Below the pieces are notes generated by a model. The model searched no databases. It had not been told where the DNA came from and worked only from the letters and a program-made list of their open reading frames with translations. From NCBI GenBank assembly GCA_031281345.1, contig JAITFN010000020.1, forward strand, positions 1 to 64,000: a stretch of 64,000 bases of DNA. The letters run 5' to 3'. Below, piece by piece: positions 1 through 64,000 of the stretch; the stretch's first letter is position 1; every line of letters starts with the position of its first letter. The translations under genes and the position numbers were made by a program. Source of the stretch: Candidatus Fibrimonadaceae bacterium. Lineage in GTDB: Bacteria; Fibrobacterota; Fibrobacteria; Fibrobacterales; Fibrobacteraceae.

Positions 1-713
1 AAGCCTAAGGTCATAAAAGGACGCTGACCCTTGTTTATATGGGTTAAGTAATATTGGAACGATGCAATAACGTCTTCCATAGCAGCCCCGCCAGTCATAT
101 TAGCACCAGAACATCCAGAGCCGAATACATTAGCTTGTCGGTAATATGGCAAATAGACGTTTGCATTAGATGTGACTACTGATTTAATCCCGCTATACCA
201 TTGATCCACGCTCCTGCGCATTGAGGAATTGTTTATCCTTGCATAAGGACAATCTTCTGGATCAGAACTCTGTATTGATGTGGGATAGAGCAAGAATATA
301 TCAACGTCTTCTGTGAGTTTGTCGGCGGCGGTGAAAACGCTCCAGTTCTTCATATCTGAATAATCTGTGGCTGTGGTGGAGACCGGGTCTTGGCATGTTA
401 AGCCACCCGTTGCACCACCGGAGCTGCTCTGCGTTGTGTTGCTGGAACTACTCTGCGTTGCAACATCAGAACTGCTAAGCATTGCATCGCCATCGGAACT
501 GCTCTGCGTTTCAATGCTAGAACTGCTCTGCGTTGCACTGCTGGAAATGTTAGCACGGGAGCTAGAAGAAACTCCTGCGCTGGAATTGATAATTGGATCA
601 GAGGATGAAGAATCACCGTGTTCATCATGTTTATCTTGTTCATGATCGTTCTGATTTGAACAAGAAGCGACAAGGAACAACAAGAAGGCGAGAAAAAAGA
701 AGACTTTTTTCAT
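1..713 (-). CDS. DUF3089-like serine hydrolase lipoprotein (3' end outside window)
   Basis: The reading frame begins at the ATG at 713 and runs off the window start, giving about 237 residues. The N-terminus is a lipoprotein signal ending in LVASC, followed by a Ser-rich spacer with repeated TQSSS units (residues about 33-95). The folded part carries DVDIFLLYPT, VYLPYYRQA and a 'YYLTHINKGQRPF' stretch, an order matching the DUF3089 alpha/beta-hydrolase-like family; the expected GHSQG nucleophile elbow would lie just past the cut edge. It starts 2 bp after the xylanase stop codon (716-718), so it is probably translationally coupled as the last visible gene of the cell-wall operon. A carbohydrate-esterase role is inference from context; the family assignment is fairly strong. 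Confidence 0.72.
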   Translation of the reverse strand, partial: MKKVFFFLAFLLFLVASCSNQNDHEQDKHDEHGDSSSSDPIINSSAGVSSSSRANISSSATQSSSSIETQSSSDGDAMLSSSDVATQSSSSNTTQSSSGGATGGLTCQDPVSTTATDYSDMKNWSVFTAADKLTEDVDIFLLYPTSIQSSDPEDCPYARINNSSMRRSVDQWYSGIKSVVTSNANVYLPYYRQANVFGSGCSGANMTGGAAMEDVIASFQYYLTHINKGQRPFMTLG

Positions 714-715
714 AT

Positions 716-2254
716 TTACCTCACTGCGATTTTTTGAATTGAAGACCCCCGTTTAACAATATAAATTCCTGCTTTGGTCGGTTTTGCATTGCCGAGGGGT
801 TCGCCTTTGAGAGAATAATAGGTTGGGGAGTGGCTAGTGGCTAGTGGGGAGTGGCTGATTATTGGCGTGGCATCTTCGGAGCTGGAGCTGGAATCACCTG
901 CCTCGCTGGAACTACTGGACGAAGCTGCCCCGCTGGAGCTACTGCTAGGAGTTGTACAAGCCGGTTTTGTTTTAGCTACAATACCTTTCCAGCCGTTATT
1001 TTGATAGCTGTTGATTGTTCCTGTTTTTACAAAAACATAATAACCGCCATCTTTAGTAGCTGGTTTTTTATCTCCTTTTATAATAGTGCTATCTGCCCAA
1101 GCACTGCCAAGGGTAACTTCCATGCCATTTATGGCAACTGTTGAATTCAAGTTGGGCTGGATTTGTTCAAAATCTCCTATATACAAGCAATTGCCCGTTG
1201 TTGGCATTGTGGTTGAGTTGGAAGGAACGCTGCCATAAGCCAAGCCACCGCAAAAACTCGTTTTATATTCACCGCATTCCGCGGGACCTGTTGCTGCAGC
1301 ACTTGAACTGCTCGCCGCACGTGAACTGCTGGAAGCTGCAACGCTTGAACTACTTGCTCTGGAACTAGAAGAAACTGCCGCACTGGAAGTTCCGCCACTT
1401 GTGCCACCGCAAGCACCTGTTCTGGAAAATTTCATCCAAGAGGCTTCAAACCAACCTGTGCCGCCAGCGGCTTCTACCAAAAACTTGGATTCGTAGGTTT
1501 TGTCGTAAATATATTTAGCTGGAGATTGACCGCCTTTTTCAGTTGTCTGTTTTATCCATTCTTCAAAATGCTTTTTAATGGAAATTGTTCCGCATTTATT
1601 AGCAGCAGTATTTTGAGCCATGCCTTGGCGTATGCTGAAAACTTGCCCAAAAGCCTGATTGTTGCAACTTACGCAACCGGAACCTTGGGGCCTTATGCAA
1701 GTGACAACTTGATAAGTTCTGCCGTCTACAGTAATATTGTTGTGAGTTTGGCAATTATTGCCCAAATTATTTGCAGCTTGCTGACCATTTCCAAACCAAT
1801 CTTCAACTATATAAAATTCAGCGGAGTTGCTACTGCCTATTGTCCAACCGTAAATTCCTATATAAGAGTATGAACCTCCAGTATTGACGCCAGACCTTGT
1901 GTAGTTATAGTCAACGCAAAGGTCTCCTAAATTGTTCCATTTTTTCCCGTTGGTTCCCCATTGATAACCAACGCGGCCTAAATAATCCGTGGAATTTGTC
2001 CATTCCGCTCTAAAAGCGGAACCACCACCCTGATTTGCCCCATACCAAGTCAATTTAGTTTTGTCGCCGCCTGCTTCTGTCCAAGCTTCAACTCCTATGG
2101 CATCATCGCCTGAGCCGCTTATGACAGTGGCACCTTTAGTGCCATTCCAGGTTGTCCCGCCGCTCAATTTAGTGGTTTGCGAACAAGGGTCTTGCCCAAA
2201 AGCTGGCACGGCGAAGGTTATTGCGAGGCATAAGGCGATTGCGACTTTTTTCAT
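716..2254 (-). CDS. Secreted GH11 endo-1,4-beta-xylanase with Ser linkers and C-terminal module
   Basis: Secreted xylanase acting on xylan backbones. After a signal peptide (about 20 residues, ending PAFGQ) comes a GH11 jelly-roll. The AEFYIVEDW segment holds the nucleophile Glu (about residue 146) and the 'FLVEAAGGTGWFEAS' segment holds the likely acid/base Glu (about 261). A Ser-rich linker leads to a Cys-containing domain of about 110 residues (starts ECGEYKTSFCGG; possibly carbohydrate binding, unrecognised), a second Ser linker and the YYSLKGEPLGN...AVR C-terminal module. I chose ATG 2254 because a GGAG Shine-Dalgarno lies 6 nt before it; an upstream in-frame ATG at 2266 has none. It lies 23 bp after the GH5 gene and 2 bp before the DUF3089 gene. 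Confidence 0.9.
   Translation of the reverse strand: MKKVAIALCLAITFAVPAFGQDPCSQTTKLSGGTTWNGTKGATVISGSGDDAIGVEAWTEAGGDKTKLTWYGANQGGGSAFRAEWTNSTDYLGRVGYQWGTNGKKWNNLGDLCVDYNYTRSGVNTGGSYSYIGIYGWTIGSSNSAEFYIVEDWFGNGQQAANNLGNNCQTHNNITVDGRTYQVVTCIRPQGSGCVSCNNQAFGQVFSIRQGMAQNTAANKCGTISIKKHFEEWIKQTTEKGGQSPAKYIYDKTYESKFLVEAAGGTGWFEASWMKFSRTGACGGTSGGTSSAAVSSSSRASSSSVAASSSSRAASSSSAAATGPAECGEYKTSFCGGLAYGSVPSNSTTMPTTGNCLYIGDFEQIQPNLNSTVAINGMEVTLGSAWADSTIIKGDKKPATKDGGYYVFVKTGTINSYQNNGWKGIVAKTKPACTTPSSSSSGAASSSSSSEAGDSSSSSEDATPIISHSPLATSHSPTYYSLKGEPLGNAKPTKAGIYIVKRGSSIQKIAVR
719..860 (-). repeat. Dispersed C-terminal module repeat, copy 1
   Basis: This stretch encodes the terminal YYSLKGEPLGN(A/V)KP...GIYIVK...KIAVR module of the GH11 protein. 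Closely similar DNA ends the GH5 gene (2281-2390) and the GH30 gene (7344-7490). The copies retain silent-site similarity, so recent duplication or gene conversion is likely. Confidence 0.75.
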
Positions 2255-2277
2255 AGCGAACTCCATAGTTGAAAATT

Positions 2278-3819
2278 TTACCTAACTGCGATTTTCTTAA
2301 TTGAAGACCCTTGTTTAAATATATAAATTCCTGCTTTGGTCGGTTTTACATTTCCGAGAGGTTCGCCTTTTAGGGAATAATAATAAACACTACTCACTTG
2401 TGGGCGAACATCCGCAGGATTATTTAAAATAGGGGAAGTATCTTCTTCGGAACTGGAACTACTATCACCAGAACTGGAACTGCTTACAGCACCGCTGCTT
2501 GATGATGCTGTGCCGGAGCTGGAGCTGCTTGCGCGAGAACTGCTAGACGGGCTAGACGACTTTGGGCAGGAAGAGGGCGGAGGCGTTATTGAAGCCATAA
2601 TATCAGATAACACCTCCGACCAGAATCCAGTTTTTGCCAAGCCATTTGAGCGTTCAAGCAATTTGAAGTTGCCACCATCGTCCCAGTAAATAGGCACTAC
2701 GCAGTTCTCAACAGCTTTGGCTGCCACAGTCTTGATATACTCGCGATGAGTAGCTTTTATATTATTATCATTGCTACCGCTACGTACATTGGTTGGTGCT
2801 CCCCATTCGCCTGCATAAACCGCAATTCCGTTATCTACAAAAGTGCTTTTGAGCGAACCCATTGCACTAGCTGGATGACCTCGCTCGGGCTGTTTCCACT
2901 CATCTGTCTTATCTGTGCCGTTTACATCCGCTACGGTATATTGCCACGGATGGTAGTAATGAACAGAAACAATCAATTTGCTAGTGCCATTTGTTCCGTC
3001 ACTTGGCAATAATTTCCCTCGGTTATGGGCGTTAATAACGGTTTCTGGTTCTGTGCTGCCCAAACCCGGAACCGCAACAAAGCGAGTAGCGTTATTGCCA
3101 CCTGTTGCGCGAATCGCAGAAAGTGCCGCCCCATTCCAATCAAAGAGTATATCTTGTTGCTTTCGGTAGGCATCGGTATTGGCTACGGTTCCCCAATTGC
3201 CCTGATGGACTTCGTTCAGCGTTTCAAAAATCAGATAGTCTCCGTAATTTTTAAAATAGTTGGCTATCTGTGTCCAAACTTTGCCAAGTTCATCTTGTAT
3301 TGCAGTTTTTTTGGAAGCATCGTTTTCCGCTCCCTTAAGATCCACAAATCCCCATGTTCCCTTATCCGGCTGAGTATAGTTTCCATCGTGGTGTATATTG
3401 ATAATCACCGCCTTTATGCCAGCGGTTTTAGCATAATCAACTACTTGGGATACACGTTGTAACCTAGCTTCGCTTACGGTGTAATTAGGGGAGGCTCCGA
3501 TGTGCCCTATCCAAGTTACAGGAATTCTGACTATATCAAAGCCAGACGCTTTAACACCATTGAACAATGCTTGCGTTGCCTCAGGTACTCCTCTACCCCA
3601 TTCCCACAAACCTTCTGTGGCTACCCAGTCATTTTTATTGGTCTTTCTATCAACCGCATCCAGCGTATTGCCCAAATTCCAGCCGAGTCTAATGTCATTA
3701 TCTGCCCAGAACTGCAACGCAGTTTTTCCAGACATCGGCTCTTGGCTTGGTGGTCTAGCATTTGCAACGGAGGCTACCACAGCAGCCGCCAAGAACAATG
3801 CTTTTAGAAACGTTTTCAT
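2278..3819 (-). CDS. Secreted GH5 endoglucanase (probably subfamily 4)
   Basis: Secreted 513-residue glycoside hydrolase family 5 enzyme, expected to cut beta-1,4-glucans or related glucans. Signal peptide is residues 1-21. The (beta/alpha)8 barrel spans about 30-410, with GWNLGNTLDA (47-56), VRIPVTW (97-103), NIHHDGN (141-147), the acid/base Glu203 in ETLNEVH, HYYHPW (288-292) and the nucleophile Glu338 in YAGEWGAP. A Ser-rich linker (about 420-475) precedes the YYSLKGEPLGN C-terminal module shared with the neighbouring GH11. The GNTLDA signature favours GH5_4, but subfamily and exact substrate cannot be fixed by eye. It lies 19 bp downstream of the Pro/His-rich gene and is probably co-transcribed with it. 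Confidence 0.92.
   Translation of the reverse strand: MKTFLKALFLAAAVVASVANARPPSQEPMSGKTALQFWADNDIRLGWNLGNTLDAVDRKTNKNDWVATEGLWEWGRGVPEATQALFNGVKASGFDIVRIPVTWIGHIGASPNYTVSEARLQRVSQVVDYAKTAGIKAVIINIHHDGNYTQPDKGTWGFVDLKGAENDASKKTAIQDELGKVWTQIANYFKNYGDYLIFETLNEVHQGNWGTVANTDAYRKQQDILFDWNGAALSAIRATGGNNATRFVAVPGLGSTEPETVINAHNRGKLLPSDGTNGTSKLIVSVHYYHPWQYTVADVNGTDKTDEWKQPERGHPASAMGSLKSTFVDNGIAVYAGEWGAPTNVRSGSNDNNIKATHREYIKTVAAKAVENCVVPIYWDDGGNFKLLERSNGLAKTGFWSEVLSDIMASITPPPSSCPKSSSPSSSSRASSSSSGTASSSSGAVSSSSSGDSSSSSEEDTSPILNNPADVRPQVSSVYYYSLKGEPLGNVKPTKAGIYIFKQGSSIKKIAVR
2281..2390 (-). repeat. Dispersed C-terminal module repeat, copy 2
   Basis: Encodes the YYSLKGEPLGN-type C-terminal module of the GH5 enzyme; a DNA-level relative of 719-860 and 7344-7490. 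Confidence 0.75.
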
Positions 3820-3838
3820 AATACCTCAAACCATTTTT

Positions 3839-4222
3839 TTAATTGGGTGGCGGTTCATGTTCAGGTGGTGGCGGTGGAGGTGGCTTGTGCCCATGCCGCA
3901 AATGCGGTGGAGGTGGCGGCGTATGTCCTTCACGCAAATGTGGTGGCGGCGGAGGTGGCTGGTGCCCTTCACGCAAATGTGGCGGTACATGCCCCTCGCG
4001 CAAATGCGGTGGTGGTGGATGCCCTTGCCCACGTAAATGCGGTGGCGGAGGTGGCGTATGCCCTCCCTGCGCGAATGAAGGATGGTGCGCAAATGGTGGC
4101 GATGGTGGTGCAGAAGTAAGGGCGTTGATTGCAATGGCAACTGCTGCAATGGTGAACACAAAGGCAAGCCAGATGACTGCAATCTGTGCGGATTTTGCTA
4201 GATCAAATTTTATGTCTTTCAT
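3839..4222 (-). CDS. Single-pass membrane protein with Pro/His HLREGH tandem repeats
   Basis: A 127-residue protein I do not recognise. Residues 1-12 are short and mixed-charge, about 13-35 form one hydrophobic helix (IAVIWLAFVFTIAAVAIAI), and 38-127 are almost entirely proline, histidine, glycine and arginine in a repeat of the form HLREGH-(x)-PPPPPP. This predicts an N-terminally anchored, extended polyproline-rich tail outside the inner membrane, with many His residues that could bind metal. It sits between the esterase and GH5 genes with gaps of 18 and 19 bp in the same direction, so it is very likely part of the same operon. A role in spacing, cell-wall passage or metal handling is conjecture. 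Other frames also stay open because of the repeats, but only this one fits the operon and has a credible N-terminus. Confidence 0.7.
   Translation of the reverse strand: MKDIKFDLAKSAQIAVIWLAFVFTIAAVAIAINALTSAPPSPPFAHHPSFAQGGHTPPPPPHLRGQGHPPPPHLREGHVPPHLREGHQPPPPPPHLREGHTPPPPPHLRHGHKPPPPPPPEHEPPPN
3843..4068. repeat. Pro/His-codon tandem repeat array
   Basis: Imperfect tandem units of roughly 36-50 bp built on a gGTGGC...cacGCAAATG pattern (plus strand). They correspond to the HLREGH-PPPPP protein repeat. Units vary in the number of proline codons, as expected of slippage-prone DNA. Confidence 0.8.
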
Positions 4223-4240
4223 ATTACGTCTCTCTCTTTA

Positions 4241-5764
4241 CTATTTAAGATGCCTATCCAAGAAGTTGTATACTGTGCTAGTTAGATCTGAATTACTGAA
4301 ATTCCCGTGACCCTGATCTTTAAGTGTGTCTAATATAGCTCTGCCTGAGGCTTTCTTATTGATTTCGTTGACCAATAGCTCCGACTGCTTCCAAGGAACT
4401 AAATTATCACTAAGACCGTGCTGCATCATTATTGGTATCGTGTTCGCACTTACATAAGTTAACGGATTTGACTTTGCAGGAATATTGCTAGCGGTAGTCG
4501 TAATTCCAAGATACTGCGACAACATAGAACCTGAGCCATAATGGGTGGACATAGTCCAACGACCGCCTAGCTCCTGTTGTTGTGCGTCTAACTTTGTAAA
4601 ATCGGTAAGAGCACTCTGACTTACCGCTACCTGAACAGCACTGGAAACGCCAGGATATCCAAGGGCGGAATTATCAAAGTCGTGTGTTGCACCAGAAAGC
4701 ACAGCTACCATTCCGGTGTGATAACCGCCAGCCGAAAAGCCTGTCATAGCAAAACGATTTGGGTCTAGGCAGAGAGAGTCAGCTTTGGCTCTTAAAAAGC
4801 GGATAGCTGTCAAAATATCCTCTATTCCTTCTGGAAAACCTCTCTGAGAATTTGAAGCTAAGCGATGGTTTATGCTGGCAAAGGCATACCCTCTGTTTGT
4901 AGCATTGGTAGCGCTAAACGGTGAACTGAGACTTGATTTGTTTCCGCTTGTAAATCCACCACCGTGAACAAAAATAATCAGCGGGAAAGGTCCATTGCCG
5001 CTTGGCACGGTAAGATCCAATACCCTATCATTATTCGAGGTTTGGCTTGCATATCTTTCATTTGTCAACGACCTTTTGCTTAGGGTACAAGTTTTGTTGC
5101 CACCTCCGGCACTGCTTGTGCCGCCTGTTGTCACTGAGCTGCTAGAACCACCACGGCTGCTTGAACTTCCTCCTGCAACGGAACTGCTTGAACCAGGAGT
5201 GCCAACCGTCACCGTACCGCAATCGGCCGCTAAATTTGAAGCAGTGCCGCAAGTAGCGGTAACTTTTATGTTATAACTGGTGGTGTTAGTGTTTTGGCTC
5301 ACTGTCCAAGAAGGGTTGGTTGTGCCACCTGGGCGGCCAGTCCATTGTTTACTGCTTGGCTCGCTGCCATCGCTGCAAGTTAAAGTTGGTTCAGCGATGG
5401 TTGCGCCTTTCGCAACGGTTTCTTGAAGACCAGTGCAACTCAGCGTAACGTTCATTGGATCGCCAACGGAACTGCTTGAGCCTACTTCACCAGAATCACT
5501 TGAGCCAGCAGCTATGGAACTGCTTGAGCCAGCAACATCTGAATTGCTTGAGCTTGAAGTTGTTGAAGGGCTTGAAGGACCGCTATTGGAGCTTGGAAGC
5601 ACAGCAGAACTGCTAGATGTGCCTCCGACAATGTTTGAACTCACGCCTCCTCCAGTACCAGGCTCATCTTTTGTTGGATCTGAAGAGCAACTCGCTATAA
5701 CCCAAAGCATTGCAGAGACAAGAGCAAGGTATATTAAGCCTTTCTTGGATTCCAAAGCAGACAT
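4241..5764 (-). CDS. Lipoprotein carbohydrate esterase (alpha/beta hydrolase)
   Basis: Lipid-anchored esterase, probably removing acetyl or feruloyl groups from hemicellulose. A lipobox (VIASC) is followed by Ser-rich linkers flanking an Ig-like Cys-containing module (about residues 103-188), then an alpha/beta-hydrolase domain. The hydrolase has FVHGGGF (oxyanion loop), the nucleophile elbow GFSAGG (Ser about 344), HGLSDNLVP (Asp) and DQGHGNF (His), an order typical of BD-FAE and acetyl-xylan-esterase-like enzymes. The start is set at ATG 5764, which has GGAGG about 6 nt upstream; the upstream in-frame ATG at 5788 has none. It is the first gene of the minus-strand cell-wall operon. Substrate specificity cannot be read from sequence. 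Confidence 0.82.
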   Translation of the reverse strand: MSALESKKGLIYLALVSAMLWVIASCSSDPTKDEPGTGGGVSSNIVGGTSSSSAVLPSSNSGPSSPSTTSSSSNSDVAGSSSSIAAGSSDSGEVGSSSSVGDPMNVTLSCTGLQETVAKGATIAEPTLTCSDGSEPSSKQWTGRPGGTTNPSWTVSQNTNTTSYNIKVTATCGTASNLAADCGTVTVGTPGSSSSVAGGSSSSRGGSSSSVTTGGTSSAGGGNKTCTLSKRSLTNERYASQTSNNDRVLDLTVPSGNGPFPLIIFVHGGGFTSGNKSSLSSPFSATNATNRGYAFASINHRLASNSQRGFPEGIEDILTAIRFLRAKADSLCLDPNRFAMTGFSAGGYHTGMVAVLSGATHDFDNSALGYPGVSSAVQVAVSQSALTDFTKLDAQQQELGGRWTMSTHYGSGSMLSQYLGITTTASNIPAKSNPLTYVSANTIPIMMQHGLSDNLVPWKQSELLVNEINKKASGRAILDTLKDQGHGNFSNSDLTSTVYNFLDRHLK

Positions 5765-5917
5765 AGTATCCTCCAATTTACGATACACTATATATAATAA
5801 AAATAATGACTTTTTTAGAATATACAGTAAGTTTTTCGGAAAAAATGCAAAATTAATCGCTAAAAATGCAAAATAATTCTATTTTTATGTATATTTCCAT
5901 AAAAAAGGAATTAGAAT
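5765..5917. promoter_or_regulatory. Divergent promoter region between esterase operon and AbiE pair
   Basis: AT-rich 153-bp gap between two divergent gene sets. On the minus strand a TTATATATAG stretch lies upstream of the GGAGG that serves the esterase start. On the plus strand an AAGGAA precedes the GTG start of the AbiEi-like gene. No further gene is seen. Confidence 0.45.
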
Positions 5918-6511
5918 GTGAATTACCTTTCTTTTGAAAAAGTTTTTAAACCATTCGGAATAGTCTCTGTTTCGCAGCTCAGAGCTACCAAATCGGTTTT
6001 TGACAAAAATAATTTTGGGCGGTGGGAAAAACAGGGCTTGCTCATCAAGCTCAGGAATGGCTATTACGCTTTTGCGGATATAGCGAGCAACGATGGCTTT
6101 GCTCATTATGCGGCGGGCAAAATATACAAACCCTCTTATATAAGTTTACACACGGCACTTGCTTTTCATGGAATTATCCCAAAAGCCACAAACGAGATTA
6201 CATCTGTGTCTTCTTTGAAAACTTCAACTTTTGAAAATAGCTTGGGCACTTTTTCTTATAAAAAAATAAAACCGAGTTTAATGTTCGGCTACAATGCTGT
6301 GGAAAAAAACGGCTTCACATTTTTTATGGCAAGCCCAGAAAAAGCCATTTTGGATTTGCTGTATCTTTATCCATCTTATAACTTTAAAAAAGAAATACGA
6401 AGTTTACACTTAGATTGGAATAAACTAACTACTTTTGCTAAGATATTTGAGAAGCAAATTATTTTAGAAAAAATTGATATACTGAAAAAAAAATTTTTGG
6501 AGGATATATGA
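5918..6511 (+). CDS. AbiEi-type antitoxin / transcriptional regulator
   Basis: A 197-residue protein resembling AbiEi antitoxins of type IV toxin-antitoxin systems: an N-terminal winged helix (about 1-55; SVSQLRATKSVF, then WEKQGLLIKLRNGYYAF), then a C-terminal domain with SYISLHTALAFHGIIP and ASPEKAILDLLYL. In the family it autorepresses the operon and counteracts the nucleotidyltransferase toxin. The start is a GTG at 5918 with AAGGAA about 8 nt upstream; the nearby ATG at 5916 is out of frame and runs straight into a stop. It overlaps the downstream toxin by an ATGA junction (6508-6511), so the two are translationally coupled. Confidence 0.8.
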   Translation: MNYLSFEKVFKPFGIVSVSQLRATKSVFDKNNFGRWEKQGLLIKLRNGYYAFADIASNDGFAHYAAGKIYKPSYISLHTALAFHGIIPKATNEITSVSSLKTSTFENSLGTFSYKKIKPSLMFGYNAVEKNGFTFFMASPEKAILDLLYLYPSYNFKKEIRSLHLDWNKLTTFAKIFEKQIILEKIDILKKKFLEDI

Positions 6512-7344
6512 TTTCTTTGGAACAGGTTTATAGCTATTTTCCAAATTTGGAAAAAACGGAGCTATTAAAGAAAGGAATGCTTAGAGAATATGTACAGTTT
6601 ATGATTTTAGATTTTTTATCTACAAGCCCGTTTATAAACAGACTTATACTTGTTGGCGGTCCAGCGATTCGTTTTAAATACGGATTAGACAGATTTACCA
6701 GAGATTTATTTTTCAACTTCGTAGATTGTTCAGAAGATGATTTTATAAAAATGACAGATTCCGTGATTTCTTTTTTAGAGAAAGCAGGGGTTAAAGTTGA
6801 GTCCAAATACAAGGAAAATCCAAGCCAGGTTCTCCTTAAAAGATACCTTTACTTTCCAAAATTTCTCTTCAACATAAAACTTTCCGTTTTTGACGAGAAG
6901 AGATTTTTTACATCCATAGGTGCTATTCCTAACAAATTGATGCAAGGCTCTACAATTAAAACTGAAATAGAGAAATTTGGGTTTAAGCATAAACTAGCTT
7001 TGGGGTTTAATAGTGGTTTTGAGACAATAAACGGTTGCGGTTTTTCCTTTCTTTTTCCGATGCCAAGTATTTCTGTTTTATTCTCAATGAAACTCGGTGC
7101 TCTCATTTTGAGGCAAAATGGAAGGGATTTTTACGATGGTTTGTTTTTAAAGAAATTCGCAAAACCGGATTATGTTTTTTTGAAGCATAGGGTTGGGGTA
7201 TCGAATAAAGCTGAATTGCACGCCAAAATAGCAGAGGCATTGAAATACATAAACCTTGAACGTAAAACCAAGGATGTTGAACATCTGGTGTTTGATAAGA
7301 AAAATTTGGAGAGGATTAAGAATTTTTGGAAGTTGATACTTTAA
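6508..7344 (+). CDS. AbiEii-like nucleotidyltransferase toxin with altered DxD motif
   Basis: A 278-residue protein coupled to the AbiEi-like gene. It has the AbiEii layout: LVGGPAIRFKYG (usually GGTALR-like), then DRFTRDLFFNF where the family has R(F/x)(S/T)xD(I/L)D(F/L), and a later MKLGALILRQNGRDFYD block matching the conserved LK..A...R...RD.YD region. The second Asp of the catalytic DxD pair is Phe here, so nucleotidyl transfer may be lost or altered. A GGAGG at about 6498 serves the ATG. Its stop codon overlaps the stop of the convergent GH30 gene by 4 bp. Family placement is good; activity is doubtful. Confidence 0.78.
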   Translation: MISLEQVYSYFPNLEKTELLKKGMLREYVQFMILDFLSTSPFINRLILVGGPAIRFKYGLDRFTRDLFFNFVDCSEDDFIKMTDSVISFLEKAGVKVESKYKENPSQVLLKRYLYFPKFLFNIKLSVFDEKRFFTSIGAIPNKLMQGSTIKTEIEKFGFKHKLALGFNSGFETINGCGFSFLFPMPSISVLFSMKLGALILRQNGRDFYDGLFLKKFAKPDYVFLKHRVGVSNKAELHAKIAEALKYINLERKTKDVEHLVFDKKNLERIKNFWKLIL

Positions 7345-9149
7345 TTTCTCACCGCAATTTTCCGAATTGAATTTCCCTGCTTAACTATATAAATTCCCGC
7401 TTTTTGCGGCTTTGCATTCCCAAGAGGTTCGCCTTTTAGGGAGTAGTAGGTTGGGGTGTGGCTAGTGGCTAGTGGGGAGTGATTAGCTATCGGTGTTGTG
7501 TCTTCTTCGCTGGAACTTGACACTACAACGGAAGAACTGCTGCTGGACGGTGCAACAATTATAAAGCTGCCGCAAGATATTGGCGGATTAAGCGTTACGC
7601 TTGTGCTGCCGCATGTAACTGCACTCAAATTAACGGCTCTTGTGCCAGGATTACAAAAGTCGTGAACACCGCCCGAATAATTCCACCCTGTTATATCTGA
7701 ACCGCCAACGTTGAATGTTGCTGCTCCAGGTGTGGTTCCGTCTGAGCATATTATATTCGGTCTTGGAATGCTATTGCAACCAGTATAAGGAGATTTGAGA
7801 TTATCTACATTGCATAATACGCCTGGAACTGCCGCGCTTGAACTGCTCGCTAGGCTACTAGAACTCGGTGCGGCGGAAGAACTACTTGGCGTGGTGGCTC
7901 CCTGCCTTATGCCTACAAATGTTGTAACGCTCCGCGCGGGAAGGCTGGCTGTGAAGCTACCGTTTGTGAGATTAATGTCTGCAATTGCCACAAGATTTTC
8001 CGTTTCAGAGCTTCTTCTGCCTGTCACTTTTGCTATTGTGCCATTGAGATTGCTTATGTTAAATTGCTGGCTCACAGCCGATGTTTTTTTGTTGATAGCT
8101 ACAATAACAACACTATCGGCGCTTTTGTATGCAGATACAAAAACATCTGTTTCGGGAGATTTGGTAGCATCAACCCTTAAATATCCTTGGCGGACAAATT
8201 TGGAAAAATGAGCCATCATATAACCGCGCTTGCTTATGGTGCCGTTTTCTTTCATTGGGCCATAGCTCCTGCGTATATACCACCACACATAAGATTGAAA
8301 TTCCGCTTCTACCATAGAATTGTGAACATGCACAGCCACATCCAAAGCCATTGGCCAAACATCAGCATCGTTTTTGCTATCGGTATATACCTCTGTCATC
8401 CAAAGTTCTTTCCCCGCCCCTTTTGACTTGAAAAGCGGATATGGAAATTGGCTAACCTGAGTACCATATAAATGCGCTCCGAGAATATCCATGTTGGCAA
8501 GTGCTTGAGCATCATTCAAAATAGGGTCAGACATAGCTTTAACATATTGGAACGATTCAGGTGCCATAATGCGGCATTTTATGGAACGCGCGTGGTTTTT
8601 CAAAAAATTGACAATTTCAGCCCCAGTCCAATAGAGCCAACCAGCATCGTAATCAGGTTCGTTCTGTATGGAAATGGCGTATAATTCCACTCCGTTGTTT
8701 TTCATAAAAGTGACAAAATCGTCTAGATGCTTTGCGTAATCCGCATATTTGCTAGCTTTCAGGCGATACGTAGTATTTCCGTCTGCTCCGCCACAATTGC
8801 TGGTGCAGTTATAAGATTCTTTCATATCGTCTGGAGGGTTCCAAGGCGAAGCAAAAACGAGAGCTCCGTGCTCAATGGCATTCTTTGCGGTTGCAACTTC
8901 TCTCTGCCAGTTATTTTTATTTGGATCCACGTGAATTCTTAGAATCGTAAACCCAAGTTGCCCGTTGCCGTTGCCAAAAGCCGTCTCTCTTTGAGCCGCC
9001 GTTAAATCGTCAATCCAACCGGGGTAATTCATGCCGCCAAATCCGCGAATCAGCTGCTTTTCTGCCGAGAGATTTATTGTAGCTGGACCTGCAAAGGCAT
9101 TTGAAATTAAAATTACGGCTAATATAGCTACAAACTTAGCTGTTTTCAT
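7341..9149 (-). CDS. Secreted GH30 glucuronoxylanase (subfamily 8 type)
   Basis: Secreted 602-residue GH30 enzyme that should cleave glucuronic-acid-substituted xylan. The signal peptide is residues 1-20. The barrel shows RGFGG (35-39), the acid/base Glu164 in IQNEPDY, and the nucleophile Glu253 in WMTEVYT. The stretch WWYIRRSYGP followed by SKRGYMMAHFSKFVR is very like XynC-type GH30_8 enzymes, where the arginine pair reads the glucuronate side chain. A side beta-domain follows, then a Ser linker, a Cys-containing module (about 435-530), another Ser linker and the YYSLKGEPLGN C-terminal module. GGAGA lies shortly before the start. A TATATT on the minus strand (9179-9184) is a plausible -10 element. 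Confidence 0.93.
   Translation of the reverse strand: MKTAKFVAILAVILISNAFAGPATINLSAEKQLIRGFGGMNYPGWIDDLTAAQRETAFGNGNGQLGFTILRIHVDPNKNNWQREVATAKNAIEHGALVFASPWNPPDDMKESYNCTSNCGGADGNTTYRLKASKYADYAKHLDDFVTFMKNNGVELYAISIQNEPDYDAGWLYWTGAEIVNFLKNHARSIKCRIMAPESFQYVKAMSDPILNDAQALANMDILGAHLYGTQVSQFPYPLFKSKGAGKELWMTEVYTDSKNDADVWPMALDVAVHVHNSMVEAEFQSYVWWYIRRSYGPMKENGTISKRGYMMAHFSKFVRQGYLRVDATKSPETDVFVSAYKSADSVVIVAINKKTSAVSQQFNISNLNGTIAKVTGRRSSETENLVAIADINLTNGSFTASLPARSVTTFVGIRQGATTPSSSSAAPSSSSLASSSSAAVPGVLCNVDNLKSPYTGCNSIPRPNIICSDGTTPGAATFNVGGSDITGWNYSGGVHDFCNPGTRAVNLSAVTCGSTSVTLNPPISCGSFIIVAPSSSSSSVVVSSSSEEDTTPIANHSPLATSHTPTYYSLKGEPLGNAKPQKAGIYIVKQGNSIRKIAVRN
7344..7490 (-). repeat. Dispersed C-terminal module repeat, copy 3
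   Basis: Encodes the C-terminal module of the GH30 enzyme and shares long near-identical stretches with the GH11 copy (719-860), including the adjoining LATSHSPTYY-coding segment. Confidence 0.75.
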
Positions 9150-9241
9150 AGAAATCTCCAGTTTAGCTGATTATTATAAATATAAATTATTATTTGAAAA
9201 AAAGCTTATATTATACTTTAATTATCGATAAAGCCATTATT

Positions 9242-10177
9242 TTATATCTTTATCCTTTTAACATTCAATTTATCAATATCCATAGTCCCCACTTTCAACG
9301 CTTGCCCCAGCGACAGATATTGCACATCGCTTAAAGGCATTTCGCGGATTTGGTTGAAAAATTTTGCAGCCGCGGTGTCCACAGCCACCATATCTTGTGA
9401 CATAAACAGGGCTTTGGAGAGAACCGTGTCTTCTACTGATTTTCCACGCGGGCCGCTTGTTTTGAGTACTCGGTAAGCATCAACCACGTTTAGTACAGGT
9501 TTTTTTTCCAGCGTGCACATATCCGCTATGCACTGTTGCAAATCTGAGACGTGGAATATTCTTCTGTTCCAAATAATTCCCATTAAGTTTTTCATGGAGA
9601 TACTCATATTCGCACCGCCGTGGTGTTTTAGTATGGGAACATTTATCCACGCATCGCAGTCTAAAATTGCTTGATGAACTTTCATGTCTTTTACTTTTTT
9701 ACCCTTAGGCAAAGAAATTTCTCTGTAATAAGAGCTTTCGTCTGCGGGCAACACTTTTGCACCTGCGGCTTTGGCTGCAGCTTCAATGCCACTGCTCTCA
9801 TAGCATTTTTTCCAGTTATCGCAGGTGTTATCAAAAACAATAACCTCTTTTGCCCCTGCCGCAAGGCACTGGCGTACAATTTCTTTTACCAAAAGCGGGT
9901 TGGTGTTTGCTGCAAGTTCAGGCGTTTTGTCCCAACCGATGTTTGGTTTCACAACAACCTTGTACCCTTTTTTAACAAACCTGCCTATCCCGCCCATTTC
10001 GGCAATGGCTTTTTGAAACATGGCATCTGGTTCTCCGCCCAGAACGGCTACCAAATCCACAGAGTTTTCCGCTTGATTTGCTATTGTTTGAGCAAAAACA
10101 TCCATTCCGCCTTTCATTTTAAGGGTAAAAGCGGTACCCACTATAGCTAAGTTTTTTAAAAAATTTCGCCTATCCAT
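9242..10177 (-). CDS. DUF362 family protein with Tat-like signal
   Basis: A 311-residue DUF362 protein of unknown reaction. It begins MDRRNFLKNLAIVG, a twin-arginine-type signal, so it is probably exported folded. The body has VVKPNIGWDK, LVKEIVRQCLAAGAKEVIVFDN and the NVPILKHHGGANMSISMKN segment typical of DUF362; no ferredoxin Cys cluster is present. I placed the start at ATG 10177 rather than the open extension to 10231, because the Tat motif begins there and a TATATT -10 element (10184-10189) ends just 6 nt before it. It diverges from the small nucleotidyltransferase gene at 10220. Confidence 0.75.
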   Translation of the reverse strand: MDRRNFLKNLAIVGTAFTLKMKGGMDVFAQTIANQAENSVDLVAVLGGEPDAMFQKAIAEMGGIGRFVKKGYKVVVKPNIGWDKTPELAANTNPLLVKEIVRQCLAAGAKEVIVFDNTCDNWKKCYESSGIEAAAKAAGAKVLPADESSYYREISLPKGKKVKDMKVHQAILDCDAWINVPILKHHGGANMSISMKNLMGIIWNRRIFHVSDLQQCIADMCTLEKKPVLNVVDAYRVLKTSGPRGKSVEDTVLSKALFMSQDMVAVDTAAAKFFNQIREMPLSDVQYLSLGQALKVGTMDIDKLNVKRIKI

Positions 10178-10183
10178 ACCGAT

Positions 10184-10194
10184 AATATAGCAAT
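10184..10194 (-). promoter_or_regulatory. Putative -10 element (ATTGCTATATT) of DUF362 gene
   Basis: TATATT on the minus strand ends 6 nt before ATG 10177, consistent with a leaderless transcript. Confidence 0.5.
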
Positions 10195-10201
10195 ATGATT
10201 T

Positions 10202-10212
10202 TTTTCTACATT
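10202..10212 (+). promoter_or_regulatory. Putative -10 element (TTTTCTACATT) of MNT gene
   Basis: Variant of the recurrent TTTNCTATATT motif; ends 7 nt before ATG 10220, with no Shine-Dalgarno in between. Confidence 0.45.
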
Positions 10213-10219
10213 TACCGCT

Positions 10220-10543
10220 ATGCCACTCCATGTAAATGCTACCGATTTAGATACCATAATCCAGGTTTTTTACCGCGAATTGCCAGATGCAAAAGTTTAT
10301 GCATTTGGTTCCCGAGTTTCAGACAACGAGCCTAACAGCGAGGCTGACTTGGATTTAGCCATTATGACCGGACACATAATTTCTACTGAGCGCATGATTG
10401 CCATTGAACGTTCTATGGCAGAAGCAGGGCTACCATTTACCGTAGATGTTTTTGATTATGCAAAATTGACAAATAAGTTGAAAGATTTAGTTGAAGAAAA
10501 ACACATAGCCATAAGAGGCACAGGCAAATTTGAGGGTAAATGA
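10220..10543 (+). CDS. Minimal nucleotidyltransferase (MNT / MntA-like), no HEPN partner
   Basis: A 107-residue minimal nucleotidyltransferase. The motif AFGSRVSDNEP...ADLDLAI gives the GS-x(n)-DxD active-site signature, and VDVFDY supplies the third acidic position. Such proteins usually pair with a HEPN (DUF86) toxin and AMPylate it, but no HEPN gene lies next to it here. Instead its 3' end overlaps the downstream membrane protein by 4 bp (ATGA), suggesting co-translation. It may be an orphan antitoxin remnant or have been recruited elsewhere. Confidence 0.75.
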   Translation: MPLHVNATDLDTIIQVFYRELPDAKVYAFGSRVSDNEPNSEADLDLAIMTGHIISTERMIAIERSMAEAGLPFTVDVFDYAKLTNKLKDLVEEKHIAIRGTGKFEGK

Positions 10544-12849
10544 TATTTGGATTTTTACTAGCATTTGCTATTCCGCTTTTGATTTATGCCGCCCCTCATT
10601 TGGGACAAAAGGAATTCATTTCCATGTTGGATTTGAATTTACCTTTTTGGTTATATTTGTTTCAATTTGTGCTGGGTTTATGCCTTGCAGTGAATTTGGC
10701 AAAAGATTTTAAAGACTGGTTCAAAAAAATGATAAGCAAGCAGTGGCTCTTTACCGGCGTAATTCCAGCCGTTGTAGTTGCCTTGCTCGCTCTTATTGTT
10801 TGCCTCGCTTGGATTGCTCCAAGGCACAGGGTTCAAAGCGACGAGAGCATTTTTTTAGCCACCGCTCAAAACTTGTACGCAAATCAAATATCTGGTTCCT
10901 GTGATGAAGGCGAATTTTCTGCAAATGGCCATTTAGACTGCCAAAAAAGTGTGCATAATTTTAAAACCAAAGGCGAACCATTTTTATACGCTACTCTTAT
11001 GCCGCTTTTTGGGCAAGATTTAAAATGGATTTTTCCATTGCACATATTTTTGCTAATCGCAACTATTTTCCTGCTGTTCTTAGCCGTTTATGCTTGGACA
11101 TCAAATAGCAATTTGGCTTTTTTAACCGCCGCCTTGTTTGCAGCGCAACCCACAACGCTTTTTCAATTTCGCTCTGCCTCGGTTGAACCTCTTTACACAT
11201 TTCTTTTTGCGTTAAGCGTTTTTTTGTGGAAATGGGCTTGGGATAAAAACACAATAAAGCACTGGGTATTACTTGCTCTGGTGCTTGCATTTTTTGCGCA
11301 AACAAGGCAAGAAACTATATTCTGTTTAGGTGCTTTTGTAATTATATCTGCTTTCAGAATATGCCCTGATCTAAATCCAAAACCCAAAACCCTAAACTCC
11401 AAACTATTACTCTCAATTATCAACTCCGGGTTCTCAATTTTCATTCTCGCAATATCAGTCTTTTGCATACCGGTTCTATTAACCATTAGCTATTATCAGG
11501 GCTACGATTTTCAGGGCGGCGAATTCAATGCTCACGGGCATTTTTTTGAAAACATAAAGCAGGCTTGGAATTTAAGCGTTAGCACAAAACCGGACAACAA
11601 AGGTTTGCTCACAAATCCATTCCTAAGTTCATTCAGCATTTTAACTTTATGCGGAATTTTAACTTTGCTCGGTTTTTCTTATTATGAATGGAAAAATAAA
11701 TCTGGCAAAGGGCAACCACAGGGGGTTGCCACGACAATGGCTATTCCCGCGTATTATATTTTGGCGTTTTTACTCCTCTATTTTCCGCAGATGTTTATGA
11801 TTTTAGAAAATGTCTCTGGAGATTTGACTATTGAAATAAATCAAAGATACACCCTTGTTGCATTCCCTGCAATGGCTTTTTTGTGTGGCTTTTTCATAGA
11901 CAAAGCGAGTTTGCTTTTGCCGCAAAACAACAGATTGTTTTTTGTGTTTGTATCTGCTGGCATTTTGTGGGCTAACACTCTTAGGTACAACGATAGTTTC
12001 GAAAAAAATATAATGTACAACCGCAACCATTTAACAACAGAAGAAGCAGAAATTTTAAAATGGATTAGAAAAGAGCCAAAAAACAACCGCTTATTTGTGT
12101 ACTCAAGGCCTTGGCATTTTATAGGATATGGAATGAACTCCATTCATTACAATTCCCTAAACTCTCAAAGATTGAGCGAACTTTTGAAAAAATACAATGG
12201 CGAAGTTTATTACGTTAGAGGCTTGGATTGCTGGGACAGTCAAACCTATCATAAAAAAGCCATTGAGCACCGTATAGCCACTGTGTGCGACCGCTTTGAA
12301 CAACTTTTCCCGATAGAGCTTGTTTTCAATACTGTGATAACAAATAACTACCGTTTGATTATAGCAAAACTAAAAGAAGATGGCACAGGTTCCCCGCTAT
12401 TTGCCCCGCAAGAGGTAGATATTGAACTGCCAGAAAATGCAGAGTGGCTTGGAACGCCCGCAGAATATCGCCAAGAATGGGGTTCTTTGCAAATTGACAA
12501 GTCTGTTACAGGCAAACCCTTAACCATTGCCAAAAAACGTTACAAAAAGGGAGTAGGCACGCACGCAAGCGGATTTATCCGCTATTCGCTAAATGCTGAA
12601 TACGAAAAACTAACCGCAGTTCTGGGTTTAGATGAAGATGAATTTTGCAGCAACGGAGTTCAAATAAAAATTATTGGCGATGGAAATTTGTTAGCAGACA
12701 CAGGAAAATTAGGGCAAGGGCAGGAATATCCGCTTAATATTTCTTTGAAAGGCGTCAATCAACTCACTTTTGAAACAAACGGTCTTGGAGATATTGGCTG
12801 TGACCACGTGGATATAGCGGCTGCAATACTATTCAAACCTATCCCCTGA
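10540..12849 (+). CDS. Polytopic GT-C-like glycosyltransferase with C-terminal NPCBM domain
   Basis: A 769-residue inner-membrane protein with about a dozen hydrophobic segments over residues 1-500. An acidic pair in RVQSDESIFLATAQNLY in the first large outer loop is the kind of position where GT-C (ArnT/PMT-like) enzymes hold catalytic acids. After residue 500 the chain is soluble, and residues about 635-765 (GTPAEYRQEWG...YKKGVGTHA...VLGLDED) match the NPCBM galactose-binding-like fold. It is a paralogue of the gene at 31966-34089, which shares RVQADES...AQNLY and FRSASVEP but lacks NPCBM. A lipid-linked sugar transferase acting on surface glycans is the likely role. GAGGG precedes the start. 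Confidence 0.7.
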   Translation: MIFGFLLAFAIPLLIYAAPHLGQKEFISMLDLNLPFWLYLFQFVLGLCLAVNLAKDFKDWFKKMISKQWLFTGVIPAVVVALLALIVCLAWIAPRHRVQSDESIFLATAQNLYANQISGSCDEGEFSANGHLDCQKSVHNFKTKGEPFLYATLMPLFGQDLKWIFPLHIFLLIATIFLLFLAVYAWTSNSNLAFLTAALFAAQPTTLFQFRSASVEPLYTFLFALSVFLWKWAWDKNTIKHWVLLALVLAFFAQTRQETIFCLGAFVIISAFRICPDLNPKPKTLNSKLLLSIINSGFSIFILAISVFCIPVLLTISYYQGYDFQGGEFNAHGHFFENIKQAWNLSVSTKPDNKGLLTNPFLSSFSILTLCGILTLLGFSYYEWKNKSGKGQPQGVATTMAIPAYYILAFLLLYFPQMFMILENVSGDLTIEINQRYTLVAFPAMAFLCGFFIDKASLLLPQNNRLFFVFVSAGILWANTLRYNDSFEKNIMYNRNHLTTEEAEILKWIRKEPKNNRLFVYSRPWHFIGYGMNSIHYNSLNSQRLSELLKKYNGEVYYVRGLDCWDSQTYHKKAIEHRIATVCDRFEQLFPIELVFNTVITNNYRLIIAKLKEDGTGSPLFAPQEVDIELPENAEWLGTPAEYRQEWGSLQIDKSVTGKPLTIAKKRYKKGVGTHASGFIRYSLNAEYEKLTAVLGLDEDEFCSNGVQIKIIGDGNLLADTGKLGQGQEYPLNISLKGVNQLTFETNGLGDIGCDHVDIAAAILFKPIP

Positions 12850-13857
12850 CTTAGGGTCAAAGGCATCTCTTATTCCCTCTCCTATAAAAGAAGCGAGCAT
12901 AAGGGTTATGAAGAGTGCTAGTATTGTGAAAATGGTAATCCAAGGAGCGTAGAGATTTGCAAGACCCTGAGAGAGCAAATCGCCCCAAGAAGGAGTTGGA
13001 GCCTGCAAGCCAAAACCCAAAAAATCAAGAGATGTAAGCCCAGAAATTCCGCCTATTATGGAAAAAGGGAAAAGCGTTATCACAGGTGTTAAAGCGTTTG
13101 GCAAAATTTCCTTGAAAAAAATTCTCACGTGCCCCATACCAAGCACGGTTGCAGCTTTCACAAATTGCATATTTTTTATTTTGAAAAATTCTGCTCTCAT
13201 ATAATAGCTGAGTCCAATCCAGCTAAACGCAGCCATAATCACAGCCAAAAGCCAAAAGCCCTGCCCATAAATGCTGCCGAGCAAAATAACCACATATAAA
13301 AAAGGAAGAGCAGCCCAAATTTCAATAAACCTCTGAAAAACAATATCCAACTTTCCACCAAAATACCCCTGAATTCCACCTATCACTATGCCCATAAAAG
13401 TTCCTATCAAAGAGAGCAAAAGACTAAAGCTCATGCAAATTCTAAACCCGTGAATTAGCCTAGACAAAACATCTCTCCCGTGAGCATCTGTTCCAAGCCA
13501 GTGAGCAGAGGAAGGCGGGTATGGAGGCGAACCCTCTGCAGTTAATTGCGATTTTATTGGACTCCAAGGTATTGGAGGGAAAATGGCAAAAAATGGCACG
13601 GAGTTTTCTTTGGCATAAAAAACAAGTTCCTTGTAGTTTGGCTCGGTTGCATAACTGCCATAAAATTCACTTTGCCCGTAATGAAAAAGAGCTGGAGAGT
13701 AAAATTTGCCATTATATTTTAGCAATAGAGGTTTATCATTTACCAGCCAAGGGCTTGTTAAAGAGAGCAAGTATGCTACAGCTAAAATAACAAAAGAAAA
13801 CCAAGCAAGTTTGTTATGCCTGAATTTCGCAAGCCTTTGTTTGGCAAGTTCGGTCAT
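12829..13857 (-). CDS. Oligopeptide-type ABC transporter permease (YejE/OppC-like)
   Basis: Inner-membrane permease of a peptide-type ABC importer, about 342 residues. An N-terminal membrane helix and a periplasmic loop of about 100 residues lead to WLGTDAHGRDVLSRLIHG, then five membrane helices containing the EILPNALTPVI coupling (EAA-like) loop and SLDFLGFGL, as in YejE and OppC. Partner ATPase, second permease and binding protein are not in the window. The ATG at 13857 is preferred over a TTG at 13866, because a TAAATT -10-like element (13867-13872) sits 9 nt before it. Its 3' end overlaps the convergent GT-C gene by 21 bp. Confidence 0.82.
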   Translation of the reverse strand: MTELAKQRLAKFRHNKLAWFSFVILAVAYLLSLTSPWLVNDKPLLLKYNGKFYSPALFHYGQSEFYGSYATEPNYKELVFYAKENSVPFFAIFPPIPWSPIKSQLTAEGSPPYPPSSAHWLGTDAHGRDVLSRLIHGFRICMSFSLLLSLIGTFMGIVIGGIQGYFGGKLDIVFQRFIEIWAALPFLYVVILLGSIYGQGFWLLAVIMAAFSWIGLSYYMRAEFFKIKNMQFVKAATVLGMGHVRIFFKEILPNALTPVITLFPFSIIGGISGLTSLDFLGFGLQAPTPSWGDLLSQGLANLYAPWITIFTILALFITLMLASFIGEGIRDAFDPKSGDRFE

Positions 13858-13884
13858 AGAACTCAAAATTTAGAATTTTTAGAA

Positions 13885-13895
13885 TTTACTATATT
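13885..13895 (+). promoter_or_regulatory. Putative -10 element (TTTACTATATT) of HEAT-repeat gene
   Basis: TATATT at 13890-13895 followed by a 26-nt leader containing AGAGGA before ATG 13922: a conventional leadered promoter using the same motif. Confidence 0.5.
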
Positions 13896-13921
13896 ATCCC
13901 TAGTAACCAAACAGAGGAATT

Positions 13922-14626
13922 ATGTCCGTTTTTCCTAGTGGATCAGAACTGCTTGCGGTTTTGGAAAAGGAATCCAAATTACCAGGCACGGCTATAAATT
14001 TAAGCCTACTCAAACAATTCATTAAAGAAGCTACGCCAGAACAGGTTTCGCTTTGCCTAACAGTCCTTGATACAAAGCCAGATGCAAACTCACCTGCTAC
14101 CTTTGTCGCTATGTGCGGGGTGGCAGCTTCTGACAACTTAGAAGTTTTTAGAAAAGCCGCAAACAGCAGCAACTGGCGAATAAGGGAAGCCGCAGCTTTG
14201 GGCTTGCAAAATCTCGGTTTAAAAGACTCAGAAAAGCTTTATTCAGTTTTTGATTCTTGGGAAAATGCAAACTTGCTGGAAAAAAGGTGCATAGCGGCGA
14301 CGCTCTGCGAGCCGGCTCTCATAAAAACAAAAGAAAAAGCAGAAAAAATTTTAGGTATTCTAAAAGAATATATGGAAATTATAGAGCTGGAAAAAAATGT
14401 GAAAAGCGAGGAATACAGGGTATTCAAAAAAGCTATGGGGTACTGCATAAGCGTAGTTATAGAAGCAAATCCAGAAATGGGAAAAGAATGCTTTGAAGAG
14501 TGGATGCGCTCCCCAAGCCTAGAAGTTCGCTGGGTTTTAAGCGAAAACCTAAAACACGACCGGCTCCGTAAAATGGACTCCGAATGGGTGGACGCACAAA
14601 TAGAATTCTTAAGCGACGTGGAATAG
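13922..14626 (+). CDS. HEAT-repeat-like protein
   Basis: A 234-residue soluble, all-helical protein. WRIREAAALGLQNLG and SPSLEVRWVLSENLKHDRL are HEAT-like units of the kind used for protein docking; no catalytic motif is visible. The start is supported by AGAGGA 5 nt upstream. It stands between a divergent ABC permease gene and tRNA-Arg, with no operon partner, so function is open. Confidence 0.6.
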   Translation: MSVFPSGSELLAVLEKESKLPGTAINLSLLKQFIKEATPEQVSLCLTVLDTKPDANSPATFVAMCGVAASDNLEVFRKAANSSNWRIREAAALGLQNLGLKDSEKLYSVFDSWENANLLEKRCIAATLCEPALIKTKEKAEKILGILKEYMEIIELEKNVKSEEYRVFKKAMGYCISVVIEANPEMGKECFEEWMRSPSLEVRWVLSENLKHDRLRKMDSEWVDAQIEFLSDVE

Positions 14627-14654
14627 TTTAATAGTTTCTATCTTCTGCATACTA

Positions 14655-14728
14655 GCGTTTGTAGCTCAGTTGGATAGAGTGGTGGCCTCCGAAGCCGCAG
14701 GTCGCGCGTTCGAGTCGCGCCAAACGTA
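14655..14728 (+). tRNA. tRNA-Arg (anticodon CCG)
   Basis: A complete 74-nt cloverleaf: acceptor stem GCGTTTG/CAAACGT (one G-U), D arm GCTC/GAGT, anticodon stem GTGGC/GCCGC with loop CTCCGAA (anticodon CCG, reading CGG), variable loop AGGTC, T arm GCGCG/CGCGC with TTCGAGT, discriminator A. CCA is not encoded. Confidence 0.95.
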
Positions 14729-14737
14729 CTCAAATAT

Positions 14738-14819
14738 TCCCCCCTTGAATGGAGATTTTTTTAACAAAAATCACCATTCGTCCCCCCGTTTTTTCCGCTC
14801 GGAGAGCTAACGGGGGGAA
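14738..14819. repeat. Two adjacent inverted repeats downstream of tRNA-Arg
   Basis: The first hairpin pairs 14747-14760 with 14766-14779 (14 bp, one mismatch, 5-nt loop). The second pairs 14781-14790 with 14809-14818 (10 bp, C/G-rich arms). An outer CCCCCC/GGGGGG pairing spans both. It may form a bidirectional terminator for tRNA-Arg and queA or a REP-like element. The rest of 14729-14865 shows no gene. Confidence 0.6.
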
Positions 14820-14865
14820 CGCCACAGCGAAATTCAGAGTTAATTAGTGGCTACTAAATTATTCT

Positions 14866-15942
14866 TTAAATAATCAACATTCCATCTCCATAGCTAAAGA
14901 GCTTTAGAGAATTTTCAACAGCGTATTTGTAAGCATTCAAGGTATTTTCCCTTCCATAAAAAGCAGAGACCAGCAGAATTAAAGAAGATTTTGGCCAATG
15001 GAAATTTGTAAGTAAAGCATCTGTTGCTTTGAATTTAAAACCTGGGTAGATAAAAATATCCGTTGCACCACTAGCGGCTTTCACAGAACCGTCTTCGTTT
15101 GCAACCGTTTCTAAAACTCGCGTGCTTGTTGTGCCTATGCAAATTATTCTCCCGCCATTTTTTTTGCACTCATTTATTATGTTTGCATTTTGCTCGTTTA
15201 ATTCATATTCCTCGCTGTGCATTTTGTGACTCCTAAAGTCAGAAGTTTCTTTTATGTTTTCAAAAGTGCCGGGGCCAACGTGCAAGGTTGTTTCTGCAAA
15301 GAACACGCCTTTCGCTTTAAGTTCATCTGCCATATCTTCGCTAAAGTGCAAGCTCGCAGTTGGGGCAGCCACAGCCCCAGAGCATTTTGCAAAAATGGTT
15401 TGGTAATCGCTTTTATCACTTGTGCAAGCACTTCTGTTTATATATGGCGGCAAAGGAACTTGCCCGTTTTTTTCCAAAAAAGAATTGAACTCCGAATTTG
15501 AAATGGAAAAATTTATTATGCGGGTTTTGGAATTCTCTGCTTTTGCAAAGTCAAGACTTTTAGCCGTTATGTTTGAAACAAAAATTTCTTTTCCGTTTTC
15601 AAAAGCCTTGCCGGGTTTAACCCAAGCCTCCCACACAGCGGTGTTATCTGCGGCAGGTTCTAATTGTTTAAGCAAAAGAATTTCTGCTTTGCCTCCGTGC
15701 TTGGTTTTTCCAAAAAGCCGTGCCGGAATAACTCGCGTATTATTTACAACTATGCAATCCCCTGCTTTGAATAAAGCCGTTATTCGGTTGCTTTCTAAAA
15801 TCTGCAATGTACCGCCGCTTTTGGGGCAGCATAAAATTTTAGTTTTCCCCTTGCCTGCTGTTTTTTGCGCAATAAGCTCCGCTGGGAAAACAAAATCATA
15901 ATCCTGTAAATTGTAAGTCAATTTTGCTAAATTAGAAAACAT
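14866..15942 (-). CDS. queA: S-adenosylmethionine:tRNA ribosyltransferase-isomerase
   Basis: QueA transfers and isomerises the ribosyl moiety of SAM onto 7-aminomethyl-7-deazaguanine in tRNA to make epoxyqueuosine. The 358-residue product is close to the usual 340-360. Family landmarks include YDFVFPAELIAQ, VVNNTRVIPARLFG, GQVPLPPYI, TASLHFSE, LHVGPGTFENI, HSEEYELN and TNFHWPKSSLI. I start it at ATG 15942, whose codon overlaps the prmC start codon on the other strand (CATG at 15940-15943). The frame stays open upstream to 16479, but that part is antisense to prmC. An internal TTG at residue 8 is an alternative start. Confidence 0.93.
   Translation of the reverse strand: MFSNLAKLTYNLQDYDFVFPAELIAQKTAGKGKTKILCCPKSGGTLQILESNRITALFKAGDCIVVNNTRVIPARLFGKTKHGGKAEILLLKQLEPAADNTAVWEAWVKPGKAFENGKEIFVSNITAKSLDFAKAENSKTRIINFSISNSEFNSFLEKNGQVPLPPYINRSACTSDKSDYQTIFAKCSGAVAAPTASLHFSEDMADELKAKGVFFAETTLHVGPGTFENIKETSDFRSHKMHSEEYELNEQNANIINECKKNGGRIICIGTTSTRVLETVANEDGSVKAASGATDIFIYPGFKFKATDALLTNFHWPKSSLILLVSAFYGRENTLNAYKYAVENSLKLFSYGDGMLII
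15923..15933 (+). promoter_or_regulatory. Putative -10 element (TTTGCTAAATT) of prmC
   Basis: TAAATT at 15928-15933 ends 7 nt before ATG 15941 and lies inside the queA coding sequence; no ribosome-binding site is seen. Confidence 0.45.
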
Positions 15943-16783
15943 GGAAACAATAGTTTCAATTTTGAATAAAACAACTGATTTTTTGCAAAAACACGGAGTG
16001 CCAAATGCAAAATTGGATTCACAACTTTTGCTCTCGCACGGCCTTGGCTTAAAGAGAATGGATTTGTTCTTGAATTTTGACAAACCTTTGCAAGAAAAGG
16101 AACTATCTGCGCTTCGCCAAATCGTAGCTAGGAGAGCCAAAAGAGAACCCTTGCAGCATATAATTGGCAACACAAGTTTTAGGGGGCACCACATAAAATG
16201 CGATAAAAGAGCGCTCATTCCCAGACAAGAAACGGAATTGATTTTAGATATATTGCTGGAGAACAAAGAATTGAAATTGGAAAACGTTTTAGATGTTGGC
16301 ACAGGTACCGGAGCCATTGCAATAGCGGCCGCTTTGGAACTGAATGCAAATGTTGTTGCCTGCGATATTTCAGAAGATGCACTTAGCCTTGCAAAAGAGA
16401 ATGTCGCTTTGCATAAAATGGAAGAAAAAATTTCTCTCGTTAAAAGCGATTTGCTCTCTAATGTACCAAACAATACCAAATTTGATGCCCTGCTCGCAAA
16501 TTTGCCTTACATTCCGCTTGGCGATAAAAATTCCCTGCAACCAGAAGTGCTAAATGGCGACCCTCACCTAGCGCTTTTTGGCGGCACAGACGGCTTGGAT
16601 TTAATTCGTAAACTTTTAAACACCTGCGCAAATTATTTAAAACCTGGTGCTCCTATAATTTTGGAAATTACAAGCGGTCAGGAGAAAATTTTGCAAAGCG
16701 AAAGTTTTGTTGGTGTAAAATGGGTTGAAAACCGAAAAGATTATGCCGAGCAAACGAGATTTTCTATATTCCATAAATGTTAG
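15941..16783 (+). CDS. prmC: Peptide chain release factor N5-glutamine methyltransferase
   Basis: PrmC (HemK) methylates the GGQ glutamine of release factors RF1 and RF2. The 280-residue product has the N-terminal helical domain (LDSQLLLSHGLG, RRAKREPLQHIIG, FRGHHIKCDKRALIPRQETE) and the SAM-binding motif DVGTGTGAIAIA. The active-site loop reads NLPYIP where NPPY is usual, a mild oddity to keep in mind. Its start codon overlaps the divergent queA start by 2 bp. Its 3' end overlaps the LOG gene by 7 bp and carries that gene's putative promoter. Confidence 0.92.
   Translation: METIVSILNKTTDFLQKHGVPNAKLDSQLLLSHGLGLKRMDLFLNFDKPLQEKELSALRQIVARRAKREPLQHIIGNTSFRGHHIKCDKRALIPRQETELILDILLENKELKLENVLDVGTGTGAIAIAAALELNANVVACDISEDALSLAKENVALHKMEEKISLVKSDLLSNVPNNTKFDALLANLPYIPLGDKNSLQPEVLNGDPHLALFGGTDGLDLIRKLLNTCANYLKPGAPIILEITSGQEKILQSESFVGVKWVENRKDYAEQTRFSIFHKC
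16760..16770 (+). promoter_or_regulatory. Putative -10 element (TTTTCTATATT) of LOG gene inside prmC
   Basis: Perfect copy of the recurrent motif within the last codons of prmC; it ends 6 nt before ATG 16777. Confidence 0.5.
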
Positions 16784-17457
16784 CATTTCACAACGAAAAA
16801 TTTATCAATAGCGAACACGGAAGGTCTGTTCGCATTATGTCTGAGTTTTTGGCTTCAAAAGCTATTTTAGACGACAACAAGATAGACAAAACCATTGTTA
16901 TTTTTGGTTCTGCAAGAATGAAGCCAGAGAATAAATACTATCAAGCGGCAAATAACTTGGCTTTCAAGCTGGGAGAGTGGGCAAAAAACCAAAAAGAAAA
17001 ATACGCTATATGCACAGGCGGCGGACCAGGCATTATGGAGGCTGGCAACAAAGGAGCAAAAGAAGCAGGTGCCCAGTCTCTTGGCTTTTGCATAGAACTT
17101 CCTTTTGAGCAAACCACAAATCCTTATGTGGATAAAAATCTTGAAATTCAATTTCATTACTTTTTCTTGCGCAAGTTTTGGTTTTTGTCAAAATCTGAGG
17201 CAATAATAGTTTTTCCGGGTGGTTGGGGAACTTTTGACGAATTGTTTGAATCACTCACTATGCTTCAAAACAACAAAACAACCTGCATTCCACTTGTTCT
17301 GTTTGGAACGGAATTTTGGAAAAATATGATAAATTGGCAAAGGCTTATAGACGATGATTTAATAGAAAAATCAGATATGAAATTCATTCATTTTTCTGAT
17401 GATGTTGACGAGTGTGTGAAAACCATAACACAGCGGATTTGTTCGTCTGCTTCGTAA
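16777..17457 (+). CDS. LOG family (lysine-decarboxylase-like fold) protein
   Basis: A 226-residue Rossmann-fold protein of the LOG family, whose characterised members hydrolyse nucleoside-5'-monophosphates (cytokinin riboside phosphoribohydrolases or AMP/purine nucleosidases). The diagnostic motifs GGGPGIMEAGNKGA and PGGWGTFDELFE are both present, with VIFGSAR at the N-terminal strand. The substrate is unknown. It overlaps prmC by 7 bp upstream and the convergent ABC gene by 74 bp at its 3' end, an unusually long overlap of two apparently real coding regions. Confidence 0.85.
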   Translation: MLAFHNEKFINSEHGRSVRIMSEFLASKAILDDNKIDKTIVIFGSARMKPENKYYQAANNLAFKLGEWAKNQKEKYAICTGGGPGIMEAGNKGAKEAGAQSLGFCIELPFEQTTNPYVDKNLEIQFHYFFLRKFWFLSKSEAIIVFPGGWGTFDELFESLTMLQNNKTTCIPLVLFGTEFWKNMINWQRLIDDDLIEKSDMKFIHFSDDVDECVKTITQRICSSAS

Positions 17458-18793
17458 TTTCGTCAAACAATTTCTTTTCATCTTCTGCTGGTAAATGAGC
17501 ACCTGGCTCATCGGCTATAATTAAATCTGCGTTGCAAAGCATCACACGAGCGGCAGCGAGTTTTTGGCGTTCTCCCCCGCTCAAAGCAAAACCGCGCTCC
17601 CCTATCCACAAGTCAAGGGAAAAATTTTCTAGGCCTGTTCTTTGCAAAACATTTTGCATTTCTTCTTCTGTTGCGCCCGACCTCACAAAAAGCAAATTAT
17701 CTCTTATTGTCCCTGTGAACAAAAAAGGTTCCTGTTCCAAAAAAACAAAATTAAGATTTCGCTCTATGGGTTCGCTGCTTGGCAAAAATCCCGCAATGGT
17801 ATTTGCCAAAAGCGTTTTGCCAGCACCAGAGGGAGCCGAGAGAATTAGGGCATCGCCTTTGTTCATGGTTATATAATCTGAACTTGATTGATGATTGATA
17901 ATCGGTAATTGGTAATTATTGTTATTCATTTTTTTAAGCCTTTCGGCGGCAGTTTTGGAGAGGGCACTTTGCAAAGCTATAAAAGGCAATTCTTGCAAAA
18001 GCTCAAAAGCAGCTAGGGTTCCGAGCAAAATCCCAATCCACACAGGAAAGGGGTAATTGCCTTGACCAATGAAAAGCATTCCCGCTAGACATAAGAAGGG
18101 AGCAGTTGTTGAAAACATCTCTGCTACGCAGTAAATTGAATATGTTTTTTTTCTCTTTTCTTCTTCAATGTTTCCCAAATTTTCCCAAGTATCTAAAATT
18201 TTCCCAAAAATTCCCCAAGACTTTTTTTCTGCCATTCCTTGTGCAACAGAAAGAGAAAACTCGCTGAATTCCTCGCACGAATTGCCCCACTGCCCCGCTC
18301 TTTTTTTGATTGAAAAAAATGCAAAAACAGAAATTCCAACAAGAAAAAACGAAGCTGCAAAAAAACAAATTGCATAAAGCAAATTTAAATATGCAAGAAC
18401 GCAAAGGCTCACTATAAATGAGAGAGTGCCAGCAAACAGAGGAACTCCCGCACGTGGTAGCCAAGCCTTATATTCTTCGGCATCTGCAGAAATTCTTGAA
18501 AGCATTTCTCCTTCTGAAACAGAGGCTAATTTATATGGCACAAGAGGTTCCAAAATTTTATACAAGTGCAAGCGAAACTTTTTAAGTTCCTCAAAAGCGA
18601 GTGAATGCGAAAATAACCGCTCAACATAACGAAAAGCCCCTCTTGAAATCCCGAAAAACCTAACCCCCGCAATCCCAAGCGACAAAGCCGCCATTTCCGG
18701 CTGTTCTGCAGCACGTGCAATTAAATAGCCTGCGATAGCCATTAACGCGGTGCTAGAAAACCAGCATAAAAATGAGAAACCCACGGGTAGCAT
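17384..18793 (-). CDS. CydC-like ABC exporter half, compact
   Basis: A 469-residue fused membrane-ATPase protein resembling CydC, a cysteine/glutathione exporter half needed for cytochrome bd assembly. It has SSTALMAIAGYLIARAA and GVRFFGISRGAFRYVERLFSH, typical of CydC, five or six membrane helices, Walker A APSGAGKT, Q-loop LEQEPF, signature LSGGERQ, Walker B LIIADEP and the H-loop LWFSHT. It is about 100 residues shorter than usual: the first membrane helix is clipped and the nucleotide-binding domain is compact, with a short Walker A-to-Q-loop distance. No CydD partner or cydAB lies nearby. It starts 5 bp after the helicase stop on the same strand, so they are probably co-transcribed. Family fit is good; partner and substrate are unknown. 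Confidence 0.75.
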   Translation of the reverse strand: MLPVGFSFLCWFSSTALMAIAGYLIARAAEQPEMAALSLGIAGVRFFGISRGAFRYVERLFSHSLAFEELKKFRLHLYKILEPLVPYKLASVSEGEMLSRISADAEEYKAWLPRAGVPLFAGTLSFIVSLCVLAYLNLLYAICFFAASFFLVGISVFAFFSIKKRAGQWGNSCEEFSEFSLSVAQGMAEKKSWGIFGKILDTWENLGNIEEEKRKKTYSIYCVAEMFSTTAPFLCLAGMLFIGQGNYPFPVWIGILLGTLAAFELLQELPFIALQSALSKTAAERLKKMNNNNYQLPIINHQSSSDYITMNKGDALILSAPSGAGKTLLANTIAGFLPSSEPIERNLNFVFLEQEPFLFTGTIRDNLLFVRSGATEEEMQNVLQRTGLENFSLDLWIGERGFALSGGERQKLAAARVMLCNADLIIADEPGAHLPAEDEKKLFDEITKQTNKSAVLWFSHTRQHHQKNE

Positions 18794-18797
18794 TTTT

Positions 18798-21182
18798 TTA
18801 AAACCTCTCCAACCTCATCACCAACCTCTCTCCTTTCTTGGACTCTGCCAAGTCCACCGCGAACACCGCCTGCCAATCGTTTTGCTCATCGTAATCTTGC
18901 AACATTCTAGAAACTTCCCAAACATCGCCTTTCTTTTCAATAAAGGTGTGCTTGTTGGAACGCCCCTCTGCATCTAGCCTTAGCTCCTTGTGCGTTTCAA
19001 TATATTCCTTGTGGAGAGCGGCAAGTTTTTTTTCGCTGAACTCCTCGCTCGGTTCAAGGCAATCGGCGGCGGCAAAAAAATCGCCTTTGCCCCAAGCAAC
19101 CAAAAATTCCAATACAAGAGCTTTAACCATTCGCTCGCTAACAGCAAAGGGCGGCAAGGGTTCCTCTTTTTCTTCGGGCAAAATAAATTCCGGGTTTTGC
19201 ATACGCTGCCACTCGTCCAAAAGCGAGGAATCAACCCTTTGCAGCATTTCACGCAGGTAATCTTGCATTTCCAAAATTTCTTCGTTCTTGTATTTTTCTG
19301 GAACGGTGTGAGCCAAAACTTTGTACGCACTGTTTATATGGCGAAGCAATAAACCCTCTATTCGCTCCAAGCCGTATTGTTTTATATAGCCCGAAAAAGA
19401 AAAACACTCTGCGAACATTTCTAAAACTATTGTTTGCGGATGAACACGCTCGCCGCACACCCAAGGATGTTTTTTTGCGAACTCGCCAAAGCTCGCCTCC
19501 AACCACTCCGCATTTTCCGGCTCTGGTGGGCGCATTTCTTCTAGCCTCGCTTGTCTCTCTTCAAACTCCACGCCCTGTGCTTTCATTTCAGAAATGGCTT
19601 CGTTTTTTAGCCTTGAAAGCTGCTTGCGGCGCACCATTTCTGCCTCTTCCAAAATTGCCTCTATTAGAGTTAGCAGGGTTAGGGCGTTTAAGTCTGAGAT
19701 TTTTTCAATGCTCTCTAAAAGCCAAAGTGAAAGAGGCTGGTGCATAGCAAAGCGGTCGCTCAAATTCACCGCGGGTTTTCCATTTACTATTATTCCCTGA
19801 GCGATAAGAGAGCGGTAAATTTGAATAGCTCTCCTTATATGTACTTTTTTTTGCTCCTTTGAATCGTGGCTGTTCATTATGAGGTTGTGCAAATTTCTGC
19901 ACCCGCTTGTTTGCAGAATTATATTTGCATCCACTGCGAACCTAGATACCAGTTTTTCTGGTTCTCCATTTATTAGTCTTTCAAAATTTGTTTTGTCCCA
20001 GCTTATTGTGCCCTCTGGTGCGCTTGCCTTTTGAAATTTGCGCCCCGTTTTGCTGAACTTTGCCTCTCTCAATTTGTTTTCTATAACGTGCTCCGGTGCT
20101 TGCGCAACCACATAACCAACGGAATCAAAGCCTCGCCGCCCTGCGCGCCCGGCAATCTGATGAAAATCCCTAACGGGCAACATAATTGTTTTTTCGCCGT
20201 TGAATTTGCTTAACTTTGTGAAAAGCACGGTGCGAATCGGAACATTAACGCCAACGCCAAGGGTATCGGTTCCGCAAATAATCGGGAGCAATCCTTGCTG
20301 CGCCATTTTCTCCGTTAAAATTCTGTACTTTGGCAAAAGACCCGCGTGGTGAAGCCCTATCCCCTGCCTTAGCCACCTTTTTATGTCTGCTCCAAATGGG
20401 CTGGAAAATCTGAAATTTGCCATTGCCTCTGCTATTTTATCTTTTTTAAGCAAGCCCGCTATATCCAAGCTCGTGAAAGCCTGCGCATTTTCTGCCGCCT
20501 CGCTCTGCGTGAAATGCACCACGTAAACGGGACCCTTGCCTTCGTTAAGCAATTTTTGAATTTCGTTTGCCAGCGGGCTTTCTGAATATGTAAATTCCAA
20601 GGGAACGGGTCGCTCTGCATTTCTTATGCACACGCTTTGCAAACCGTTCAATTTTGTCATCTCACTTTCAAAAAACGAGGTATCTCCAAGGGTTGCAGAT
20701 ATTAAAAGGAATTGAGTGTGCTTCATTGTGAGCAAGGGAATTTGCCACGCCACTCCCCTTTCTTTGTCGCTGTAATAATGGAATTCGTCCATTGCCACCG
20801 CACCTATTTTTGAATTTTCTCCCTCTCTTAGCGCAATTTGCTCCAAAATCTCCGCTGTGCAGCACAAGATAGGAGCATTGTGATTAACGGTTGCATCTCC
20901 GGTGGAAAGCCCAACGTTTTGCGCCCCGAACTCCTTGCAGAGTGCCATCCATTTTTCATTTACCAAGGCTTTTATTGGGCAGGTATAAACCGAACGCAGA
21001 TTTTTTGAGAGCATAAGGCGGTGCAAAAAACTGGCTACTAAAGACTTTCCAGAACCTGTTGGAGTGGCAAGAATAACGTTTTTGCCCTCTAAAAGCTCCA
21101 AAACCGCTTCTTCTTGAGCAGGGTAAAGCTGCAATCCCTTGCTTTCGGACTCAGCTAGAAATTCGGCTAGAACATCCGGCAT
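18798..21182 (-). CDS. Ski2-like DEAD/DEAH-box RNA helicase with DUF3516 tail
   Basis: A 794-residue superfamily 2 helicase, presumably acting on RNA. Core motifs: QEEAVLELLEGKNVILATPTGSGKS (Q/motif I; at about 25-47), CPIKALVNEK (Ia), MDEFHYYSD (motif II, DEFH), LISATLGD (III), GLHHAGLLPKYR (IV/Ski2-type), TDTLGVGVNVP (V) and HQIAGRAGRRG (VI). The C-terminal 400 residues resemble the DUF3516 region of bacterial Ski2-like helicases. A TAAATT element ends 7 nt before the start, suggesting a leaderless mRNA. It is divergent from the OmpA-family gene. Confidence 0.85.
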   Translation of the reverse strand: MPDVLAEFLAESESKGLQLYPAQEEAVLELLEGKNVILATPTGSGKSLVASFLHRLMLSKNLRSVYTCPIKALVNEKWMALCKEFGAQNVGLSTGDATVNHNAPILCCTAEILEQIALREGENSKIGAVAMDEFHYYSDKERGVAWQIPLLTMKHTQFLLISATLGDTSFFESEMTKLNGLQSVCIRNAERPVPLEFTYSESPLANEIQKLLNEGKGPVYVVHFTQSEAAENAQAFTSLDIAGLLKKDKIAEAMANFRFSSPFGADIKRWLRQGIGLHHAGLLPKYRILTEKMAQQGLLPIICGTDTLGVGVNVPIRTVLFTKLSKFNGEKTIMLPVRDFHQIAGRAGRRGFDSVGYVVAQAPEHVIENKLREAKFSKTGRKFQKASAPEGTISWDKTNFERLINGEPEKLVSRFAVDANIILQTSGCRNLHNLIMNSHDSKEQKKVHIRRAIQIYRSLIAQGIIVNGKPAVNLSDRFAMHQPLSLWLLESIEKISDLNALTLLTLIEAILEEAEMVRRKQLSRLKNEAISEMKAQGVEFEERQARLEEMRPPEPENAEWLEASFGEFAKKHPWVCGERVHPQTIVLEMFAECFSFSGYIKQYGLERIEGLLLRHINSAYKVLAHTVPEKYKNEEILEMQDYLREMLQRVDSSLLDEWQRMQNPEFILPEEKEEPLPPFAVSERMVKALVLEFLVAWGKGDFFAAADCLEPSEEFSEKKLAALHKEYIETHKELRLDAEGRSNKHTFIEKKGDVWEVSRMLQDYDEQNDWQAVFAVDLAESKKGERLVMRLERF

Positions 21183-21189
21183 TGGCTTG

Positions 21190-21200
21190 AATTTAGAAAA
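21190..21200 (-). promoter_or_regulatory. Putative -10 element (TTTTCTAAATT) of helicase gene
   Basis: Minus-strand copy ending 7 nt before ATG 21182; back to back with the plus-strand copy at 21214-21224. Confidence 0.45.
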
Positions 21201-21213
21201 TCGTTAATTAGCA

Positions 21214-21224
21214 TTTTCTATATT
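21214..21224 (+). promoter_or_regulatory. Putative -10 element (TTTTCTATATT) of OmpA-family gene
   Basis: Perfect motif copy ending 7 nt before ATG 21232, with no Shine-Dalgarno in the 7 nt. Confidence 0.55.
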
Positions 21225-21231
21225 ATTAAAC

Positions 21232-23316
21232 ATGAATTACTCCTCAAATTCCCTAAAAAGCAAAATTTTTGCTCTGTTTCTTGCCACATTCGTTCTTTCT
21301 ACGCACGCCGGAGAAGGCAATTTGAATTTTTACGGGCAACGCGGCGTTCACAAAACACAAAGTGCGCAAACCCTCGGGCACGGGCGTTTTGGGCTGGGTC
21401 TCCTTTTGGAAGGAGCGAAGAGTCTTAATAGCTTAATAGAAGATGAAAATTCTGGGTTTCGTGAAAACGGAAATTCTAATCCTTATGGAATAAGCGAATA
21501 TTTCGGCGGAAATGTCTATACTCTATTGTCTTTTGGGATTTCTAATTATTTTGACGCTTCAATTAGCTTTCCAGTATATCTAGAGCAGTTGCAAGTTGAA
21601 AATGTAGATGGTTCGCAAGATGCCGGGGCTGCTGGATGGGGAGATGTATTTATTTCAACAAAATGGAGCGTACCCTTTGATGACAATTACCCATTTAACC
21701 TCGCTGGTTTGGTAGGGTTTGGTATAAGCACAGGCACAAGACATGGATACGACCTTGGAAAAACAAATACTTACGGTCCCTGGATTCGCGATCCGATGTT
21801 TGTAAGACTTGAAAATCGCAGTCTAAACCCACAGTGGCCATATTCAACTCAAAATTATTTTGGAAGATTTGGACTTGCGGCAAGTTTTGATTTCGACAAA
21901 ACAAAAGCAGAAGTTCCTATTATGATTCATATCAATGGCACAAACAGACAAGTATTTGGAACAGATGGCGGTGATTACCCAAATGTTTGGAGCTTTTCCA
22001 CTGCTTTGGAATGGACTCCTGTTGAATTTATTTCGGGTTTTGTGGAATACTATAGGGATATTCCGATCAACGGGCCAGACGAGTCAACGAATTTATCCAC
22101 TTTCTCTTTTGGCACCGCTTTCCACTTGGGCAAATCTCTTGATTTGCAATTTGGTACTCAACTATTTATCGGAGACAAAGACAAATACACAGACGAATTG
22201 CACATAAATTTGAGCGACAAAGCTTATTACAGCGCAAGGCTTATTCCTGACTATTTGATATTTGGTGGCATAATAGGTAAAATTTACACTGCAGAACCCA
22301 AAAAAGAAGTGAAACCAGAATACCGCAACCCAGATACAGACGGAGACAAATTGTGCGATCCTTGGGTATCGGAAACTGGCAAGCAGCAAGAATTTGCAAA
22401 TACATGCAAAGGTATAGATTTGTGCCCTTATGAATCTGGACCCAAAGAAAATAAAGGTTGCCCCGTACAAGAAGTCAAGGTAGAAGCAGTCCCAGCACCC
22501 ATTATTCTGTTTACCGCAACACCAGATGTTGTGCAAAAAGGCAACTCTGTAACGTTGACTTGGCAAGTGACAAATGCCACCAGTGTAAGCATAGACGGCG
22601 TAGGAGAGGTTCAAGCTAGTGGCACCAGAAAAATGAAACCCACCGAAAATACTGTTTACAAACTAACTGCAGTTGGCGAAGGCGGCACCCAAACAGCAAC
22701 CGCAGATGTTGAAATAGCGGCAGGCCCTCTCCCTATAATTTTGTTTACCGCAAGTTCGGAATCTGTGCAAATAGGGCAGCCAGTTACTTTGAAATGGCAG
22801 GTTACAAATGCTACCGAAGTAAACATAAGCGGTGGTGTAGGAAAAGTTCAGCTCAAAGGCTCAAAGCAACTTAAACCCACAGAAACCGCTACTTACACAT
22901 TAACTGCAGTTGGCGAAGGCGGCACTCAAACAGAAGCGATAACTGTTGAGATAACAGCTGCTCCAGTCATTGAAGCGAGAGTAAATTTGCAAGGCGTTAC
23001 ATTTGGTAGCGGAAATGCCACCTTAACAGCAAATGCAAAGAAAATTCTTGATGGCGTTGCGGAACAGCTTTTGGCAAATCCAAAGGTGAAAATTGAAATC
23101 CAGGGTCACACAGACAATGTGGGCAACCCCAGAGCAAATCAAGATTTGTCTGAGAGAAGGGCAAAGGCTGTTGTTGGTTATTTAGCCACAAAAGGCGTAA
23201 AAATGACCCGCATGAGAGCTGTTGGCTACGGCCAAGACGTTCCCATAGCAGACAATGCCACCGCCGATGGCCGCGAACTGAACCGCCGTATTGAAATGGT
23301 AAGAGTGGACGATTAA
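21232..23316 (+). CDS. OmpA-family outer-membrane protein with Ig-like repeats
   Basis: A 694-residue outer-membrane protein that should tether the envelope to peptidoglycan. Order: signal peptide (about 1-26), a predicted beta-barrel of about 330 residues, a short DTDGDKLCDPW calcium-binding-type (TSP3-like) segment, two tandem Ig-like repeats (about 420-495 and 500-580; both with VTLxWQVTNAT and YxLTAVGEGGTQT), then the OmpA C-terminal domain (IEIQGHTDNVGN, LSERRAKAV, NRRIEMV). The stop codon lies inside the left copy of the 82-bp inverted repeat that opens the accessory segment. Confidence 0.9.
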   Translation: MNYSSNSLKSKIFALFLATFVLSTHAGEGNLNFYGQRGVHKTQSAQTLGHGRFGLGLLLEGAKSLNSLIEDENSGFRENGNSNPYGISEYFGGNVYTLLSFGISNYFDASISFPVYLEQLQVENVDGSQDAGAAGWGDVFISTKWSVPFDDNYPFNLAGLVGFGISTGTRHGYDLGKTNTYGPWIRDPMFVRLENRSLNPQWPYSTQNYFGRFGLAASFDFDKTKAEVPIMIHINGTNRQVFGTDGGDYPNVWSFSTALEWTPVEFISGFVEYYRDIPINGPDESTNLSTFSFGTAFHLGKSLDLQFGTQLFIGDKDKYTDELHINLSDKAYYSARLIPDYLIFGGIIGKIYTAEPKKEVKPEYRNPDTDGDKLCDPWVSETGKQQEFANTCKGIDLCPYESGPKENKGCPVQEVKVEAVPAPIILFTATPDVVQKGNSVTLTWQVTNATSVSIDGVGEVQASGTRKMKPTENTVYKLTAVGEGGTQTATADVEIAAGPLPIILFTASSESVQIGQPVTLKWQVTNATEVNISGGVGKVQLKGSKQLKPTETATYTLTAVGEGGTQTEAITVEITAAPVIEARVNLQGVTFGSGNATLTANAKKILDGVAEQLLANPKVKIEIQGHTDNVGNPRANQDLSERRAKAVVGYLATKGVKMTRMRAVGYGQDVPIADNATADGRELNRRIEMVRVDD

Positions 23317-23392
23317 ATACGACTGATAAACTCGCTCGCGTTTAATACTGAAATTTTGCAGTTTGAGAAATCGGAGCCTCCCAGTGAGGCTC
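23311..23392 (+). repeat. 82-bp inverted repeat, left copy
   Basis: Matches the reverse complement of 35126-35207 with two mismatches by direct alignment. It starts in the last sense codon of the OmpA gene and ends in a GGAGCCTC/GAGGCTCC hairpin. In this copy the segment coding the methyltransferase tail TTDKLARV is present but is not part of a gene. Confidence 0.9.
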
Positions 23393-23400
23393 CCTCTTTA
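23373..23400 (+). terminator. Hairpin at the end of the left repeat, possible ompA terminator
   Basis: An 8-bp perfect stem GGAGCCTC/GAGGCTCC with loop CCAGT is followed by CTCTTT. It is well placed to end OmpA-gene transcription; the T-run is short. Confidence 0.5.
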
Positions 23401-23607
23401 GGAAATGATCTAAAAGCTGTTAGACTACCAATAGAATATGGTAAAATAGTTCTACATTATTTAAATTTAATTTATGAAAAAGGAAAAGAAAAAAAAGATG
23501 AGCATAACAAAGAAATTATTGATGAGTTAGATGAGTGTATAGATAGTTTGGACAAGAAAAAGCACAGTGACAATCCTAATGATGTCCTAGAATGTGATAT
23601 TGTATAA
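23394..23607 (+). pseudogene. Gene remnant truncated at the left repeat
   Basis: An open frame encodes about 70 charged residues (KGKEKKDEHNKEIIDELDE) but has no start codon or ribosome-binding site of its own. Read back, the frame continues only into the inverted repeat through a TTG at 23356. It looks like the 3' part of a gene whose beginning was lost when the repeat boundary formed. I do not recognise the family. Confidence 0.45.
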
Positions 23608-23621
23608 CTCGGGGTTATTAA

Positions 23622-23680
23622 TTACGGCACATTGCAAATAACTCCAAATGTACGGGCTAGGTAGTGTTGTATATAACAGT
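23622..23680 (-). pseudogene. Relic tail of a polytopic membrane protein gene (copy 1)
   Basis: Reads HYLARTFGVICNVP-stop on the minus strand, the same C-terminus as the intact genes at 26804 and 29874. Only about 19 codons remain, directly after the stop of the toxin-candidate gene. Confidence 0.7.
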
Positions 23681-24097
23681 TTATCTATTATTGAATTTCT
23701 TTTTCAATTGATTCTCTTGATAATTATTTAGCCATTCTTCAAGTTCAAGTGCCATAGACTCTCGTTCTGGTTTTGCTATATATTTGGATTTTCGTATTTT
23801 TTCCAGTATTTTTGACATATCATTGAAGTTAAGATTTCCTATTTTTTTGATTATAAAATTGCTATCCAGCACGTGAGCCTTTGAACATCCAACATAACTA
23901 TTATGTTTCAAAAAACTATAGTCGGAAGCATTAATCTCAAAAGTATCATATATTTTTCTGTTTTCGGAGTTGATTAAGAAATATTTATTAATACCCGTTG
24001 TTATGCATATACAATATTTTGTTTCGCAATGCGGTAATATTTTTGATACATCTATTATGTAAACTTCAGATATTTGCGGGACTATAATTTTATCCAT
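23681..24097 (-). CDS. Putative toxin partner of the Panacea-domain gene
   Basis: A 138-residue protein that I cannot assign firmly. Beta-rich segments (EVYIIDVSKIL, KYCICITTGINKYFLINSE, SYVGCSKAHVLD) followed by a helical C-terminus (MSKILEKIRKSKYI, ELEEWLNNY) recall the size and order of small MazF/PemK-fold toxins, but no diagnostic motif is certain. It starts one base after the stop of the Panacea-domain gene on the same strand, the usual layout of a toxin-antitoxin pair. Composition is AT-rich like the rest of this segment. Toxin function is inference from context. Confidence 0.5.
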   Translation of the reverse strand: MDKIIVPQISEVYIIDVSKILPHCETKYCICITTGINKYFLINSENRKIYDTFEINASDYSFLKHNSYVGCSKAHVLDSNFIIKKIGNLNFNDMSKILEKIRKSKYIAKPERESMALELEEWLNNYQENQLKKKFNNR

Positions 24098-24098
24098 A

Positions 24099-24608
24099 TC
24101 AAATCACAAGAAAAGAAGAACTCCATGCCAATTCTTCTCTTAGCCAATCTTCGTCTATGAGGTCTTCAAAATGTATTGGAACTTCTTTTCTTATACCGCG
24201 TTTTTTCCAAGCATTTTTCCAAGCAAGTTCTTTATGATTTTTCTCCTTTATGGCATCAAAATTCATTCCTGCATATTCTTTGTGTCCATGCTTCAAAGCC
24301 TCTATATCGCTATCGGAGAGAAAATCTTTTATGCAACTGCGTTCCGCAATCAATTTTCTTCCAACCTTGACAAAACCAATTCCAAACTGTTCGCAGGCTT
24401 CTTTGTAAAGCCATTTTGGCACAGTGCCAAGCTGCATAGCTAGGTATGTTTCGCCAGTTATAGGCCTGCCGTATTTGTTCAAATGATATTTTTCAGCAGC
24501 AAAAAGCATTTTCCATATAGCATACATATCGTTGATTTTCTTTGCTTTGATAAACCAAAGGACAGCTTCAACAGCTTTTCGCTTATTCAATTTGAATCTT
24601 ATCGCCAT
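24099..24608 (-). CDS. Panacea-domain (SocA/DUF4065) antitoxin
   Basis: A 169-residue protein with the Panacea signature: KAVEAVLWFIKAKKINDMYAIWKML, then AAEKYHLNKYGRPITGETYLAMQLGTVP. This domain is known as the antitoxin part of PanTA pairs and of SocAB. A charged C-terminal half (EWxREEL-like helices) may hold the toxin-binding part. A TTTACTATATT -10 element ends 9 nt before the ATG. The gene is followed after one base by the likely toxin. Upstream, 24609-24722 holds only a nested palindrome. Confidence 0.75.
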   Translation of the reverse strand: MAIRFKLNKRKAVEAVLWFIKAKKINDMYAIWKMLFAAEKYHLNKYGRPITGETYLAMQLGTVPKWLYKEACEQFGIGFVKVGRKLIAERSCIKDFLSDSDIEALKHGHKEYAGMNFDAIKEKNHKELAWKNAWKKRGIRKEVPIHFEDLIDEDWLREELAWSSSFLVI

Positions 24609-24617
24609 ACTCGTAAT

Positions 24618-24628
24618 AATATAGTAAA
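24618..24628 (-). promoter_or_regulatory. Putative -10 element (TTTACTATATT) of Panacea gene
   Basis: Minus-strand motif copy ending 9 nt before ATG 24608; no Shine-Dalgarno present. Confidence 0.5.
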
Positions 24629-24630
24629 TG

Positions 24631-24706
24631 CTGATTAAGTTGCTGGCTAGTAGTTAGTGGCTAGTTGGGACGACTACTAGCTACTCCCAAACATTGAGTT
24701 AATCAG
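24631..24706. repeat. Nested inverted repeat upstream of the Panacea gene
   Basis: Outer arms CTGATTAA (24631-24638) and TTAATCAG (24699-24706); inner arms GCTAGTAG (24646-24653) and CTACTAGC (24674-24681). It could be an operator, a terminator for the methyltransferase operon or a recombination scar. Confidence 0.5.
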
Positions 24707-24722
24707 TACTTACTATAGAAAA

Positions 24723-24785
24723 TTACGGCACATTGCATATAACTCCAAATGTACGAGCTAGGTAGTGATATATTTTTTGGTCTAG
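24723..24785 (-). pseudogene. Relic tail of a polytopic membrane protein gene (copy 2)
   Basis: Minus-strand reading LDQKIYHYLARTFGVICNVP then stop; about 20 codons of the same C-terminus as 26804-28957 and 29874-31961, left 12 bp after the methyltransferase stop. Confidence 0.75.
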
Positions 24786-24796
24786 AATGATCCTTC

Positions 24797-25636
24797 TTAA
24801 TTTTTAAGTGTAAAGCAAGCCATAAAATTATCACTGCGAACAGACAGCAATGGGTACAACAATATCATAAATAGCCAAGTGAAAATCGAAACGATAAATG
24901 ATGATTTACATGAAATGCGTTTCCATAATCCTTGAATGGTAAAATATTGAAGAGGCGAACTATAATGCATAGCAAAACCATTATTTTCAAAGAGTTTTTT
25001 TAAATTTTGTAAATTGAAATAATGTATATGTGGAGAAGGAAACCCTTTTTGCCACATACGATGGTATGGAGTTTTTATTCCAAATTTATATAAAACAGAT
25101 GTAGTTTTAAAAATTAATCCATCACTGGTAGGTATATTGATTATCACGCAACCCTCATCGGTTAAATGGTTTTTTATGCCTTGCACAATTTCTTGAAGAT
25201 TAGGTATATGTTCAAAAGAATCGTTAAATATAATTATGTCGTATTTTTTGTTTAAAAGATTTTCTGTTTGAGGAAAAAAACCATCTATAACATCGAAACC
25301 GTAAGATCTCGCTTCCTTGGCTAAATGTTCTGTAGGTTCCAAACCGGTTACTAAAAAGCCTTCATCTCTGGCAATTTTCAAAAAAAATCCTTTGGAACAA
25401 CCAACATCCAAAATGGTTTTTGCTTGTGGAAATTTCTCTTTGATTATTCTACATATAAATTTGAAATTTTTCCTTCTTATTACTTCAAGTGATATAACCT
25501 CTGCCCCAGCCCCATGCTGTTCACTTGAATACATATATTTACAAGATTTACATAAGGAGTAAGAATCTCCAATTTTATGCATAGATTGGTTGCATATAGG
25601 ACAAGTTACCTCTCCTAAAGTAATAGATAATAGCAT
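24797..25636 (-). CDS. SAM-dependent methyltransferase with N-terminal zinc ribbon
   Basis: A 279-residue class I methyltransferase. An N-terminal CPIC...CKSC zinc-ribbon-like motif (about 12-33) is followed by TILDVGCSKGFFLKIA (SAM-binding motif I), DIIIFNDSFEHIPN and a histidine-rich HYFNLQNL region, as in methyltransferases that modify sugars in O-antigen-type clusters. A hydrophobic stretch near the C-terminus (about 245-265) may touch the membrane. TATATT ends 6 nt before the ATG, suggesting its own leaderless promoter. It follows the DUF2304/GT2 genes on the same strand after a 93-bp gap. Confidence 0.78.
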   Translation of the reverse strand: MLLSITLGEVTCPICNQSMHKIGDSYSLCKSCKYMYSSEQHGAGAEVISLEVIRRKNFKFICRIIKEKFPQAKTILDVGCSKGFFLKIARDEGFLVTGLEPTEHLAKEARSYGFDVIDGFFPQTENLLNKKYDIIIFNDSFEHIPNLQEIVQGIKNHLTDEGCVIINIPTSDGLIFKTTSVLYKFGIKTPYHRMWQKGFPSPHIHYFNLQNLKKLFENNGFAMHYSSPLQYFTIQGLWKRISCKSSFIVSIFTWLFMILLYPLLSVRSDNFMACFTLKN

Positions 25637-25642
25637 TAAGTA

Positions 25643-25653
25643 AATATAATAAA
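25643..25653 (-). promoter_or_regulatory. Putative -10 element (TTTATTATATT) of methyltransferase gene
   Basis: Minus-strand TATATT ends 6 nt before ATG 25636. Confidence 0.4.
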
Positions 25654-25729
25654 TGTGAAAAAATTATCTTGTCCAAGCCTTTAATGTAAGCTATTTCTTC
25701 TTTTTTAAGCATTTTGGTTTATTTTCTGT

Positions 25730-26074
25730 CTATTTTTTCTGTTCGGATAATTTATGTTTAAGCAATGCTATTTCCTGAATCAGAACCTTATTTTGCTCTG
25801 AAAGTTTTGAAATGATTACAGAATAATGTATGAGAATAGCAACTACGCCTATAATTAGGAATAATAGGAGTGCAGTAGGTGCGTAATATATTCCCACCAA
25901 ATCGGCAAATATTTCCAAAATTGGACGAAACACAGAAAACATTAAAAGAATAGACACCACAAAAAGCCACAGTATGCTGTATTCTTCTTTTAGCTTACGT
26001 TTTTTTATTAAACTCAAAATAAAGAACAAAAAAAGCAAACTGCCTACTATAGAATATATTTGGATTTTATCCAT
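25730..26074 (-). CDS. DUF2304 membrane protein
   Basis: A 114-residue protein with three hydrophobic helices (IVGSLLFLFFILSLI, ILWLFVVSILLMFSVF, ALLLFLIIGVVAILIHY) and a coiled-coil-like C-terminus. This is the DUF2304 layout, commonly found next to dolichyl-phosphate-mannose-synthase-like GT2 genes. It overlaps the upstream GT2 gene by 8 bp and is presumably a small membrane partner of that enzyme. Confidence 0.8.
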   Translation of the reverse strand: MDKIQIYSIVGSLLFLFFILSLIKKRKLKEEYSILWLFVVSILLMFSVFRPILEIFADLVGIYYAPTALLLFLIIGVVAILIHYSVIISKLSEQNKVLIQEIALLKHKLSEQKK

Positions 26075-26819
26075 TTTCCCTCCTTGTTTTAAGAGATAAC
26101 CTGCTTTTTGCCATTGACATTGAGAGTATAACCTTTACCATATAATATATGGATTTCAAGTTGCCTATGCTGGAACTTCCGTAAATTCTTTCCCTCATTT
26201 CAACTGCAATTTCCATTATGCGAAAATAGTTCTTTTTTAAAAGTATAACCGTTTCTGGTTCTGGAAAATCCGTGGGATAGTTATTTGCAAGCATTTCAAT
26301 GGCTTTCTTGTTGTAGGCTCTAAATCCTGATGTGCAATCGCTTATTCGTTGCCCTATGAATATTCTACAAATTATCTCAAAAATTTTTATGCCTATTCTT
26401 CGCATAAATGTTGAACGAAATCCTTGCTGATTTTTGTGCAAAAAGCGAGAGCCTATTACGGCATCTGCTTCGTTTTTAACAATAGGTTCAAGTAATTTTT
26501 CAATTTCTGCTGCTATATGTTGCCCATCGCCATCAAATTGAATCGCAATATCAAAATTGTTTTCATAAGCGTATTTAAATCCAGTTTCCACCGCTCCACC
26601 TATGCCCAGATTACAAGGCAAAGAAATAATTTTTGCGATTTTTTCTTTTGCGGCTATCTTTGCTGTACTATCAACCGAACCATCATCTATCACAACAATG
26701 GTATAATTTTCATTTGCATTATGTATGTCTTGCAAAACAGAAACAATATTTTCTTCTTCGTTGTATGCTGGCACTATAACGCAAACATTCAAATTTTCAA
26801 ATTCTATGGCACATTGCAT
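26067..26819 (-). CDS. GT2 glycosyltransferase (polyprenyl-phosphate sugar synthase type)
   Basis: A 250-residue GT-A enzyme, expected to load a sugar from a nucleotide donor onto a polyprenyl phosphate at the cytoplasmic face. Motifs: VIVPAYNEEENI, VIDDGSVDSTAK, LGIGGAVETGFKYA, FDGDGQH (DxD) and SDCTSGFRAY. Its first codons (MQCAI) are read from the same DNA, in another frame, that encodes the terminal CNVP of the upstream membrane protein, so the two genes overlap by 16 bp. DUF2304 follows directly. Confidence 0.88.
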   Translation of the reverse strand: MQCAIEFENLNVCVIVPAYNEEENIVSVLQDIHNANENYTIVVIDDGSVDSTAKIAAKEKIAKIISLPCNLGIGGAVETGFKYAYENNFDIAIQFDGDGQHIAAEIEKLLEPIVKNEADAVIGSRFLHKNQQGFRSTFMRRIGIKIFEIICRIFIGQRISDCTSGFRAYNKKAIEMLANNYPTDFPEPETVILLKKNYFRIMEIAVEMRERIYGSSSIGNLKSIYYMVKVILSMSMAKSRLSLKTRRENG

Positions 26820-28957
26820 ATAACTCCAAATGTACGGGCTAAGTAGTGGTGTATTTTTGGATTTAAGATATTACCATTATTATCAATACTATATATTCTA
26901 ATGGATATTGTAAGGAAGAAAACGAACAGTAGAGTAATTCCTGAGCAAGAATAGAAGGCTTTTAAAATAACTTTTTTCATAGCTATTTCCTTTTCTTGTA
27001 ATTGAAAGGCACAAATTAATGCCCCTATTGCCATAATCCAAGAAAAATCCATAAGATAACGATAAGTTATACCGTAAGCAGATGACAATAGAGCTATATT
27101 AAGCAATGAAACAAAAATTCCTGCAAAAATAAAATTTCTCAGAATATCAACTTTTCTAACGTAAAATAAAAACCATATAAGAGGAAGACATAAAATACCA
27201 ACCGTTGGTATAAAATTATGTGTGTAAGTACTCTTGGCTAAAGGTATATTTGATATTTTTGCCGTAACGAAAGGAAATGTTAGATCTAAATTTGGTGGAT
27301 TAAATAACATAAATGAAAATGTCTCTATAAAGGAATAAATTTTCCCGATGATGCTCCTTTTGTAAAACATAAATTGATTAGAACCGCTTATAATATAAGC
27401 ATAGCCGAATTCAAAAGGAGAATCAAAGCGAGCATAATTATACAATGCGAGAATTGAACCCACAACGGTGAATGGAATTATTATAACAAGCAGATGCAAA
27501 TATTTACTTGTATTTATTAATTCCTTCCTTTTATCCCATAACAAAACAGGAATTAAAATGCTCCAAAATAGAGCGCTTGGGCGGCAGGCAACTGCAAGGG
27601 CAAAGGAAAGCGAAGAGATAGCGAGCAGTTTAATAGAAAGATTTTCCTTTGCTTGCAATAACGTAATAATGCCCAGAATCACGAAAGCCAGTGCCGAATA
27701 TTGCGCTATTATATGGAATGGGCTTATTGATAAAATAACGGGTATAAAAGAGCAAGCATATAAGGCTGCACTGCTTATTAAAAAGAAAAAGTAAGTGAGT
27801 GTTTTTAGATAATTCTGTACGATTTGTTTCCAAAGCAGCATTAGTAGCACAGTTGTTAAGGATCCAAATAAAAGTGCCCCAACGGAACTTGGCAAATAAT
27901 CTCCCGTTACTAATTTGTAAGGAGCAAATAAAACAATAAGAGGAAGCATTCCCATAGAGCTATAGTATTTGCCTTTGTAATATGCATGGTCACCTAAAAG
28001 AGCATTTTCCATAGTATCTATAGAATTTAAAGATCCCATGTTCCAGTGTGTAATCAGCCCTTTCTGAGTTCTATATACATAGTCATAAGGTCTTTCCGCT
28101 TCTAGCAATGCTTTTGGAACTTTAATGTCCAAATATAATTGTTTTTTTAAGAAAGCATCTGTCATTTGATGGCTGTATATTTTAAGCCATTCTGCAGCAA
28201 GCTCGTTGTCTTTAAATCCGTAAACAGAATAAGAAATAAGAAAATTAAAAATGAGCATAAAACAAATAAGCGTAGCAAAACCTGCACGTTGCCTAAAATT
28301 AGTTTTATCATATAAATAATCAAAACAGAACCAAGAAATTTTTTCGCGAGTTTCTGCATTTTTTAGGCAAATCAAAAAAAACAGAATTCCAAAAACAATA
28401 ATCAAGCGAATTGGCATAATTGCCATCGGAATTTCTTTATTGAGTACAATCTTTTTAATGGCTATATTATTCTCAAGAAATGCAATAGTTAAATTTGAAA
28501 CTTTACCGTGCGGATTTACATTTATATAATTGCTGAAATTCAGGTCCTTTATTATGCTCACATCTATAAAACGCGCAGAAGATTCTTCATCTGCCCAAGT
28601 AATTCTAACACTTTGAGTGTTTTCCTGCAAAAATATAGGTTCTATGTAAATTGAAGCAATTTTCGTATTTAAATTTTTGAATTCAAAACTGCTAAATTGA
28701 GTTGGCAATAAAAAAGAATCCTGCACGGAAATTCCTTTAAGTAAGTATTCATTGGCATTACTGATAAAGTTCTGTTCTTGTTCGTTGTACACAATGCCAA
28801 AATGTTTGTTAGTGAATAAGGTAGCATAGTGAGTGTAGTTAAACAGCGTTATTTCTAGAAAAAGCGAAATAAGCAGGGCTAGGGTTAATGAAAAAAGGAG
28901 GAATTTGCGGAGCATATATCCGTTGTTGCTATATGTTAAATTTGGCTGTTTGCTCAT
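26804..28957 (-). CDS. Large polytopic membrane protein, GT-C-like (unit A)
   Basis: A 717-residue integral membrane protein. One N-terminal helix is followed by a periplasmic beta-rich domain (about 50-185), then about ten more helices with the loop 'ERPYDYVYRTQKGLITHWN' and AYYKGKYYSSMGMLPL, a pattern seen in GT-C-type glycan enzymes. Its catalytic role is not proven. It is about 70% similar by eye to 29874-31961 (unit B). ATG 28957 overlaps the upstream GT2 stop in an ATGA. The internal ATG at 28915 (MLRKFLLF), matching the start of the paralogue, is an alternative. Confidence 0.65.
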   Translation of the reverse strand: MSKQPNLTYSNNGYMLRKFLLFSLTLALLISLFLEITLFNYTHYATLFTNKHFGIVYNEQEQNFISNANEYLLKGISVQDSFLLPTQFSSFEFKNLNTKIASIYIEPIFLQENTQSVRITWADEESSARFIDVSIIKDLNFSNYINVNPHGKVSNLTIAFLENNIAIKKIVLNKEIPMAIMPIRLIIVFGILFFLICLKNAETREKISWFCFDYLYDKTNFRQRAGFATLICFMLIFNFLISYSVYGFKDNELAAEWLKIYSHQMTDAFLKKQLYLDIKVPKALLEAERPYDYVYRTQKGLITHWNMGSLNSIDTMENALLGDHAYYKGKYYSSMGMLPLIVLFAPYKLVTGDYLPSSVGALLFGSLTTVLLMLLWKQIVQNYLKTLTYFFFLISSAALYACSFIPVILSISPFHIIAQYSALAFVILGIITLLQAKENLSIKLLAISSLSFALAVACRPSALFWSILIPVLLWDKRKELINTSKYLHLLVIIIPFTVVGSILALYNYARFDSPFEFGYAYIISGSNQFMFYKRSIIGKIYSFIETFSFMLFNPPNLDLTFPFVTAKISNIPLAKSTYTHNFIPTVGILCLPLIWFLFYVRKVDILRNFIFAGIFVSLLNIALLSSAYGITYRYLMDFSWIMAIGALICAFQLQEKEIAMKKVILKAFYSCSGITLLFVFFLTISIRIYSIDNNGNILNPKIHHYLARTFGVICNVP

Positions 28958-29889
28958 ATACGTTCTCTCAATTCAATAAGTTTTAATTCAAAATCCTGTA
29001 AATTTTTTTGGCGAATAACACTTAAAATTAAACCGCTAAAGAAAAATTGAATAGCAACTATAAAAGTTATTCCACACACGAATAGAGTTGGGAATTTAGC
29101 TACTAGGCCTGTTTCCCAAAAATCAAGTAAAACGGGAATGAAAAATGCTGTTGATAAAATAAATAAAGCTATGGCAAAAAAACTGAAAAATTTTAATGGT
29201 CTATAATTTTTGAATAACCTGAAAATTGTCCATAGAATTTTAATCCCATCGCTAAAAGTATTCAATTTTGAAATACTATTTTCTGGGCGGTCTTTGTAAT
29301 CTATGGGTAAATTAACAATATTCAATCTTTTTTCTAAAGAATGAATAGTCATCTCTGTTTCTATTTCAAAACCGCTGGAAAGAACAGGAAAACTTTTTAC
29401 AAATAAATAAGAAAATGCCCTGTAACCGCTCATAACATCTGCGATGTTTCCTTTAAACAATCTATTTATGGATTTTTTTACAAGTATATTCCCTAAATTA
29501 TGGAATTTTCGTTTATTTTCTTTTGAATATGTTGTGGAAAGCCTGTCGCCAACTACCATATCAATTTGTTCTTCCAATACCAAACGAGCCATTTCTTTGG
29601 CAACTTCTGCAGGATAAGTATTATCCCCATCAACCAAAATGTAACAGGAAGCTTGTATATCTCTGAACATCGTTCTAATAACATTTCCCTTGCCTTGTTT
29701 TTTTTCAAATTTTACAATAGCCCCAGCTTCTTTTGCTATAGCTGCTGTATTGTCGGTTGAATTGTTATCATATACATAAATACTTGCTTCTTTGAGAATT
29801 TCTTTGAAGTTCTTAACTACGTCAGTGATGGTTTCGCTTTCATTGTAGCAGGGGATTAATACGGCTATTCTATCTATGGTACGTTGCAT
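28954..29889 (-). CDS. GT2 glycosyltransferase with two C-terminal membrane helices
   Basis: A 311-residue GT2 enzyme of the polyprenyl-phosphate sugar transferase type: VLIPCYNESETI, VYDNNSTDNTA, GKGNVIRTMF, LVDGDNTYP (DxD), DVMSGYRAFS. Two C-terminal helices (about 232-255 and 268-290) anchor it, unlike the soluble-looking GT2 at 26067. It overlaps the end of the upstream unit B membrane protein (16 bp) and the start of unit A (4 bp), so it is co-translated within one long minus-strand operon. Confidence 0.88.
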   Translation of the reverse strand: MQRTIDRIAVLIPCYNESETITDVVKNFKEILKEASIYVYDNNSTDNTAAIAKEAGAIVKFEKKQGKGNVIRTMFRDIQASCYILVDGDNTYPAEVAKEMARLVLEEQIDMVVGDRLSTTYSKENKRKFHNLGNILVKKSINRLFKGNIADVMSGYRAFSYLFVKSFPVLSSGFEIETEMTIHSLEKRLNIVNLPIDYKDRPENSISKLNTFSDGIKILWTIFRLFKNYRPLKFFSFFAIALFILSTAFFIPVLLDFWETGLVAKFPTLFVCGITFIVAIQFFFSGLILSVIRQKNLQDFELKLIELRERI

Positions 29890-31961
29890 ATAACTCCAAA
29901 TGTACGGGCTAGATAATATATTATTTTTGGGTCTAATATATTAATTTTGACACTATTAAAACCTATTATATGAGATATTGTAGAAAAGAAAGCGAGCAAC
30001 AGAGTGAATATGCAACAAGAATAAAAGATTTTTAAAATAATCTTTCTCATTGCCGCTTCCTTTTCTTGTAATTGAAAAGCGCAAACCAATGCACCGAGTG
30101 CCATAATCCAAGCAAAATCCATAGTATAACGCCAAACTATGCCACCTGTAAAGGCAAAAGTGGTTATATTAAGCAATGAAATGAAAATTCCTGCAAAAAT
30201 TAAATTTCTCAAAATATTAATTTTGCTAACATAAAACAAAAACCACATAAGAGGAAAACAAAAAATACCGACTATTATTTCCATATCATACATAAAGGAA
30301 CTCTTTGCTGAGATGATACGAGATATTTTTATTGTAACAAAAGGAAATGCTAAATCTAAATTTGGAGGGTTGAACAAAACAAATAAAAATGTTTTTATAA
30401 AGGAGTGAATTTTTCCGATTATGCTAATGTTATTGAGCATAATTTGGTTAGCTTTTGTTATCATATAGGTATCGCCAAACAAAAAAGGAGAATCAAAGCG
30501 TACATAGTTGTACCATGCGAGAATTGAACCCACAATGGCAAATGGAATTATTATCGCAAATATTTTACTCACATTTAATTCCTCTCTCTTATCCCACAAC
30601 GCCACCGGAATCAAAATACTCCAAAACAGAGCACTTGGGCGGCATCCAACGGCAAGGGCAAAGGAAAATGAGGAAATAAGGAGAGTAGAGGTGCGATTTA
30701 TCGCACCATTTTCCTTTGCTTGCAATAACATGATAAGGCCAAAAATCACAAAAGCCAGCATTGAAAATTGCGCTATTATATGGAATCTATTTTCTGCTAA
30801 AACAATGGGTATAAGAGAGCAAGCATATAAAGCTGCTCCGCTTATTAAAAAGAAAAAATAAGAGAGTTTTTTTAGATAATTCTGTGCAATTTGTTTCCAA
30901 AGCAGCATCAGTAACACCGTTGCTAGGGAAGCAAATAAAAATGCGCCCATTGAACTTGGCAGATAATTTCCTGTAATCAATTTGTAAGGTGCGAATAAAA
31001 TAATAACAGGAACCATTCCAAAATAACTGTAAAGTTTGCCTTTGTAATATGTACGGTCGCCCGGAATGGAATTTTCCAAGGTATCTAAAGACTTTGAGTT
31101 CCAGCTTATAAACAGCCCTTTCCGTTCTCTATATTCATTGTCATAAGGTCTTTCCGCTTCAAGTAATGCTTTTGGAACTTCAAGAGGCAAATGCAACTGT
31201 TTTTTCAATAAAGCATCGGTCATGTGATGGCTGTACATTTTAATACATTTTGCGGCAAGTTCATTATCTTTAAAACCATAAGCAGAGTAAGAGACGAGAA
31301 AGTTAAAAATTAGCATAGAGCAAATAAGTATGGCAAAACCTGCACGCTGTTTAAAATTTGTTTTATCATATAAATAATCAAAACTGAACCAAGAAATTTT
31401 TTCACGAGTTTCTACATTTTTCAAACAAATCAGTAAAAACAAAATTCCAAAAACAATAAGCAAACGAATGGGCATAATTGCCATTGGAATTTCTTTGTTT
31501 AATTCAATCTGTTTAATGGCTATATTGTTTTCAGCAAATGCAATGGTTAAATTTGAAACTTTCCCGCACGGATTTATATTTATATAGTTGCTAAAATCTA
31601 AGTCTTTTATTATACTAACATCTATAGAACGTGCTAAAGATTCTTCGTCTGACCAAATAATTCTTAGGTGTTGAATGTTTTCCTGTAAAAATATAGGCTC
31701 TATGTAAATTGAAGCAATTTCCGTATTTAAATTTTTGAACTCAAAGCCGCTCAATTGATTTGGCAATAAAAAAGAATCCTGCACGGAGATTCCTTTGAGC
31801 AAGTATTCTTGTGCATTGCTGATAAAGCTCTGTTCTTGTTCGCTGTACATAATGCCAAAATGCTCGCTTGTGAATAAAGTAGCATAATGCGTGTAGTTAA
31901 ACAGCGTTATTTCCAAAAAAAACGAAATAAGCAGAGCAAATAGGAGGAATTTACGGTGCAT
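29874..31961 (-). CDS. Large polytopic membrane protein, GT-C-like (unit B)
   Basis: A 695-residue paralogue of 26804-28957 with the same layout: N-terminal helix, beta-rich outer domain (about 35-170), multiple helices, the loop AYYKG-like 'TYYKGKLYSYFGM', and the C-terminus YYLARTFGVICNVP. Long DNA stretches are near-identical between the two, so a duplication of a membrane-protein plus GT2 module is clear. It begins 5 bp after the stop of the next upstream gene. Likely function is glycan assembly or transfer at the outer face of the inner membrane; no direct proof. Confidence 0.65.
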   Translation of the reverse strand: MHRKFLLFALLISFFLEITLFNYTHYATLFTSEHFGIMYSEQEQSFISNAQEYLLKGISVQDSFLLPNQLSGFEFKNLNTEIASIYIEPIFLQENIQHLRIIWSDEESLARSIDVSIIKDLDFSNYININPCGKVSNLTIAFAENNIAIKQIELNKEIPMAIMPIRLLIVFGILFLLICLKNVETREKISWFSFDYLYDKTNFKQRAGFAILICSMLIFNFLVSYSAYGFKDNELAAKCIKMYSHHMTDALLKKQLHLPLEVPKALLEAERPYDNEYRERKGLFISWNSKSLDTLENSIPGDRTYYKGKLYSYFGMVPVIILFAPYKLITGNYLPSSMGAFLFASLATVLLMLLWKQIAQNYLKKLSYFFFLISGAALYACSLIPIVLAENRFHIIAQFSMLAFVIFGLIMLLQAKENGAINRTSTLLISSFSFALAVGCRPSALFWSILIPVALWDKREELNVSKIFAIIIPFAIVGSILAWYNYVRFDSPFLFGDTYMITKANQIMLNNISIIGKIHSFIKTFLFVLFNPPNLDLAFPFVTIKISRIISAKSSFMYDMEIIVGIFCFPLMWFLFYVSKINILRNLIFAGIFISLLNITTFAFTGGIVWRYTMDFAWIMALGALVCAFQLQEKEAAMRKIILKIFYSCCIFTLLLAFFSTISHIIGFNSVKINILDPKIIYYLARTFGVICNVP

Positions 31962-31965
31962 ATTT

Positions 31966-34089
31966 TTACTTCCTCACCCTAACCAACTCCCAAAAATCGC
32001 TATGCACTTGCTCGCCTGTGATTGTATCAACAATGGTGAGTTTCCACGTATTGGTATCTTTGTTAAAAGCTGAAAGAGGGTATGTATCTATATAAATATC
32101 TTTTATGTATGGGCTATCAAAAAAAAGAGAATCATTCACAAAATGCTGAACTTTCCAAGGTTTAGAGAGTTCCTTTGGAACTTTGAAATGCAAATGCACA
32201 GTTGTATCTGTTGGTTCAACTTTATTTAAAATCCTTAATAAGCCAAGAGTATCTAGAGCATTAAAACCCAAAATTTTATGAATGCTCAATGGATTAAAGT
32301 GCTCAAGTATTTTTGTGCTGAAAACTTCCTCTGTATTGAAGTAACGTATAGCTCTATCGCAATACCTAAAAGTATTGCTAGCTTGCATTTTTGGATGTCC
32401 AACTGTGATATCACAGGTACTTGGGTTGATAAAATAAACCTCTCCATTGTAATCCTCTAATATTTCATTTAAATCTTTGGAGTTCAAATCTAAAAGATTA
32501 TTATATGAGTATGTGGAGTGACCGTGTGCAAGTGTCAAAAGCGGATGCCAATAAAAAAGCAATATGCGTTTTTGCTCTTTTTCCCTTATCCATTTATTAA
32601 CCTCATATTCTTCTATAGCAACGAAATTATTTATATTTGGAATATCTTTTATGAATGTTTTATATTCAAGCAGGCAGGTACTTAAAATTATTGCAATAAC
32701 CCCGATTTTTGGGATGATAGGATTTACATTATTAAATAACCTTATTTTCTTTAGCACTGTTCCTGCCCCACATAAAAACAAAGCTCCTAAAAAAGCCATT
32801 ACTGGCAAAATAACCAAGGTAAATCTCTGTTGAATTCCTAAATTCAAGTCTGCACTAACTCCATCAAAGAGAATAAGGTATTGAGGGGATAGGATAAGAA
32901 TAAATGCGGATATATATTTATAGGGTGTGGATTTTTTTGAACGAATTTCTTTTATGGTTAAAACAATCAATGTTATTAAACCGAATATGGCAAGCCAAGT
33001 GAAATAAGGCAAAAATGGATATACAAGTGTACCATCATCGCTTGTATGCGGCAATGCCATTATTTTAAAATCTGCTACTATATTACCAAATAAATGCCCG
33101 TGCGCGCCATAAGTACCGCCTTGCAAATCGCTATCTCTATTATAAGAAAGAGTGCAAAGAACAGGGAGTGAAAAGAATGATAGGGTAGAGAGGAAAGCCC
33201 CGAATTGAAAATCAAGAACCCGAAATTTCTTTCTGTATAAAACCACCCCAATAAATGCGAATAAACAAAATACAGTTTCTGAGCGAGTTTGCGCAAAAAA
33301 CGCAAGAGTCAAAGCGAGCAATAGCCAGTGCCTAGTAGTATCTCTATCATAAGCCCATTTCAAGAACAAAAGCGAAACCCCAAACATTGTCACATAAATA
33401 GGTTCCACAGAAGCAGAACGAAAACAAAACAACAAAATAGGACAAGTCGCGAGCAATGCCACCGCCAGTAGGGGCAGCTCCCCGTGGCTGCCCCTACCTG
33501 CAACGGGCAACCAAGCCACCAATGCCAAATAAAACGAAATCAACGCAAGCACCAAAAAGAACAGATGCAAATTATGTACCCAATACAAATCAGTACCAAA
33601 AAATGGCATTCCAAGCATATAAATATAACTAAGCCCCCTTGTTTTTACTGTGCCACCCATAACGCAAGCCATACCATCTTCCATAAAAAGACCTTGGATA
33701 CAAAGCTGGCCAATTTGATTGTAGTAGAGATTTTGGGCAATAACATAATGTATGGATTCATCTGCCTGAACGCGGGAACGGGGTTCTATAAAGGCAATGC
33801 TCACAGCGAGGGCGAAGCCTACAATTAAAAATACAGGGATAAGGGACAAGGGATAAGGGATAAGTTCTTTAAGCCACAGATAAAAATCTTTGGAGAGTTT
33901 TGCAAATAGCAAAAGTCCAATTCCCAGTTGCAGGGAAAAGACCCAAAAGGGAGAATAAGAGTCTAATTTATAGACAAAATCTTTATAGCCGAGTATTGGC
34001 AGAATAAAAATTGCAAAAGGGACTAGGCAGGCAAAGAATAAAAAGAAAAGAGACCCTCTCCCCTTGAGGAGAAGGAGCTTGTTATTCAT
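31966..34089 (-). CDS. Polytopic GT-C-like glycosyltransferase
   Basis: A roughly 707-residue inner-membrane protein, paralogous to 10540-12849: both have RVQ(A/S)DESI...AQNLY with an Asp-Glu pair in the first large loop, FRSASVEPIY and a QTRSETVFC-type segment. About a dozen helices are followed by a soluble C-terminal part (about 510-707) without the NPCBM domain. ATG 34089 and an in-frame GTG at 34095 are both possible starts. It follows the pilin gene after about 10 bp and precedes the unit B gene by 5 bp, placing it at the head of the glycan operon. Confidence 0.68.
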   Translation of the reverse strand: MNNKLLLLKGRGSLFFLFFACLVPFAIFILPILGYKDFVYKLDSYSPFWVFSLQLGIGLLLFAKLSKDFYLWLKELIPYPLSLIPVFLIVGFALAVSIAFIEPRSRVQADESIHYVIAQNLYYNQIGQLCIQGLFMEDGMACVMGGTVKTRGLSYIYMLGMPFFGTDLYWVHNLHLFFLVLALISFYLALVAWLPVAGRGSHGELPLLAVALLATCPILLFCFRSASVEPIYVTMFGVSLLFLKWAYDRDTTRHWLLLALTLAFFAQTRSETVFCLFAFIGVVLYRKKFRVLDFQFGAFLSTLSFFSLPVLCTLSYNRDSDLQGGTYGAHGHLFGNIVADFKIMALPHTSDDGTLVYPFLPYFTWLAIFGLITLIVLTIKEIRSKKSTPYKYISAFILILSPQYLILFDGVSADLNLGIQQRFTLVILPVMAFLGALFLCGAGTVLKKIRLFNNVNPIIPKIGVIAIILSTCLLEYKTFIKDIPNINNFVAIEEYEVNKWIREKEQKRILLFYWHPLLTLAHGHSTYSYNNLLDLNSKDLNEILEDYNGEVYFINPSTCDITVGHPKMQASNTFRYCDRAIRYFNTEEVFSTKILEHFNPLSIHKILGFNALDTLGLLRILNKVEPTDTTVHLHFKVPKELSKPWKVQHFVNDSLFFDSPYIKDIYIDTYPLSAFNKDTNTWKLTIVDTITGEQVHSDFWELVRVRK

Positions 34090-34098
34090 AAACACAGC

Positions 34099-34575
34099 TT
34101 ATTTTAAATTCTTAAAGTTTGGAGTCAATATTAGGCAGTCAGGAGCGGCAGTAGCAGAAACTGCTGCAGCCATATCAATCGTTGCTGTCCATCCAACCGC
34201 ACTATTGTTACAATCGTTAAGTTTATTTTTGGGTTGGGCGGTCCAACTAATTTTATCAGTAGATACAGATTTCTCTGCTTCAGAGTCTATATCAACACCA
34301 TAAGTAAAACCCGCTCCGGTATCACCAGTCTTTCCATAAGTAGTTTCTCCGGGGAACAGATAAGCAATTTTCTTATTTCCACCTAACTTACCAGTTTCCA
34401 TTACATAAGCGGCTTGCATCTTAGTCCAAGTGCCTGCTGCGCCAGGAACTTCTTGTGCTTTTGCCTTGGCGCTCATGCCAAAGAGTTTTGGAATGGCAAT
34501 AGCTGCCAAAATACCGATGATCACTATAACGACCATCAATTCAATGAGGGTAAAGCCCTTTTTTTGTGTCTTCAT
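34099..34575 (-). CDS. Type IV pilin / pseudopilin
   Basis: A 158-residue prepilin. The leader MKTQKKG is cut before FTLIELMVVIVIIGILAAIAIP, with Glu at +5, the class III signal for PilD-type peptidases. The globular part has one Cys pair (about 131 and 149) that could form the C-terminal disulphide loop of pilins. GGAG lies 6 nt before ATG 34575. The upstream gap (34576-34809) contains a TTAACA-T-TGTTAA palindrome. It sits first in the minus-strand glycan operon, so a glycosylated pilin or shared surface assembly is possible. Confidence 0.88.
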   Translation of the reverse strand: MKTQKKGFTLIELMVVIVIIGILAAIAIPKLFGMSAKAKAQEVPGAAGTWTKMQAAYVMETGKLGGNKKIAYLFPGETTYGKTGDTGAGFTYGVDIDSEAEKSVSTDKISWTAQPKNKLNDCNNSAVGWTATIDMAAAVSATAAPDCLILTPNFKNLK

Positions 34576-34631
34576 AGGAGACTCCTTATTTTTATGGCCA
34601 AAAATTCCTTAAAATTTTTGACCGGGTTATG

Positions 34632-34644
34632 TTAACATTGTTAA
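34632..34644. promoter_or_regulatory. Palindrome TTAACA-T-TGTTAA upstream of pilin
   Basis: Perfect 6-1-6 inverted repeat about 60 bp before the pilin start; a possible operator. The rest of 34576-34809 is AT-rich with no gene apparent. Confidence 0.35.
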
Positions 34645-34787
34645 TATACATTATTTTTATGCACTGAGGCTAAAAAATCAGCACAAATGTCATTTTTCTG
34701 TCATTTTTTATGCCGTTTTGTGTAAAAACGGCAATTTTATGTGATATTTTTGGGTATTGGGGCGTAATAATGAATTTATATACGTAA

Positions 34788-34798
34788 TTTTCTATATT
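34788..34798 (+). promoter_or_regulatory. Putative -10 element (TTTTCTATATT) of antitoxin gene
   Basis: Perfect motif copy; 11 nt separate it from ATG 34810, without a ribosome-binding site. Confidence 0.5.
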
Positions 34799-34809
34799 AA
34801 ATATTACGT

Positions 34810-35076
34810 ATGAGTGTAGCAAAATTAACATTGAGCGTTTCACCGGTTTTAATAAAAAAGGGAAAACGCATAGCGCAAAAGCAAAACAACAGTTTGTCTG
34901 CTTTAATAAGCGATTTTTTGGAGAATCTTGAAGAGCCTCCACCTAAAGGTAAATCAAACTACGAACTCTCTCCGGAGATTAAGGAAATGTATGGAGCTTA
35001 TAGGCTGCCAGAGGGCAAAACCGAAGATGATCTAAAATTTGAGTATCTTTTTAACAAGCACGTTCTTCATGACTAG
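34810..35076 (+). CDS. VapB-type antitoxin (DUF6364-like)
   Basis: An 88-residue protein resembling DUF6364 antitoxins: KLTLSVSPVLIKKGKRIAQKQNNSLSALI (ribbon-helix-helix-like strand and helices), then a C-terminal tail ending KTEDDLKFEYLFNKHVLHD that would neutralise a PIN toxin. Its stop overlaps the start of a PIN-domain frame (ATGACTAG at 35069-35076), but that toxin is cut short by the right inverted repeat, so the antitoxin is now an orphan. Confidence 0.7.
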   Translation: MSVAKLTLSVSPVLIKKGKRIAQKQNNSLSALISDFLENLEEPPPKGKSNYELSPEIKEMYGAYRLPEGKTEDDLKFEYLFNKHVLHD

Positions 35077-35176
35077 CAAAATTTTCATAGATACCAATGT
35101 ATTTTTAGATTATTTTTTGATAAGAGAGCCTCACTGTGAGGCTTCGATTTCTCAAACTGCAAAATTTCAGTATTAA
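35069..35176 (+). pseudogene. Truncated VapC-type PIN-domain toxin
   Basis: Starts MTSKIFIDTNVFLDYFLIRE, a textbook PIN-domain N-terminus with the first catalytic Asp (residue 8). After about 19-20 residues it runs into the right copy of the 82-bp repeat and ends at residue 35, losing the remaining active-site acids. Too short for the usual minimum ORF size, so easily missed. Confidence 0.85.
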
Positions 35177-35207
35177 ACGCGAGCGAGTTTATCAGTCGTA
35201 TTTAATC
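35126..35207 (-). repeat. 82-bp inverted repeat, right copy
   Basis: Reverse complement of 23311-23392 with two mismatches. It contains an 8-bp hairpin (AGCCTCAC/GTGAGGCT), the end of the truncated PIN gene on one strand, and the terminal codons (LNTTDKLARV) of the methyltransferase on the other. Confidence 0.9.
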
Positions 35208-35778
35208 TGTTGAAAATTGAATCCCCAGCCACAAAAAAATTATTCATACCAAATTGAAAATACTTATGCTCCACATTTTTGAAACCAGCTTGGGCAAAAA
35301 TTTCCAATAAATCTTTTTTATTAAAATACTGCTTATGGTCGCGAATTTCTGCCTCGCTCACAATTCCAATTTTGTAACTCAAAAATTCCAACACAGGTTT
35401 TGCCGCTTTGCTCGGCACTGTTCCAATCAACACGCCACCTTCTTTTAAAACCCTGCGAATTTCCCGCAAAATATCCAAAGGCTTTTCCAAATGCTCCAAA
35501 ACGGCCATTAAACTAACCACATCAAAAGAATTGTCTTCAAATGGCAATTTATTGTCTAAGGTAGCACTTATTGTTTTTAGGTTTGCACTCTCCAAACTCG
35601 GAGCTTTAAAATCTATGCCTACCCCACTCGTTATATAAGGCTCAACCGATTTCAGGAATTTTGCCTCCCAGCCGCAACCCACATCCAAGAGCTTGCATTC
35701 TGGGAATTTCCTCAAAATAGGCAAAACTTTCGCTATGCGCATTCTGCGCAAAATTGGTTCTAAAAAAGGTTCTTTCAT
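35173..35778 (-). CDS. Class I SAM-dependent methyltransferase
   Basis: A 201-residue methyltransferase of the UbiE/Methyltransf_11 type: LLDVGCGWEAKFLK (motif I), VGIDFKAPSLESA (motif II region), LPFEDNSFDVVSLMAVLEHLEKP and RRVLKEGGVLIGTVPS. The substrate is unknown, but neighbours suggest a glycan or lipid-linked intermediate. Its last ten codons and stop lie in the right inverted repeat. A TATATT element on the minus strand ends 8 nt before the ATG; a second, plus-strand copy 14 bp further on serves the divergent GT2 gene. Confidence 0.82.
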   Translation of the reverse strand: MKEPFLEPILRRMRIAKVLPILRKFPECKLLDVGCGWEAKFLKSVEPYITSGVGIDFKAPSLESANLKTISATLDNKLPFEDNSFDVVSLMAVLEHLEKPLDILREIRRVLKEGGVLIGTVPSKAAKPVLEFLSYKIGIVSEAEIRDHKQYFNKKDLLEIFAQAGFKNVEHKYFQFGMNNFFVAGDSIFNRLNTTDKLARV

Positions 35779-35786
35779 TGATGTTT

Positions 35787-35797
35787 AATATAGTAAC
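35787..35797 (-). promoter_or_regulatory. Putative -10 element (GTTACTATATT) of methyltransferase
   Basis: Minus-strand TATATT ends 8 nt before ATG 35778; a divergent pair with 35802-35812. Confidence 0.5.
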
Positions 35798-35801
35798 AAC
35801 G

Positions 35802-35812
35802 TTTACTATATT
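35802..35812 (+). promoter_or_regulatory. Putative -10 element (TTTACTATATT) of GT2-GtrA gene
   Basis: Plus-strand copy ending 11 nt before ATG 35824; no Shine-Dalgarno. Confidence 0.5.
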
Positions 35813-35823
35813 TATTACTTAAA

Positions 35824-36966
35824 ATGGCGAATTTTACTCTTTCATTGATTATCCCGTGCTATAATGAAGAAAATACAATTGAGAATTGTATAGAAAAGGT
35901 GCGTAAAACAAATGAGAATCAAAATTTTGCCCTAGAGATTGTGGTTGTGAACGACTGCTCTACCGATAAATCAGCAGAAAAGCTATCAGAAATTTCCAAA
36001 AAATACCCCGAAATAAAAATATTTACCCACGAAAAGAATCGCGGTAAGGGCGCAGCACTGAGAACTGGTTTAATGGCAGCTACCGGCGACTACATAGGCA
36101 TACAAGACGCAGACGATGAATACAACCCCCTTGAATATTTAGAAATGCTTAAACCGCTTTTGGAAAATAAAGCCGATGTTGTATATGGCTCAAGGTATCT
36201 GAAACCCGATACACGAAGGGTACTTTATTTTTGGCATACATGGATGAATAAGTCGCTCACTATGATTTCAAATATGTTTACGAATTTGGATATAACCGAT
36301 ATGGAAACCTGTTACAAGCTATTCAGAAAAGAAACTATTAAGCAAATAGCACCGCTGCTCAAAGAGGATAGATTTGGATTTGAACCAGAAGTGACAACAA
36401 AAGTTGCCCAAGGTGGTTATCGCGTTTACGAAACTGCTATTTCTTACAATCCTAGGAGCTATGAAGAGGGCAAAAAAATTGGCTGGAAAGACGGCGTTTG
36501 GGCATTGTATTGCCTATTTCATTACGGAGCGCATACAGCACCTCTTCCTATGCAAATATTGATATATCTGTTTATAGGTGGAGTGTCATTGCTTGCCAAT
36601 ATGGTATTTTTTGTGTTTGGAAACTTTCTCTCAATTCCAATAAATTATTCAATTGCTGGTTCTTTTATTTTGGCTGCTGCCCTTAATTATACCTTATGTA
36701 TTTTGATTTTATTCAGGCATAATGCACGGTGGAAAACGCCCGGCGAATTATTTTTGTACCTAATTTCTGTATCATTTATGGGTGCTTTGGATTTTGGTTT
36801 AACGCAAGGGTTAATCGCGCTTTCTTGCGGATTGGTTTTATCAAAATTCATCGCTGCAATTCTAGGCTTTATTGGGAACTTTGTTTTGAGAAGATTTCTG
36901 GTTTTTCCAGAAAGAACTCCACGCCCACATAGCAACTGTGCTACACCTTCATCACCAATATCTTAG
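35824..36966 (+). CDS. GT2 glycosyltransferase fused to GtrA-like membrane domain
   Basis: A 380-residue fusion. Residues 1-235 are a GT2 polyprenyl-phosphate sugar synthase (LSLIIPCYNEENTI, VVNDCSTDKSA, NRGKGAALRTGL, IQDADDEYNP, DMETCYKLFR). Residues about 245-370 are four hydrophobic helices of the GtrA type (LPMQILIYLFIGG...LNYTLCILILFRH...NFVLRRFLVFPE), which may help flip the lipid-linked sugar. Its 3' end overlaps the convergent argA gene by 26 bp. It belongs functionally with the glycan genes on the other side of the methyltransferase. Confidence 0.9.
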   Translation: MANFTLSLIIPCYNEENTIENCIEKVRKTNENQNFALEIVVVNDCSTDKSAEKLSEISKKYPEIKIFTHEKNRGKGAALRTGLMAATGDYIGIQDADDEYNPLEYLEMLKPLLENKADVVYGSRYLKPDTRRVLYFWHTWMNKSLTMISNMFTNLDITDMETCYKLFRKETIKQIAPLLKEDRFGFEPEVTTKVAQGGYRVYETAISYNPRSYEEGKKIGWKDGVWALYCLFHYGAHTAPLPMQILIYLFIGGVSLLANMVFFVFGNFLSIPINYSIAGSFILAAALNYTLCILILFRHNARWKTPGELFLYLISVSFMGALDFGLTQGLIALSCGLVLSKFIAAILGFIGNFVLRRFLVFPERTPRPHSNCATPSSPIS

Positions 36967-38236
36967 AAAGCCTCTTAACATCGTATTTCTCCTTTTTTGA
37001 AGGAGGCAAATCTTCTACTGAACCGTCTTTAAAACCAAAGCTATAGAACCAGTCGGAAGCCTGAGTTGTTAAAAGGAAAAGTTTTTTTGCTTTTTGTTTT
37101 TTTGCCTTTTCTATTAAAAAATTCACAACGGCTTCGCCAACTCCGGCATCTTTGTAGTTTGCGCCAACGGCAATGGCGGCTATTTCGCAGCAGTTGTTTT
37201 CGTACACGTGCAATGCTCCGCAGCCGTGAATGGCATTATCCACTTCATAAACAATGTAGTCTTCAAGTTTGGCTTCTATATCTTCTTGGCTTCTAGAAAT
37301 CAAAAGCCCACCTTCCACATAGCTTTGCATAATGCGAAGCATATCTGGGATGTCTTCTATGGTTATAGGGCGCAAATTTCGGTATTCATTCGCATAAACC
37401 ATAGTTCCATTGCCACGGCTAGAAAATACCTCTTGTAAAATATTTCCCTGTATAATTCCAGAAAGCAAATGAACACGCTTTACTCCATTGCGACAAGCCT
37501 TTATTGAGTTCTCCAAATAATCCCTTTGCGCAAAAGTCAATTTGGGGTGTGTTTTTAAAACTTCACTCGCCTGATTGATGTCCAAAGCAGAAATCAAGCC
37601 TTGACCTGGAAGCTCAATTCCGCCTTCCTCACCTATAAAAAAGAGTTTGCCAACCGGAAGGTAGCGACCAAGTTCGGTTGCGAGTTCCGTGCTGGAAATA
37701 TTATATGCGTGCCCCAATTTATTCCAACCAATTGGCGGCAAAATGGGGACAAAGCCGTCTTGTAAAAGTCTTTCTATAATGCTCCGTTCAATGCGCTCTA
37801 TTTTTCCGGTTCGCATATAATCTATGCCATCTGCAACGCCAAGGCTGCTGGCTCTAACCCAATTCCCCTGAATGCCATTTATTCCGCTTGCGGTTAAATA
37901 AGAGAGTATGCGCTGCGCCGCCCCAAGCGAGGCCTGCTCCACCAGCGGCAATGCATCTTGCGTGGTTAAGCGAACTCCCTTGTGAAAGTTGGTTTCTAGT
38001 TTATATGCTTTGAGCTGACGGTCTATGCTGCTCCTTGTACCCGGCACTATAAGAACTTTTATCCCCACAAAGTGGAGCTGGGCAATGTCCCTTACTAGCA
38101 CCGGAAACGCGGGGTTGTCTAAAAGAGAATCTTCTATTTTCAATATGAATAACTGGCCTTTGAACCTTGAAATGTATGAGAACACTTCGCGAATTGCGCT
38201 GGCGAGGGCATTATTTGCGTTCTTATTAGCAGGCAT
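36941..38236 (-). CDS. argA: Amino-acid N-acetyltransferase (N-acetylglutamate synthase)
   Basis: First step of arginine synthesis: acetyl-CoA plus glutamate to N-acetylglutamate. The 431-residue product has the ArgA layout: an amino-acid-kinase-like domain (about 1-285; LIVPGTRSSIDRQL, GVRLTT, GNWVRASSLGV, PILPPIGWNKLGHAYNI) and a C-terminal GNAT domain (about 290-430; LRPITIEDIPDMLRIM, CEIAAIAVGANYKDAGVGEAVVNFLI). A TAAATT -10-like element (minus strand, 38243-38248) ends 6 nt before the ATG. It converges on the GT2-GtrA gene. Confidence 0.93.
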   Translation of the reverse strand: MPANKNANNALASAIREVFSYISRFKGQLFILKIEDSLLDNPAFPVLVRDIAQLHFVGIKVLIVPGTRSSIDRQLKAYKLETNFHKGVRLTTQDALPLVEQASLGAAQRILSYLTASGINGIQGNWVRASSLGVADGIDYMRTGKIERIERSIIERLLQDGFVPILPPIGWNKLGHAYNISSTELATELGRYLPVGKLFFIGEEGGIELPGQGLISALDINQASEVLKTHPKLTFAQRDYLENSIKACRNGVKRVHLLSGIIQGNILQEVFSSRGNGTMVYANEYRNLRPITIEDIPDMLRIMQSYVEGGLLISRSQEDIEAKLEDYIVYEVDNAIHGCGALHVYENNCCEIAAIAVGANYKDAGVGEAVVNFLIEKAKKQKAKKLFLLTTQASDWFYSFGFKDGSVEDLPPSKKEKYDVKRLSKILVMKV

Positions 38237-38242
38237 GAAGGG

Positions 38243-38253
38243 AATTTAGAATT
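38243..38253 (-). promoter_or_regulatory. Putative -10 element (AATTCTAAATT) of argA
   Basis: Minus-strand TAAATT ends 6 nt before ATG 38236. Confidence 0.4.
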
Positions 38254-38262
38254 TTCTATATT
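38252..38262 (+). promoter_or_regulatory. Putative -10 element (TTTTCTATATT) of the rimP-nusA-infB-rbfA operon
   Basis: Perfect motif copy followed by a 24-nt leader with AGAGG ahead of the presumed CTG start at 38287. Confidence 0.5.
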
Positions 38263-38286
38263 ACTGCAAATTTCGTAGAGGCAAAT

Positions 38287-38586
38287 CTGGAAGGTATATC
38301 TAAATTAGATTCTTTGGTGCTTGGCGCGTGCAAGCGCTCAGGCGTGGATTTGGTTGAAATTGAAAAAAATTTCATAGGCAAGCGAAAGGTTTTGAGAGTT
38401 TTTATTGATAAGAGCGGCGGAGTTGATGTTGAGGACTGTGCAAGCACGAGCCGTTATTTAAGCGAAGAATTGGACAAAGATGCAAATTCCAACCTAATAG
38501 AGGGAGCTTATACCATAGAGGTTTCTTCCCCAGGGCTGGATTTTGACAAGAACTCTAAAAAAGGTGGAAAATGGCAAAAAAAATAG
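38287..38586 (+). CDS. rimP: Ribosome maturation factor RimP, N-terminal domain only
   Basis: Assists 30S assembly. The frame matches the RimP N-terminal domain (GVDLVEIEKNF, KVLRVFIDKSGGVDVEDC, SRYLSEELD, YTIEVSSPGLD) and then ends after about 15 Lys/Gly-rich residues, so the C-terminal SH3-like domain of typical 150-residue RimP is absent. No ATG fits the N-terminus. A CTG at 38287 with AGAGG 5 nt upstream gives the expected roughly 20 residues before GVDL; TTG 38314 or GTG 38317 would give shorter forms. It overlaps nusA by 16 bp, in the standard operon position. Confidence 0.75.
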   Translation: MEGISKLDSLVLGACKRSGVDLVEIEKNFIGKRKVLRVFIDKSGGVDVEDCASTSRYLSEELDKDANSNLIEGAYTIEVSSPGLDFDKNSKKGGKWQKK

Positions 38587-39836
38587 CAAAGAAAAACAAT
38601 ATGGTTAGGGAAGCTTTGGAGCTTTTGGCAAAAGAAAAAAATGTTGCCATAGAAGATGTATTCACTGCTTTTAAAGAATCTCTTATCGCTGCAGCCCGCA
38701 AATTCATGAAGCTGCACAAAAACATAGAGGTGGATGTTGACCCAGAGACCGAAGACATAAAAGTTGTGCTTAGGGTAGAGGTTGTGGACGATTTCCCCGA
38801 CTACGACCCAAATCTCTCTCCCGAAGAAGTTGAGAAAATGGACGAGCAGTATATGCTTGAAGAAGAAGCAAAGGAATATCACCCCGAAGCTGCCGCAGGC
38901 TATATGCTGGAAGTTGAGCTACCATTTGAAAACTATGGCCGTTTAGCCATTCAAGAAACACGCCAGCGGTTAAAGGCTCGTATGGGAGATGTGGAACGCA
39001 ACCGCGTTTTTGAAATTTTCAAGCATAAAATAGGCACTCTGATAAACGGGCAGGTTTTGAGAATTGAAAAGAACAACGCCATAATCTCCATAGGCAGCAA
39101 TGTAGAAGCGGTGCTTCCAAACAGCAACCGCATGAGCAAAGACCGCTGGAAACTGGGACAATCTGTGAAAGCCGTTATAGACAGCATTTCCGAGCCGTCA
39201 AAAGGCACCGGAGCGCAGGTGGTTCTTTCCAGAGTTAGCAAGGAATTTGTTAGGGAATTGTTCAAGCAAGAGATTCCAGAAGTGTACGATGGCACAATAG
39301 AAATAAAGGGCATAGTTCGTATACCGGGCTACCGTGCCAAGGTCGCTGTTTTTTCAAGAGACGATAGGGTTGACCCTTCCGGTGCTTGCATAGGTCTCAA
39401 AGGCCAGCGAGTGCAAGCCATCACAAGAGAATTGAACAACGAGCGCATAGACGTGGTGCATTGGGATCCAGACCCAGATGTTTACTTTCGCAGAGCACTT
39501 GGCGCAAGCAGCAATATAAACATAATAAAATCCTTTGAAGTTCCAGGTTTTAATCCGCCGCGAACCGTTGTGGTGGTTGGCGATGAAGATGTTGGAATTG
39601 TAATAGGCGACAAAGGTCAAGCCGTTAGGCTTGCCGGTATGCTGCTTGGCAAAGATATTTGCATATTCAGCGAATCGGACTGGGCAAATAGCTCTGAAGA
39701 AGAGAGAGAGACTCTAATACATTCTCAAGACCCTCGTACGGTTGCAAAAAAAGCAGCATCTTTGGACACTTTGTTCAACAGTAAAGAAAATGCGGAAAAA
39801 CCTTCTCCAAGCGGGGCAAAAAACTCTGATGAGTAA
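38571..39836 (+). CDS. nusA: Transcription termination/antitermination factor NusA
   Basis: RNA-polymerase-binding elongation factor, 421 residues. Order: N-terminal polymerase-binding domain (about 1-165, enlarged by an acidic insert near 80-110), S1 domain (about 170-240; GQVLRIEKNNAIISIG), then KH1 and KH2 (DPSGACIGLKGQRVQAITRELNNERIDVV and GIVIGDKGQAVRLAGMLLG). The acidic repeats of longer NusA proteins are absent. It overlaps rimP and infB, so the operon is translationally coupled throughout. Confidence 0.95.
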   Translation: MAKKIAKKNNMVREALELLAKEKNVAIEDVFTAFKESLIAAARKFMKLHKNIEVDVDPETEDIKVVLRVEVVDDFPDYDPNLSPEEVEKMDEQYMLEEEAKEYHPEAAAGYMLEVELPFENYGRLAIQETRQRLKARMGDVERNRVFEIFKHKIGTLINGQVLRIEKNNAIISIGSNVEAVLPNSNRMSKDRWKLGQSVKAVIDSISEPSKGTGAQVVLSRVSKEFVRELFKQEIPEVYDGTIEIKGIVRIPGYRAKVAVFSRDDRVDPSGACIGLKGQRVQAITRELNNERIDVVHWDPDPDVYFRRALGASSNINIIKSFEVPGFNPPRTVVVVGDEDVGIVIGDKGQAVRLAGMLLGKDICIFSESDWANSSEEERETLIHSQDPRTVAKKAASLDTLFNSKENAEKPSPSGAKNSDE

Positions 39837-42693
39837 TGAACTAATATCTATTAAAGCGTGGGCAGAAAAACATTCCTTTGACCAAGGAGACACGTTTGAC
39901 TATTTGAAAGGAAAAACCTTGGACGGCGTATTGGTTAAATCCACAAACACAAAGGTTTCTGAGGTAGCTTTGGATTCTTTCAAGGGCGATGTTCTAAGTG
40001 CCCAAAAAAGAAAACCAGCTAATAAAGGTGTGAAAAAAACCAAAGCCGAAAAGTCGGAGAGTTCTGGTGGAAAAAGTACCTTAACAACACTAAAAAAAAT
40101 AGACAAACCAACAAAGCCTGCATCGCAAGCAAAGGCTGCACCACCAAAAGAACCACCTGCACCACCACCAGCGGTAGAGCAAGAACCAGCAGCAAGCGTA
40201 GCTGCTGTACCTCCCACGCCAGTACAAAAAACCGAACGCCCAAAGCCAGCACCAGAAAAAAAACAGGTAGAGAAACATATTGCCGCAAAACCCGAAATTC
40301 ATAAAGAAGAAACATTAGAAGAACCAGAACAGGAACAAATTGAACAAACCGAACAGCAGTCTGTTGCAAGCGAACCTAAAAAAACAGTTGCATTCACAGC
40401 CGATGTTTCAAAGGTTGTGGATCCTGCAATTTTAGCGCGAATTCAAAAGAGCAAGCAAGAAAAAGCCACCATGCGCAACAACAGGGGCGATAAAAACAAA
40501 GGTGGCAAAAATCAGCAAAACAATAACAACAATAGAAACAACGGTTCAAAACAAACTTCCGCAACTGGCTACAGCGGAAATTTGCGCATACAGCCAAGGC
40601 AAACAGAAAACAAAGCACAAGCCGGACTACAAACCCGGCGCCCTGGATTTGGCACAACTCTGCAAGATGTTTTATCTGCAAACGCACCAGCTCACAAAGA
40701 CTTTTTAGACAACAGAACCCGCACAGGCAAAGGCGGCGGCCACGGCGATTCCCGCAAGCGTGGCAAAAAAGGAAAAGACTCTCTGAGAGAGAGGGAAATT
40801 CAAAAAGAAAATATTGAAAAGGCTCAAAAAAGAGTTTCTGACGTTTTGGTTTCTCTCTCCAAAACCCCCGTTAAAAAAGTATATAACAAAGACAAAATCC
40901 AAGCCGAGGGAGCCGAAGCCTCAAAGGTGATATACGTTTCTGCTTCTGTTTCTGTTGGCGAGCTAGCGAGCCTTATGGAACAGCCCTCTGCAAGCGTTAT
41001 TGGCAAGTGCATGGAAATGAACGAAATGCTAACCATAAACAAACGCTTGGATTTTGATATGGTGCAAATAATAGCATCCGAATTTGGTTTTGAAGCTCGG
41101 CTTCAAGAAGAATACCAAGAAGAAACACTCGGTATTCAGGCAGATGCAGAAGAGAATTTGAGACCAAGGCACCCGGTGGTGACTGTTATGGGTCACGTAG
41201 ATCACGGAAAAACCTCACTCTTGGATTATATTCGCAAAACCAATGTGGTACGCGGAGAATCTGGCGGCATAACTCAGCATATAGGTGCTTATGAGGTAGA
41301 AACTCCAAACGGGAAAATCACGTTCTTGGATACTCCAGGTCACGAAGCCTTTAACGCGATGCGTACTCGTGGTTCGCAAGTTACCGATGTTATAGTTTTG
41401 GTGGTTGCCGCAGACTCAATGGTTATGCCGCAAACTGTGGAATCAATTGAACTTGCAAAAATGGCAAATGTTCCTATTCTTGTTGCAATCACAAAAATAG
41501 ATTTGCCAACCGCAAACCCCGATAAAATAATGTCTCAGCTCTCCGAAAGAGGTGTGCAGGTGGACGAATGGGGCGGCAGTGTTAGCTGTGTTAAAATATC
41601 TGTTAAAACCGGAGAAGGCATAGAAAAATTGCTAGAAACTCTCGCTTTGGAATCTGATGTTTTGGAATTAAGAGCAAATCCAAATGCAAGCGCAAGAGGT
41701 GCTGTTGTAGAAAGCCGCTTAGATGCGGGCAAGGGAACAATAGCCACCATTTTGGTTCAAAACGGAACCTTGCGAGTTCGCGATTGCTTTGTGTGCGGAA
41801 ATTACAGCGGCAGAGTTCGCGCCTTGTTCAACGAGCACGGCGATAGTTTAAAAGAAGCAGGCCCAAGTACGCCTTGCCAAGTTTTGGGATTCAACGGCAC
41901 TCCGCAAGCAGGCGATGATTTGGTTGTTGTGGAAAGCGATCAAGCTGCCTCCGAAATTGCGGCTAAACGTCAGCAAACAGCTCACGAAAGAGCCTTGCGC
42001 TTTAAAACTCACATGTCTCTTGAACAGGTTTACGACGAAGCAAAGTCTGGTAAAATATCTGAGCTTAACCTTGTGATAAAAACCGATGTTGCAGGTTCTT
42101 GCGAAGCGCTCGCAGAGTCTTTGACCAACCTCTCAAACAACGAAGTGAAAATCAAAATTGTTCGCAAAGGTGTTGGCGCAATTAACGATGACGACGTACG
42201 TTTGGCTTCTATTTCCAATGCAATTATAGTTGCTTTCCATTTAATGCCCTCTCATTCCATAAGAGAACTTGCGGAGCAAGAAGGCGTTGAAATTAAAACC
42301 TACCGCGTTATATACGATGTTATAGAAGAAATAAAGGGCGCAATAGAAGGCTTGCTAAAACCTGTGAACAAAGAAGAGGTCACAGGCGAAGCCGAAATTC
42401 GTCAGGTATTTAAAATACCAAAAGTTGGCTTGATTGCCGGATGTATGGTAAAGAGCGGTGAAGTGGATAGAGAATCTCAAGTTCGCGTTTATAGAGATGG
42501 CGTTGAACTTGGCCTAACAAAGGTTCAGTCGCTAAAGCGTGTGAAAGACGATGTTTCTTCTGTTAAAACTGGCCTTGAATGCGGCATTGGTCTCAGAGGC
42601 TACGATAATATAGAAGAAGGCGATGTTCTGATATTCTTTAAACAGGTATCTGTTGCTCGTACTTTGGCAGATGTAGCTAAGGAAAATAAATGA
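39829..42693 (+). CDS. infB: Translation initiation factor IF-2
   Basis: GTPase that positions initiator tRNA; 954 residues. The N-terminal 430 residues are low-complexity (Lys/Glu/Pro/Ala/Gln and an Asn-rich patch) and include the IF2N-like segment SVSVGELASLMEQPSASVIGKC. The G domain has GHVDHGKT (G1), GGITQHIGAYEV (G2), DTPGHEAF (G3), TKID (G4) and SVKTGEGI (G5), followed by domains II-IV. ATG 39829 overlaps the nusA stop by 8 bp and gives MSNELISIKAWAEKH, a normal start; the open extension upstream is nusA in another frame. Confidence 0.96.
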   Translation: MSNELISIKAWAEKHSFDQGDTFDYLKGKTLDGVLVKSTNTKVSEVALDSFKGDVLSAQKRKPANKGVKKTKAEKSESSGGKSTLTTLKKIDKPTKPASQAKAAPPKEPPAPPPAVEQEPAASVAAVPPTPVQKTERPKPAPEKKQVEKHIAAKPEIHKEETLEEPEQEQIEQTEQQSVASEPKKTVAFTADVSKVVDPAILARIQKSKQEKATMRNNRGDKNKGGKNQQNNNNNRNNGSKQTSATGYSGNLRIQPRQTENKAQAGLQTRRPGFGTTLQDVLSANAPAHKDFLDNRTRTGKGGGHGDSRKRGKKGKDSLREREIQKENIEKAQKRVSDVLVSLSKTPVKKVYNKDKIQAEGAEASKVIYVSASVSVGELASLMEQPSASVIGKCMEMNEMLTINKRLDFDMVQIIASEFGFEARLQEEYQEETLGIQADAEENLRPRHPVVTVMGHVDHGKTSLLDYIRKTNVVRGESGGITQHIGAYEVETPNGKITFLDTPGHEAFNAMRTRGSQVTDVIVLVVAADSMVMPQTVESIELAKMANVPILVAITKIDLPTANPDKIMSQLSERGVQVDEWGGSVSCVKISVKTGEGIEKLLETLALESDVLELRANPNASARGAVVESRLDAGKGTIATILVQNGTLRVRDCFVCGNYSGRVRALFNEHGDSLKEAGPSTPCQVLGFNGTPQAGDDLVVVESDQAASEIAAKRQQTAHERALRFKTHMSLEQVYDEAKSGKISELNLVIKTDVAGSCEALAESLTNLSNNEVKIKIVRKGVGAINDDDVRLASISNAIIVAFHLMPSHSIRELAEQEGVEIKTYRVIYDVIEEIKGAIEGLLKPVNKEEVTGEAEIRQVFKIPKVGLIAGCMVKSGEVDRESQVRVYRDGVELGLTKVQSLKRVKDDVSSVKTGLECGIGLRGYDNIEEGDVLIFFKQVSVARTLADVAKENK

Positions 42694-43040
42694 GCATAAG
42701 AACCGATAGACTTGGCGCAGAGATGCAAAAAGAGATTTCTACTCTTTTGCACAACGGTTTGAAGAACCCAAATGTAGGCTTGGCCTCTATTTCCCGCGTT
42801 GATGTTAGTGCAGACCTTTCTTTCGCAAAAGTGAGGGTTTCTGTTTTGGGCTCAAAACAAGAACAGATGAAAAGCCTAAACGCCCTGCAACAATCCGCCG
42901 GATTTATACGCTCACACCTCGCAAAACTCATAAAACTCCGCAAATTTCCCGAACTCCACTTTGTTTTTGACGAAAACTTGCAGCACGCTGCAAGGATAGA
43001 CGAGATTTTGCACGGGTTGAAAGAAAAGGGTGAGTTGTAA
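42690..43040 (+). CDS. rbfA: 30S ribosome-binding factor A
   Basis: Small KH-fold assembly factor, 116 residues: RTDRLGAEMQKEISTLL, VGLASISRVDVSADLSFAKVRVSVLG, LRKFPELHFVFDENLQHAARIDEIL. ATG overlaps the infB stop by 4 bp. The last 28 bp before its final codons are repeated exactly at 43743-43770, on the far side of a toxin-antitoxin pair, so the present C-terminus (GEL-stop) may have been created by an insertion. Confidence 0.94.
   Translation: MSIRTDRLGAEMQKEISTLLHNGLKNPNVGLASISRVDVSADLSFAKVRVSVLGSKQEQMKSLNALQQSAGFIRSHLAKLIKLRKFPELHFVFDENLQHAARIDEILHGLKEKGEL
43007..43034 (+). repeat. 28-bp direct repeat, copy 1 (rbfA 3' end)
   Basis: Identical to 43743-43770. The two copies bracket the VapBC-like pair; sequence after each copy differs. 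Confidence 0.92.
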
Positions 43041-43060
43041 GCTCGCCGTTGGGTTAGCTT

Positions 43061-43071
43061 TTTACTATATT
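43061..43071 (+). promoter_or_regulatory. Putative -10 element (TTTACTATATT) of toxin-antitoxin pair
   Basis: Ends 7 nt before ATG 43079; no Shine-Dalgarno. Confidence 0.5.
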
Positions 43072-43078
43072 TTCATCT

Positions 43079-43324
43079 ATGACCACACTATCCATAAATG
43101 AAGATTTGCTTGAGCAAATAAATGCCGAGGCTCGAAGCGAGGCTCGGTCTGTTTCGGAAATAATATCCGACGCAATTCATTCATATATTCAGAAAAAACA
43201 GAATATCAGGGAAGTAGCAATGTCAGGTAGTTCTCTTATGGATTTTTACGGAATATTCAAAGATAATCCAATTCCAGATAAATTAGAACTTCGCAAGGAA
43301 TTTTATGAAAAAAATTCTCGTTGA
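43079..43324 (+). CDS. VapB-type ribbon-helix-helix antitoxin
   Basis: An 81-residue protein beginning MTTLSINEDLLEQINAEA, a ribbon-helix-helix start, with SVSEIISDAIHSYIQKK as the second helix and a flexible C-terminus (MDFYGIFKDNPIPDKLELRKEF) that would wrap the toxin. A GAGGCTCG direct duplication within it encodes EARSEARS. It overlaps the PIN toxin by 20 bp and is preceded by its own -10-like element, so the pair is an independent operon inserted after rbfA. Confidence 0.75.
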   Translation: MTTLSINEDLLEQINAEARSEARSVSEIISDAIHSYIQKKQNIREVAMSGSSLMDFYGIFKDNPIPDKLELRKEFYEKNSR

Positions 43325-43733
43325 TATAAACATAATTTTAGATTTTCTGAACAAACGAAATTTTTACGAACTAGCAAAACAAATTATACAACTCTGTTCT
43401 GATAAAAAAATTCAAGGTTATGTTTGCGCTCACGAAATTACAACGTTGTCATATTTTTTGGAAAAAGACAAAGAAAGCGATATTGTCAATAATATTTTGA
43501 TTTCAATTATGGATATGTTTAAAATTATTTCTATAGATGAAAATATTTTAAGGAATGCTTTAAAATCTCAAATAAAAGATTTTGAAGATGCTGTAATAGA
43601 GGTGAGTTCTTTGCAAAATGATGTAGATTGCATAGTTTCCAGAAATAAAGAAGATTTTACAAAATCAAAAGTCCTTTGTTTGGAACCTGCAGATTTTTTA
43701 GCTATGCTTAATTCTAATCCCGTTTCGTTCTAA
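43305..43733 (+). CDS. VapC-type PIN-domain ribonuclease toxin
   Basis: A 142-residue PIN-domain protein expected to cleave RNA (tRNA or rRNA in known VapC toxins). All four usual acidic positions can be seen: Asp in ILVDINIILDFL, Glu in HEITTLS, Asp in KDFEDAVIEVSS, Asp in DCIVSRNKEDF. It overlaps its antitoxin gene and, unlike the PIN frame at 35069, is complete. The whole pair lies between two exact 28-bp copies of the rbfA end. Confidence 0.85.
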   Translation: MKKILVDINIILDFLNKRNFYELAKQIIQLCSDKKIQGYVCAHEITTLSYFLEKDKESDIVNNILISIMDMFKIISIDENILRNALKSQIKDFEDAVIEVSSLQNDVDCIVSRNKEDFTKSKVLCLEPADFLAMLNSNPVSF

Positions 43734-43742
43734 ACAACACAA

Positions 43743-43770
43743 TTTGCACGGGTTGAAAGAAAAGGGTGAG
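43743..43770 (+). repeat. 28-bp direct repeat, copy 2
   Basis: Exact copy of 43007-43034, found 9 bp after the toxin stop codon. Confidence 0.92.
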
Positions 43771-43800
43771 AGCTTGCTCTGGAGGCAAAAGTTCAGACAA

Positions 43801-43811
43801 TTTACTATATT
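43801..43811 (+). promoter_or_regulatory. Putative -10 element (TTTACTATATT) of RND exporter
   Basis: Ends 6 nt before ATG 43818. Confidence 0.5.
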
Positions 43812-43817
43812 CTACCC

Positions 43818-46424
43818 ATGCCAAATTCCAACCTCCCCTTTCAAGAACGTTTTGCAAATTGGTATATATCCTTTGTTTGCAAAAATAAATTCAAAACGCT
43901 GGCATTCTATATTTGCTTTGCACTTATATGCCTGTTCCCTATACTTGTTTACCCTGGCTTGAAACTAGATGCAGATTTGTCCAAGCTCTTGCCAGATTCA
44001 ACTCCTAGCGTTATTGCGTTAAAAGAATCTTACACACGCTTTGGTAGCACAGACCGCTTTATGATAGCTATTCAGAGCGAAAATGTGGATATTGTGGATT
44101 CGCTTCAAAAAGAAATAAGGGCTTATATTGAAGAAAAATGGGTGGGCGATTTTGTTTCCACTCAAATAGACAACGACAACAAATTTTTCAAAGACAACGC
44201 TCTGCTCTACTTGCCTATTGAACATCTGGAACACATTAGAGATAACCTAGAAGAAGTGCAATTGGAAATAGGCAGAAAAAACTTGCCCTTTGTGGTTGAT
44301 TTGGTGCAAAGCGAGCCAAAGAAAAAGCGAGTTTGGTTTGATGCAAACATTCCTCAGGAACTTGGGCTCCCAGACGAAGCCGCAGGTGCCTTTGACTCAT
44401 TTTTTAAATCCGATAAAAAAGATACCGCAGATACCGCAGAAGTAGTACAAGGGCCTCCGCCTTGGGATAACAAGGGTCCTGTTCCAGAGCACTTAAAAAC
44501 AAGATTCATTGGCTGCCCCAGACCAGATAGCACTGGTAAAATTTTATTTAACGGAACAGTGCAGGCAAAATTAACCTTGCCATCCACAGATTATGCCTTT
44601 GTTGGGCACATACTAGCTCGCTCCGACACGCTTTTGCAATATTTTTCAAAAAAATATCACAACTTGCCTGTACGCTTTTCCGTTGAAGGAACCTACGAGG
44701 GTTTAAAAGAAGTAGAAGATTTGCAAAACGATTCCGTTACATCTTTTGCCATAAGCCTCGTTTTAATAATAGCCATAACAATTTGGTTTTTCAGAAGTGT
44801 AAAAGGTCCTTTCCTTGTTATAGCAACAGTACTTTACGCCTGCCTTCCTATGCTTGCTGTTACTGCTATTTTTTATGGAACCTTAAACCCATTCACAGTT
44901 TTTGTAGCCACCATAATTTTAGGCATAGGCATAGATTATTCCATACACATGCTTGGCACAACGCAAAAATTTCTTGAAAATCTCAACTTGGAAGAAGCCT
45001 TGAAAGAAGCTCAAAAAGAAATGTTTAAACCATTCATATTAGCCAGCGGAACAACAATCGCTGCATTTTTAACGCTTTTGGCTGCGCATTTCCGCGGTTT
45101 TTACGAGTTTGGAGTTGTGGCATCTTTTGGTGTTTTGTTCAGCATGATAACTTCTTTTTTAATTTTGCCGGTGTTTTCAATATGCTCCGGTGGTATTCCG
45201 CATGCACCAAAAAATAGCTTTTTGCCTGCAACCTGGGACGAATCCAGAATTTTCAAATTCTTTAAACGCTGCGCTATAACCACTGCTATTTTAACAGTAA
45301 TTTTATTGTTCTTTGCACCTTATGCTGAATTTGAACACAACCTCAATAATTTACGTAGAGAGGCCACCAAGCAAACCGCGGAAAAAGGCATTTCTGCTGG
45401 AGCAACTATTTCAAGCGGTCGCAAATCCTCTCAGCCAGCCGCGGTGATGGGTTCTAAAACAGAACAACTGGATAAGCTCTACGATACTCTGATGATTCGT
45501 TTGCACAAAGAAAAAGAACCTACCTTGCGTAGCTTTTTAACCCTTAAAACATTTGTACCTCCGCAAGATGCGCAAAAAGAGAGACTGGAAATAATAGAGG
45601 AAATTCGCGAACTTGCAGAAGCAAGGGTTTTTGACAAAGCCACCGGCGATGATTCCACCAACATAGCCGCACTGAGAGATTTAACGCAAGTTGAAAAAAC
45701 CTTTGATGCAAAAGACATACCAGAATGGGCGCTTGATTTGCTCAAAGAAAAAGACGGGAGTTATGGTAAAATAGGTTTTATTTACGGACGCTATGAAAGC
45801 TGGGACGCTCGTGCGGTTCATAAATTCCAAAAAGATTTCAGCGACTGGAATTTTGACGGAGAAAAACTCAGAGTATTCTCTTCACAGTTTATTCTTTCAG
45901 ATGTTATAGATTCTGTTAAGGAAGATAGTTTTAATTTGGCAATTTTAATAACTGTCATAATATTCTTAACCCTTGTGATTAGCCTCAGAAAACCCTCTCT
46001 CTTCGCATCTGGATTTTTATCTTTTGCCTCTGGAATACTCTTCACCATTGGGCTTATGGGCTTTTTAACGCATTTCTTTGACTTTGGAAAAATAGGCATT
46101 TACAATGTTATTGTTATTCCAATGGTTTTGGGGCTGGGCATTGATTTTGCAGTTCACATTATTATGAAATGGACACATAGCGAAGTTGGAATTCGCGAAC
46201 TTTTAGATACCACTGGGCGCAATGTTATGGCAAGCGCAACCACAACAGCCGCAGGTTTTGTGGGAATGCTCTTCACCGCTCACAAGGGTTTAAAAAGCAT
46301 TGGAGATCTCGCTTGCATGGGAATAATGGCCTTTCTCTTTACCAGCATAATATTTTCAATATTCCTGTGCGGGGCTTTGCTCAAAAGGCAACCTGCCACA
46401 CCAGGGCAAAAAACGCATAAATAG
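43818..46424 (+). CDS. RND-superfamily (MMPL/HpnN-like) exporter
   Basis: An 868-residue inner-membrane transporter with the two-fold RND layout: helix 1 (about 27-48), a periplasmic domain (about 50-295), helices 2-6, helix 7 (about 480-500), a second periplasmic domain, and helices 8-12. The paired motifs GIGIDYSIHML and GLGIDFAVHIIMKW carry the Asp residues typical of MMPL-type proton-driven exporters. Such proteins move lipids, hopanoids or hydrophobic compounds; the cargo here is unknown. Its 3' end overlaps the convergent rhomboid gene by 44 bp. Confidence 0.85.
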   Translation: MPNSNLPFQERFANWYISFVCKNKFKTLAFYICFALICLFPILVYPGLKLDADLSKLLPDSTPSVIALKESYTRFGSTDRFMIAIQSENVDIVDSLQKEIRAYIEEKWVGDFVSTQIDNDNKFFKDNALLYLPIEHLEHIRDNLEEVQLEIGRKNLPFVVDLVQSEPKKKRVWFDANIPQELGLPDEAAGAFDSFFKSDKKDTADTAEVVQGPPPWDNKGPVPEHLKTRFIGCPRPDSTGKILFNGTVQAKLTLPSTDYAFVGHILARSDTLLQYFSKKYHNLPVRFSVEGTYEGLKEVEDLQNDSVTSFAISLVLIIAITIWFFRSVKGPFLVIATVLYACLPMLAVTAIFYGTLNPFTVFVATIILGIGIDYSIHMLGTTQKFLENLNLEEALKEAQKEMFKPFILASGTTIAAFLTLLAAHFRGFYEFGVVASFGVLFSMITSFLILPVFSICSGGIPHAPKNSFLPATWDESRIFKFFKRCAITTAILTVILLFFAPYAEFEHNLNNLRREATKQTAEKGISAGATISSGRKSSQPAAVMGSKTEQLDKLYDTLMIRLHKEKEPTLRSFLTLKTFVPPQDAQKERLEIIEEIRELAEARVFDKATGDDSTNIAALRDLTQVEKTFDAKDIPEWALDLLKEKDGSYGKIGFIYGRYESWDARAVHKFQKDFSDWNFDGEKLRVFSSQFILSDVIDSVKEDSFNLAILITVIIFLTLVISLRKPSLFASGFLSFASGILFTIGLMGFLTHFFDFGKIGIYNVIVIPMVLGLGIDFAVHIIMKWTHSEVGIRELLDTTGRNVMASATTTAAGFVGMLFTAHKGLKSIGDLACMGIMAFLFTSIIFSIFLCGALLKRQPATPGQKTHK

Positions 46425-47235
46425 CAAGCACAATAAAAACATCAAGTTTTCCTATGGGTTCGCCCCAGCGTAGCCATTTTTTGGACGGGGCAAAACCCGC
46501 AATGGCTCCCATAATAAGTCCAAAAAAATGCCCAGGTATATCCACCTTTGAAGTTTCATCTCCAATGCCCAAAAATACCGCAAGCAAAAACACCGCGAAC
46601 CATGGAACTATGCGCCTGCTAAAATTCTCCCTTTTCAACACCCTAACTTCAAGAGTAGCAAGGGCACCCAAACCGGCAAATACCGTTGACGAAAATCCAA
46701 GAGAAAAATAATTTTTCATTAAAAAAGCAGTTTCTAAATTTGCAAGTGCCGCAGCGAGCACTATAAAAGGAGCAATGCGGGCAAGCGGCATTTTAAAAGA
46801 TATTAAAGAAAACACAAAATAACCCGTGAGCAAATTTGAAACCAAGTGATAGTTGCTAGAGTGAAGCGTTTGCGCTGTGAAAAGTCTCCACCATTCTCCT
46901 TTTAAAATTCTGCTCGCATCTGCTATCCCAAAATTCTCCACTCCGTAATTTGAAAACTGAAAGAATGTGCAAAGCACAGGAATAAGCAAAAACCAAAGCG
47001 GTTGAGTGCTTGGCCTTAACATAGGGAGTGCTACTGTTTCTTTGTCCCAGTCTGGGTTTTCTTGTTTGTAGAGAGCTATTTGGGTCTCGGCGGCATAAAC
47101 ATCTTCTTCGTAAACGAAAATTTCCCAAGGGCCAAGGCTGTTTTGCAAAACAAAATGGCTTATTTTTTGGCTGCTCAAAACAAGGCTAAAATCTTTTATT
47201 ATGCGAAGCACGCCTTGTTCAATGCAAACTTCCAT
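46381..47235 (-). CDS. Rhomboid-family intramembrane protease
   Basis: A 284-residue protein. A cytosolic N-terminal part (about 1-75; FVYEEDVYAAETQIALYKQE, like small DUF2007-type domains) precedes a rhomboid core: GEWWRLFTAQTLHSSNYHLVSNL, the likely Ser in GFSSTVFAGLG (about 182) and the His in DIPGHFFGLIMG (about 236). Both catalytic residues are therefore present, though the serine loop is GFSST rather than the common GxSG. It overlaps the preceding ComEA-like gene by one base and the convergent exporter gene by 44 bp. Confidence 0.82.
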   Translation of the reverse strand: MEVCIEQGVLRIIKDFSLVLSSQKISHFVLQNSLGPWEIFVYEEDVYAAETQIALYKQENPDWDKETVALPMLRPSTQPLWFLLIPVLCTFFQFSNYGVENFGIADASRILKGEWWRLFTAQTLHSSNYHLVSNLLTGYFVFSLISFKMPLARIAPFIVLAAALANLETAFLMKNYFSLGFSSTVFAGLGALATLEVRVLKRENFSRRIVPWFAVFLLAVFLGIGDETSKVDIPGHFFGLIMGAIAGFAPSKKWLRWGEPIGKLDVFIVLAIYAFFALVWQVAF

Positions 47236-47681
47236 CAGTCAAACCTCACAAATTCTTCCATAGCCTGCCTTTTCTTTGCACCAATTCCGGGAACTTTCTC
47301 CAAATCTTTTGCTGTGCGAAAATTGCCATTTTTTTCTCTATAATCAATTATCTTTTGCGCAAGAGAAGGGCCAACTCCTTTTATAAAACACAAGTCTTCA
47401 TTGCTTGCGCTATTTATGGGAAGCGGAAATGCCGGAGCTTTCTTTTTTGGTTTCTTTTCCCTTTTGTGTTTTGCAAATTTGGCATCTTCATCGTCACTCG
47501 CTGTTGCTTCATTATCAATGGTATCAACAATAGCAACTGAATCTAAAACAGCCTCTTCGCTCATAGGCAAAAAAACGCTTTCCAAAGGAGAAATTTCGCT
47601 GAAAAATCCTAGTCGTGAAACACCGCCCAAAGCGAAAAGAAAAAGAGCCAAACACAAAAAACTTTTTTCTGCGCTATTCAT
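47235..47681 (-). CDS. ComEA-like helix-hairpin-helix protein
   Basis: A 148-residue exported or membrane-anchored protein: N-terminal hydrophobic segment (about 8-28), an acidic then Lys-rich linker (about 60-85), and a C-terminal double helix-hairpin-helix (SASNEDLCFIKGVGPSLAQKII and DLEKVPGIGAKKRQAMEEF). ComEA proteins bind incoming DNA in the periplasm during natural transformation. The coupling with comM two genes upstream and the pilin elsewhere is consistent with a DNA-uptake role, but ComEC is not in the window. Overlaps pyrG by 8 bp. Confidence 0.8.
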   Translation of the reverse strand: MNSAEKSFLCLALFLFALGGVSRLGFFSEISPLESVFLPMSEEAVLDSVAIVDTIDNEATASDDEDAKFAKHKREKKPKKKAPAFPLPINSASNEDLCFIKGVGPSLAQKIIDYREKNGNFRTAKDLEKVPGIGAKKRQAMEEFVRFD

Positions 47682-49362
47682 TCTCTGTTCTACCGCTGTT
47701 TCTCTTTTCGCCAGCTTTTAGCAAATGGTAAAATAATGGGGCTGGCTTCAATAAATTTGATGTAAGTTCTGGGTGAAATTGGCAACCCACAAAAAAGGGA
47801 TGGTCTGTTATTTCCATAATATGCATTATGCAGTCTTGTTTAGCAGAATGGCCAGAAAATAGCATTCCGTTTTCTTCTATTTTGCTAACGTATCTGGGAT
47901 TAACTTCGTGGCGATGCCTGAATCTCTCTCTTATTATAGAAGCCCCATCGTAAATTTTTTCCACTAAAGAACCTTTTTTCAAAAAAACATCGTGCCCGCC
48001 TTTTCTGAGCATTCCGTCTAAAACTTTAACATATTCTGGACCTGGCAAATATGCAATAACAGGTTCTTTTACCTCTATGCCCTCAGATTCAACTTCCACA
48101 GTGCCGGCAAGTGGTAAGCCGCATTTATGGCGAGCAAATTCCACAACCGCAAGCTGCATTCCATATCCAATTCCAAGAAAAGGAATTTTCATTTCGCGAG
48201 CCGCATGTATAACAGAAATTTTCCCTTCCATTCCACGCCTCCCCAAACCGCTCGGCACTATCACAGCATCAACATCTGCAAGCTGGTTTTTTATGTATTC
48301 CAAATTATTTGTATTTTCAGATTTTTCAAGAAGTTCTGTGTCTATCATTTTCAAATTGCAAGAGAGGTTCAAATGCGTAGCGGCGTGATTTATAGCTTCT
48401 CTAATGCTTGCGTAAGAATCTTCCAGCTTGGTATATTTTCCGCACAGAGCAATTTTCAGAGTTTTCTTAGGTTCTTTGTAATTTTTTTTGCTAACCTCAA
48501 CAAGGCGTTTCCACTCGTTCATTCTAGGCGAATTTGCTCCGGCCAGTTTTAATTTTTTAAATATTATGTCTAAAATTCCCTCTTCTTGAAAGCCAAGCGG
48601 AATTTCATAAACAGATTTCACATCTAATTCTGATATAACATTTTTGCTGGGAATATTTCCGTAAAGCGCAATTTTCTCTTTGATTTTTGGAGTTAGCTGC
48701 TTGCTGCAACGGCCTATTATTATATCTGGGTAAATTCCCTTTTCATTCAAATCACGAACAGACATTTGCGTTGGTTTTGATTTTTGCTCTTGAGTTCCTG
48801 TTGGAATTGGAACATAAGTTAAATGCGCAAAAAGACATTTGTCTGGTCCCACTATGTGCGAAAGCTGGCGTGCCGCTTCTATGTAAAACTCATTTTCCAA
48901 ATCTCCCACCGTGCCGCCAATTTCAACAAGCAATATATCTGCATTTTCTTTGCTAGAAATTCTAAAAAAATGGTCTTTTATAACATCGGTCACGTGTGGA
49001 ATGAATTGAATTGTTGTACCAGCATAAACACCCTGCTTTTCCCTCTCCACCAAGGTAGAGAACACCTTGCCCATAGTTAAGTTCCATTCAGATTTGGCAT
49101 TTATTCCCAAAAAACGCTCATAATGACCAAAGTCCATATCAACTTCGCCACCATCGTCTAAAACAAAAACCTCGCCGTGCTCAATTGGGTTCATAGTGCC
49201 GGGGTCAACATTCAAATAGCCATCGCATTTCACCGGAATCACGCGAAAACGAGAGAGCAATGCACCTATGGATGCTGCTGCCACTCCTTTGCCAAGACCA
49301 GACAAAACCCCACCTGTGATGAAAATAAATTTGCTCTTTCCATTGTAACAGCTATCACTCAT
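47674..49362 (-). CDS. pyrG: CTP synthase with degenerate glutaminase active site
   Basis: Makes CTP from UTP, ATP and a nitrogen donor. The synthetase half is intact (FITGGVLSGLGKG, DPGTMNPIEHGEVFV, DFGHYERFLG, VEIGGTVGDLE). The glutaminase half is not: where the family has GICLGMQ with the nucleophile Cys, this protein reads GIGYGMQ (about residue 390), and PGGFGxRG is PSGLGRRG; only the HPE of the triad remains. It may therefore use free ammonia. ATG 49362 (MSDSCYNGKSKF) fits the family N-terminus; an upstream ATG at 49398 overlaps the comM end and adds 12 residues. Length 562, near normal. Confidence 0.93.
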   Translation of the reverse strand: MSDSCYNGKSKFIFITGGVLSGLGKGVAAASIGALLSRFRVIPVKCDGYLNVDPGTMNPIEHGEVFVLDDGGEVDMDFGHYERFLGINAKSEWNLTMGKVFSTLVEREKQGVYAGTTIQFIPHVTDVIKDHFFRISSKENADILLVEIGGTVGDLENEFYIEAARQLSHIVGPDKCLFAHLTYVPIPTGTQEQKSKPTQMSVRDLNEKGIYPDIIIGRCSKQLTPKIKEKIALYGNIPSKNVISELDVKSVYEIPLGFQEEGILDIIFKKLKLAGANSPRMNEWKRLVEVSKKNYKEPKKTLKIALCGKYTKLEDSYASIREAINHAATHLNLSCNLKMIDTELLEKSENTNNLEYIKNQLADVDAVIVPSGLGRRGMEGKISVIHAAREMKIPFLGIGYGMQLAVVEFARHKCGLPLAGTVEVESEGIEVKEPVIAYLPGPEYVKVLDGMLRKGGHDVFLKKGSLVEKIYDGASIIRERFRHRHEVNPRYVSKIEENGMLFSGHSAKQDCIMHIMEITDHPFFVGCQFHPELTSNLLKPAPLFYHLLKAGEKRNSGRTENE

Positions 49363-49385
49363 ATAAAATCCAAAAGTAGAAAATA

Positions 49386-50915
49386 TCAATCTATCCATGC
49401 AGTCTCCAAGGCTCTGTACTGAATGGCCTCTGCAAGGTCTGCTCTCTCTACCCTGCTGCTACGTCTCAAATCCGCAATGGTGCGGGCAACTTTCAGCATT
49501 CTGTCGTAACCTCTGTGACTCATTCGCCATTTTTCCGCTGCTTTCATCGCAAAATTTTCTGATTCGCTTTCCCAAAAAAGAATGTCTTTAATGGTTTTGC
49601 CATCTAAATGCCCATTGCGAAAAATTTTTCTCCCACCAAGCCGATTCTCCTGAATTTCGCAAGCTGCTTCAACACGTTTTTGTATTTCCTCTGAACTTTC
49701 GCCGCCTCCGCTCAATCTGTTTTCGTCTATTGGAACAGAGGGAACCGACACTTGAAGGTCTATTCTGTCTAACAAGGGGCCAGATACCTTAGCTCTGTAG
49801 CGTTTTATGGTTTCGGGCATACAGCGGCAATCTCTGCGTTTATCCATTGCATAACCACAAGGGCAAGGATTCATAGCTGCACCCAAAACAAAATTTGCTG
49901 GAAAGTTTATACTGCCTCTAGCTCTGTTCAAACGAATTATGCCCTCTTCCAAAGGCTGCCTCAAGCTCTCCAATGCCGTTCGCTGAAACTCCGGCAACTC
50001 ATCCAAAAAAAGAACCCCGTTGTGCGCAAGGCTTGCCTCGCCTGGTCTGAGCTTCATTCCGCCAACAAGAGAGGCAACAGTTGCCGTGTGATGTGGCGAC
50101 CTAAAAGGGCGGCTTTTCATCAAGCCTTCACTGAAATTAAAAGTTCCTGCACACGAGTGTATTATTGTGCTCTCTAAAGATTCGCTTTGGCGCATAGCTG
50201 GCAAAATGCCCGGCAAACAACGAGCAGAAAGAGTTTTTCCAGAACCCGGCGAGCCCACCAAAAGAAAATTATGTGCTCCGGCTGCGGAAATTTCAAGAGC
50301 GCGTTTAACATTTGCCATTCCATACACTTGAGAAAAATCTGGGATTTTGTTTTGGGCTGCAGAGACAGAACCACATTCTGGGTAGGAACAATAAACCCGT
50401 TCAGGTCTCTGCAACCCGTTTAAACATTCTTCCAAGGTCTTTGGTGCTATAACTTTAAGCCTTTCCACGCAAGTTGCTTCCTGTGCATTTTCGTGAGGAA
50501 CAACGAGAACAGTTTGCGGCGCGCTACGGGCAAGATTTGCCGCAACCGCCAAAACTCCGTGAACAGGGCGCAGTTTGCCGTCCAAAGAAAGTTCGCCCAA
50601 AAACAAAAAATTTTCAAGCTCATTAACTACAATTTGTTCCGTTGCAGTTAGTATTCCAATAGCAAGCCCAAGGTCAAAAGCAGCACCTTCCTTGCGCAAA
50701 TCCGCAGGCGACATATTCACGGTCATTCTGGTGGAGCAACCGTAAAATCCGCAACTTCGCATAGCGGCAACCACCCGCTCCCTTGCCTCGCGCACGGCAT
50801 TATCTGGCAAACCCACAAGCGAAAACCCTGGGAGCCCTGAAGTGCTATCCACCTCTATTTCCACAGGGATTGCCTCTATGCCGCGGAGTGCCGCACTTTT
50901 TATTCTTTGGAACAT
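49386..50915 (-). CDS. comM: ComM/YifB-type Mg-chelatase-like AAA+ ATPase
   Basis: A 509-residue hexameric helicase family protein; ComM supports branch migration during natural transformation. Layout: N-terminal Lon-like fold (SLVGLPDNAVREARERV, VNMSPADLRKEGAAFDL), Walker A VGSPGSGKT, RPFRSPHHTAT, Walker B LFLDELPEF, zinc-like MNPCPCG...DCRC, and a C-terminal helical domain. The ATG at 50915 shares bases with the upstream spoVG stop (TAATG), so translation is coupled; the longer open frame to 50954 lies inside spoVG. Confidence 0.93.
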   Translation of the reverse strand: MFQRIKSAALRGIEAIPVEIEVDSTSGLPGFSLVGLPDNAVREARERVVAAMRSCGFYGCSTRMTVNMSPADLRKEGAAFDLGLAIGILTATEQIVVNELENFLFLGELSLDGKLRPVHGVLAVAANLARSAPQTVLVVPHENAQEATCVERLKVIAPKTLEECLNGLQRPERVYCSYPECGSVSAAQNKIPDFSQVYGMANVKRALEISAAGAHNFLLVGSPGSGKTLSARCLPGILPAMRQSESLESTIIHSCAGTFNFSEGLMKSRPFRSPHHTATVASLVGGMKLRPGEASLAHNGVLFLDELPEFQRTALESLRQPLEEGIIRLNRARGSINFPANFVLGAAMNPCPCGYAMDKRRDCRCMPETIKRYRAKVSGPLLDRIDLQVSVPSVPIDENRLSGGGESSEEIQKRVEAACEIQENRLGGRKIFRNGHLDGKTIKDILFWESESENFAMKAAEKWRMSHRGYDRMLKVARTIADLRRSSRVERADLAEAIQYRALETAWID

Positions 50916-51214
50916 TATGCAGCGGCAATCTCTTGATATTTCTCCAATATGCACTGCTCAATATGCTCGCGCAATTCCTTGTTCAGCGGATAGTAAATTG
51001 AGTGGTAATCCTCTTCTTTGTTGCGCGGGTCAATCGGATAAGAAACAAAAAATCCGTTCACACCGTCCACAACTCTAAGCCCCGTGAGCTGGAGTTGCTC
51101 ATTTAGAGTTACCCTCGCAAAAGCTTTTGTTTTTCCACTGGACTCTTTGAAAGGATAAACTTGCACACCCGTGCACGTAAGTACATCAAAGAAAGATTTA
51201 GATTCTTTTTTCAT
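50915..51214 (-). CDS. spoVG: SpoVG family regulator
   Basis: A 99-residue SpoVG-type protein, in other bacteria a site-specific DNA/RNA-binding regulator. It has VQVYPF, KAFARVTLNEQLQLTGLRVVDGVNGFFVSYP and a C-terminal helical tail, matching the family. ATG 51214 has AGAGG 6 nt upstream; the longer open frame to 51277 runs into the promoter region. It leads the comM gene by a TAATG junction. A TTTATTATAG stretch upstream may be its -10 region. Confidence 0.85.
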   Translation of the reverse strand: MKKESKSFFDVLTCTGVQVYPFKESSGKTKAFARVTLNEQLQLTGLRVVDGVNGFFVSYPIDPRNKEEDYHSIYYPLNKELREHIEQCILEKYQEIAAA

Positions 51215-51377
51215 GAGAAACCTCTTGTTGTATTTTCTATAATAAAGACAATTTCCGTGCCAAGCAAAAAAACGCATTTCCGAGTTAATTTCGCAGTTTT
51301 AAAGTGTCTAAAAAATGTTTAAACAGTGTTTAAACACATTTTGGACAGTTACATTTCCATTACAAATCGGTTAAGAA

Positions 51378-51388
51378 TTTTCTATATT
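51378..51388 (+). promoter_or_regulatory. Putative -10 element (TTTTCTATATT) of phosphoesterase lipoprotein
   Basis: Followed by an 18-nt leader with AGGAGG before ATG 51407, i.e. a leadered use of the motif. Confidence 0.55.
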
Positions 51389-51406
51389 AAAATTAGGAGG
51401 CATATT

Positions 51407-53158
51407 ATGAAATATAAGTGCTGGTATCTATTTTTCGCTAGTCTGTTGGCTATTGCCTGCAATAGTAGTAATAATGCTCCCGAACAAAATGTTGACATTT
51501 CTTCGTCTTCTGATATTGCAGTAGAGCCTTCAAGCAGTAGCGATGCCTCCTCTAGTAGTGCCGTTGCAAGCAGCAATTCCAATAGCTCTATAAGTTCCAG
51601 CAGTTCCGTAAGCACAGTATCTAGCTCCAGTTTTAGCGATGGCATATCTAGCAGCGGTGAGTCTAGCAGTAGCCTTGCCGCAAGCAGCAGTTCTGCGAAT
51701 GTATCTGCGTCTAGCTCTAGCGGTGGGGTGTCTAGCAGCAGAGGGTCTAGCAGTAGTGTGGCTGTAGCTGGTAGTAGCGGCTCTCTGTCTTACGGAACAA
51801 AGTTCGCTCCAGAAATGCACGGGCTAACACCAGGGGCAACCACAGCAAGCGTAAATCTCAATTGGATTTCAGATAGAAACAGCAGCAACAGCAAAACAGA
51901 AGTTCGCCTTTTAAATGCAACCGGCGGCCTTGTAAAAACTTTTACTGGAACAACAGCAAACGCTGCAACAGGCAAGTCTCATCATAAAGCTACCCTTACC
52001 GACTTAACTCCAAATACTGTTTACAAATACTCCGTATCAAATAACGGTACAGACTGGAGCTATGACTATAACTACAAAACTCCCCCCTCTGGCAGTGTTT
52101 TCACATTTGCAGTAGTGTCAGATCCACAAGTTACCACCGGCGATCAAGATGCTAATACCAAACCAACACCTATCACTACTACTGCTCTGGCTTGGAAAGA
52201 TATTGTCAGCAAAATAGCCGCAAAAGAAGCTACATTCATACTTTCCTCAGGCGACCAAGTTGACGGTGGAATAACCTATAAAGAAGACGAATACAAAGTA
52301 TTCTTTGCTCCAGAGCCATTACGCAACATTCCTTTTGCTCCTGTAGTTGGCAACCACGATTTGCACACCCAATACTTCCATCATTTCAATATGCCTAATT
52401 TGAATTCTTCTAGCAATATGTATAGCGGTACCGCAGGCAGTTATTACTATCTCTATAACAACCTCCTTATTGTAGCATTAAATACAGGTTATTCTCAAAC
52501 AAGCAGTAATATAGCAGCAGCCATAGCAGAATATAAGAAGGTTATTGAAGCCGCAAAAACTGCCCATTCTGGAAAATACGATTGGCTTATAGTTCAGCAC
52601 CATAAATCCACCACAAGCATTTCTGCCCATTCCGCAGACGAAGATATTGGGTTTCTCATAGAAGGTGGTTTGGAAAAGCTGATGACAGACCAAGGCGTGG
52701 ACTTAGTTATCGCTGGGCACGACCACGTACACGTTATGAGCCATCTTATGAAATGGGACGACACCAAGAAATATAGCGTTAGGAGTACAGATAAAGGTAC
52801 CACATATTTAACACTTACAACTGCAAGCGGAATAAAATTCTACCCCCCCTTCTATCTTCTTGAGGAAGGTCAGCAGAATGCTGGACCATTTACTGAGAAT
52901 TACCCTGTGCTTGTAAATGGACAAAAAGGAGCTTCGAATTTAAGAAAAGCCTCTTCTATAACGAGTACCAAAGTGGACACAAACTATATTCCATTGTCAA
53001 CAAAGTTTTACGTGCAAAAAAGCAATAGCAATTTCTTTCCTAACTACACGCCTAATTACACCATATTTGAGGTAAATGGCAAAACCATTAAAGCAACAAC
53101 TTATACCGTGGAAAATAAAGTGGTAAATGAAGTTACCCTAACTCCAAAAGGAAGATAA
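51407..53158 (+). CDS. Lipoprotein metallophosphoesterase with purple-acid-phosphatase-like Fn3 domain
   Basis: A 583-residue lipoprotein (lipobox LLAIAC). A Ser-rich stretch (about 25-128) is followed by an Fn3-like N-domain (about 140-225; APEMHGLTPGATTASVNLNW...NTVYKYSVSNNGTDWSYDYNY) and a calcineurin-like phosphoesterase domain with the metal-binding blocks VVSDPQVT, LSSGDQVDGG, VVGNHDLH, IVQHHKS and IAGHDHVH. The order is that of bacterial purple-acid-phosphatase-like enzymes that release phosphate outside the cell. AGGAGG lies 6 nt before ATG 51407; the upstream extension to 51326 crosses the promoter and is rejected. Confidence 0.85.
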   Translation: MKYKCWYLFFASLLAIACNSSNNAPEQNVDISSSSDIAVEPSSSSDASSSSAVASSNSNSSISSSSSVSTVSSSSFSDGISSSGESSSSLAASSSSANVSASSSSGGVSSSRGSSSSVAVAGSSGSLSYGTKFAPEMHGLTPGATTASVNLNWISDRNSSNSKTEVRLLNATGGLVKTFTGTTANAATGKSHHKATLTDLTPNTVYKYSVSNNGTDWSYDYNYKTPPSGSVFTFAVVSDPQVTTGDQDANTKPTPITTTALAWKDIVSKIAAKEATFILSSGDQVDGGITYKEDEYKVFFAPEPLRNIPFAPVVGNHDLHTQYFHHFNMPNLNSSSNMYSGTAGSYYYLYNNLLIVALNTGYSQTSSNIAAAIAEYKKVIEAAKTAHSGKYDWLIVQHHKSTTSISAHSADEDIGFLIEGGLEKLMTDQGVDLVIAGHDHVHVMSHLMKWDDTKKYSVRSTDKGTTYLTLTTASGIKFYPPFYLLEEGQQNAGPFTENYPVLVNGQKGASNLRKASSITSTKVDTNYIPLSTKFYVQKSNSNFFPNYTPNYTIFEVNGKTIKATTYTVENKVVNEVTLTPKGR

Positions 53159-53187
53159 TTGTATTTTCATTTCTATAGTAGGGGGAA

Positions 53188-53198
53188 TTTTCTATATT
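53188..53198 (+). promoter_or_regulatory. Putative -10 element (TTTTCTATATT) of double GT2-TPR gene
   Basis: Perfect copy ending 7 nt before ATG 53206 (4 nt before GTG 53203). Confidence 0.55.
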
Positions 53199-53205
53199 AG
53201 ATGTG

Positions 53206-55638
53206 ATGCCTTTTGGAACCATAAAACAACCTCTGCCCTGTGTTGGTAAAAGAAACACCCTCTCTATTTGCATGATTGTTAAAAACGAAGAAGCAAATAT
53301 AGCACGTGCCATTCAAAGTTTTTTACCTTTTGCAGACGAAATTGTTGTAAACGATACAGGCTCTAGCGACAGAACCATTGAAATTGTAAATTCATTTCCA
53401 AAAACTGTTTTAATGCAATCCGAGTGGATTGGAGATTTTTCACATTCACGCAATTTGAGTTTTGAAAAAGCCACCTGCCCTTGGATTTTATGGATGGACG
53501 CAGACGACTACGTTCCACCAGACCAAGTAAAATCTTTCCTCAACTTAAAAACCACACCGCTAGACCGTATGATTTCTTTTACCGTTTGCAACACAGAAGA
53601 TGGCAAGCCAACGGGACTGAGGTTCATGCAAGCGAGAATGTTCCCCAACCACCCAAAAATGCGCTTTGAAGGGCGCATACACGAAAGCGTGATAAATGCG
53701 GCAGCTAATTTGGGTTTAAATGTTGTGAACACAAATATTTTAATTTGGCACATGGGCTACGAAACAATAGAAATCCGTCAAAAAAAAGCAAAGAGGAATT
53801 TGGAAATTCAACTGGCAGACCCAGAGCAAGAAAAGCGCATAGAAGGCTTGCTAGAGTTGGGCGATTCCTATTCCGTGCTAAAAGATTTGGACAAAGCAAT
53901 AGAATATTACAGACGAGCCTCAGAGTTTCCCTGCCCTTCCGAACAACTGCCTCTCAAAAATGGTTCTATGAACAAACTTGGGCGGCACTTAGCTTTGCAA
54001 AATAAATATGAAGAAGCAAAAGAAGTTTTTGAAAAATGCATAAAGCAATTCCCAAAAAATGAAGAAGCGTATTTTTGCATGGCAACAGTTTTAATGACAC
54101 AACAAAAAATAAAAGAGAGCATGCCATATTTTAGAAAAGTATTAACCTTAAAACCAGAGGTTTCAAGCAACGGATCAAATTATTTCATAATAAAACTAGG
54201 CGCACTAAAATATTTGAGCAACTGGGAATTTGAGGAAGGAAATTTTAAGCTCTCAAAAAATTATGCAGAAGAAATGCTAAAAGAAGATAAAGGCAATCAA
54301 GAAGCAAAACTTTTGCTAGAGCGAGCACATAACGCATTGCATAGCAAAAACGATAAACGCCCTTTGCTCTCTCTTTGCATGATTGTTAAAAACGAAGAAA
54401 AAAATATAGGCGAATGCCTTAAATCTGCCAAAGACCTAGCAGACGAAATTATAGTAACAGATACAGGCTCAATTGATAAAACCATTGAAATAGCAAAGAG
54501 CTATGGTGCAAGAATAGAGCATTTTGAGTGGACAAAAGATTTTTCTGCAGCGAGGAATTATTGCATTTCAAAAGCCACTAGCCGCTGGATAATTTGGATA
54601 GATGCAGACGATAGATTGCCAGAGAGAACTGTCAAGGAATTTCGCAAAATGCTGAGCAAAGAAACTCCCAACAAAGCTTTCTATTTTGAAGTCCGCGATA
54701 ACAGAGGTACAAAATTTTTGCAAATAAGGGCATTCCCAAACAAAGAGCAAATAAAATTTGAAGGTCGCATACACGAGCAAATTTTGCCAAGCATTCGCAA
54801 ATTAGGGCTTACAGAAGTTAAATTGCCTTTAGAAATTATCCACACCGGATACGATGACCACGAGGTTTTAAAACAAAAGCAACTGCGCAATTTGGAACTT
54901 TTCAAGGAGCAATTCCCAGATGAAAAAGGAATGAATGCGCTTGATATGTACCATTACGGAACTTGCTACAGCATTCTGGGCGAATATGATAATGCGCTTA
55001 AATGGCTTAGGGAATCTTTAATAGCGGCAAAGGTTCAAGGCTACAACGAATTGCTTGTGCTTTTGCCCCACGATATAGCGAGCATTTTAGAGCAACAGGG
55101 CGATTTGGAAGGCGCACTTGAAACGCTGGAACTCTCTTTAAACGAAAATATGCATTTTGAACCAACAATGCTCAAAAAAGCTCAACTTTTGGGAATGCTG
55201 GGGAAAAATGAAGATGCGGTAAAATTGTTTGGCTACTGCGCTGTTCTCATTCCAAGAACAAGTGCTCTGCCGGCTAACATCGCACAAATTAGGGTGAACT
55301 CTTTGCAGTTTTTAGCGGAATACTGGAAAAAAACCGAGCATATTCCCATTGCAATAGAAATTCTCAAAATTCTTAAAAACATGATGCTAGAAATGCCATA
55401 TAATCCCCTTTCCTTGGCAGAAATTTACATAGCACGGGATAAGGCGGTTGAAGCCCTTGATAATTTGGAATTTTTGAAAAAAGACTTGGAGAACACACCT
55501 GAATTCGCATTTCTCTACGGCCAAGCCTTGGTACTCACAAACAATATCCAAGAGGCGATAAAGGTAGTTTCAACTGCAAAAGAGACATTTCCGCAAAACG
55601 AAGACCTTGCAAAGCTGGCAAATGCAATGGGAATCTAA
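53206..55638 (+). CDS. Double GT2 glycosyltransferase with TPR repeats
   Basis: An 810-residue soluble protein containing two homologous halves. Each begins with a GT2 domain of the SunS/TPR-glycosyltransferase type: LSICMIVKNEEANI...NDTGSSDRT...WMDADDYVP (about 18-110) and LSLCMIVKNEEKNI...TDTGSIDKT...WIDADDRLP (about 385-480). Each is followed by tetratricopeptide-like helices (DLDKAIEYYRRA, EEAKEVFEKC; EYDNALKWLRES, GNNEDAVKLF-like). Such proteins glycosylate proteins or build surface glycans; the acceptor is unknown. A tandem internal duplication is evident. A GTG at 53203 is an alternative start. Confidence 0.85.
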   Translation: MPFGTIKQPLPCVGKRNTLSICMIVKNEEANIARAIQSFLPFADEIVVNDTGSSDRTIEIVNSFPKTVLMQSEWIGDFSHSRNLSFEKATCPWILWMDADDYVPPDQVKSFLNLKTTPLDRMISFTVCNTEDGKPTGLRFMQARMFPNHPKMRFEGRIHESVINAAANLGLNVVNTNILIWHMGYETIEIRQKKAKRNLEIQLADPEQEKRIEGLLELGDSYSVLKDLDKAIEYYRRASEFPCPSEQLPLKNGSMNKLGRHLALQNKYEEAKEVFEKCIKQFPKNEEAYFCMATVLMTQQKIKESMPYFRKVLTLKPEVSSNGSNYFIIKLGALKYLSNWEFEEGNFKLSKNYAEEMLKEDKGNQEAKLLLERAHNALHSKNDKRPLLSLCMIVKNEEKNIGECLKSAKDLADEIIVTDTGSIDKTIEIAKSYGARIEHFEWTKDFSAARNYCISKATSRWIIWIDADDRLPERTVKEFRKMLSKETPNKAFYFEVRDNRGTKFLQIRAFPNKEQIKFEGRIHEQILPSIRKLGLTEVKLPLEIIHTGYDDHEVLKQKQLRNLELFKEQFPDEKGMNALDMYHYGTCYSILGEYDNALKWLRESLIAAKVQGYNELLVLLPHDIASILEQQGDLEGALETLELSLNENMHFEPTMLKKAQLLGMLGKNEDAVKLFGYCAVLIPRTSALPANIAQIRVNSLQFLAEYWKKTEHIPIAIEILKILKNMMLEMPYNPLSLAEIYIARDKAVEALDNLEFLKKDLENTPEFAFLYGQALVLTNNIQEAIKVVSTAKETFPQNEDLAKLANAMGI

Positions 55639-55641
55639 TCT

Positions 55642-55652
55642 TTTACTATATT
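55642..55652 (+). promoter_or_regulatory. Putative -10 element (TTTACTATATT) of first GH8 gene
   Basis: Followed by a 32-nt leader with AAAGGGGG ahead of ATG 55685. Confidence 0.5.
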
Positions 55653-55684
55653 AATACAGTAGTGATTTTTAAAGGGGGTTCTTT

Positions 55685-57124
55685 ATGAATAAGGCGGTTT
55701 TCGCAACAATCCTGTGTTGTTTTGCGTTTTTCTCGTTTGCAAGCGGTGCGGTTAATTACCCTTATCCGCAAGAGAGCAGTTATGGCAATGGAGCATCTAT
55801 AGTTACCACTAGCGGGGCATCTGATGCCCTAAAAACCAAATTTGAATGTTTTTTTGGCTCTCACTACGAGAATAGCAACGACAACACTATGGGCCGCATT
55901 AAGTTTGATGATACCCAATATACGGTTTCCGAAGGTATTGGATATGGCATGATAATGATGGTTTATTTCAGCGATGCTTCCAGAAGCTATCAAGCCGAGT
56001 TCGACAGGCTTTGGAAATATTACAATAGTTTTCTGAACCAAAACGGTCTTATGAACTGGAAAATCCAAGGTTTTACTACCGTGAATCAGAGAAATGCCGC
56101 TACCGATGCAGAATTTGACGTTGCTTTTGCTCTTGAAATGGCCTATTACCAGTTCGGAGACCAAAAATATCTAAACGATGCCCAAACTCTAATTGGAAAA
56201 ATAAAGCAACATGAAATGGAAACCGATGGTCTTCATAAACCCGGAGATATGTGGAACAGCAAAAGAAATCCCAGCTATGTTAGCCCCGCCGCCTTTGAGC
56301 TTTTTAAAAGGGTGGACAATTCTTTTTGGACAACTGCCATAACCAGAAACTATACATTGCTGAAAGCTAACCAAAATTCAACCACAGGGCTTCCTTCTGA
56401 CTGGAGCAACGATAACGGCAATCCCGTAGATAACAATGACTTTGGTTATGATGCCTCACGTGCCCCTTGGCGTTGGGCTTGGACTTATGCTTGGTACGGC
56501 CATTCCGATGCAAAAACATTGCTAGACAAACTTGCTGCTTGGGTAAGTACAAAAACCGCAACAAGCATTAATGGTGCAATAAATGTCAATGGTAATATGG
56601 GAGGCTGCTGCAACAACTCAACATTTATAGGGCCTTTGATGAATTCTATGCAAGTGGACGTTAAATATCAAACAAATATAAACAGTTATTGGACAACAAT
56701 GATTGGAAAAACCGAAAGCTCTTATTTCAACAAGGCTATGCAACTTTTAACCGGTCTTTTTGCAACTGGCAATATGCCAAACTTAAAAGCCTTGTCAGAA
56801 ACACCACCTAGTTCAAGTTCCGAGCCATCAAGTTCAAGCGAGGAAGCACCTTCTTCTAGCAGTAGCAGTGAAGACGAAACACCCATTGTTTTGCCGCAAA
56901 TTGTGCACAGCAATGCCCTTAACTCAGTTAATAACGGCGTGAATTTGCAAGTTGTTCGTGGTGCAAGTCTCAAAGTTTTTGACTTAAAAGGCAATATGGT
57001 ACGTTCACTGAAATTCACGAGGGGCAGCTATAATGTATCACTTGCAGACTTGCCAAAAGGCTTATATATTGTAAAAGTTCAATTTGGTAGCCAAAAAGAG
57101 ATATTAAGGGTGCCAATTAGATAA
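55685..57124 (+). CDS. Secreted GH8 endoglucanase/xylanase
   Basis: A 479-residue secreted enzyme of the (alpha/alpha)6-barrel family GH8 (cellulase, lichenase or xylanase). Signal peptide about 1-21 (ends SGA). The acid Glu lies in VSEGIGYGM (about 83) and the conserved Asp in ATDAEFDVAFAL (about 141). 'YDASRAPWRWA' is another family block. A Ser linker (about 375-400) leads to a C-terminal module (LKVFDLKGNMVRSLKF...LPKGLYIVKV) that resembles type IX secretion (type A) sorting domains. AAAGGGGG precedes the start. A second GH8 gene follows 70 bp downstream. Confidence 0.92.
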   Translation: MNKAVFATILCCFAFFSFASGAVNYPYPQESSYGNGASIVTTSGASDALKTKFECFFGSHYENSNDNTMGRIKFDDTQYTVSEGIGYGMIMMVYFSDASRSYQAEFDRLWKYYNSFLNQNGLMNWKIQGFTTVNQRNAATDAEFDVAFALEMAYYQFGDQKYLNDAQTLIGKIKQHEMETDGLHKPGDMWNSKRNPSYVSPAAFELFKRVDNSFWTTAITRNYTLLKANQNSTTGLPSDWSNDNGNPVDNNDFGYDASRAPWRWAWTYAWYGHSDAKTLLDKLAAWVSTKTATSINGAINVNGNMGGCCNNSTFIGPLMNSMQVDVKYQTNINSYWTTMIGKTESSYFNKAMQLLTGLFATGNMPNLKALSETPPSSSSEPSSSSEEAPSSSSSSEDETPIVLPQIVHSNALNSVNNGVNLQVVRGASLKVFDLKGNMVRSLKFTRGSYNVSLADLPKGLYIVKVQFGSQKEILRVPIR

Positions 57125-57194
57125 AAGATTACCCCATTTGCCTAAAATAATTTATATTTAATATAGGCAGTTTTAGCTTAAATGGGGTATCTCT

Positions 57195-59510
57195 ATGCTC
57201 AAAAAAACAACGGTCATATTAGCACTTACTACGCTTTTCGCATATTCTGCGGTTAATTACCCATATCCGCAAGCGAAACCCAACGCCAATGGAATAAACG
57301 TAACTACAGCTAACGCTTCAACAAATTTGCTAGACAAATTCAAAATTTTTATAAGCACAAACGGACAATATAGAGAGGGTACTTGCAGCAGCCCAAGCAA
57401 TGGTGTTAGCAATAATACTCCATGTGCCCGCATAGAGTTTCAAGATGCAGGCATTACCGTTAGCGAGGGCATTGGCTACGCTATGCTTATGGCGGTTTAT
57501 TTCAGCGGAACAACAAGCTATCAAAGCCAATTTGACAAATTATGGACATACTACAAAACATTTAGAAATAGCAATGGAGTTATGAGCTGGAAAATAAACG
57601 GTTTTACCAGCGTTGTTTCTGGAGACGATAAAAATATAAATTCCGCTTCCGATGCAGAATTTGACGTTGCTCTTGCGCTTGTAATGGCATATTATCAATT
57701 CGGAGACCAAAAATACAAAGACGATGCTGAAAACTTAATCATAAAAATAAGAGCAAAAGAATTTAACGGTTCCCCCAGCTATTTGCATAAACCCGGTGAT
57801 ACTTGGGACGATTATAAAAACCCAAGTTATGTTGCTCCGGCGGCTTTCCATATTTTCAAAGATATAGATGATTGCGAGTTTTGGGTTAATGCTATTAATA
57901 AAAATTACGCATTGCTTAAAGCCAATGCAAATTCCTCTACAGGACTACCCTCTGACTGGAGCAATGCCAGCGGAACTCCGGTAGCTGGACTGAGTTCAAC
58001 AGACTTCAGCTACGATGCTGCTCGCGCGCCTTGGCGTTGGGCTACAGCAAATGCTTGGTTTGGGCATGCAGATGCAAAAACATTGCTCACAAAACTCGCT
58101 ACTTGGGTTAATGGAAAAGCTCCTGGTGATGTTGGAGGAAAAATTAGTCTGAGTGGTGGCATGGGCGGTGATAAGAATAGCACTTTTATAGGTTCACTGA
58201 TGACTGCCCTCACAGTAAGCAGCACATATCAAAACAACCTTAATTCATATTGGACCACTTTAATAGGTAGAAACGAAAGTGCTTACTTTGAAAGATCTTT
58301 GCAACTTTTAACCGGCTTGCTTGTAACCGGCAATATGCCAAACTTAGCACCGAGCACTGCCTTAAATTGCACCATCAACGCCACTGATACTTCTGGCGTT
58401 AAAATAGACCAGTTAACCGCCGAAAAAGAAGACGATAAACGTTTTGCAAAAACATGGGAAGAGTGGTATGCATTTACAGATGCAGGCGATAAAGGTGCTT
58501 CTACAATAACAAACGCAAAATCCACAGTTTTTGATTGGAACAAGGAACATGGGAAATGCGAAAATATGGATGCTTATAAAGTGATTTTAAAAGATGGAAA
58601 TGATTGGGTTGCCAAAATAGACCGATATACCCTCAATCAGGGAGACAACGCTTATGAGCCTTATGTAGCTTTGGGCTTGGATGCGCAAAATAACGGAACT
58701 GCTTATGATTTTTCAAATTGCAAAGGAGGTTTCAGATATAGCTACAAAGGCAAAGCTCATAATTTCAAGGTACAAATGAGCACGGTTACCAATTACGGCT
58801 ACCATCAGAAAGAAATGGGCACTGATTCCGACAATGCATGGAAAACTGTTACCGTCAAAACCGCAGAGCTTGAGCAGCCACCTTGGGCAACCACCGGCGA
58901 CAACGCAGGCAAGGGAGTGGCATTCAATTTGTCTAAAGTAAATGCCTTTGTTTGGGAACTCAAAGGCGGTAAAGGCACAGAAACGGGGCTTTCTGCAAAA
59001 ACAGGTTCTTTGGCAATAAAAGATTTTAAATGTATTGGTACCATGCAATTCCCTAAGGATAAGCCAGCTTCTAAATGCGGTGGCAGCAGCAGTTCAAATG
59101 CCACTGGTGGCAATAATTCCAGCAGTTCTAGAGCAAACAGCAGCTCTAGTGGCGGTTCTAGCAGTTCTGCCCTCGGCAACGTTTCTAGCAGTTCTGTCCT
59201 CGGCAGTGGTTCCAGCAGTTCCACAGATGGCGAAGGCGATAGCTCCAGCAGTGAAGGAGACGACACACCTATTGTTTTGCCGCAAATTGTGCACAGCAAC
59301 GCCCTTAACTCGGTGAATAACGGCGTGAACTTGCAAGCCATGAACAATGCCACAATTCAAATTTTTGATTTGAAGGGCAAAACAGTTCGCACACTGAAAT
59401 TCAAGCCTGGCAACTATATTGTTCAACTAGCAGACTTGCCGCGAGGCTTGTATATCGCTAAGGCAACCAGTGAGTCTTGGAAGCAAACGGTTAAAGTGAT
59501 GGTAAAATAA
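57195..59510 (+). CDS. Secreted GH8 enzyme with extra beta-sandwich (CBM-like) domain
   Basis: A 771-residue enzyme. Signal peptide (about 1-18), GH8 catalytic domain (about 20-385; acid Glu about 91 in VSEGIGYAM, Asp about 153 in ASDAEFDVALAL, YDAARAPWRWA), then a domain of about 260 residues (about 395-650; WEEWYAFTDAGDKGAST, YEPYVALGLDA, GGFRYSYKGKAHNFKVQ) that looks like a CBM11-type beta-sandwich, a Ser linker, and the same DLKGKTVRTLKF...GLYIAK C-terminal module as the preceding gene. The two GH8 genes form a tandem duplication in which the second gained or the first lost the middle domain. GGGGTAT precedes the start. Confidence 0.9.
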   Translation: MLKKTTVILALTTLFAYSAVNYPYPQAKPNANGINVTTANASTNLLDKFKIFISTNGQYREGTCSSPSNGVSNNTPCARIEFQDAGITVSEGIGYAMLMAVYFSGTTSYQSQFDKLWTYYKTFRNSNGVMSWKINGFTSVVSGDDKNINSASDAEFDVALALVMAYYQFGDQKYKDDAENLIIKIRAKEFNGSPSYLHKPGDTWDDYKNPSYVAPAAFHIFKDIDDCEFWVNAINKNYALLKANANSSTGLPSDWSNASGTPVAGLSSTDFSYDAARAPWRWATANAWFGHADAKTLLTKLATWVNGKAPGDVGGKISLSGGMGGDKNSTFIGSLMTALTVSSTYQNNLNSYWTTLIGRNESAYFERSLQLLTGLLVTGNMPNLAPSTALNCTINATDTSGVKIDQLTAEKEDDKRFAKTWEEWYAFTDAGDKGASTITNAKSTVFDWNKEHGKCENMDAYKVILKDGNDWVAKIDRYTLNQGDNAYEPYVALGLDAQNNGTAYDFSNCKGGFRYSYKGKAHNFKVQMSTVTNYGYHQKEMGTDSDNAWKTVTVKTAELEQPPWATTGDNAGKGVAFNLSKVNAFVWELKGGKGTETGLSAKTGSLAIKDFKCIGTMQFPKDKPASKCGGSSSSNATGGNNSSSSRANSSSSGGSSSSALGNVSSSSVLGSGSSSSTDGEGDSSSSEGDDTPIVLPQIVHSNALNSVNNGVNLQAMNNATIQIFDLKGKTVRTLKFKPGNYIVQLADLPRGLYIAKATSESWKQTVKVMVK

Positions 59511-59564
59511 GCATTTGGAAATTTTATATATTATTTGGCGAAGTTAAAATACAGCCAAATAATT

Positions 59565-61808
59565 ATGAAAAAAAACAAAAAATTCATCATCGGTTTGCTT
59601 CTTTTGGCATTCCAAGCGGTTTCTGCTCAAGGATACCCTAAATCGTGTATAGATGAAATTTTAGCCCTTCAAGCTAAAAACCCAAATTTTGATGTACAGA
59701 AATTCTTAACGGATTTGCCAGCAGAGGTGGTAAAGACAAAAGTAAAGTTAAAACTTCCTTTTGGGAAACCTAAAGACACCGAAGTGACGAGCATAGGCAT
59801 AACAGTGGGTTGTGCAAAGGTATTCCCCGAAAATCCGGCTCAGATAGCCACCACAGTTAAAGATATAAGCATAGAGCTAGCAAAAAAAATGGGACAAAAA
59901 GCCGTAGGAGCTACTGTAGCTTCGGCCTTAGGAGCCACAGATGGTAGCGTTGTTGCTGGCCTTCTTGCCAATGCGCCATTGACAGTGCCAGCGACAGCAG
60001 CAGGGGCACCGGCGAAAACCCCACCTACACCTATAAGTACCGGACCTGTTTTAAAACAATGCGATTTTGTATTTAATCCCGAAAAAAAATTCTGCTACGA
60101 CGGTGCAGCTTACGATAAATGCGATAACATGGAATATAATCCAACAACTCATATCTGCACTGGCGATATTGCTAGTCGCGCCTTATGCAACAACATACAG
60201 TATAACCCAACAATACAAAGATGCGAAAACAATACCTTACATCTTAAATGCGGAGATAATTGGTATAATCCAGCAACTCATTTTTGCTATGATAAAAGCA
60301 ACGTTGCTGTGGCTAAATGCGGCATAAACCCACAATCTTATAACCCAGATTTAATGGAATGCAAGCCAAAGATCAATGCAAATGGCATATTTTTAAAAAC
60401 TCCCGTGCAGCATGAAGGCGAAAATTACGAAGCAGTTTTAATAGGCGAGCAAATTTGGCTCTCAAAAAATTTGAACAACAATATAGAAAGCAGCGTATGC
60501 TACGATAATAACGTTGATAACTGTGCTACCTATGGCAGGCTATATGATTTGGAAACAGCAAGAACAGCTTGCCCTACAGGCTGGTATTTACCATCGGATG
60601 CGGAATGGGCAGTGCTGGCAAGCTATGTTGGAGGAATGGCAAATGCTGGAGGAAAATTGAAAGCAACGAGCTTTGGCGGTACAGATAACTACGGCTTTGC
60701 AGCTTTGCCAAGTGGCTTTAGCTATTCCAATAGCTATTCTGGTGCGGGCGATTTAAGCTATTGGTGGAGTTCTACAGAGTTCGGTCTCGATGGTGCCTAC
60801 GGCTGGTACTTAGAGCGCGGGAACGGAATTTTAAACAGGAATTCATTGATAAAGAGCAGCTTATTTGGTATTCGTTGTTTGCAATATGTTAACCCACAGC
60901 AAAGAAAAAATAGATTCCTTGTGAACGTAACTAGTGAACCAGCTGGTGTTACTTTGAAATTCAATGGCACTACTCCAAGCAACTGCTCCACAACACCATG
61001 CAAAATTGAGCTTCTAGAAGGCAAATATAACATAAACTTTACCAAAGAATTTTACGATTCCACAAATACGGCGATTAATTTAACAGGAGATAGATATGTC
61101 AATATAAAATTGGTTCCAAATTTTGGAATCTTGAGTGTAAAAGATCCTGATTATTTAAACGACATAGGCAGGCATGAGCAATGGAATATTACCATAAATG
61201 ACAATCCTACTGTTTTTGGTGATATTATGCTTTTTCCAAACAATAAGTACTCCATTAAATTAACTCATAGGTGTTACGGAGATATTGTTGATAGCGTGTC
61301 TGTAAAAAAAGGCGAGAATATGATGCTTGATTTGACGAATAGAGTTACGTTGAAACAAAGCCCTGTGTCTTTGAATGCAACATATAAATGGAAGACAGTT
61401 GAAGAACCCGTTTTTGTGAACCAGCAAGAGATTGGCAAAACGCCGTTCAAGGGCCATGTTCCCTTGTGTTCGGAAATAGCAATTATGGAACCATATAATA
61501 ATATCGAAGCAAAATTATCAGAATACAATATCTATGAATACACATATAAAAAATCCATATTCCTAAGCACTTTTGGAGGCACAGCACTTAATTTAGCTGG
61601 AGCAGTACTTTTAGGCATTGGGCTTTCTGCAAATGCAGATGTCAAAGATTATTACAATGATTATTCAAAATTGGATTTGTCTGAGAAGCAAAGCAAATTT
61701 GATGATTTATGGGAAAAATATGAAAAAAAGAAAAAAAGTAGAAATATCTATTACTTAGTTGGAAGTGTTCTTTTGGTTTCGGGAATAGGAGTACATATAT
61801 GGTTCTGA
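59565..61808 (+). CDS. FISUMP-domain surface protein with Cys repeats and C-terminal membrane helices
   Basis: A 747-residue exported protein; signal peptide MKKNKKFIIGLLLLAFQAVSA. Residues about 165-285 carry four or five Cys repeats of the form C..x.YNP....C, each about 24 residues. A FISUMP (TIGR02145) domain follows (about 290-440; [44 protein letters not shown]). Next come PEGA-like segments (VNVTSEPAGVTLKFNGT) and two hydrophobic helices at the C-terminus. ATG 59565 is chosen because the signal peptide begins there; TTG 59535 is upstream in frame. It overlaps the next gene by 10 bp. Confidence 0.75.
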   Translation: MKKNKKFIIGLLLLAFQAVSAQGYPKSCIDEILALQAKNPNFDVQKFLTDLPAEVVKTKVKLKLPFGKPKDTEVTSIGITVGCAKVFPENPAQIATTVKDISIELAKKMGQKAVGATVASALGATDGSVVAGLLANAPLTVPATAAGAPAKTPPTPISTGPVLKQCDFVFNPEKKFCYDGAAYDKCDNMEYNPTTHICTGDIASRALCNNIQYNPTIQRCENNTLHLKCGDNWYNPATHFCYDKSNVAVAKCGINPQSYNPDLMECKPKINANGIFLKTPVQHEGENYEAVLIGEQIWLSKNLNNNIESSVCYDNNVDNCATYGRLYDLETARTACPTGWYLPSDAEWAVLASYVGGMANAGGKLKATSFGGTDNYGFAALPSGFSYSNSYSGAGDLSYWWSSTEFGLDGAYGWYLERGNGILNRNSLIKSSLFGIRCLQYVNPQQRKNRFLVNVTSEPAGVTLKFNGTTPSNCSTTPCKIELLEGKYNINFTKEFYDSTNTAINLTGDRYVNIKLVPNFGILSVKDPDYLNDIGRHEQWNITINDNPTVFGDIMLFPNNKYSIKLTHRCYGDIVDSVSVKKGENMMLDLTNRVTLKQSPVSLNATYKWKTVEEPVFVNQQEIGKTPFKGHVPLCSEIAIMEPYNNIEAKLSEYNIYEYTYKKSIFLSTFGGTALNLAGAVLLGIGLSANADVKDYYNDYSKLDLSEKQSKFDDLWEKYEKKKKSRNIYYLVGSVLLVSGIGVHIWF

Positions 61809-62998
61809 GATTTCTAATGCTACTTGTGTTCTTTGTTCTCTCCTGCGCAGATTATGAGCGGGATAATGTTCACGACAGAGAATCAAAAAAATTTCAAGAT
61901 AAACCTTGCGGTGAGTGGAACTTTCCAAACAAGAAAGATCTGTACAGATGCAATATCAATAAAAAAGATAGTATCATAGAGAAAAAATGCGGCTCTAGTT
62001 GGTACGATACCACTAAGACCACTCTTCGTTGCCAAAAAAATGTGCTTGAAACAAAGTGCGGCAGCGGTTGGTATGATAACACTAATACCATTTTTCGTTG
62101 CGAAAGCAATGTGGTTGAAACGAAGTGCGGCAGCGGTTGGTACGATGCTTCCAAGTCCAATTTTGAATGCCAAGACGGTATTATCAAAGCGAAATGCGGC
62201 AATAATTGGTACGATGCCTATAATGCAAATTTGAGTTGCCAAAACGATGTAGTTGTGAAAAAGTGCGGCAGTAACTGGTACGATACCACTAAAACCACTC
62301 TTCGTTGCCAAAACAATGTGGTTGAGGCGAGGTGCGGCTATGACTGGTACAATGACTATGATGCAAATTTGAGATGCCAAAACAATGTAATTATGAAGAA
62401 GTGCGGAAGTGATTGGTACGATCGCTCTGAGGAAAACTATACATGGAGATGCCAAAACAATGTTCTTAATAAACATTGTCATGATGATGAATGGTTCAAT
62501 GGTACAACGAATTACTGTTCCTACAACAACGGAGTAACCCCGTATGGTAAGCTTAACGATAATCGCAATGGAAAAACCTATAATACATTTATTATAGATG
62601 ATCAAATATGGATGGCTGAGAATTTGAACTATAATTCAGACGACAGCAAGTGTTACAATAATGAAACAAACTGCAATACATACGGCAGGCTTTATGATTG
62701 GTATGATGCCAAGACAATTTGTCCCAGTGGCTGGCGTTTGCCAGAAAATAATGAATTGGCAAATTTAATGTATTATATTACCGATGATTATAGTTTTGCC
62801 CCTCCGCTAGGCGGTCGTTATACTAATTCTTTCTCAGATAAGGACAATGTCGGTTTTTGGTGGAGTATCACACCCGGCGATATTACAAGTGCTGCTTATG
62901 GTCAAAAAATATCTTTTGAAGATGAAAGCTACTCCATTGAAGACATTTCCTTAAATAAGTCATATTTGTTAAGCGTTCGTTGCATTAAGAAAGAATAG
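61799..62998 (+). CDS. FISUMP-domain lipoprotein with seven CGSxWYD repeats
   Basis: A 399-residue lipoprotein (lipobox VLSC). Residues about 36-240 consist of tandem repeats of about 23 residues, each KCGS(x)WYD....(x)RCQNNVVE, with two Cys per unit; seven are clear. A C-terminal FISUMP domain follows (about 255-399; [47 protein letters not shown]). The product shares its whole plan with the preceding gene and overlaps it, so the two probably act together at the cell surface. Function of FISUMP proteins is unknown; substrate or host-fibre adhesion is a guess. Confidence 0.78.
61904..62518 (+). repeat. Tandem 69-bp-type repeats encoding CGSxWYD units
   Basis: About eight imperfect units, most 69 bp, with recurring tgCGGC...TGGTACGAT and TGCCAAAACAATGT blocks. 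Units near 61980 and 62265 are almost identical, indicating recent exchange. Confidence 0.85.
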
Positions 62999-62999
62999 T

Positions 63000-63010
63000 T
63001 TATCTATATT
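63000..63010 (+). promoter_or_regulatory. Putative -10 element (TTATCTATATT) of lepA
   Basis: TATATT ends 8 nt before ATG 63019. Confidence 0.5.
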
Positions 63011-63018
63011 CTTACCTG

Positions 63019-64000
63019 ATGCAGATCAACAACATACGAAATTTTAGCATTATAGCGCACATAGACCACGGCAAAAGTACGCTTGCAGATAGGCTTATTG
63101 AACTAACTGGCACTGTTTCCAAAAACGATATGATGGAACAGCTTTTAGACGATATGGACTTGGAACGCGAGAGGGGCATAACAATAAAAGCCCACGCTAT
63201 ACGAATGGTTTATGAGCGGAATGGCAAAGAATATCAGTTCAATATGATAGACACTCCGGGGCACGTGGATTTCACCTACGAGGTTAGCCGCTCGCTTGCC
63301 GCTTGCGAAGGAGCGATTTTGGTGGTAGATGCCTCTCAGGGCATAGAAGCTCAAACGCTTTCAAATTTATATTTGGCAATGGATAATAATTTAACCATAA
63401 TTCCTGTGATAAACAAAATTGATTTACCCGGGGCAAACCCAGATGCGGTGGCGCACAGCATTGGCGAACTGCTCGGCTACGATCCAGACAAAATCCCACG
63501 CATAAGCGCAAAATCCAGCATAAATGTTGGCGAGGTACTTGAAAAAATAGCAGACGAAATTCCACCTCCAAAAGGAGATTCCTCTGCCCCGCTCAAAGCC
63601 CTTGTTTTTGATTCTGTTTACGATTCTTATAGAGGCGTTATAAGCTACATACGAGTTATGGAAGGAACCATAAAAGCTGGCACAAAAATACGTATGATGA
63701 AAACAGGCGGCGAATATATGGTGACCGAAGTTGGCACCTTCTCAATGAAACGCGATGCCAAGCCTTCACTCGGTGCCGGAATGGTTGGTTATGTTCTTGC
63801 AAACATAAAAACATTATCCGATGTGAAAATAGGCGACACTTTAACAGACTGCGCAAACCCTGCCACCGAGCCGCTTGCCGGCTACAAAGAAGTTAAACCG
63901 ATGATTTTCAGCGGCATTTATCCCATAAACCCCGAAGACTACAAAAACCTGCGCGAGGCTTTGGAGAAACTGAAATTAAACGATTCCGCTCTTGTTTGGG
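63019..64000 (+). CDS. lepA: Elongation factor 4 (3' end outside window)
   Basis: LepA is a ribosome-associated GTPase that back-translocates or helps initiation. The visible 327 residues start [21 protein letters not shown] (G1 at about 14-21), then [12 protein letters not shown] (G2), [22 protein letters not shown] (G3), NKIDLPGA (G4) and ISAKSS (G5), followed by domain II ([13 protein letters not shown]) and the start of domain III. This order and sequence are specific to LepA rather than EF-G. There is no Shine-Dalgarno; a -10-like TATATT ends 8 nt upstream, so the mRNA may be leaderless. Confidence 0.95.

Follow-up and report, generated by a model that had tools for sequence, protein, structure and literature searches.

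The window analysed here, a 64,000-nucleotide stretch from Candidatus Fibrimonadaceae (genome G000), encodes a CTP synthase that lacks the nucleophilic cysteine of its glutaminase domain, which raises the question of whether such an enzyme can still draw on glutamine and, if it cannot, for what role it is retained. The gene, designated pyrG1, occupies positions 47674..49362 on the minus strand, in agreement with the originally predicted reading frame. Its product, 562 amino acids long from the annotated ATG, consists of an N-terminal synthetase (amidoligase) domain with the conserved sites retained (CTP_synth_N, Pfam PF06418, E=2e-103, residues 11-273; 48544..49332, minus strand) and a C-terminal class I glutaminase (GATase) domain that appears dead by sequence (Pfam PF00117, E=8.6e-31, residues 314-549; 47716..48423, minus strand). 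With 646 bits against the TIGR00337 cut-off of 463 it falls within the CTP synthase family, and its predicted structure (mean pLDDT 87.5) superposes on E. coli CTPS with TM scores of 0.88/0.94, solved CTP synthases being matched along the full length. PyrG1 is thus like the canonical enzyme (PyrG/CTPS, EC 6.3.4.2; TIGR00337) in family, fold, domain order and synthetase site, with 40% sequence identity to E. coli CTPS when the structures are matched, but differs from it by the missing catalytic Cys, a changed oxyanion strand and a changed GTP-activation motif. Glutamine hydrolysis is therefore predicted to be absent.

These differences were located by aligning 180 PyrG sequences with the E. coli enzyme, whose residue numbering is used for all PyrG1 changes. 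PyrG1 deviates at nine of the 154 columns that are at least 90% conserved in Cys-containing PyrG. Two deviations, V113I and L441K, are common to intact genus-mates; R104K, N168K, G351S, F353L, C379G, G436D and T438M have no parallel there, and five of these seven fall in the nucleophile, oxyanion/lid L11 or GTP-activation motif (residue roles from PMC9138612). The nucleophile position (C379 in E. coli) carries the Gly codon GGA at 48166..48168 (minus strand), in place of the TGC or TGT of intact genus-mates. Both this codon and the oxyanion/lid L11 strand PSGLGRRG at 48232..48255 (minus strand; G351S, F353L; altered relative to PGGFG) are present as the original prediction described them. Its reading of the active-site stretch as a change from GICLGMQ to GIGYGMQ stands for the Cys-to-Gly replacement and not for the Tyr, which is normal here, the lineage motif being GICYGMQ. 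The original prediction had overlooked the lineage-specific changes G436D and T438M, which turn the GTP-activation motif into DGM (48010..48018, minus strand). PyrG1 consequently has neither the PGGFG strand nor the G436/T438 pair of a glutamine-dependent amidotransferase, and of the class I Cys-His-Glu triad only His and Glu are retained (H515 and E517 in QFHPE; His-Pro-Glu at 47767..47775, minus strand), together with Gln383 and most ligand residues of the GATase domain. The synthetase half, as claimed, is intact: it keeps nearly all conserved columns and deviates only by R104K, V113I and N168K.

The loss is not a sequencing artefact. A second genome of the same genus (G008), which represents a different species, encodes in the same gene order a PyrG 97% identical to PyrG1, with identical GIGYGMQ and PSGLGRRG stretches and every other lineage-specific change, including the GTP-activation motif. 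The surrounding synonymous codons differ between the two genomes, which rules out a base-calling error as the source of GGA. The two pyrG genes are separated by 90 synonymous and 15 nonsynonymous changes, and the resulting dN/dS since the loss is 0.028 for the synthetase and 0.054 for the GATase domain. Purifying selection has thus remained strong on both domains, and neither half is a pseudogene. The suggested decay of glutamine use can accordingly be divided in two: the loss of glutamine use is upheld as a prediction from sequence, selection and E. coli mutants, and the protein itself is not decaying.

The original prediction had further proposed a whole-cell switch to ammonia and had named a second intact pyrG in the genome as one of the findings that would speak against it. 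We looked for such a gene and found it on a 3.2-kb contig of G000 (C34), where the TIGR00337 model matches a second enzyme, PyrG2 (L001:886-2502), which is 42% identical to PyrG1 and has the intact motifs GICLGMQ and PGGFGDRG. The pyrG2 reading frame overlaps carA by a few bases. Contamination as the origin of this contig was ruled out, since its CarA is 81% identical to that of genus-mate G002 and 78% to that of G001, and its end shares 119 identical bases, inside carA, with the start of another contig of the assembly (C54). With PyrG2 intact and its contig belonging to the genome, the organism retains a route from glutamine to CTP, and the switch of the whole cell is not supported. No pyrG was found adjoining carA in G001 and G002; pyrG2 therefore looks inserted and was probably acquired. 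Among its near relatives are another family of the phylum and a termite-gut member of the Defluviitaleaceae, which suggests transfer. It was not detected in G008, a genome 78% complete that is missing carA too. A general loss of class I glutaminases in G000 was likewise ruled out: CarA, TrpG, GuaA, HisH and PyrG2 all keep the Cys.

We propose, with a probability of roughly 0.77, that PyrG1 is a selected CTP synthase that depends on NH3 and whose glutaminase is dead, operating alongside the canonical PyrG2. Its synthetase site would phosphorylate UTP and then aminate it, the NH3 entering directly, free from the cytosol, and attacking the phosphorylated UTP without any hydrolysis of glutamine by this enzyme. 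The GATase domain would persist for its structural contribution to the tetramer, walling the ammonia vestibule and forming its entrance, with no further need of GTP activation. PyrG2 makes PyrG1 dispensable for CTP from glutamine, and PyrG1 could serve another job; we infer that it is active on ammonia only, in a division of labour that leaves canonical glutamine-dependent synthesis to PyrG2. In E. coli CTPS, the G352P variant has no Gln-dependent and nearly full NH4Cl activity, R429A retains NH3-dependent activity, and GTP activates the glutaminase half-reaction only (PMC9138612). An enzyme that lacks the Cys and runs on ammonia should therefore tolerate changes in its GTP site. Among 26 Cys-less representatives, thinned at 65% identity and thus incompletely independent, deviations occupy 31% of the cells in GTP-site columns, compared with 14% in the remaining GATase columns and 8% in those of the synthetase; in intact representatives the figure is 2-4% in the same column classes. 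The preference for the GTP site is significant by column permutation (p=1.5e-4) and by the Wilcoxon test (p=3.8e-5), and GTP-site residues thus appear to decay preferentially, as predicted from glutaminase loss.

Within the phylum, the motif with a non-Cys codon occurs in only three of 168 genomes (G000, G008 and G053), and all other matches have TGY. A genus-mate of G053, G126, has an intact PyrG. The PyrGs of two further genomes are more strongly degraded, with GIRNGML, QFQPE and a deletion in G005, and LAIGEAMY and deletions in G016. No other PyrG was detected in G005, G016 and G053, at 92-97% estimated completeness. A single loss shared by the window and G005 gave a p-AU of 0.096, and the two enzymes may share one loss; a clade of the window, G005 and G016 was rejected (p 3e-55). 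The PyrG of G013 (L045:5466-7106) keeps the Cys and has lost G352, F353, R356, G436, T438 and R470, and by its sequence is perhaps an intermediate in glutaminase loss. No match to CarA, GuaA, TrpG or HisH was found in G005 (92% complete) and G053 (97%), where PF00117 finds PyrG only, a pattern that suggests reduced nucleotide and amino-acid synthesis.

Beyond the window the phenomenon is broader. A scan of 84,980 species genomes with the pattern P[FY][LF]GI-X-[LYFHQ]GMQ, in which the codon of X does not start with T and Ser codons TCN are thereby left out, identified at least 117 Cys-less motif loci in at least 12 named phyla. Similarity identifies every one of the 117 listed loci as a PyrG, the Cys being replaced by Gly, Asp, Ser, Ala or Asn. 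A tree built from the synthetase domain alone implies at least 13 changes of the Cys state, a rough count because sampling of intact members outside the window's phylum is thin and long branches are drawn together in the fast tree. Cys-less PyrGs thus appear from sequence to have arisen repeatedly, in bacteria and archaea. The oxyanion PGGFG is present in 72 of 74 intact enzymes versus 28 of 106 Cys-less ones. Copy number was considered in 42 genomes with a Cys-less PyrG among the matches listed: the sole detected PyrG is Cys-less in Sporosarcina isolates, Methanimicrococcus blatticola and several gut and digester MAGs, and an intact copy accompanies it in Treponema parvum, T. lecithinolyticum, Hydrogenibacillus, Planctomycetaceae and Defluviitaleaceae. 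Five sampled genomes listed in succession within the family around one Sporosarcina genome are without the Cys (codons AGC, TCA, TCA, GCA and GGT), and the remaining matches have TGY. The second PyrG of Treponema (L127:731-2356, L117:2321-3952) is conserved, with Asp at the nucleophile position (GIDLGMQ) and PGNYGQRG; this fixed Asp suggests a maintained role and not free drift. Its gene lies directly upstream of, and overlaps, an lptC-lptA-lptB-like cluster. No ammonia-related partner gene was found in the gene context of the Cys-less pyrG of Treponema and Methanimicrococcus.

Could PyrG1 instead be a redundant paralogue that lost its glutaminase after pyrG2 was gained and is now heading to a pseudogene? 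The presence of an intact second copy, the simultaneous loss of several glutaminase residues and the further deletions in the PyrGs of G005 and G016 would all suit such a course. However, dN/dS has remained at 0.03-0.05 in both domains after the loss, the frame is intact with synthetase site and gene order conserved, and lineages whose sole PyrG is Cys-less cannot be decaying to nothing, which together make this explanation unlikely. We consider it similarly improbable that PyrG1 makes no CTP from ammonia and acts as a regulatory or structural subunit, tuning PyrG2 in mixed tetramers or filaments. The synthetase active-site columns of PyrG1 are kept, Cys-less enzymes present as the sole copy must be catalytic, and the identity between PyrG1 and PyrG2 is only 42%. 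In favour of such a subunit are the persisting constraint on the PyrG1 GATase domain, the joint occurrence of Cys-less and intact copies in the four unrelated groups named above, and the Treponema dead site fixed for Asp and PGNYGQRG. The two-copy state itself fits ammonia use and a regulatory subunit alike, and the retained His, Glu, Gln383 and ligand residues make a non-catalytic glutamine- or GTP-sensing role of the GATase domain possible.

It is highly improbable that PyrG1 still uses glutamine by another route, with a separate glutaminase feeding it ammonia or another residue serving as nucleophile. Such trans subunits are known in other amidotransferase families, and the question has been raised for NAD synthetase (PMC3376133). 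In PyrG1, however, no replacement Cys is seen, the Cys residues near the site also occurring in intact genus-mates, and the oxyanion and GTP-activation residues have been lost along with the nucleophile. A missing glutamine synthetase as the common cause was not supported either: G000 has a match in an ORF of ~700 amino acids, taken as GSIII, and most of the sole-copy Cys-less genomes tested have a match, some being without one.

An ammonia-dependent PyrG1 would suit an ammonia-rich gut habitat, as the original prediction suggested, an idea strengthened by the Sporosarcina, gut and digester carriers. Many Cys-less carriers come from guts, digesters or urea-splitting groups, with habitats read from record titles alone and without a background comparison. 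Ammonia-rich conditions presumably allow or favour a Cys-less PyrG. In Sporosarcina, ammonia is reported to be necessary for growth, and S. pasteurii to show neither glutamine synthetase nor glutamate synthase activity (PMC7775470). The sole Cys-less PyrG of the Sporosarcina examined, S. pasteurii not among them, fits the reported ammonia need and may help explain it, giving this old puzzle a testable part. Evenly balanced between true and false, in our view, is the broader proposal that CTP synthases running on ammonia alone are a widespread class that has evolved repeatedly in bacteria and methanogens. Sole-copy enzymes, as in Sporosarcina, would then tie CTP to environmental ammonia, and in two-copy organisms, the window's genome and Treponema among them, the Cys-less copy would provide a second, glutamine-sparing supply.

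We found no account of naturally Cys-less CTP synthases in the papers searched, among which subscription journals are sparsely represented. Annotation and metabolic models take CTP synthase to be a glutamine enzyme; it has also been discussed as a target for drugs, and its Cys is the site of action of DON and other glutamine analogues. If the proposed reading is true, the Cys-less class is mis-annotated as glutamine-dependent, is expected to be unresponsive to such analogues, and marks organisms that rely on free ammonia for their nucleotides. The Cys-less enzymes are also natural experiments on the purpose of the GATase domain and the GTP site.

Among known systems, the best reading of PyrG1 by analogy is as the CTP-synthase counterpart of human CPS1, which uses free ammonia and has a dead glutaminase domain with Ser294 in place of Cys (PMC4655335). 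In both, a GATase domain has naturally lost its Cys and the dead domain is kept, in PyrG1 under selection, as expected of a CPS1-like pseudo-glutaminase; the use of ammonia by PyrG1 is for now inferred. CPS1 differs in being another enzyme, with a mitochondrial urea-cycle role, NAG control and confinement to one vertebrate lineage, whereas the loss in PyrG recurs in bacteria and archaea. The single-domain, ammonia-dependent NadE presents the same amidotransferase situation, its family members differing in the use of glutamine or ammonia (PMC3376133), but it has no glutaminase domain and its ammonia use is thought to be ancestral, while PyrG1 keeps a dead domain and its loss is derived. Further parallels are the G352P and DON-inactivated forms of E. 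coli CTPS, in which glutamine activity is absent and NH3 activity kept (PMC9138612); these are laboratory-made, whereas the Cys-less PyrGs are natural and selected.
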